IMG/VR virus record: IMGVR_UViG_3300035199_000350
Coordinates: 1-24,308 of that record
Source of the DNA: a virus
Length of the DNA: 24,308 bases
Direction: 5' to 3' (one strand)
Of this stretch, positions 1-24,308 are shown one piece after another. The position numbers and the translations under genes were made by a program. Position 1 is the first letter of the stretch. Each line of letters starts with the position of its first letter. Below the pieces are notes generated by a model. That model had not been told where the DNA came from, made no database searches, and was given only the letters and a program-made list of their open reading frames with translations.

Positions 1-50
1 ATGAGAGCAGCCTGGGCGCACTCGATCCCTGTCAGGCGTACCTGCGTCAA
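1..50 (-). CDS. possible start of a further leftward gene (partial, cut by window edge)
   Basis: Reading leftward, a TTG codon at 50-48 overlaps the TGA stop of the preceding gene (47-49), copying the stop-start overlaps of the rest of this cassette with TTG in place of GTG. The frame stays open to the window edge and would start (M)TQVRLTGIECAQAAL. Only about 16 codons are visible, so no function can be proposed. The call rests on the overlap pattern alone. Confidence 0.3.
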   Translation of the reverse strand, partial: MTQVRLTGIECAQAAL

Positions 51-244
51 CCCAGCGGCTCACCGTAGCCAGGACAACCGTCCTCGGGGCAAGACTCCGC
101 CTCGCTGTCCTTCGGGCCACGCCAACGACGGTCGCACTCAAAGCAGATGTACGTGATCTGCCCGTCCCAAATACGGCTCCAGCCGGAACGATACTTCCCG
201 TTGGCAGGCTTCGACGGAAACGACTTCTCCAGAAAACGAGTCAC
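47..244 (-). CDS. small zinc-ribbon-like protein, 65 aa
   Basis: The start is GTG at 244-242. It overlaps the TGA of the upstream gene (GTGA), and a GGAGG lies five bases before it on the minus strand, so the start is well supported. The protein has two cysteine pairs, C34-x-x-C37 (ICFECD) and C52-x4-C57 (SCPEDGC), spaced as in a small zinc ribbon. The N-terminal 30 residues are basic and rich in aromatics (KYRSGWSRIWDGQ). Zinc binding is inferred from the cysteine spacing. The partner is unknown, and phage genomes often carry such mini zinc fingers near regulators. It is the fourth gene of a leftward cassette headed by a ribbon-helix-helix protein, so an early or regulatory role is more likely than a structural one. 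Confidence 0.7.
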   Translation of the reverse strand: MTRFLEKSFPSKPANGKYRSGWSRIWDGQITYICFECDRRWRGPKDSEAESCPEDGCPGYGEPLG

Positions 245-480
245 CTAGACCTCCAACGGGAACCATCGCCCGACGTTCGCTCCTCGACAAGACCGGCGCA
301 CAGCAACTCGTTCAACGCCATCAGCGTGCGGCGATGGTCGATGCAGTCGTTCCTGTTCTTGCCCCACGGGCCGTCTGCGCCCCTTCTCGTCCAGCGCAGG
401 TCCAGGGCAATCGTCTTGACCTTCACGGAACGCGTGGCTCCCTGTAGGCGATCGAGGACCGTCTCTGCGTCAGGGCTCAC
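241..480 (-). CDS. small protein of unknown function, 79 aa, possible winged-helix-like
   Basis: The start is GTG at 480-478, overlapping the TGA stop of the upstream gene (GTGA). A GGTGGA lies just before it and could act as a weak ribosome binding site. The longer frame reaching base 708 is not used, because it would run deep into two upstream genes. The product begins VSPDAETVLDRLQ. Its C-terminal half, from about residue 50 (HRRTLMALNELLCAGLVEER), reads like the recognition helix and wing of a winged-helix DNA-binding domain. That is a pattern impression rather than a family match. It lies between another small ORF and the zinc-ribbon gene, in the same leftward transcript. Confidence 0.6.
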   Translation of the reverse strand: MSPDAETVLDRLQGATRSVKVKTIALDLRWTRRGADGPWGKNRNDCIDHRRTLMALNELLCAGLVEERTSGDGSRWRSR

Positions 481-656
481 AATCCACCAAGGTTGCGAAG
501 GCGAGAGCGAATCCGAGCGGCCTCGACCGCCCACTTGGCAGCGTCCACGGCTTCGTGCCCCTGCGCACGGAGAATGTGCGCGTACTCGACCCGGAGAGCG
601 GCAATCTTGGCGACCTTCGCCTCGCGTGCGCGTCTTGCCTTGCGGGACAGACTCAC
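477..656 (-). CDS. small basic helical protein, 59 aa
   Basis: The start is GTG at 656-654, overlapping the TGA of the ribbon-helix-helix gene (GTGA), so the two are probably translationally coupled. The longer frame to base 854 is rejected because it would cover the whole upstream gene. The product starts VSLSRKARRAREAKVAKIAA and is nearly all predicted helix. It is rich in Arg, Lys and Ala, with hydrophobic residues at heptad-like spacing, and has no cysteines or membrane segment. A small nucleic-acid-binding or adaptor protein is plausible, but no family is recognised. It is the second gene of the leftward cassette. Confidence 0.6.
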   Translation of the reverse strand: MSLSRKARRAREAKVAKIAALRVEYAHILRAQGHEAVDAAKWAVEAARIRSRLRNLGGL

Positions 657-835
657 AGCAGGGCCAGCCGGTCCTCGTCCAGACGAGCCTCCCAACGAGG
701 CAGCGCATCCTTGAGCAGACGCCGCAAAAGCGCGCTCATCGGCACGTCCGCACGCTCCGACAACACCCGAAGGCGATCCCGAAGCTCCGTGTTGATGCGG
801 AAGTGCATGGTCGTGTCGTGCGTTGTGTTCTTCAT
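653..835 (-). CDS. ribbon-helix-helix (Arc/MetJ/CopG-like) DNA-binding protein, 60 aa
   Basis: The ATG at 835-833 is preceded by AAGGTG at ideal distance on the minus strand, which decides the start over the 332-residue frame running through the rightward gene. The layout is the classic ribbon-helix-helix: beta strand HDTTMHFRIN (about residues 6-15), helix 1 TELRDRLRVLSERAD (16-30), a turn VPMS (31-34) and helix 2 ALLRRLLKDALPRWEARL (35-52). Such proteins act as dimers or tetramers, pairing the N-terminal strands into a ribbon that enters the DNA major groove. It opens the leftward cassette and faces the divergent region 836-958, which carries short palindromes. Autoregulation, and control of the divergent structural genes, is a reasonable inference. 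Length is typical of the fold. Confidence 0.85.
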   Translation of the reverse strand: MKNTTHDTTMHFRINTELRDRLRVLSERADVPMSALLRRLLKDALPRWEARLDEDRLALL

Positions 836-958
836 GGGCACCTTGTACCCCCATGCTTGATCTATTGCAATCATATATACGCGAATGGCCGACATCGGCG
901 GTCGAGTATCCGCATTCTGCGGGGTCAACTGTGAGGACCGTGCCGAGGAGACCAGTAC
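836..958. promoter_or_regulatory. divergent intergenic control region with palindromes
   Basis: This gap separates the leftward cassette from the whole rightward module, so promoters for at least one direction are expected here. It holds a locally AT-rich patch (about 857-879, including ATATATA) in otherwise GC-rich DNA. It also has a perfect 8-base palindrome ATTGCAAT (864-871), a dyad GCCGA-CA-TCGGC (888-899) and a hairpin-capable CCGCA-TTC-TGCGG (910-922). I tested TTG-type -35 boxes against TATATA/TATGAT-type -10 boxes on both strands and found no pair at 16-18 base spacing, so a host sigma-70 promoter is not convincingly visible. The palindromes are candidate operators for the adjacent ribbon-helix-helix protein. 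Confidence 0.55.
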
Positions 959-1669
959 ATGATCAAGAATCGAAACATCGCGGCCGATGCCAACATCGAC
1001 CTGTCGAAGATCAACCTGATCAGCGGTCAGAGGACGCTGTGGGAGGACTTTGATGAGGAGATGAACTTCGACGGGGCGAATCTTTACGGGTTCGGGAAGG
1101 TCGTCAAGAACTCCGGCGTCGCCGTCTGCGATGCGTCCAGCAACCTTCACGCCGACGCCCCGGCCAACGCCGACGTCATCCTCTGGTACGGATCGGCCAT
1201 GTGGGCCACCGCCCGGGATTGCACAATGGGCGTTCGGTTGGTCGAGGTCGAGAGCAACGCGCTCGTCAACTTCCAGATCGGCTGGACCGACTCGGCCGCC
1301 ATCGCCGTCGCTGAAGGTGCCGGCCCCATCATGGACGCCCACGACTACGGATACGTGATCTTTGACACCAACGAATCCCCCAACTTCCGCCTTGCGACCA
1401 ACGTCGCCGGTGTCGGCCCGGTTCGCGTGGACACGGGCATCGTCGTCGCCGCCGGAAGCGCCATCCACGACATCACCGTGAAGATCAACCCCGCCGGAAC
1501 CGTCACCGCCACCATCGGAGACAATGTGTTCAAGTCGACGGTCGCCGGGGCGGTCAAGACCGGCGCTACGGACTGGCACCCCTTCGTTCGCGTCCATGCC
1601 AACGGAGCCACCAACAAGAGCATCAAGATCGACACGTTCAAGGTCGAGCAAAGCAGGACCGACGTCTGA
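959..1669 (+). CDS. fiber-like/decoration beta protein, 236 aa (jelly-roll, concanavalin-like)
   Basis: The ATG at 959 has a GAGGAG ribosome binding site at 945-950. The N-terminus (NIAADANIDLSKI, residues 6-18) resembles the short A-x-I-x-x-S-K-I linkers found near the start of phage tail fiber proteins. The rest is beta-rich, with a WEDFDEE segment near residue 28 and a closing strand KSIKIDTFKVEQ. In overall plan it matches the gene at 22168-22863 (FFDDF near the start, FVIDFFEFNM at the end), so the two look like distant paralogs with a concanavalin/LamG-type beta sandwich. A surface-exposed virion role such as fiber, carbohydrate binding or head decoration is inferred. It is the first rightward gene and is followed by an overlapping small gene. 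Confidence 0.6.
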   Translation: MIKNRNIAADANIDLSKINLISGQRTLWEDFDEEMNFDGANLYGFGKVVKNSGVAVCDASSNLHADAPANADVILWYGSAMWATARDCTMGVRLVEVESNALVNFQIGWTDSAAIAVAEGAGPIMDAHDYGYVIFDTNESPNFRLATNVAGVGPVRVDTGIVVAAGSAIHDITVKINPAGTVTATIGDNVFKSTVAGAVKTGATDWHPFVRVHANGATNKSIKIDTFKVEQSRTDV

Positions 1670-1785
1670 TGCCCGGCCTGAAATACACGAAGGCGAAGGA
1701 CGGCTCCAAGGTCTCCTTCAAGAACGCGGGGAAGGCCAAGAAGAAGGCCAAGAAGAAGGCCAAGAAGAAGAAGGGGGAGGAGTGA
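1669..1785 (+). CDS. very small lysine-rich protein, 38 aa
   Basis: The ATG at 1669 overlaps the previous TGA by one base, and the frame runs 38 codons to a TGA at 1783. The first 20 residues (MPGLKYTKAKDGSKVSFKNA) are mixed. The rest is an almost pure AKKK tail ending KKGEE, encoded by three 12-base GCCAAGAAGAAG units from 1735. Such tails resemble those of histone H1-like DNA-condensing proteins. The one-base overlap upstream and the GTGA overlap downstream place it within a coupled gene run. A DNA- or RNA-binding or charge-neutralising role is plausible but unproven. Confidence 0.6.
   Translation: MPGLKYTKAKDGSKVSFKNAGKAKKKAKKKAKKKKGEE
1735..1773 (+). repeat. 12-base coding microsatellite (GCCAAGAAGAAG, three units plus AAG)
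   Basis: Three exact tandem copies of GCCAAGAAGAAG span 1735-1770, followed by one more AAG. They encode the AKKK repeats of the 38-residue protein. Because the unit is a multiple of three, copy-number change would shorten or lengthen the lysine tail without breaking the frame. Confidence 0.85.
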
Positions 1786-2045
1786 AGGAACGCGACCTCA
1801 TCGGCAGGCCACAGGGGCGGCGCAGCAAGTACGTCTCGGGGGAACCCGTCCACCACCGCACCAAGTTTGCGGACAAGGACGCGGTGCCGTCGTCGACCAT
1901 CGCTGACGCACAGTCGAGAGGGACGTTCGCCACGGGCCCCGCACGCCTTCGGGTCGAGTGGGCCCTGCTCAAGAAGGCCGGTCGGGACAAGCCGCGCAAC
2001 GTGCGGATTCGCCCCGAGGACATGATCGGGCGTCGGGAGGGGTAG
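1782..2045 (+). CDS. small basic protein of unknown function, 87 aa
   Basis: The start is GTG at 1782, in a GTGA overlap with the previous stop and directly after a purine-rich GGGGGAGGA. The longer frame back to 1524 is rejected, as it would overlap two better-supported genes. The product begins VKERDLIGRPQGRRSKYVSG. It is rich in Arg and Lys, with no cysteine or membrane segment. The C-terminal third (ARLRVEWALLKKAGRDKPRNVRIRPEDMIG) could form a helix and strand. No family is recognised. Its place two genes before the large terminase makes a packaging accessory or small terminase conceivable, but no helix-turn-helix is evident. Confidence 0.6.
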   Translation: MKERDLIGRPQGRRSKYVSGEPVHHRTKFADKDAVPSSTIADAQSRGTFATGPARLRVEWALLKKAGRDKPRNVRIRPEDMIGRREG

Positions 2046-2558
2046 ATGCCCAAGAAGAAGTCCGTACAAAAGCGAGTGTCCGACGCCTCCAAGAAGAAGA
2101 TCGCCAAGGCTGAGGAGAAGCGCAGAAAGGCACGCGCTGCCGGAACAAAGGCCGCCAAGAGCAAGAAGCGAGCAACTCAAGCTAAAGGCGTTTACAAATA
2201 CTACTCCGACATCGCTAACCGTGAGTCGAGGGAAGAGGAGTTTCAAGAGAGGATCCACAGAACAGGTGATGTTCTTCGTCCTCTTGTAAAGAAACCAGAC
2301 CACGCCGATTCCGCCACAAGGGCGGCCTCCCGCGGAGAGAGCAGGGCAAGACACGCAGCAGCAAAGAAGAATCTCAAGAAGGCAACGGCTGACGAGGCCA
2401 AGGCTCGCCGCAGAGAGGTCTCTGCCATCAGAGAGACAAGGGCCGCCAAGAGCGACAAGGTGGGCAAGGCTGCTCGAACTGGCGAGTCCATGAAGGCGCA
2501 CGCCAAGAAGAAGAAGAAGCCAGCAAAACTTCGCCCCGGCACTAGCAACCCCTGGTAG
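2046..2558 (+). CDS. highly basic helical protein, 170 aa, upstream of terminase
   Basis: The ATG follows the previous TAG with no gap, and GGGAGGGG just upstream serves as ribosome binding site. The protein is dominated by Lys, Arg and Ala: residues 1-45 are KKK-rich (MPKKKSVQKRVSDASKKKIAK). A less charged block holding KGVYKYYSDIANRESREEEFQERI spans about 47-70, and a second Lys/Arg/Ala helix region runs to the end (HAKKKKKPAKLRPG). It looks like a DNA- or RNA-binding protein. Its slot directly before the large terminase is where the small terminase subunit usually sits, but the composition is unlike known small terminases, so that assignment is left open. Around 2170-2290 the codon third positions are less GC-rich than in neighbouring genes. 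Confidence 0.65.
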   Translation: MPKKKSVQKRVSDASKKKIAKAEEKRRKARAAGTKAAKSKKRATQAKGVYKYYSDIANRESREEEFQERIHRTGDVLRPLVKKPDHADSATRAASRGESRARHAAAKKNLKKATADEAKARRREVSAIRETRAAKSDKVGKAARTGESMKAHAKKKKKPAKLRPGTSNPW

Positions 2559-4562
2559 ATGGAGGTCGTCCTGCCAGGACTGCCCTGGTACATCGGGACG
2601 AACTCCTACAAGCGGTGGAAACTTTGGGAGGAGTTTCGCGCCGAGGCCAACCCTGACGGCACCCATCCGTGGAGTGCCGACGACCAACGCAGGGTGCTGG
2701 AGTCCGTCTACACCCTGTGCAAAGACAACCCCGCCTTCCTCCTGCATGAGTTTATGCAGATCCGCACCAAGGCAGGCGGGCGCCGCAAGTTCAACCAGTG
2801 GACCCCGGCGCAGAAGAAGCTCTACACGGCGGCCCTCAAGCAGTACGCCACCGGCAAGCCCGTGCGGATCGTCATCCTCAAGGCCCGGCAGATGGGCATC
2901 TCCACGCTGTCCGAGGGGATGCTGTTCTGGAGGACCGCCTTCTTTCGTGACGCCACGTCGCTGATCGTCGCCCACGAAGAAGAAGCGGTGAACAACATCT
3001 ACGGCATGTTCCGCCTGTACTATGAGGCGCTGCCTGACTCGATTCGCCCAATGACGGAGAAGTTCAACCAGGGCGAAATCGTATTCGACAACCCGAAGAT
3101 CAACGACCGCAAGGCCAACCCGGGCCTTGGTAGCCGGCTCGTCGTCAAGACCGCTGCGCTGGGAGGCTCGTCCAAGAAGTCGAGCGGGAAGGGCAGATCG
3201 GCCACCTACCACGGAGTACACGCCTCCGAAGCTGCGTTCTGGGCGGAGCCGGAGAGGTTCTGGGGAGGTGTCAGTCAGGGTGTGCCCGACGTGAACCATT
3301 CCTGGGTGTTCGTGGAGTCCACCGCCAACGGCGTCGGCAACTGGTTCCACGACTTCTGGCGACGCTCCGCTGCGGGGTGGGACATGGTGCCTCGCCCCGA
3401 GGGCGGCATGGAGTGGAAGCAGACCGATCCACACGCCTCCCACTCGGGCTACGTCCCTGTGTTCCTGTCGTGGCTGGAGCACCCGGAGTACGTCAAAGAC
3501 CTCCCCTTCGCCTCCGACGACAAGGCTGCTCTTGGAAGGTTCAAGCGCGGCTACGACAAGGAGGAGAAGTCACTGGCCGACAACTTCGGGGCCACCCCGA
3601 ATCAGATCCAGTGGCGACGCGAGACGATGGCGGACAAGTGTGACGGGGACGTCCACATGTTCCATCAGGAGTACCCCTCCACCCCCACGGAGGCGTTCGT
3701 CTCCAGTGGGCGCAAGGTGTTCGACATGGGGTCGCTCGCCAACTACGAGGACCAGTGTATCGGCAGGGCGAAGGTCAAGCCCCCGACCCGTGGCGACTAC
3801 GACGTGGACCCCAACTCCTTCGTCAACGACGACGTGGCCTGGGCGTGGAGAAGGGACGAGGACGGCCCTGTCTCCCTGTACGAAAACCCCATCCCGGGTC
3901 GCCAGTACGTCATCGGCGTGGACCTTTGCTACGGCAAGCCGGCGGGTGACTTCGCCTGCGCCCAGGTCATCGACAAGCAATCCTGGGAACAGGTCGCCAT
4001 CGCCCACGGCAGGCTCGACCCGGACCAGATGGGGCTGCTGATCTACGGGTTGGCTCGCCACTACAACGACGCCCTGCTGGTCATCGAGATCGACGGGCCC
4101 GGGATTCACACGCTGACCAAGGTGCAGGATCTCGGGTATTGGGACCTGTATCAGCGAATGTCGTTCGACGGTGTGTCGAAGAAGCCACAGCCGGTGTGGG
4201 GCTGGAAGATGTCGTCCAAGTCCCGCGCACAGATGGTGGCGGCCCTGAAATCCGCCATCCGAAGGAACGACCTTGTGATCAATGACCTAGCAACTGTGCG
4301 GGAAATGCAGGAGTGGGTGTTGGTCACGGGTGCTACCGGAAGGGCGAAGGAACAACCCTCCGGGGGCCCCCATTCCTACGACGACAGAATCACATCACTT
4401 GGCATCGCTCTCGTTGGCGGTGTAATAGAAGGCGGACTTGGTGGCATTGTCGCCTCCAAGACTGTCGACAACGAAAAGGGCGTCGCTCCTAACGACTTCG
4501 CCTTTCTTGCTGAAATTGGCAGAGGGGGGGACGTTCATCCCACTCTCGGAGAGAACTACTAG
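2559..4562 (+). CDS. terL: terminase large subunit (DNA-packaging ATPase/nuclease), 667 aa
   Basis: This is the motor that drives DNA into the procapsid through the portal and cuts the concatemer. The ATPase half shows a Walker A-like ARQMGIST at residues 109-116, a Walker B-like HASEAAFW (221-228, with the catalytic-type acidic residue in SEAAF) and the coupling-type motif ESTANG (253-258). The RNase H-like nuclease half begins with YVIGVDLCYG (450-459), continues with LVIEIDGPG (507-515) and ends with HSYDDR (605-610), supplying the expected acidic metal ligands. The length is at the upper end for the family. The ATG at 2559 directly follows the previous stop (TAGATGG), suggesting coupling. 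The last 60 codons use noticeably more A and T at third positions than the core. Confidence is high from motif order and from the nearby portal gene. Confidence 0.95.
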   Translation: MEVVLPGLPWYIGTNSYKRWKLWEEFRAEANPDGTHPWSADDQRRVLESVYTLCKDNPAFLLHEFMQIRTKAGGRRKFNQWTPAQKKLYTAALKQYATGKPVRIVILKARQMGISTLSEGMLFWRTAFFRDATSLIVAHEEEAVNNIYGMFRLYYEALPDSIRPMTEKFNQGEIVFDNPKINDRKANPGLGSRLVVKTAALGGSSKKSSGKGRSATYHGVHASEAAFWAEPERFWGGVSQGVPDVNHSWVFVESTANGVGNWFHDFWRRSAAGWDMVPRPEGGMEWKQTDPHASHSGYVPVFLSWLEHPEYVKDLPFASDDKAALGRFKRGYDKEEKSLADNFGATPNQIQWRRETMADKCDGDVHMFHQEYPSTPTEAFVSSGRKVFDMGSLANYEDQCIGRAKVKPPTRGDYDVDPNSFVNDDVAWAWRRDEDGPVSLYENPIPGRQYVIGVDLCYGKPAGDFACAQVIDKQSWEQVAIAHGRLDPDQMGLLIYGLARHYNDALLVIEIDGPGIHTLTKVQDLGYWDLYQRMSFDGVSKKPQPVWGWKMSSKSRAQMVAALKSAIRRNDLVINDLATVREMQEWVLVTGATGRAKEQPSGGPHSYDDRITSLGIALVGGVIEGGLGGIVASKTVDNEKGVAPNDFAFLAEIGRGGDVHPTLGENY

Positions 4563-4572
4563 GAGTAGCGAC

Positions 4573-4737
4573 ATGGGCAAGGGCAAGGGTGGTCGGATTT
4601 TCCCGGCCAAGGACTCTGGAAACGATCCTGTGCAGAAGAAGATGGCTACCACCGACTCGTCTGTCGGCGGCGGCTCCAAGGCCAACATGGCGGCCAAGGT
4701 GAAGAAGGCGTCCTCGATTCCGTCCAGCGCAAGCTAG
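4573..4737 (+). CDS. small Gly/Lys/Ser-rich protein, 54 aa
   Basis: The ATG at 4573 comes 10 bases after the terminase stop, with GGAG at 4562-4565 as ribosome binding site. The longer frame from 4438 lies inside the terminase gene and is not used. The product starts MGKGKGGRIFPAKDSGND. It is polar, low in complexity and probably disordered, with short Lys-rich stretches (KANMAAKVKKASS). No family is recognised. It sits between terminase and a membrane-anchored ORF in the packaging region. Confidence 0.55.
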   Translation: MGKGKGGRIFPAKDSGNDPVQKKMATTDSSVGGGSKANMAAKVKKASSIPSSAS

Positions 4738-4819
4738 AGCGGTCGACCACGGCGTACCAGTTGCGGCGTTCTACGCGATCGCTGCCGTCTGCTCCTTCCT
4801 CGCCGCCTGCCTCTCCTTC

Positions 4820-5146
4820 GTGGTTTGGCGGGTGACGGGGGAGGCGCGCGTGGAGCGAGGGCAGGCCAACGAGTTCATGCACGGCGTAATCGACCGCGTC
4901 AGGGCGGAAGATGCGATGGAGGTGGCGCAAGCCGACGCCGTGCGAGAGGCGAGCAAGATGATCGAGTCGGCAGATACCGGCGCACAGACCATCCTTGAAT
5001 CTCGCATCAAAGAGCACACGGCCGCCGGATACCACGACACGGAGGAAGCACTCGCCAGAGTGATGATGGAGGAGTGCGGCTTGGATCCAAACAATCCGAA
5101 GCACGTCATGTCGTGGAACCAGAAGCAGACGGCTAGGCAGCACTGA
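4820..5146 (+). CDS. small protein with probable N-terminal membrane anchor; start uncertain
   Basis: The first ordinary start in this frame is GTG at 4820, giving 108 residues, but it has no ribosome binding site. Coding character clearly begins earlier. From about 4739 the same frame is open, has GC-rich third positions and encodes VDHGVPVAAFYAIAAVCSFL followed by AACLSFVVWRV, an evident membrane segment. No ATG, GTG or TTG exists in frame in 4703-4819, the bases between the preceding in-frame stop and the GTG; the nearest candidate is a GTC at 4742. The soluble part is acidic and helical (GQANEFMHGVIDRVRAEDAMEVAQADAV and on) and ends with NPKHVMSWNQKQTARQH. Its stop overlaps the portal ATG by one base. 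Function is unknown. A point change of GTG to GTC, a non-canonical start or a frameshift from the preceding gene could each explain the missing start. Confidence 0.6.
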   Translation: MVWRVTGEARVERGQANEFMHGVIDRVRAEDAMEVAQADAVREASKMIESADTGAQTILESRIKEHTAAGYHDTEEALARVMMEECGLDPNNPKHVMSWNQKQTARQH

Positions 5147-7308
5147 TGGCTGGAATCCTCCCGTTCAAGAGTGTCGGAGGGAAGGACGACACGGCGGCGG
5201 AGGTTCTGTCTCTCGTCTCCGAGACGAAGGACATTCTCCAGCAATTCCTCTGGGAGTGGTGGGAGGGAATCGCCTTCTACCGTGGCGATCAGTGGACAGT
5301 GTGGGACCACGGAGCGGGCAAGCTGCGGCAACGCCCCGTCCTACCGTGGCGCATACGCCTCACTGACAATCAGATCCTCCCTCTGGTCATGCGCCAACAG
5401 GCGATGCTCACCGAGCGCCGCCCCATGTACTCGGCCATGCCCCGCACCGAGGACGACGACGATGTGCTGGCCGCCGAAGCGTTTGAGGCCCTGCTGACCT
5501 ACCAGTGGGACCGCCTCGACTGCACGGACAAGTTGGGCGAGGCCCTGCTGTGGTCCCTGACCACCGGCAACGCGTTCTGGCGCATCGACTGGGACTCGTC
5601 CGCCGGCAAGGGAGTGCTGGTTCCGTTGCCACTGGGCAGCGACGCCGCAGGAGCCAAGGACGCCCCCAAGGCCGAGGACGCCCACACCCCCGGCGAGGAG
5701 AGGGCCGAAGCGGAGGTGGACGACTTCTTCCTCCCAGGCATGACCGACGAGCCTGACCCGCAGATGCAGGTCGTCAACGTCGGAGACGTGCAGATCCGGG
5801 TGGTCTCGCCCTTCCAGATGATGGTCGACCCCTCGGCCTCTCGGCTGGAGGACGCCCGCTGGGTGTGCCAAGAGACCTACGTCCATGTGGACGTGCTCAA
5901 GGAGAAGTTCGGAGCCAAGGTGTCCAACGTGGCGCCCGACGTCTCCGCCGAGGAGTTCTACAACTACGAGCAGTCGCTTCGCTTCGGCAGCGGAACGAGC
6001 ACGTCAGCATCCGAGGACGCCAAGTCCCAGGTCAGGCTGTACGAGTGGTGGGAGAGGCCGACGAAGAAGCACCCGGAGGGGCGAGTCGTCACCGTCGCCA
6101 ACGGACGAACGCTTGACGAGAGGGCCAACCCCTACGGTGGGCGCTTCCCCTACGTGCACTTCCCCGCGGTCAAGATCCCGGGTCGCTTCTGGGCTGACGG
6201 CTACATCAAGCACCTTCGCCCGCTCCAGACGATGCACAACCGGGCGCTGTCTCGCTACCACGAGATTATGAACCTGATGGGCAACCCGAAGTGGATTGCC
6301 GACAAGCACGCAGGCATCAAGGAGACGTCGATCAACGACCGGCCCGGGGAGGTCATCATCAAGACCCCCGGCTCCGAGGTGATCCCCATTTCTCCGCCGC
6401 CGGCTCCGACGATTCACCCGCAGGTCATGGCTCTGGCGCTCAACGCCATGCAGACGATCACGGGCGTCAACGATCCCCTCGTCGGGCAGAACCCTCCCAA
6501 CGTGCGCTCCGCCTCCGCCCTGTTCGGGCTGCAAGAGGCGGCGATGCGCTCCTTCGTGCCACTGGCGATGCAGACGGAGAGCGCCCTTCGCAACGCCGGT
6601 CGCCTCGTCCTGAACTTGGTGCAACGGTTCTACACGGAGGACCGTTCCTTCCGGGTGATCGGAGACACCGGCCGCCCACGCGTGCATCACATGATGGCTT
6701 CGGACGTTGGGCGCATCGAGGACGTGACCATCGTCCACGGCTCTCTGCAACCAAGGTCGAAGGCGGCGCAGCAGGACCGTGCGCTCCAGATGCTACAGAT
6801 TGCCCCCTTCCTCTTTATGAACGAGGACGGCGAGATCGACAGAGACAGGCTGATGCGTGTGCTCGACATGCCGTCTGTCTCCAGCCGCGTCACCCTGGAC
6901 GACGTGGATCGCTTGCAGGCGTACCAAGAGCACATCGACGCGGAGCAGGGCGTCGAGCTTGCGGTTCTGCCTTGGGAGAACGACAAGTTGCACATGCGGA
7001 TCCATGCGAAGAAGTTGCAGGACCGTGGCTGGACGCAGAAGTTCCCCGAGGCGGCAGCGGCCTTGGCGCAGAACTACGCCCAGCATGAGGCGCAGATTCA
7101 ACAGAAAATGATGGGTCAGATGGTTGGGCTACAAGGTGGTGGCCCTGGAGGACCGGCTGGCCCTGAACAAGCACCGCCTGGACCTATGGGTCCTGCGGGA
7201 CCACCGGGAGGCGGGCCGCCGGGAAGCGGTCCTCCCCCGCCAAATGGCGGACCGTCGCCATTCGGTGCTCCGCAGAACACGCCAAGTCCTGGCGGAGAGG
7301 GGTTCTAA
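5146..7308 (+). CDS. portal protein (head-tail connector), 720 aa
   Basis: Portal proteins form the ring at the unique capsid vertex through which DNA is packaged and ejected. The sequence follows the long podoviral portal plan: a helical N-terminus (ILQQFLWEWWEGIAFYRGDQW, 30-50), then LTDNQILPLVMRQQAMLTERRP (72-93). Next come a helix ending in LLWSLTTGNAFWRIDWD (134-150), and VVSPFQMMVDPSASRLEDARWV (from about 218). A long stem-like helix region NVRSASALFGLQEAAMRSFV (about 450-470) follows. The last 60 or so residues are a collagen-like Gly/Pro tail (GPMGPAGPPGGGPPGSGPPP). The ATG overlaps the previous TGA by one base. The tail is unusual and probably disordered. Position between terminase and scaffold supports the call. 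Confidence 0.9.
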   Translation: MAGILPFKSVGGKDDTAAEVLSLVSETKDILQQFLWEWWEGIAFYRGDQWTVWDHGAGKLRQRPVLPWRIRLTDNQILPLVMRQQAMLTERRPMYSAMPRTEDDDDVLAAEAFEALLTYQWDRLDCTDKLGEALLWSLTTGNAFWRIDWDSSAGKGVLVPLPLGSDAAGAKDAPKAEDAHTPGEERAEAEVDDFFLPGMTDEPDPQMQVVNVGDVQIRVVSPFQMMVDPSASRLEDARWVCQETYVHVDVLKEKFGAKVSNVAPDVSAEEFYNYEQSLRFGSGTSTSASEDAKSQVRLYEWWERPTKKHPEGRVVTVANGRTLDERANPYGGRFPYVHFPAVKIPGRFWADGYIKHLRPLQTMHNRALSRYHEIMNLMGNPKWIADKHAGIKETSINDRPGEVIIKTPGSEVIPISPPPAPTIHPQVMALALNAMQTITGVNDPLVGQNPPNVRSASALFGLQEAAMRSFVPLAMQTESALRNAGRLVLNLVQRFYTEDRSFRVIGDTGRPRVHHMMASDVGRIEDVTIVHGSLQPRSKAAQQDRALQMLQIAPFLFMNEDGEIDRDRLMRVLDMPSVSSRVTLDDVDRLQAYQEHIDAEQGVELAVLPWENDKLHMRIHAKKLQDRGWTQKFPEAAAALAQNYAQHEAQIQQKMMGQMVGLQGGGPGGPAGPEQAPPGPMGPAGPPGGGPPGSGPPPPNGGPSPFGAPQNTPSPGGEGF

Positions 7309-7469
7309 TGCCCCTCATGTTGGTCCATCGTCACTTCGCTGCCCGGCGTAAGGGCGTGACGATGGGGTGGGAGCCCGGGCTTCGTCCGGGTGTATATCAA
7401 CACGGGATCTTCGCGGCCCGGCGTAAGGGCGATGCCGTCGAGATGGGAGGAACTGCTGATGTCCGATGA
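7308..7469 (+). CDS. possible 53-aa protein with repeated FAARRKG motif
   Basis: An ATG at 7308 overlaps the portal TAA (TAATG) and reads 53 codons to a TGA at 7467, overlapping the start of the scaffold gene by 11 bases. The product contains HFAARRKGV near residue 9 and IFAARRKGD 25 residues later, because two copies of a 22-base direct repeat lie exactly 75 bases apart and so stay in frame. The overlap with the portal stop fits the coupling seen elsewhere. No family is recognised. The alternative is that this is a non-coding structured leader, since both repeats form the same small hairpin. Confidence 0.4.
   Translation: MPLMLVHRHFAARRKGVTMGWEPGLRPGVYQHGIFAARRKGDAVEMGGTADVR
7335..7431 (+). 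promoter_or_regulatory. repeated small hairpins between portal and scaffold genes
   Basis: Two copies of a 22-base direct repeat (7335-7356 and 7410-7431, one mismatch) each form the hairpin GCCC-GGCGTAA-GGGC with an identical seven-base loop (7341-7355 and 7416-7430). Between them CCCGG and CCGGG (7374-7378 and 7386-7390) can form a third hairpin, extendable by a G-T pair. The group ends 15 bases before the GGAGG of the scaffold gene. Repeated identical loops upstream of a scaffold and capsid pair are a candidate protein-binding RNA operator. No T-tract follows, so these are not intrinsic terminators. Confidence 0.45.
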
Positions 7470-8136
7470 ACAGGCAAGTCAGGTGGAAGAAGTGGCGGAG
7501 CCGCAGACGGAGGAACCTAATCGGGCGGAAGCTCGCATCAAGGAACTCCTAGCGGCGAAGTCCGAAGCGGAAACAGTCGCGGCGGAGGAGGCGAGGGCCC
7601 GGGCGGTTGCGGAGGCGCGGTATCAGGAAGCCGTGCGTTTGCAGTCTCAAGCCCCGGCGCCGGAGCCTCCCGAGGACGAATGGGCCGACCCTGCGGAGAA
7701 GCAGGCAAGGGCCGCGTTGAAGGCGGCGGAAGAAGCGAAACGACTTGCCCAGGACAGCGCCGAAAGCACTCGGCGGCAGATGACGGCCATGTCCATCGAC
7801 AAGGCTGTTTTGGCGCACGACGACTGGCTCAACGTGAAGTCGGTGAAGAACCGGCTCGCTGAACGCTACTTCCTGGCTAACGCCAACGGTAGTGCGTTCG
7901 ACGCCGAGGCGGAAGTCGCTGCGCTGCACAAGGAAGAACAAGATGCTCTCGCTTCCCGACAGGAGGCTTGGGCCAAGACCAAGGCGCAGCAAGCGGTGGC
8001 CACGGCTTCCGCGACGCACTCGCCTTCGCCCCCGACTTCACCCGCAACGGAGCAGGCCCCATCGTGGGGCACTCCCGAGCGTGCGGAGTGGGATGACAAA
8101 CTGACCAAAGAAATTTTCGCGGAGCACGGCTACTAG
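7459..8136 (+). CDS. capsid assembly scaffolding protein, 225 aa
   Basis: The ATG at 7459 has GGAGG at 7446-7450, which decides it over the GTG at 7390. The protein is the expected scaffold type. It has an acidic disordered N-terminus (MSDEQASQVEEVAEPQTEEP), then a long Ala/Glu/Arg coiled-coil-like helix (about 22-65), a Pro-rich hinge (APAPEPPEDEW) and a second helical region (KQARAALKAAEEAKRLAQDS). After a further helical segment comes a Ser/Pro/Thr-rich linker (HSPSPPTSPATEQAPSWG). The C-terminus is short and charged (WDDKLTKEIFAEHGY) and could be the capsid-binding end. Scaffolds guide coat protein into procapsids and leave before or during DNA packaging. The evidence is position between portal and major capsid plus composition, since scaffolds have poor sequence conservation. 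Confidence 0.8.
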   Translation: MSDEQASQVEEVAEPQTEEPNRAEARIKELLAAKSEAETVAAEEARARAVAEARYQEAVRLQSQAPAPEPPEDEWADPAEKQARAALKAAEEAKRLAQDSAESTRRQMTAMSIDKAVLAHDDWLNVKSVKNRLAERYFLANANGSAFDAEAEVAALHKEEQDALASRQEAWAKTKAQQAVATASATHSPSPPTSPATEQAPSWGTPERAEWDDKLTKEIFAEHGY

Positions 8137-8162
8137 CCCCTCCAGCGACGGAGATATAGACG

Positions 8163-9506
8163 ATGGCACAAACGCACGCACTGGCCGGGGCGCTTCTCAA
8201 GCGGAAGTACGGTCCCGGGATTCACGACCAACTCAACAACGAGACGATCGCCTTCGGCATCTTCAAGAAGATCGGACGCGAGCGATGGGGCGGCAGCAAC
8301 TTCTTCCACTCGCTTCGCACGGCCCGCAACCGGAGCACCCGCCCCGGCGGCGAGCAGACGGCCTTGCCCGTCTCGCAGCAGCAGTCCTTCGCCAACGCTC
8401 AGGTTGGTTGCCGTCTGTATCACGGCACCGGCGGCTTCACGGCCTTCGGCGCTGCGGCTTCGGAGGGGAACGACACGGCCTTCGGTGAGATGATCAAGGT
8501 CGAGGTCGACGGTCTGATCGCTGACGCCCGCAAGGACTTCAACGTCGACACCTACGGCACCCCCTTGGGCGTCCTGGGTCGGCTGACGAACGCCCCCGGT
8601 GCTGCCACCTTGGTCCAGTTGGAGCAGGCGCAGGATCTCAACGCGTGGCGTTCCTACGGCAACCGCTACATCAGCCCTGGGCAGCGTCTCGACATCATCA
8701 CGGAGGCGACGGGCGCTGTCGCTGCGAGCATTACGGTCGCCACCGTGACGGCCGGCAACCGTACTGACATCAACTCCACGGCGAACGTCGGCGCTGGCGC
8801 CATTGGCGACTTGGTGGTCCGCACCGGAACGCAGGCCACCGGCCTTGCCGCTGCGGCACGCTACCGGGCCCTCAACGGCCTGGAGCACTTGATTGACGAC
8901 TCGACAACGATGCCACTCGCTGCCAACTCGATGGCCGTCGACCTCGACACGTTGGAGGGGATCTCCCGGGCTCCCGGGGCTCCTGCCAACTCCTACTGGC
9001 ACGGCAACGTGCTGGACCTCGGTGGCGTTGCCATGACCGAGGCGAGCCTCCAGAACCTCGTCTACCGGACGGAGGAGCGGTCGGGCACCTACCCTGACCT
9101 GTTCCTCACCCACCGTTCGGTGCAGTACGCCATCCAGCAGTTGATGGTGGGCGACCGTCGCTTCGTCCCGCAGACCTTCCCCGGCGGCTTCAAGGCCGAG
9201 GCTTTGGTCTACAACGCCGGAGACCGGGACATTCCGATCGTGGTGGATCGCGAATGCCCCTACGACCGCCTGTACTCCATCAACCTCGACGCCATGCACA
9301 ACTACGTGCTGCGCGACGTCGAGTTGATCGAGGAGGACGGTTCGGTCCTGCGGCAGTCGGCGGCCGGCGCTGACGAGTGGGAGTTCACCTTCCGAGCGTT
9401 CTTCAACCTCGGCACCACGCAGCCCAACGCTTTGGGCAAGATGGTTCGCATCGGCGGCGCTGACGAGGCGTTCGGCATCGGTGCGGCTCGCGTCTACGAC
9501 TTCTAG
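8163..9506 (+). CDS. major capsid protein, 447 aa
   Basis: This is the main shell subunit, in the canonical place after portal and scaffold. The start has GGAG at 8150-8153. The N-terminal arm region (HALAGALLKRKYGPGIHDQL) leads into IFKKIGRERWGGSNFFHSLR. A Gly/Ala-rich beta section follows (about 180-240), and then DLFLTHRSVQYAIQQLMVGDRRFVP with DIPIVVDRECPYDRLYSINL (about 315-380). These are the features usually seen in the P- and A-domain core of HK97-fold coat proteins: a peptide that reads as the target strand, then the spine-like helix and the core sheet. Codon use is strongly biased to GC-ending codons, consistent with high expression. A stable hairpin follows the stop. HK97 fold is expected from gene order and sequence style; no direct structural motif proves it. 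Confidence 0.85.
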   Translation: MAQTHALAGALLKRKYGPGIHDQLNNETIAFGIFKKIGRERWGGSNFFHSLRTARNRSTRPGGEQTALPVSQQQSFANAQVGCRLYHGTGGFTAFGAAASEGNDTAFGEMIKVEVDGLIADARKDFNVDTYGTPLGVLGRLTNAPGAATLVQLEQAQDLNAWRSYGNRYISPGQRLDIITEATGAVAASITVATVTAGNRTDINSTANVGAGAIGDLVVRTGTQATGLAAAARYRALNGLEHLIDDSTTMPLAANSMAVDLDTLEGISRAPGAPANSYWHGNVLDLGGVAMTEASLQNLVYRTEERSGTYPDLFLTHRSVQYAIQQLMVGDRRFVPQTFPGGFKAEALVYNAGDRDIPIVVDRECPYDRLYSINLDAMHNYVLRDVELIEEDGSVLRQSAAGADEWEFTFRAFFNLGTTQPNALGKMVRIGGADEAFGIGAARVYDF

Positions 9507-9521
9507 TCGAGGGGCGAACTT

Positions 9522-9565
9522 CTCCCCGGGTCGTCCTTGGTGGCGGCCCGGGGGGTCCAAGGAGG
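9522..9565 (+). promoter_or_regulatory. long hairpin after the major capsid gene, overlapping an alternative fold with the next ribosome binding site
   Basis: Bases 9522-9535 pair with 9542-9555 around a six-base loop, giving 14 contiguous pairs including four G-T wobbles and a perfect CCCCGGG/CCCGGGG core. Alternatively CCTTGG (9535-9540) pairs with CCAAGG (9557-9562), which covers part of the AAGGAGG ribosome binding site (9559-9565) of the next gene. The two folds share base 9535 and the right arm region, so they compete. No run of T follows, so this is not a standard intrinsic terminator. It may protect the capsid mRNA end or tune translation of the next gene. Confidence 0.65.
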
Positions 9566-9568
9566 CTC

Positions 9569-10165
9569 ATGCCAGTACAAACCCCAGGACCCATGCTCCC
9601 AGGAGCGCCCAACGGGGCGTGGAACGTCGACATGAAGCGTCGTTCCGTGCAGCGTGCCGCTCCGATCAACGCCGGAGCCACGTCTGATCGCCGTCCTGAT
9701 GCGACGGTGGTGCGTGGAATGGCGGAGATCGACCCCAGGCTGTCCCTGGAGTGGCGACCGATGGGTCAGTGGTGGACGACGTGGGGTGTGTCGGATCGTC
9801 CGTCTGGTGCGTCCTACGGGGCGTGGAGGCTGACGCTCAAGGGCAAGTCAGGTGACGTGATGGGCCTCAAGCTGTGTCCTCCGTGGTGGGGAACCAGCGC
9901 AAACTGCGGCGAGTTGGTGGCGTACCTTCGTAGCCACTGGTCTCCGCGTCTCAAGAACATTCGCGACTACTACCAGACGACCGAGGCGTTCAGCGACGAG
10001 TTGTCGGAGAAGGCCAGCAGGGCCCGGCGCATGGATGCGTTGGACAAGATCGACCACGGGGAGCTTCGTCATGCTTCTCGCTTCGATCATGCGGAGTCGG
10101 TGGAGGCTGGATTCAGCGGTCGTGAGTATTTCAGCGCCGGCATGGCCGGTCCGTCGAGGCTGTAG
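9569..10165 (+). CDS. virion-region protein of unknown function, 198 aa
   Basis: The ATG at 9569 follows AAGGAGG (9559-9565) at a rather short distance of three bases. The N-terminal 45 residues are Pro/Gly/Ala-rich and look flexible. The middle (RLSLEWRPMGQWWTTWGVSD to KLCPPWWGTSANCGELVAYL) is strikingly rich in tryptophan and contains two cysteines. A charged helical region follows (SDELSEKASRARRMDALDKI), and the protein ends EYFSAGMAGPSRL. No known family is recognised. Its position between major capsid and the head-tail adaptor suggests a minor head or connector component, possibly a head completion protein. It touches the next gene with no gap (TAGATG). Confidence 0.65.
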   Translation: MPVQTPGPMLPGAPNGAWNVDMKRRSVQRAAPINAGATSDRRPDATVVRGMAEIDPRLSLEWRPMGQWWTTWGVSDRPSGASYGAWRLTLKGKSGDVMGLKLCPPWWGTSANCGELVAYLRSHWSPRLKNIRDYYQTTEAFSDELSEKASRARRMDALDKIDHGELRHASRFDHAESVEAGFSGREYFSAGMAGPSRL

Positions 10166-10930
10166 ATGGCGAACCTTCTTGAAATGCGAAGGTCGGTCAG
10201 TCGCCGGCTGGATCAACCTCTTGTCGGCAACGACATTCCGACGAGTGGCGTGTTCTGGACGCAGGCGGAGGTCAACGAGTGGATCAACAACGGTCGTCGT
10301 CAGGTCTACGCCGAGATCGCTGAACTGGAGGGGCCCACCCTGACGGCCGAGGCGACTGGCACCTACACGGCCGGAGCCAGGGACGTGAACATCAACGCAG
10401 CGGGAGGAGGGGCTGGCGGGATTTTCAACATCGCCGGAGATCCCTTGAAACTCATGGGCGTGTTCGACATCACGTCGAGCGCCACCGCCATCGGCACGAA
10501 GATCGACCTGATTCCCTACAACGAGTTGGTGACAGTGCAGTCGGGCACGCCTACCTCGACGTCCGTGTCTGCGGGCAACGTCGGGGCGTGGTGGGGGAGC
10601 AACCCGATGCGCCTGTCTCTGGCCCCGATTCCGCAGAGCGCCAAGACCCTGCGGCTGCGCTACATTCCCAATGCGCCGGCCGACTTGGCGGCAGACGGGG
10701 ACGTGCCCTACGAGATTCCAAATACGCACCACGACTTGCTGGTGCTTTTCGCCGTGGTCCAAGCCAAGAAGAAGGAGGAGGATTCTTCCTGGCAAGACGA
10801 CTGGACCACTTACACAGAGCTTCTCAACCGCCTCAAGGCGAACATCGAGGAGCGCAACTCGGCCAACAGCCGCCACGTCGTCGTGACAGACGGGTCCGAC
10901 TACACCAGCGGCATGAGCCAGTACTACTAG
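10166..10930 (+). CDS. head-tail adaptor (connector) protein, 254 aa
   Basis: The ATG directly follows the previous TAG, with GAGG at 10156-10159. The N-terminus has the plan typical of phage adaptor proteins bound under the portal: a basic first helix (MANLLEMRRSVSRRLDQ), then FWTQAEVNEWINNGRRQVYAEIAELEG (30-56), which reads as the sequence-to-helix motif of gp4/gp6-like adaptors. A beta-rich centre follows (about 60-185), with LRLRYIPNAPADL and a C-terminal helical bundle (HHDLLVLFAVVQAKKKEEDS, then LLNRLKANIEERNS). These proteins join portal to tail nozzle and seal the head after packaging. The family call is from layout; position between capsid and nozzle genes supports it. Confidence 0.7.
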   Translation: MANLLEMRRSVSRRLDQPLVGNDIPTSGVFWTQAEVNEWINNGRRQVYAEIAELEGPTLTAEATGTYTAGARDVNINAAGGGAGGIFNIAGDPLKLMGVFDITSSATAIGTKIDLIPYNELVTVQSGTPTSTSVSAGNVGAWWGSNPMRLSLAPIPQSAKTLRLRYIPNAPADLAADGDVPYEIPNTHHDLLVLFAVVQAKKKEEDSSWQDDWTTYTELLNRLKANIEERNSANSRHVVVTDGSDYTSGMSQYY

Positions 10931-10940
10931 GGAGGAACAG

Positions 10941-11552
10941 ATGCCGTTGATTTTCACAGGGATCCCCGAGGGGCACACGCAGCATGAGTCGTGGGTCACC
11001 GGAGGACGCCCTTCGCTCAAGGACTTGCCGACCGCCAAGGCCGGGGACATGGAGTTTCCCTACATGGAGTTGGTGAAGGGTTCGAGCCGCACCGACGAGA
11101 TCCTTCTGTCGGCGTGGTGCAAGGCCAACGGGTTCCCGATCGAGTATTTCGATTGGACGGATGCGGAGTTGACCAAGGCGTACTTCGAGGCTCACCCCGA
11201 GGAGATCCCGGCGACGATGAGCGAGCAGGCGGAGTTGGTGGCTCGCACCATCACGTCGGACAGCGGCCCTCGCATTGTCGAGGACGTCGCAGCCAACTTG
11301 GCCGCCGCCGAGAGTGGCAATCTGCCGGCCATGAAGGTCGGTGGTCGGGTGAAGGGTGCGGAGGCTCACGCCGCCCGTGCGGAGCGTGGCAAGGCGATGG
11401 CCGCTGAGTCGTCCGACCGAGACGCCCGTGGCGACGCCTACAAGTCGACGTTCGATCGAGAGTTTGCGAAGCACAAGGGCAGCGGCCACTCGGACGCCCG
11501 CGCCAAGATGTACGCCGATCGCACCGCCAGCACAGCGGCGGACAAGGCGTAG
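10941..11552 (+). CDS. virion-region protein of unknown function, 203 aa
   Basis: The ATG at 10941 has GGAGG at 10931-10935. The N-terminal half is mixed alpha/beta (MPLIFTGIPEGHTQHESWVT, then WCKANGFPIEYFDWTDAELT). The C-terminal half from about residue 115 is polar, Ala/Arg/Lys-rich and probably helical or disordered (KGAEAHAARAERGKAMAAES). It carries a further repeat of basic-acidic mixing to the end. A single cysteine and no membrane segment are visible. No family is recognised. The placement between adaptor and nozzle-like genes suggests a tail or connector role, but a chaperone or non-structural role cannot be excluded. Confidence 0.65.
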   Translation: MPLIFTGIPEGHTQHESWVTGGRPSLKDLPTAKAGDMEFPYMELVKGSSRTDEILLSAWCKANGFPIEYFDWTDAELTKAYFEAHPEEIPATMSEQAELVARTITSDSGPRIVEDVAANLAAAESGNLPAMKVGGRVKGAEAHAARAERGKAMAAESSDRDARGDAYKSTFDREFAKHKGSGHSDARAKMYADRTASTAADKA

Positions 11553-11554
11553 GG

Positions 11555-13390
11555 GTGGCCGGGCGGCGACGGACGCTCAAGGTCAAGGACCTAACCCTTG
11601 GCCTGCATGACTTCCCCGAGAGGGCGAAGCCAGGCAATGCGTCCGTCGCCACGAACGTCGAGTTCGTCAAAGGCGGGATTTCGACTCGCCCGGGGACATT
11701 TAGAAGAACAACTCTCATCAACAATCAAAAGTATGACTTCAAGGGTTGTTGGTTCTGGCGTGATTCGGCGGGAACAGGTCATCACGTTGTCGCCTATGTG
11801 ATCAGAGACGGCGGCGGAAACGACGGCGAGGGAAGGCTGCTGGTCTTGACGGCAAGTGGGACCCTTGTTCAGACCCTTGTGTTCGCTGATTCCCTTGGAC
11901 TTGCGGCAAACTTTGAGGCCGGGTCTGACTTTGGGAGGTGGTCGGCAACGCCCTGGATGGACGCTGGGATAGACGAGCCGGTCTTGATCATTGGCGTGTC
12001 GAATCCGCACAACAGGGTTGCGGCAAGCCACCTGTTTGTCTTGAGGACACAGCCGGGCGGTGGCCCTGGAAACCAGTACGCTCTCGCCACGACGCTTGCC
12101 GTAAACAGAAACGTCGGCGTTCAGAATCCAGGGGTTCCAGAGTTTCCCTTCTGGGGCGGCGAGATTGCGTCTGCATCCATCGAGTCCGACGACCTTGGGC
12201 CCTATCTCACGGTTCAGAACGAGATCGGTGGGGGCGTTGTGTCTATTCACGACGAAAGGCTCGTCACGAACCTGACGAATCTTACGCCCAACGTGAACAA
12301 CAGGTTTTCTGTTCGCCTGTCGAACGTCGGAGACAGGAACGGTTGGCCAGAGGCCGGCGTTGCCTTCATTGACGAACGGAGCCCAGAGAGGATCACCGGC
12401 ATGGCGGAGTGGGAGGGGCGGCTGCTGGTGTTCACGCCGTCCTCGATGTCCTCAATCATCTACGGGGACAGGTTCACGTTCAACAAGAACGTGGTCCTTC
12501 GCAACACTGGCTGCGTGTCTCACCAGACCATCCAGCAAATATCGAAGGGTGGGAGGAATTGGGTGGTGTGGCTGGCCCAGGACGGGGTGTACGCGTGGAG
12601 CGGCGGCGCAGACCCCGACTATGTTAGCGACCGTATCGAGAAACGAATCCGGTCTGACAGGCACCCAACCGACTGGCACAACGCCTGGAGCTTCCACTGG
12701 CCCGAGAAGAACCAGTATTGGCTGATGATTCCAGACGAGTACAGGTTCGGGGCTGCGTTCGCCTATGTGTGGGACTACTACTACGACGCGTGGAGCGAGT
12801 TTGAGATGGGGACCGGAAACGGGCGTCCATATCTCCTCGGGATCAGCCACGACAATGCGCGTTGGAAGCAGGGAGTTCGCCGGCCTCTTATCTTTGTTGA
12901 CGAGGGGTTTGCCCAGGACGACTTGAGCGTATTTATGATGGGGCAAAGCAACTATCAGGACATTGGTTTGGCTTCTGGCACCGCCTACAAGACCAAGTGG
13001 GAGTCCCACCCGATTCCGTTCAACGACAACACGACGCGCCGCTTTAGGTACCTGCGCCCCACCCTGGCGATGCACAACGACAAAGAGGCGAACGACACGC
13101 GCACGTTCTACTGGATGCTGGACGAGCAGAGCCGCAACCAGAGCAACACGGCAGGGCAGAGTGGGACTGTGCCTGGGCACCCAGAGGGCGCAGACGTCGG
13201 GGGGTTGTTTGGCGCTGTCGTGTTTGGGCAAGACAGGCTGGGCGTCATCGGAACATTTGAGGATCGAGTCGACATGCACGGAGGCGTGGCCCGGGACATG
13301 AGGTTTGGGGTGGAGTCCGCCACTGCCAATCGCCCGGTTCAGGTTCTTTCCGTCGAGATCGACCTGTTGAACCGTGGGGCTCGCAGATGA
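11555..13390 (+). CDS. tail nozzle / tail-tubular-B-like beta-propeller protein, 611 aa
   Basis: The start is GTG at 11555, three bases after the previous stop. The opening (HDFPERAKPGNASVATNVEFVKGGISTRPG, about 18-48) matches the style of podoviral nozzle proteins, where an N-V-x-F-x-x-G-G-I-x-x-R-P-G-like segment starts the propeller platform. Further blades are suggested by PERITGMAEWEGRLLVFTPS (about 275-294), NWVVWLAQDGVYAWSG and YYYDAWSEFEMGTG. The protein ends RPVQVLSVEIDLLNRGARR. Such proteins form the hexameric tail tube below the adaptor and channel DNA at ejection. It may correspond to T7 gp12-like or P22 gp10-like proteins; the sequence alone does not separate them. Its codons are less GC-rich at third positions than the capsid gene. 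The last four bases overlap the next start (ATGA). Confidence 0.75.
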   Translation: MAGRRRTLKVKDLTLGLHDFPERAKPGNASVATNVEFVKGGISTRPGTFRRTTLINNQKYDFKGCWFWRDSAGTGHHVVAYVIRDGGGNDGEGRLLVLTASGTLVQTLVFADSLGLAANFEAGSDFGRWSATPWMDAGIDEPVLIIGVSNPHNRVAASHLFVLRTQPGGGPGNQYALATTLAVNRNVGVQNPGVPEFPFWGGEIASASIESDDLGPYLTVQNEIGGGVVSIHDERLVTNLTNLTPNVNNRFSVRLSNVGDRNGWPEAGVAFIDERSPERITGMAEWEGRLLVFTPSSMSSIIYGDRFTFNKNVVLRNTGCVSHQTIQQISKGGRNWVVWLAQDGVYAWSGGADPDYVSDRIEKRIRSDRHPTDWHNAWSFHWPEKNQYWLMIPDEYRFGAAFAYVWDYYYDAWSEFEMGTGNGRPYLLGISHDNARWKQGVRRPLIFVDEGFAQDDLSVFMMGQSNYQDIGLASGTAYKTKWESHPIPFNDNTTRRFRYLRPTLAMHNDKEANDTRTFYWMLDEQSRNQSNTAGQSGTVPGHPEGADVGGLFGAVVFGQDRLGVIGTFEDRVDMHGGVARDMRFGVESATANRPVQVLSVEIDLLNRGARR

Positions 13391-13719
13391 GCGGCAGGCG
13401 TCCAAGGGGTCCCCAGATCACGCCCATCACGGCACGCGACCAGGGCAATTTTCTGCGACAGTCGATTCAGGCGGTCAAGGACACGACCCGAGAGTTTTGG
13501 GAGCGACGGTTTTTCAGTCGCGTCGGAGATCAGGACAAGTATCTAGCGCAGATGGATCCGAATGGGCTGGCCCTGTATTGCCTTCGCGGCGGGGCAACCT
13601 CGTCCGTGGCGGACCCTGCTGTAAAATGGCGTAAGATTGCGGAGATCGACTGTTCGGGAAACGTGAAGTTCGCTGGAACAGTCACGCAATCCGTTTCCTT
13701 CACCGGAGAGGACTTGTAG
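13387..13719 (+). CDS. small tail-associated protein of unknown function, 110 aa
   Basis: The ATG at 13387 overlaps the nozzle stop by four bases (ATGA), so translation is probably coupled. The N-terminal third is basic (MSGRRPRGPQITPITARDQG) and leads into a helix NFLRQSIQAVKDTTREFWER. The C-terminal part is beta-like with LYCLRGGATSSVADPAVKWR and ends KFAGTVTQSVSFTGEDL. The final stretch resembles the start of the repeat linkers seen in fiber genes. The size and position between nozzle and a fiber-like gene suggest a tail-fiber attachment or trimerising piece. No family is recognised with confidence. Confidence 0.6.
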   Translation: MSGRRPRGPQITPITARDQGNFLRQSIQAVKDTTREFWERRFFSRVGDQDKYLAQMDPNGLALYCLRGGATSSVADPAVKWRKIAEIDCSGNVKFAGTVTQSVSFTGEDL

Positions 13720-14274
13720 ATGGGCACCTTGGTTTACACAGACGGCGCTGCCGTTGACGGGGCTACGACGTGGACCTCCGCCCGTGAGGCTACCCTCAAG
13801 AGCGACATCACCGGCGTGATCAATGGAAGCATCGACGCTGCCAACATCGCCAACGGTGCGATCACGCAGGCGAAGATGGCGGCCGGAAACAAACTGGCCA
13901 CGCAGGCGTTCACGATCAACATGGCCGACGAGTTGGTGATGACGACCCGGATTGGCTTCTCGCAGGCCCACACAAGCTCCAAGGAGTTCTACGGCGGGAC
14001 CGCCAAGATCGCCATGACGCTTGTGGCTGTCGACTTCACGGCCGACACGGTGGACAGCAACAACTGTACGATGCAGGTTGCGAAGGCTGGCACTGGCATC
14101 GGAACTGCGTCTACGTTGACGGCGAGCACTTCTCCGCAAACCGTAGAGCAGGACGGACTGACTCTTTCATTTGCGGACGGCGAGAGGATCGGCGTGCTTG
14201 TCACGGGCGTCACTGGTACGACGAATGTAGTGGGGGCCCAGGCGACCCTGTACTTCACTCGGGCACTTGCATAG
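13720..14274 (+). CDS. tail fiber-like protein, 184 aa
   Basis: The ATG directly follows the previous TAG, with GGAGAGG just upstream. Residues 35-57 (INGSIDAANIANGAITQAKM and on) are the classic phage fiber linker, in which G-x-I-x-x-A-x-I units repeat. The beta-rich C-terminal domain (KLATQAFTINMADELVMTTR to the end LYFTRALA) looks like a small beta sandwich, with a TSTLTAST-like Thr/Ser-rich turn. At 184 residues it is far shorter than typical host-binding fibers. It could be a short spike or an anchor for a separate fiber. It lies between the tail proteins and the internal virion genes. Confidence 0.65.
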   Translation: MGTLVYTDGAAVDGATTWTSAREATLKSDITGVINGSIDAANIANGAITQAKMAAGNKLATQAFTINMADELVMTTRIGFSQAHTSSKEFYGGTAKIAMTLVAVDFTADTVDSNNCTMQVAKAGTGIGTASTLTASTSPQTVEQDGLTLSFADGERIGVLVTGVTGTTNVVGAQATLYFTRALA

Positions 14275-14283
14275 GAGAGGAAG

Positions 14284-15255
14284 ATGGCTGATCGACCCGG
14301 CGTTGGTGCTCTGGACATGGACAGGCTGTCCGAGGAGTGGGCTGCTCGCCGCGATGCAGAGCGTGGCTTCTCCGCTGCGGACGACGACGAACTTGCTCTC
14401 CTTGAGAGTGGACTCCACCCAGACCAGTTGAAGGTCCAGGCGTATCGCGCATGGCGCCAGCGGCAGGGGAAGGATGCTCGATGGGAGCGGCAGAGGGAGG
14501 AGAAGCGCGCTCAACAGTATGGCGGGTACGACCCGTACTCGGACCCTGCGGTTATTGCGGCGACGCAGAGGTGGCAGGCCGCCCAAGGTGGAACTTCTGG
14601 CGTGTGGGGGTCTACGCCTCCTCCCATCGGTCGGCAGGAGATCGACAACTTTCTCCGAACGGAGGAGGGTCAGACCGCCCTCCACGAACGGATTGGATCC
14701 TACGAGCTTGGCCTTGCAAGTCGCCGCTTGCGAGATTTTGAGCAAGGAATCCCCGGTGCGGCCAAGTCCTACTACGAGGAGTTGATGTCGCAGGGCCTTG
14801 GTGCCATCGGGGAGCAGTCCCGGGCGCATCTTGGGCAGTTGGCGTCGCGGGGCGGCCTTCACACTGGCGCTCGTCAGGCCCGTGGCGACTACTACAAGGC
14901 GATGGAGGCAGACCAGAGGCGGAAGGCTGCTGTAACCGCAGACCAGTTGCGCTCGCAGATGCAGTCCGCGGCCCACCAGATGGGCACTGACATTCAGAAG
15001 ATGCGACAGAACTACTCTGGTGGCGGCCTTGGTGCGTTGCGAGACTTCCGAGAGGGGGTGCGCCGCTTTGACGAAGGCCAAGCGGACGCCCGACGAGCAG
15101 CCGAGGCCGGTGCTTATGGCGATCTTGCCGGCGGCCTCCTCGGCTTTGGTGGCTCCTTGGGTGGTGCCTACCTTGGCGGTCCTGCGATGGCTCCCGTTGG
15201 GGCAAAGGTCGCAGAGGGCACTCTTTCAGGAGCCAGGGGGAGGGATATTCGCTGA
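14284..15255 (+). CDS. internal virion / DNA-ejection protein, 323 aa
   Basis: The ATG at 14284 has AGGAGAGG nearby upstream. The N-terminal 100 residues are charged and helical (DMDRLSEEWAARRDAERGFS, then RQRQGKDARWERQREEKRAQ). The middle carries FEQGIPGAAKSYYEELMSQG and AIGEQSRAHLGQLASRGGLHTG, a plan like P22 gp7-type ejection proteins with their small-residue helices. The last 50 residues are Gly/Ala-rich and hydrophobic (GDLAGGLLGFGGSLGGAYLG), as in glycine-zipper membrane inserts. The function inferred is exit from the capsid into the cell envelope during infection. It is the first of three such genes and overlaps the next by one base. Confidence 0.7.
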   Translation: MADRPGVGALDMDRLSEEWAARRDAERGFSAADDDELALLESGLHPDQLKVQAYRAWRQRQGKDARWERQREEKRAQQYGGYDPYSDPAVIAATQRWQAAQGGTSGVWGSTPPPIGRQEIDNFLRTEEGQTALHERIGSYELGLASRRLRDFEQGIPGAAKSYYEELMSQGLGAIGEQSRAHLGQLASRGGLHTGARQARGDYYKAMEADQRRKAAVTADQLRSQMQSAAHQMGTDIQKMRQNYSGGGLGALRDFREGVRRFDEGQADARRAAEAGAYGDLAGGLLGFGGSLGGAYLGGPAMAPVGAKVAEGTLSGARGRDIR

Positions 15256-16748
15256 TGGCCTACAGTCCCGTGAAATATGGCCTGATGAGTGGCGTCGGCC
15301 GAGGTCTTGGCAGGGCCGGCGAGTCAATCGCCCGCGGGATGATGGCGGGGTACGCCCGTGACGAGCGCGAGAGGGTTCGCGCCGAGGATCTGCGTCGCTA
15401 CGAAGCCCAGCGCACCCTGGAGGCCGCCCGCCACAAGGAGCGGCTTGACCGGCAGGAGGAGTTGGACCGCCGGAGTGCCTTCGGGTTGCAGCAGAAGTTC
15501 CTCACGGAACCAAAAGACCCGGCGCAGATCGAGTCATACATGAAGGAGTTTCAGCGGCGGGGAATTACCGGTGCGTCGGATCCTGGGACGTTGGGTCCCA
15601 CGCGCATGCCCGAAGTCCCCATGTACGAGGACGTTCGGGTCCCGTATGACATCGAGGCCGTCAGGGAACCGATGGGGCCTTCAGAAGTGCCGGGTCCCCT
15701 CGTAACTCCCACCGAGGAACAGATCAATCTGATGCGAACGCTTGGCGTTCCGCTTGACAAGTTTGGAGATCCGCACGCCTCTGCCTACGGGTACAAATTG
15801 GCGGGGTCTGAACCCATTGAGTTTGGCGATGTGATCGAGAGCCAGGTTCGACGTCCTCCAATTCCCGCGCAGGCTGGATACAGGACGGAGCAGCGGTTCA
15901 ACCCCCTTGGCGGCCCTGCCTACGACGCTCCCCCCACGCAGCCGATGGCGAGGGGTGCCTATGATGCGCTCATGGCGAGGCGGGAGGCGGAAGAAGCCGA
16001 ACTTCATCGCAAGACCCGAGGCGATCTGGCCTCGATGATCGGCAAGGTTGCCCCCCTTGTGGCCGCAGAGGTCACGCAGGAGGGGCACGTTGATGAGCCG
16101 GTCACACCGGAGCACTACCGAGACCTTGTGAGGCGATCGAGGGAGGAGGAGTTGTGGCGAACGAAGGCCAACGAGGCGGCCAAGGTCGTCGCCAGGAGGG
16201 CTGCGTCTCGCGGCAAGCACCGCATCGACCTTCTCAATGGCTACGCTAGTTTCATTTCCAAGTCCCTTCGCAACAACGACAAGGCCGGATTGACTGCCGG
16301 AGTCGTGGAGATGCGCCGCCTGATCGGCGGAGACGAGAAGGACAGCGTGTCGGCCGCCGAGGACATCTGGGGGGCAAAGGCGTCCAAGGACCGCACTCAA
16401 CTCGGAAGGGTGATGTGGACCACGACCGCCCCTGTCTTACGGGATGAGATCCGAACGGCCAACGCACAGATTCGTGCCCTGGTGGGCCAACCAGCGGCGC
16501 TGCTCACCCAGGCGGGCAGGGATGAGATCGGCCAGCTTCGCGGTTCCGTCTCCAGGGCCAAGAACGAGTTGAAGCGGCTGGGGCATCAAGCCGGGTTGTC
16601 ACCGGAGGTCATCACCCTGGAGATCGACGCTGGCCCGAAGTCCGAGGACGACTTCCTCGGTCTTGCCAAGCAGTGGGCTGACACCTGGGGTCTGACACTG
16701 GAGCAGTCCGCCGATCGGCTCCGCGACATGGGCTACGAGATCGAGTAG
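15255..16748 (+). CDS. internal virion protein, 497 aa
   Basis: The ATG overlaps the previous TGA by one base (TGATG). The N-terminus (YSPVKYGLMSGVGRGLGRAG to RGMMAGYARDERERV) is Gly/Arg-rich and amphipathic. A long Arg/Glu coiled coil follows (about 35-80, EDLRRYEAQRTLEAARHKER). The middle is Pro/Gly-rich linker, and the C-terminal half is helical with Ala/Arg segments and ends SADRLRDMGYEIE. The arrangement resembles the second internal core protein of podoviruses, which joins a trans-envelope conduit. No enzyme motif is visible. It overlaps the giant gene downstream by one base (TAGTG). Confidence 0.7.
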   Translation: MAYSPVKYGLMSGVGRGLGRAGESIARGMMAGYARDERERVRAEDLRRYEAQRTLEAARHKERLDRQEELDRRSAFGLQQKFLTEPKDPAQIESYMKEFQRRGITGASDPGTLGPTRMPEVPMYEDVRVPYDIEAVREPMGPSEVPGPLVTPTEEQINLMRTLGVPLDKFGDPHASAYGYKLAGSEPIEFGDVIESQVRRPPIPAQAGYRTEQRFNPLGGPAYDAPPTQPMARGAYDALMARREAEEAELHRKTRGDLASMIGKVAPLVAAEVTQEGHVDEPVTPEHYRDLVRRSREEELWRTKANEAAKVVARRAASRGKHRIDLLNGYASFISKSLRNNDKAGLTAGVVEMRRLIGGDEKDSVSAAEDIWGAKASKDRTQLGRVMWTTTAPVLRDEIRTANAQIRALVGQPAALLTQAGRDEIGQLRGSVSRAKNELKRLGHQAGLSPEVITLEIDAGPKSEDDFLGLAKQWADTWGLTLEQSADRLRDMGYEIE

Positions 16749-19700
16749 TGGCTGATCCCGTCACCCTAGACTCGTACAGGTCGAGCCAACAGGCGGGAAC
16801 GGCATACAACCCAGAGCAGTTGCGGGTTCTGGAGTCGATGGGCGTGTCTGTCGAACCGGGCGTTCACGAACTGGCTTCGCAACAGTTGGCCGCGGTGGAG
16901 GGCTTCGCAGAGAAGGAGCGAAGTCGGGCGCAAAAGGCCAAGGAGACGATCAGGCAGGCCGAGTCGGACGCCAAGGCCCCCCTGGTTCCTACGGCAAGGA
17001 TGGGGCTTGGTGCGGAGGGACTGCGCCGCCGAAAGGATCAAGAGAGGCAGAAGCAGCAAGCGAAGGTTGTGCTTGAGTCGCAGCTTCCAGATGTACAGAG
17101 GGCCACCCTGTACGGGGCGAGGAAGATGCTTTCCAATGCCATGCGGGAGAAGGCTTCCGCAAAGTCGTTCGGGGAGGTGCTCAACAACGTGGCGGAGTTG
17201 GCGCTGCACAACAAGAAGCACGGGCCTCCTCTCGGTGGCGAGAAGGCGGAGTGGAACTACCCGGAGTTGGACGAGTTCCTGGCCGAAGCCTATGTGCGAC
17301 TGCCTCCGCTCAGGGAGGATCGTGGCGGCTTCCTGTCCAAGTATTACATGGCCCCCGGCTCCATCGAGCGGCAGAGGGGCAAGGACGAGACCACGATCGA
17401 GTGGTTGGCGAAGGGCATGGGGATCTTCTCCAGGGTCACGACGGAGACGATGGCGAAACTCGCCGGGGCCAAGGACACCGACGTGGTGTTGGCCTACGAA
17501 AACGCCAAAGGCCACGAGATGCCAGGCATCCGCTTCTCGGAGCAGGTGCCAGAGTTGGTCGAGGCCGTTGAGGACGCCCTGACCCCGAAGGCGATGGAGA
17601 AACCCCACCCGGAGGAACTTGCTGCGTGGCGCAGGCGTTACGAAGCAGGAGAGGTCCCAACGCCAGAGCCGCCAAGTCGTGTGATAAGCAGGCCCGTTTC
17701 CGATGAGGAGCGTGTTGAGATCAAGGAGAAGGCCCAGGCGTATGTCGCCCTTGGTGCGGAGATGCTGTTTGATCCGACTTGGTTTGTCGGCTTTGGCGAG
17801 GGTTCCAAGGCGATGCAAGCCACAAGACAGGTGGCGCGGGCACTGACCAAGGCCGGGTTGGACCCGAAACTCGTCCGAAGGATGGTGAAGGAGACCAAGA
17901 AGAACATGCGGGAGGCCCCGGAGCGAGAGACTGCGCTCAAGGAGGCCCACGACTTGTTCGATCTTGGCGTGGATGAGGTCAAGAAGGGCGAGTGGGAGCA
18001 CGCCGACGAGGGCCTGAATTGGGCGGCCAGGAACGTCACGGAGGAGACGACCAGAGTTGTTCTGGAGGAGTCCAGAGACGCCCTGGCAAGGCTGTCCATC
18101 CACGACGCCAGAGACGAGATCGCCGGCATCCTTCGCAACCGCGTGGGTGATGCCCCGGCCGAGTACCTTATGAACAAGGTGGGGCCGTCCTTCGGAAAGG
18201 CTGGCATCGTGGGCGTTGCCCCATTCCGGGGGGAACCCATCGCGGAGATCGTGCCCCGGGAGGTGTTGCGCCAGGGCAAAGAGTGGGGTCAGCAGGCGGC
18301 GTGGTGGATGCGTCGGCAGTACAGGCGTGGTGCGGCGAAGGCGATGGGCAAGAAGATCGACGCCGACATTTTCCAGACGGCGGTGCGGCGCAAGCGCAAC
18401 CGGATGATCTCGTCAGTGGCGCACAGTTACACCCGGTCCTTCTCGCACCTGATGGACAATCAGGCGGATTGGGCGGCCAACACGCTACTTGAGCGCGTTT
18501 ACGGGCCGGCGATACGAGGCGAGTTGGAGCATCTGCCTCCGGGGGCGACCCGGGCGGCCAGAACGGCGCAGGCCGACGAGCGGGTGGAGTTGGCAACCTA
18601 TCTTGCGGACGCCCTTGGGCTGTCCATCCCCGCAGCGAGAAGGACGGCAATCCTCCGCTTTGCAGAGCGCCTAGAGAAGTCCTCCGTGGCAGACAAGATG
18701 AACCGTATCGCCCCGGACCTTGAGGCGTTGGCGGACGGCAAGTGGCCTGACTACCTCAAGCAGTCATCCATCAAGGACCCCACCCTTGTCGTGCCAGATG
18801 TCGCCTTCAAGAATGAGGAGTTCCGCGGCATCGTGGACAAGTACCAGGGATTTCTGGACTCGGCGTTGCGGGAGACTGCCTATGTGGGGAGGGAGGTTGG
18901 GCGCAGATACAAGAAGGAGGTCCGAGAGGCGGCCGGCAGGACGTGGGCGGACTGGAACAAGAAGTTCCTAGAGACCGTTCCTGACGAGTTCAGGCAGGCG
19001 TGGGGGGAGAAGCGCACCAATGAAATCAGAGACCTGATCCGGTGGTCGGTCAACACCGAGGCCGCCCAACTCAAGGAGGCGTTGATGAACGGCATCGACA
19101 TCGCTGAGAGGAAGGATTATTGGGTCTCGGTCCTGAACAACACGGAGGCGGTGCTCTCTGATGTGGGGTTCAAGCGAAGTTCCGCCGGCCGAGTGGACCC
19201 GGGCGGTCCGTCTCCGATGCAGCAGAAGAAGCTGACAATGGCGGAACAGATCGGGAGCCTGCTCTCCCCGGAGCGGGACATACTCAAGATGGCAGTTGCC
19301 AGCAGCGTCGCCCACAACCGGATGATCATGGAATCCCGCATGAACACGGAACTTGTCCGCAAGTTCGGTCGTCCCGTGGCAACCAAGGGCGAGGCGCAGC
19401 GCATGGGGGAGGTGCTGGTCGACTGGAGGCGCAAGGGCAAGGGCGGTAAGTGGGAACCCCAGACCTACGCCGTGCCTTCGTGGATGAAGGACAAGATGGA
19501 CGAGGTGCTGGGCATCATAGACGGCACCAACCTCCCCGGTAGCGCCTTTACCCGCAAGGCCAACGCCTTCCTGCGGTCAGTCTACACGTCGCCCAATCCT
19601 GGCTTTCATATCCGCAACGAACTTTCGTCCACCATACTTTCGTATGTCCTGGGCAACGTAAGAGACCCGAGGCGTTATGCCCAGTCGTATCTCGCTGCGG

Positions 19701-21133
19701 CACTTCCCAGGACGGAACAGGGTTGGCAGGCCATAACCAAGCAGGCCCTAGACATCAAGGACCCCGCCCGGCGAAAGGTGGCGTTGTACTACGCCCGTAA
19801 GATGGAGGGCGCACTTCGCACTGTCGGCGGCTGGACCATCACGCAGAAGGGAACTGGTCGCAAGGCCACCCTCCAAGACATGGCGAATTGGGCGGCCGAG
19901 GACGGGGCGATCAACAAGGGTTGGTCAAGTGTTGACACCGCTGGGTCGATGCTTGAGGAGGTCGAAATGGCGACCCGCAGCCCACTGTCTCGATTCCTGC
20001 GACAGAACGCAGCTTCGGCTGGCTTGGGCACCGCCGGAGGGCTAGCCGGAGGACCGCCGGGCGCTGCCTTTGGAGCGGGGGTTGGGCAACTCATCGGTCC
20101 CGACACCGTGCTGATGAAGGTCGGAAAGGCGACAGGCGAGGTGGTGGAGAACCACCAACGGCTCACGGTTTACATGGACACATGGGCGAAGGGTGGCAGC
20201 AGGATACAGGCCAAGGAGGCCGCCGATTATGCCCACCACGTCTACCGCAGAATGACGCCAACGGATCAGTCCATTCGCGAGCAGGTTCTATTCTGGAACT
20301 GGATCCGAAACAACTTGCCCAAGATGGTCAAGCAGGTGGTCAAACGCCCTGGGCAGATGGTGGCGTTGGAAAAGGGGAAGCGTGCCATCGAGGCTGGATC
20401 AGCGGAGAACTGGAAGGGGGTTTTGGACGACGAGTTGCCCCGATACTACCGCCGGATGATGGGCGTAAAGACGCCAATGACGGGAAGGGGTGGGTCCAAG
20501 TTTGTGTTGGCTTTCGATGATCCAAGAAGGGACCTGAACCTGCTTGACGCCGACGTGGACGACTTGGGGGACAATCTTTTTGGGATGCTCACGCCTGTTT
20601 GGCAGATGACCTACAACGCCCTCCAGCACATGATGGGGGAGGATCTGTCTATATGGGGGCAGAGGGGTCGCAAGGTCCGAAGGCGTCCTGTAGAGCTTCC
20701 TCGGTGGCTCATGGCGGCCCCGAAGGCGGCCCGAAGGGCGATGGGTGCTCGACCGGCGAAGGACTGGATTGGTGCGGACTTGGTGGGTGATGACGTTGTT
20801 CCTGGGCGAGAGTACATCGACGCCAGGACCCTGCACATGATCAACGAACTTCCAATGTTCCTGCGGTTGAGCAAGCAGCCTGTGGAGTTCGATCTTACCG
20901 AGCAAGAGAAGGCGCAGATCGTTGAGAAGGTCGGTCCTCGGGCCCTTATGACGGCCAGTGACAAGGACCGGCTAGGGCGCAACGCCTATCTGTGGGGCGT
21001 CAGAATGTACGCCTTCGATCAGGCCAAGGAGAAGGAGGGCACCCTCATGCGCTTGCGCCAGAGGGCCCGTCAGGCAAAGCAGGGCGTGAACTTGCCCGTG
21101 GCGATGGAGCCCGTCCGTGAGATCCCGGAGTAA
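16748..21133 (+). CDS. very large internal virion / ejection protein, 1461 aa
   Basis: The start is GTG at 16748 in a TAGTG overlap. The protein is almost entirely helical. The N-terminal 80 residues are coiled coil (EKERSRAQKAKETIRQAESD), and several Arg/Lys/Glu-rich segments follow. Around residues 940-965, SVYTSPNPGFHIRNELSST resembles the short conserved P-x-F-x-x-R-N segments of large polyvalent phage proteins. Residues about 1089-1117 form a glycine-zipper-like stretch (GLGTAGGLAGGPPGAAFGAG) of the kind that inserts in membranes. A VFENHQRL-like segment and WNWIRNNLPKMVKQVVKRPG follow. I see no lytic transglycosylase or lysozyme catalytic motif. It is the third and biggest of three ejection-type genes, comparable in size and place to T7 gp16 but not evidently homologous. 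Confidence 0.75.
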   Translation: MADPVTLDSYRSSQQAGTAYNPEQLRVLESMGVSVEPGVHELASQQLAAVEGFAEKERSRAQKAKETIRQAESDAKAPLVPTARMGLGAEGLRRRKDQERQKQQAKVVLESQLPDVQRATLYGARKMLSNAMREKASAKSFGEVLNNVAELALHNKKHGPPLGGEKAEWNYPELDEFLAEAYVRLPPLREDRGGFLSKYYMAPGSIERQRGKDETTIEWLAKGMGIFSRVTTETMAKLAGAKDTDVVLAYENAKGHEMPGIRFSEQVPELVEAVEDALTPKAMEKPHPEELAAWRRRYEAGEVPTPEPPSRVISRPVSDEERVEIKEKAQAYVALGAEMLFDPTWFVGFGEGSKAMQATRQVARALTKAGLDPKLVRRMVKETKKNMREAPERETALKEAHDLFDLGVDEVKKGEWEHADEGLNWAARNVTEETTRVVLEESRDALARLSIHDARDEIAGILRNRVGDAPAEYLMNKVGPSFGKAGIVGVAPFRGEPIAEIVPREVLRQGKEWGQQAAWWMRRQYRRGAAKAMGKKIDADIFQTAVRRKRNRMISSVAHSYTRSFSHLMDNQADWAANTLLERVYGPAIRGELEHLPPGATRAARTAQADERVELATYLADALGLSIPAARRTAILRFAERLEKSSVADKMNRIAPDLEALADGKWPDYLKQSSIKDPTLVVPDVAFKNEEFRGIVDKYQGFLDSALRETAYVGREVGRRYKKEVREAAGRTWADWNKKFLETVPDEFRQAWGEKRTNEIRDLIRWSVNTEAAQLKEALMNGIDIAERKDYWVSVLNNTEAVLSDVGFKRSSAGRVDPGGPSPMQQKKLTMAEQIGSLLSPERDILKMAVASSVAHNRMIMESRMNTELVRKFGRPVATKGEAQRMGEVLVDWRRKGKGGKWEPQTYAVPSWMKDKMDEVLGIIDGTNLPGSAFTRKANAFLRSVYTSPNPGFHIRNELSSTILSYVLGNVRDPRRYAQSYLAAALPRTEQGWQAITKQALDIKDPARRKVALYYARKMEGALRTVGGWTITQKGTGRKATLQDMANWAAEDGAINKGWSSVDTAGSMLEEVEMATRSPLSRFLRQNAASAGLGTAGGLAGGPPGAAFGAGVGQLIGPDTVLMKVGKATGEVVENHQRLTVYMDTWAKGGSRIQAKEAADYAHHVYRRMTPTDQSIREQVLFWNWIRNNLPKMVKQVVKRPGQMVALEKGKRAIEAGSAENWKGVLDDELPRYYRRMMGVKTPMTGRGGSKFVLAFDDPRRDLNLLDADVDDLGDNLFGMLTPVWQMTYNALQHMMGEDLSIWGQRGRKVRRRPVELPRWLMAAPKAARRAMGARPAKDWIGADLVGDDVVPGREYIDARTLHMINELPMFLRLSKQPVEFDLTEQEKAQIVEKVGPRALMTASDKDRLGRNAYLWGVRMYAFDQAKEKEGTLMRLRQRARQAKQGVNLPVAMEPVREIPE

Positions 21134-21237
21134 TGTAGTAGAGTAGGACAGACAGGCCGCTCTCGGAGCGAAAGCCGGTACCCTCTTGGGCGCTGGGGGC
21201 GGCAAACCCGAAAGCCAAGAGGGCAAGGTAAGGGTTG
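21134..21237 (+). promoter_or_regulatory. structured leader before the 308-aa gene
   Basis: This 104-base gap is the longest spacer inside the rightward run. It contains CGCTC-TCG-GAGCG (21158-21170), enclosed by GGC and GCC (21155-21157 and 21174-21176). It also contains a perfect nine-pair stem CCCTCTTGG/CCAAGAGGG (21181-21189 and 21215-21223) around a 25-base loop. The seven-base GAAAGCC occurs twice (21170-21176 and 21210-21216), once beside each stem. AAGGTAAGGG then precedes the ATG at 21238. No T-run follows the stems. Either a protein-binding or self-regulating 5-prime leader or a processed RNA is possible, and a promoter upstream cannot be excluded. Confidence 0.6.
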
Positions 21238-22164
21238 ATGGCGAATCCCCAGAGCAGGTTCCGCGTTCACAAGGGTCGGGTGATTGGTCCCGACATGGCG
21301 AACGTGTATTCCAACGCGGTCCAGACGGTGGCTACTCAGGGCCATGTGAACTTGGACAACTTCCCTTCGGTGAGGTCGGGCAGTTCTGCCGACACTCACG
21401 GTCACGTCTTGCAGGTTCTCGACATCAAGAACGATTCGGGTGCAGACGGGCGTGTGTACATCGGCGGTCAGTTCGTTGCCACGACGACGAACCCTGCCAC
21501 GGGGGTGACGGAGAACGACTACCTCTGGGGCGCTGGTCAGTGGAACGACAGTACCGGCGGCGCAGACGACCTCACGGACGACTCCGTGCATGCCAAGGAT
21601 GCGGCGGCCAACGACTTCCATCTCCTGCCGGCCGCCGGTGCCGCTGCCAATGACGGCTTCGTCGTCCACTCGACGCGTCAGTTTTCCTGCATCGTGGTCG
21701 CCATCGGCGCTACGCCGCAGGTCAACCACGTCAACACGGTTCAGACCTACACCTACTGGAACGGTTCGTCCTGGGCTGCGTTGCCGCTTCTGAATACGGC
21801 ACCTTTGTACTCGGTGGCGAACACGGACTACTCGGTGATCTTCGGCAAGCCTCTGGATTGGGCCCTGACGACCACCACGGGCCCCGCCGAGGGCGTCCCT
21901 GCGGGTCGCTACGCCATTCGCTATCAGGCGACGAACACGGTCCCCGGCACGGTTGGCATCGCCTCCCGCTTGTTCGTGGGCGACGTGCTGCGCTACCCGG
22001 CGAGCTTGGTCCCCAACGGTGGGGCCCTTGTGGCGAACGACATTGGCTGGCCCATTTCGTCGCAGGACGAGGCTCCTTGGGCGGTGCTAGGCGTCTCCGC
22101 CGCTGCGTGGGAGATCGCCGTGGGCACGGAGCGGACGCCGTTCGCCGGCACGCTGGGGGCCTAG
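21238..22164 (+). CDS. beta-rich virion-region protein of unknown function, 308 aa
   Basis: The ATG at 21238 follows AAGGTAAGGG and is preferred over the TTG one codon earlier. The protein starts MANPQSRFRVHKGRVIGPDM. It is rich in Thr, Ser, Gly, Ala and Val with few lysines, suggesting a beta-sheet surface protein. Segments such as TQGHVNLDNFPSVRSGSSAD, SDGRVYIGGQF-like strands and TYTYWNGSSWAALPLLN suggest repeated beta hairpins. The C-terminus is ISSQDEAPWAVLGVSAAAWE to GTLGA. No family is recognised. Strong GC-ending codon bias and a structured leader suggest high expression, so head decoration or a fiber subunit is plausible. It is followed after three bases by a fiber-like gene. Confidence 0.65.
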   Translation: MANPQSRFRVHKGRVIGPDMANVYSNAVQTVATQGHVNLDNFPSVRSGSSADTHGHVLQVLDIKNDSGADGRVYIGGQFVATTTNPATGVTENDYLWGAGQWNDSTGGADDLTDDSVHAKDAAANDFHLLPAAGAAANDGFVVHSTRQFSCIVVAIGATPQVNHVNTVQTYTYWNGSSWAALPLLNTAPLYSVANTDYSVIFGKPLDWALTTTTGPAEGVPAGRYAIRYQATNTVPGTVGIASRLFVGDVLRYPASLVPNGGALVANDIGWPISSQDEAPWAVLGVSAAAWEIAVGTERTPFAGTLGA

Positions 22165-22167
22165 ACC

Positions 22168-22863
22168 ATGAGCATCCAAGTCATCAAGCCGGGAGCCTTC
22201 CGGTCTCACCTGTCGAGCCAGATCGCCTTCTTTGACGACTTCGTGTCGACCAACAACGACAGCGGCCGGTTGGGGGAGATGGGCTGGTATCGGAACGCCG
22301 TCAACGGGGCGGCCTCCAACGGTGGCGCCGTGGACGTTGCCGGAGGGACGTCCGTTCACGGACTCAAGATCATCTACTCCGCGGGATCTTCGGCGGACGC
22401 TACGGGCTGGTCGTTCAACAAGAAAACCATTGTGTCGCTGAACGCTGGCGCTCGTCTTGACGTTCGCATCGCACGGGGGACAAACACCGATACCCGCATG
22501 TGGATCGGAATTGCCGATGTCATCACGGCGGTGCCCGTCGTGGGCGCTGCGACCAAGATGGTTGGGTTTCGCTACGACACGGCGGTCGACCAGAACATTC
22601 GCGGCTTCACCAAGAACGGAGCGGGTGCTGAGACCCTGATCGACTGTGGTGCGTTCACTAGCGCCTTCGCCACATATTCCTTCGACATGCCCGACGCTTC
22701 GACGGTGCGGTTTTTCAAGGACGGCGTTCTGTTGGGGACATCGACCACCAACCTCCCGAGCGGGCCCTACAACTGTTTCTTCGGGATCCAGACGGACGCC
22801 GCTGCGGTCAAGAACTTCGTCATCGACTTCTTTGAGTTCAACATGCCCCTGGATCGAACATGA
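22168..22863 (+). CDS. fiber-like beta-sandwich protein, 231 aa (paralog-like to the 959 gene)
   Basis: The ATG comes three bases after the previous stop, with no clear ribosome binding site, so coupling is likely. The protein opens MSIQVIKPGAFRSHLSSQIA, with FFDDFVST near residue 22 and a C-terminal FVIDFFEFNMPLDR. This frame of acidic and aromatic first strand plus last strand matches the gene at 959-1669. Between them GFRYDTAVDQNIRGFTKNGA aligns with IFDTNESPNFRLATNVAG there, and KDGVLLGTST aligns with GDNVFKST. A concanavalin/LamG-like carbohydrate-binding fold is suggested. A fiber or decoration role is inferred. The stop is overlapped by the next ATG (ATGA). Confidence 0.6.
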   Translation: MSIQVIKPGAFRSHLSSQIAFFDDFVSTNNDSGRLGEMGWYRNAVNGAASNGGAVDVAGGTSVHGLKIIYSAGSSADATGWSFNKKTIVSLNAGARLDVRIARGTNTDTRMWIGIADVITAVPVVGAATKMVGFRYDTAVDQNIRGFTKNGAGAETLIDCGAFTSAFATYSFDMPDASTVRFFKDGVLLGTSTTNLPSGPYNCFFGIQTDAAAVKNFVIDFFEFNMPLDRT

Positions 22864-23027
22864 CCCCCGAGGAGAAGGCAACGATCTTGGCCGCCCGAGA
22901 CACATGCGAAATCTCGATCAAGGTTGGCAGCACCACCTACAAGGTGTCGCTCAACGACCTCTGCGTGCTGTTGCATGAGGTAGATGAGCCGTGGCTCGAC
23001 GACCCTGGTTACACCCCTGATGAGTGA
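22860..23027 (+). CDS. small acidic protein, 55 aa
   Basis: The ATG at 22860 overlaps the previous TGA by four bases (ATGA), and the frame runs 55 codons to a TGA at 23025. The product is MTPEEKATILAARDTCEISI and on, then KVGSTTYKVSLNDLCVLLHE, ending in an acidic tail DEPWLDDPGYTPDE. It has two cysteines, and the KVGSTTYKV part would form a small beta hairpin. Third positions are GC-rich, supporting coding. No family is recognised. It is the last gene before the peptidase and may be a small tail or lysis accessory protein. Confidence 0.6.
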   Translation: MTPEEKATILAARDTCEISIKVGSTTYKVSLNDLCVLLHEVDEPWLDDPGYTPDE

Positions 23028-23037
23028 GGTGATCCAG

Positions 23038-23535
23038 ATGCCTCCGCTTCGTGTGGAGGCGCTGGCTCCCAACCTCACATGGTCGGAGGTGTTGCGCGGC
23101 AGCGGGTACGACGACGTTGCCTCGTTGCCTGACGACGTGGCTGCGAACGTGGAGCGCATGGCGATCCAGATGTTCCAGCCTTTGCGTGACCAGTTGGGGT
23201 TCGGGTTGACGGTGCTTGCCGGTGGCGGCGTGCGTTCTCCTGCGATGAACCGGCGGGTGGGCGGGGCGCAGCCCAAGTACAAGGACGGCGTGATCGTCCC
23301 GGGCACGGGCAGCAAGCACATGCTGGGCTTGGCGTTGGATCTGCGGGCCTCGACGGAGCAACGCACTCTCCAGATTTTCGACTGCGCCAACGCCATGCAG
23401 GAGGACGGCCTCATTCCGAAGGGCGGTCTTGCGCTGTACTTGCGGAAAGACGGCGGGGTTCGCTTCTGCCACGTAGACTGCCGGGGGCGCAGGGCCAGGT
23501 GGAACGGCGGGGCTCGCAAACTGGCGCTCGCATGA
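23038..23535 (+). CDS. endolysin, M15-family (VanY-like) zinc peptidase, 165 aa
   Basis: The start ATG at 23038 has GAGGTG at 23026-23031 and lies 10 bases after the previous stop. In-frame ATGs at 23020 and 22984 lack such a site and overlap the upstream gene more. The zinc-peptidase core reads GSKHMLGLALDLRA (from residue 91), the S/x-x-H-x-x-G-x-A-x-D motif of peptidase family M15, giving the first His and Asp ligands (about 94 and 101). FCHVDCRGRRARW (about 143-155) supplies the second His and the family's typical H-x-D-x-R-G-x-R-A-R-W ending. The enzyme would cut D-Ala-containing peptide cross-links in peptidoglycan. No signal peptide is visible, so it needs a holin-type partner; three membrane proteins follow. 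Two extra cysteines, in CHVDC, are notable. Confidence 0.85.
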   Translation: MPPLRVEALAPNLTWSEVLRGSGYDDVASLPDDVAANVERMAIQMFQPLRDQLGFGLTVLAGGGVRSPAMNRRVGGAQPKYKDGVIVPGTGSKHMLGLALDLRASTEQRTLQIFDCANAMQEDGLIPKGGLALYLRKDGGVRFCHVDCRGRRARWNGGARKLALA

Positions 23536-23834
23536 GGGAAGTCCTCGCCGGGCTGGGCCTGCTCCTGCTGATGGGTGCCATGACGCACCTGTCTGCCGAG
23601 GCTGTCGTTGCCCAGAGTGAGCGCAACGAGGCGGTCGCCGCTGCGCTGCGTGCGGAGGCCGTGGCCACCGAGGCGGAGTGGGTGGCGCTACAGGTTGTCG
23701 ACCGGCAGGACGCCATCTGCGCCTGCACCTACGACATCGAGCATGAACCCAGGTCTGGTGGGTTGAAGCTCGCCGCCGCCATCCACTGTAAGCGGTGCAG
23801 CATCCTGTCGGTGAACGGGCCCTCCAATGAGTGA
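23532..23834 (+). CDS. small N-terminally membrane-anchored or secreted protein with four Cys, 100 aa
   Basis: The ATG at 23532 overlaps the endolysin stop by four bases (ATGA). The frame from 23499 is longer but lies inside the endolysin gene. Residues 3-20 (EVLAGLGLLLLMGAMTHL) form a membrane anchor or signal peptide with no lipobox Cys. A helical Ala/Glu region follows (about 22-55). The C-terminus has C63-x-C65 (ICACT) and C86-x-x-C89 (HCKRC), possibly a metal site or disulfides. The order next to an endolysin suggests a spanin-like or holin-like lysis partner. It does not match a recognised spanin family, and a non-lysis role is possible. Confidence 0.6.
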   Translation: MREVLAGLGLLLLMGAMTHLSAEAVVAQSERNEAVAAALRAEAVATEAEWVALQVVDRQDAICACTYDIEHEPRSGGLKLAAAIHCKRCSILSVNGPSNE

Positions 23835-23843
23835 CCTGTAGCG

Positions 23844-24170
23844 GTGGAGGGGATCCTCCTTGAGACGCTTGGCACCGGGGGCCCTCTGGGCTGCTTCGCG
23901 TTGTACCTACTGGTCAGTCAGCGCAAGCTGCAAGAAAGGTCCGACAAGGCTATCGGAGAACTGCGGGATAGATATGACCGCGTCGTGGACAAGCAAGATC
24001 GGACGATAGAGTCACTCACGCTTGAAATCGGGACCAAGATAGACCGACTCATGGACAAGGTTGGCGTTCCGCAGCCTCCCCCGGCCCCGCCCTCTGGCAA
24101 CACGATGATGATTGAACGTAAGGTTGCGGAAGCCGTCGAAGCCGCCCTGGAGGACAAGCAAGATGACTGA
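23844..24170 (+). CDS. holin/spanin-like membrane protein with coiled coil, 108 aa
   Basis: The start is GTG at 23844. Residues 9-26 (LGTGGPLGCFALYLLVSQ) form a membrane segment, directly followed by a charged coiled coil (KLQERSDKAIGELRDRYDRV and on to about 73). After that come a Pro linker (PQPPPAPPSG) and a short helix (ERKVAEAVEAALEDKQDD). A single N-terminal membrane span and long coiled coil is the plan of BhlA/UviB-type holin-like proteins and also of inner-membrane spanins. Adjacency to the M15 endolysin supports a lysis role. Eight bases overlap the next start (ATGACTGA). Confidence 0.65.
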   Translation: MEGILLETLGTGGPLGCFALYLLVSQRKLQERSDKAIGELRDRYDRVVDKQDRTIESLTLEIGTKIDRLMDKVGVPQPPPAPPSGNTMMIERKVAEAVEAALEDKQDD

Positions 24171-24308
24171 CGCTATCAAGATGATCGCCTCGTCGGGCGC
24201 AATGGTGAGTGCGGCTGCGGCGATGGCGGTTGGCTTTGGCTGGTTGCCTTCGGCGTCGGACCTCAAGCGGGTCGAGGCGCAGGCTTCGCAGGTGTCGCAG
24301 ATCAAGGT
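24163..24308 (+). CDS. small membrane protein, N-terminal part only (cut by window end)
   Basis: The ATG at 24163 lies inside the end of the previous gene (8-base overlap, ATGACTGA). The frame stays open to the window end: MTDAIKMIASSGAMVSAAAA, then MAVGFGWLPSASDLKRVEAQ and on. Residues about 5-27 look like a membrane segment, followed by a helical charged part. This is the third consecutive small membrane protein after the endolysin, so a holin or spanin partner is possible. The full length cannot be seen. Confidence 0.55.
   Translation, partial: MTDAIKMIASSGAMVSAAAAMAVGFGWLPSASDLKRVEAQASQVSQIK

Follow-up and report, generated by a model that had tools for sequence, protein, structure and literature searches.

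A start-proximal hairpin in a 104-nt phage spacer, and a recurrent RNA motif, R1, in another spacer of the same gene run

The scaffolding protein of phage P22 is reported to limit its own synthesis post-transcriptionally. In phage T4, the translational operators of gene 43 (a hairpin) and gene 32 (a pseudoknot) bind the products of their own genes, and they have counterparts in RB69 (PMC3014915). A T4 review adds that, among viral pseudoknots, the one in gene 32 may be the only known case that acts in translational autoregulation (PMC3014915). The spacer described here resembles the T4 operators in that RNA structure lies upstream of a phage start codon, and a pseudoknot is possible in its larger hairpin (hairpin 2). 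However, the T4 operators have counterparts in RB69, whereas this leader is absent from relatives.

The spacer and its flanking genes

The window, meaning the whole stretch of DNA analyzed, is an IMG/VR virus record of 24,308 bases. Its structural gene run is P22/SU10-like, with genes for terminase, portal, a scaffold-like protein, the major capsid protein, more virion proteins, and endolysin. An earlier note on this DNA had singled out the long gaps in the run, and its layout was borne out: the long clean spacers are 150, 62, and 104 nt. The last of these is the subject here (Table 1). It begins after the TAA stop of a giant gene, and its length is 104 nt because homologues beginning at the same residue settle where it ends on the right; alignment with homologues beginning MPNP or MANQ backs the ATG at 21238. 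The coordinates first proposed for the spacer therefore hold.

Table 1. Positions of the main features in the window
Feature	Position	Strand	Description
R1 copies	7326-7364, 7401-7439	+	Hairpin motif, outer stem with strong covariation
Giant gene, upstream of spacer	16748-21133	+	1461 aa; TAA stop at 21131-21133; distant homologues in G006 and L015
Spacer (leader)	21134-21237	+	104 nt; separates the giant gene from the 308-aa gene
Hairpin 1	21155-21176	+	GGC-CGCTC-TCG-GAGCG-AAA-GCC; weak significance
Hairpin 2	21181-21223	+	Stem CCCTCTTGG/CCAAGAGGG, perfect 9 bp, arms 21181-21189 and 21215-21223; 25-nt loop
Competing minimum-energy fold	21156-21236	+	Pairs 21156-21166 with 21193-21203 and 21205-21209 with 21232-21236
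Shine-Dalgarno region AAGGTAAGGG	21225-21234	+	Directly outside hairpin 2
Downstream gene	21238-22164	+	308 aa, beta-rich, probably a tail-associated virion protein; distant relatives at 33 IMG/VR loci

The giant gene had no family match. The product of the gene at 21238 has a beta-rich predicted structure (pLDDT 75.6), as the earlier note had expected. Among solved structures, the best match to it is one chain from a phage portal-tail complex, and "tail-associated" is a weak assignment because the TM-score is only 0.35. No protein relatives of it were found in cultured phages. The high codon bias that had been attributed to this gene turned out to be ordinary, with an effective codon number of 40.4; the major capsid gene has 35.7 and the portal gene 40.0.

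A scan of Rfam (4227 models), as the earlier note had suggested, gave no match to the spacer at the gathering score or at E values up to 10. That note had not matched the leader to a known class either, and for lack of an Rfam match a riboswitch or other known RNA family was rejected. The spacer contained no tRNA or tmRNA, it had no DNA relatives worth counting in cultured phages, and an exact 18-nt core from it had no match in IMG/VR. We also considered stop-codon readthrough, since the giant gene can be extended in frame 0 past its stop to a new stop that overlaps the ATG as TGATG. This was rejected as chance: 11% of shuffles also have an open frame 0, and the peptide is unlike the giant protein.

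The hairpin before the 21238 gene

Two clear stems had been reported in the spacer, each beside a copy of a repeat box. The perfect 9-bp stem of hairpin 2 is real and rare. When 104-nt spacers were shuffled, 0.85% gained a perfect stem of at least 9 bp (0.3% when counted in a slightly different way), and the whole window has only two such stems with loops of 40 nt or less, both intergenic. Folded alone, hairpin 2 has a z score of -2.5, and its energy ranks among the lowest 0.6% for 49-nt stretches. Hairpin 1, however, is at chance level (z score, -0.96). The box CGAAAGCC does occur twice, at 21169 and 21209, but this is also at chance level, with an 8-mer direct repeat found in 10% of shuffles. 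The spacer as a whole folds no better than its shuffles (z score, -0.21), and its minimum-energy fold excludes both hairpins. The mean pair probability of hairpin 2 was 0.69 in the spacer alone and 0.08 to 0.29 in the three longest contexts tried, and in longer contexts it is not the dominant equilibrium fold. Being local, it could form first during transcription.

Relatives were collected from IMG/VR by three routes: through the portal protein, which gave only one contig that reaches the spacer region (G006); through the endolysin, which gave L014 and L015; and with a profile of the 21238 family, which gave the 33 loci of Table 1. Of the relatives in which both the giant gene and a 21238 homologue are kept, the two nearest are G006, at 37% protein identity, and L015, at 32%. 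In G006, 24 nt separate the giant gene from the homologous start. In L015, a 117-aa gene lies in between and is followed by 24 nt before the homologous start. Neither has a hairpin before that start, and no relative keeping the 21134-21237 spacer was found. The earlier note had in effect claimed a structured leader dedicated to the downstream gene and belonging to no recognized class, and had named missing conservation in relatives that keep that gene as the finding that would refute it. By that standard the claim fails, because G006 and L015 keep both flanking genes yet lack the leader. Nor do these two relatives, with their 24-nt spacers, keep the structure as would be expected of an autogenous operator. 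As judged from these comparisons, the hairpin 2 element appears to be lineage specific and not a conserved RNA family. The spacer was also compared with the small gene at the L015 junction, of which it might be a decayed remnant, and this idea was dropped when no similarity was seen by eye.

Among more distant members of the 21238 family, spacers are mostly shorter than 35 nt. Several members with long spacers have strong hairpins that are unrelated in sequence; in two of them (L042 and L059), the stem was reached in 0 of 300 shuffles. In these members the homology covers just a part of the protein and the neighboring genes are different, and therefore they bear on the pattern and not on homology of the leader. 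One of the homologues, in L046, is preceded by a terminator-like hairpin with TCTTTT after the stem. A hairpin of that kind, together with a location that has a very long gene on one side and a short virion gene on the other, would suit a site of transcript processing, attenuation, or new transcript initiation (RNase III-type cleavage, a partial terminator, or a phage promoter) that separates off the tail-gene transcript. However, there is no U-run after either stem (the tail is CAAGGTAAGG), and neither an intrinsic terminator nor a sigma-70-like promoter was found in the spacer. We consider such a site very improbable.

The recurrence of hairpins in phage spacers was surveyed in 91 same-strand spacers of 45 to 200 nt from the fetched phage contigs, with mechanical gene calls and with length-matched coding pieces as controls. 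Stems of at least 9 bp were present in 12% of the spacers (n = 11, one of which is the 21134-21237 hairpin itself) versus 0 of the 91 coding controls. In 8 of the 11, the stem ends 11 to 24 nt before the next start. Hairpin 2 has this start-proximal arrangement, with its 3' arm ending 14 nt before the ATG and the Shine-Dalgarno sequence outside the stem, as in the start-proximal hairpins of the survey. Those hairpins are unrelated in sequence between phages, and hairpin 2 differs from them in its long 25-nt loop.

One reading of the locus is that the spacer is neutral filler, either a lineage-specific insertion or decayed sequence, and that its stems have no function. This agrees with the unremarkable fold of the whole spacer, its absence from both close relatives, the chance-level repeat and open frame 0, and the existence of competing folds. 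But a perfect 9-bp stem beside a Shine-Dalgarno sequence is rare in shuffled spacers, and such stems are enriched near starts in phage spacers. Neutral filler is therefore an unlikely explanation in our judgment. We think it probable that this spacer is of an ordinary kind for a phage late operon and that it carries, close to the next start, an mRNA hairpin that tunes initiation or mRNA stability. The control of the 21238 gene that had been proposed is thus plausible in the form of a local start-proximal hairpin, which fits the recurrent spacer pattern, but not in the form of a dedicated conserved leader.

As for mechanism, hairpin 2 would leave the Shine-Dalgarno sequence unpaired beside its stem. 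Its most likely role would be to set the 21238 start site apart from the mRNA structure and the ribosome traffic that lie upstream, and it may also protect a processed 5' end. The virion gene at 21238 would then be initiated independently of the giant gene. These effects on translation or stability are what we infer from the position of the stem. A striking leader in one genome can prove to be an ordinary spacer hairpin after its relatives are checked. By itself the 21134 hairpin matters little, and its value is indirect: comparing it with other spacers exposed the motif described below.

The R1 motif and its relation to hairpin 2

The 7309-7458 spacer contains TTCGC[N]GCCCGGCGTAAGGGC twice, each time inside an outer stem. 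We call this motif R1. Its layout is P1, CGC, N, P2, GGCG..AA, P2', and P1', with the core UCGC-N-GCCC-(G/A)GCGUNAA-GGGC. Scanning for the exact pattern turned up the core in more IMG/VR contigs, and a relaxed scan added L062/L080. Beyond the window, R1 is present in divergent uncultured phages (L018, L009, L017/L020, L019, L026, and L062/L080). In a gap-free alignment of six divergent copies, 16 cells were changed on both sides of a pair compared with 5.8 in shuffles, and 0 of 500 shuffles reached this count. All 16 cells are in the outer stem, and slid controls collapsed. With ten distinct rows, the count was 25 versus 9.5, in an alignment that had been fitted to the model. Neither the inner stem nor a possible CGC/GCG pseudoknot ever varies, and therefore covariation is silent on both.

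R1 is located a short way downstream of the portal gene. In the window, L007, L009, and L062/L080, that portal gene is of the P22 type, and R1 is followed by a scaffold-like gene, which in turn lies upstream of the capsid gene. In L017/L020, L019, and L026, the portal gene is a phrog_1216 one, and R1 lies ahead of the first or second gene downstream of it. A strict match in L024 is located elsewhere and is probably due to chance. R1 had no match in Rfam and only partial, near-chance matches in cultured phages, and when core matches in bacterial genomes were scored, most looked like chance. R1 is apparently a new conserved RNA element. The covariation supports its outer stem, and we hypothesize that it is a scaffold autoregulatory operator. 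With such a motif in front of capsid-scaffold-like genes, control of scaffold synthesis at the RNA level would become open to direct tests. A second R1 core was seen in L009 (7165-7185), in frame within the first codons of the scaffold-like gene and 139 bases after the leader copy.

Hairpin 2 and R1 are alike in having a P1 hairpin that encloses CGC-N-P2-GGCG..AA-P2'. If hairpin 2 were a diverged R1 copy, then the two leaders could share a single trans-acting factor. The order of parts is the same: P1, CGC (21191-21193), U, GGG, GGCGGCAAA, CCC, and P1'. Across 0.89 Mb, a relaxed descriptor matched the R1 members, hairpin 2, and about five weaker sites attributable to chance, and such a likeness has a chance of about 0.2% for long spacers, a value computed after the fact. 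However, four layout parameters had to be relaxed, and the likeness itself was noticed after the fact. P2 is shorter than in R1 and differs in sequence, and there are five extra bases on its 3' side (GAAAG). The R1 core is not present in hairpin 2, which has CGC-U-GGG-GGCGGCAAA-CCC instead. The R1 covariance model gives 4.5 bits at 21180-21224 versus 32 to 52 bits for R1 members, and because of this score we do not count hairpin 2 as a member. Descent of hairpin 2 from an R1 copy is improbable. More doubtful still is a reading in which R1 is a new phage RNA operator, hairpin 2 is one of its diverged copies, and one phage protein coordinates capsid and tail gene translation at these shared RNA sites. 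If that were true, the two R1 copies before the scaffold-like gene and hairpin 2 would couple capsid and tail translation.

Three other places in the window drew attention. Positions 1-152 are 94% identical over 152 bases to L007 (4744-4895), with neighboring regions at about 70 to 78%; this likeness possibly reflects a recent exchange or a constrained element. A second conserved leader lies at 896-958 (+ strand), before the gene at 959. It consists of GGTCGAGTAT, a hairpin, and GGGGTCAACTGTGAGGACC, and this arrangement is near-invariant across L005, L007, L008, and L009, while the upstream sequence diverges. In the spacer after the capsid gene (9507-9568, + strand), a hairpin with the stem CCTTGG/CCAAGG includes part of the Shine-Dalgarno sequence AAGGAGG. 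This spacer has the lowest folding energy among the 49-nt stretches scanned in the window, and the equivalent spacer in L062 has a strong hairpin too.
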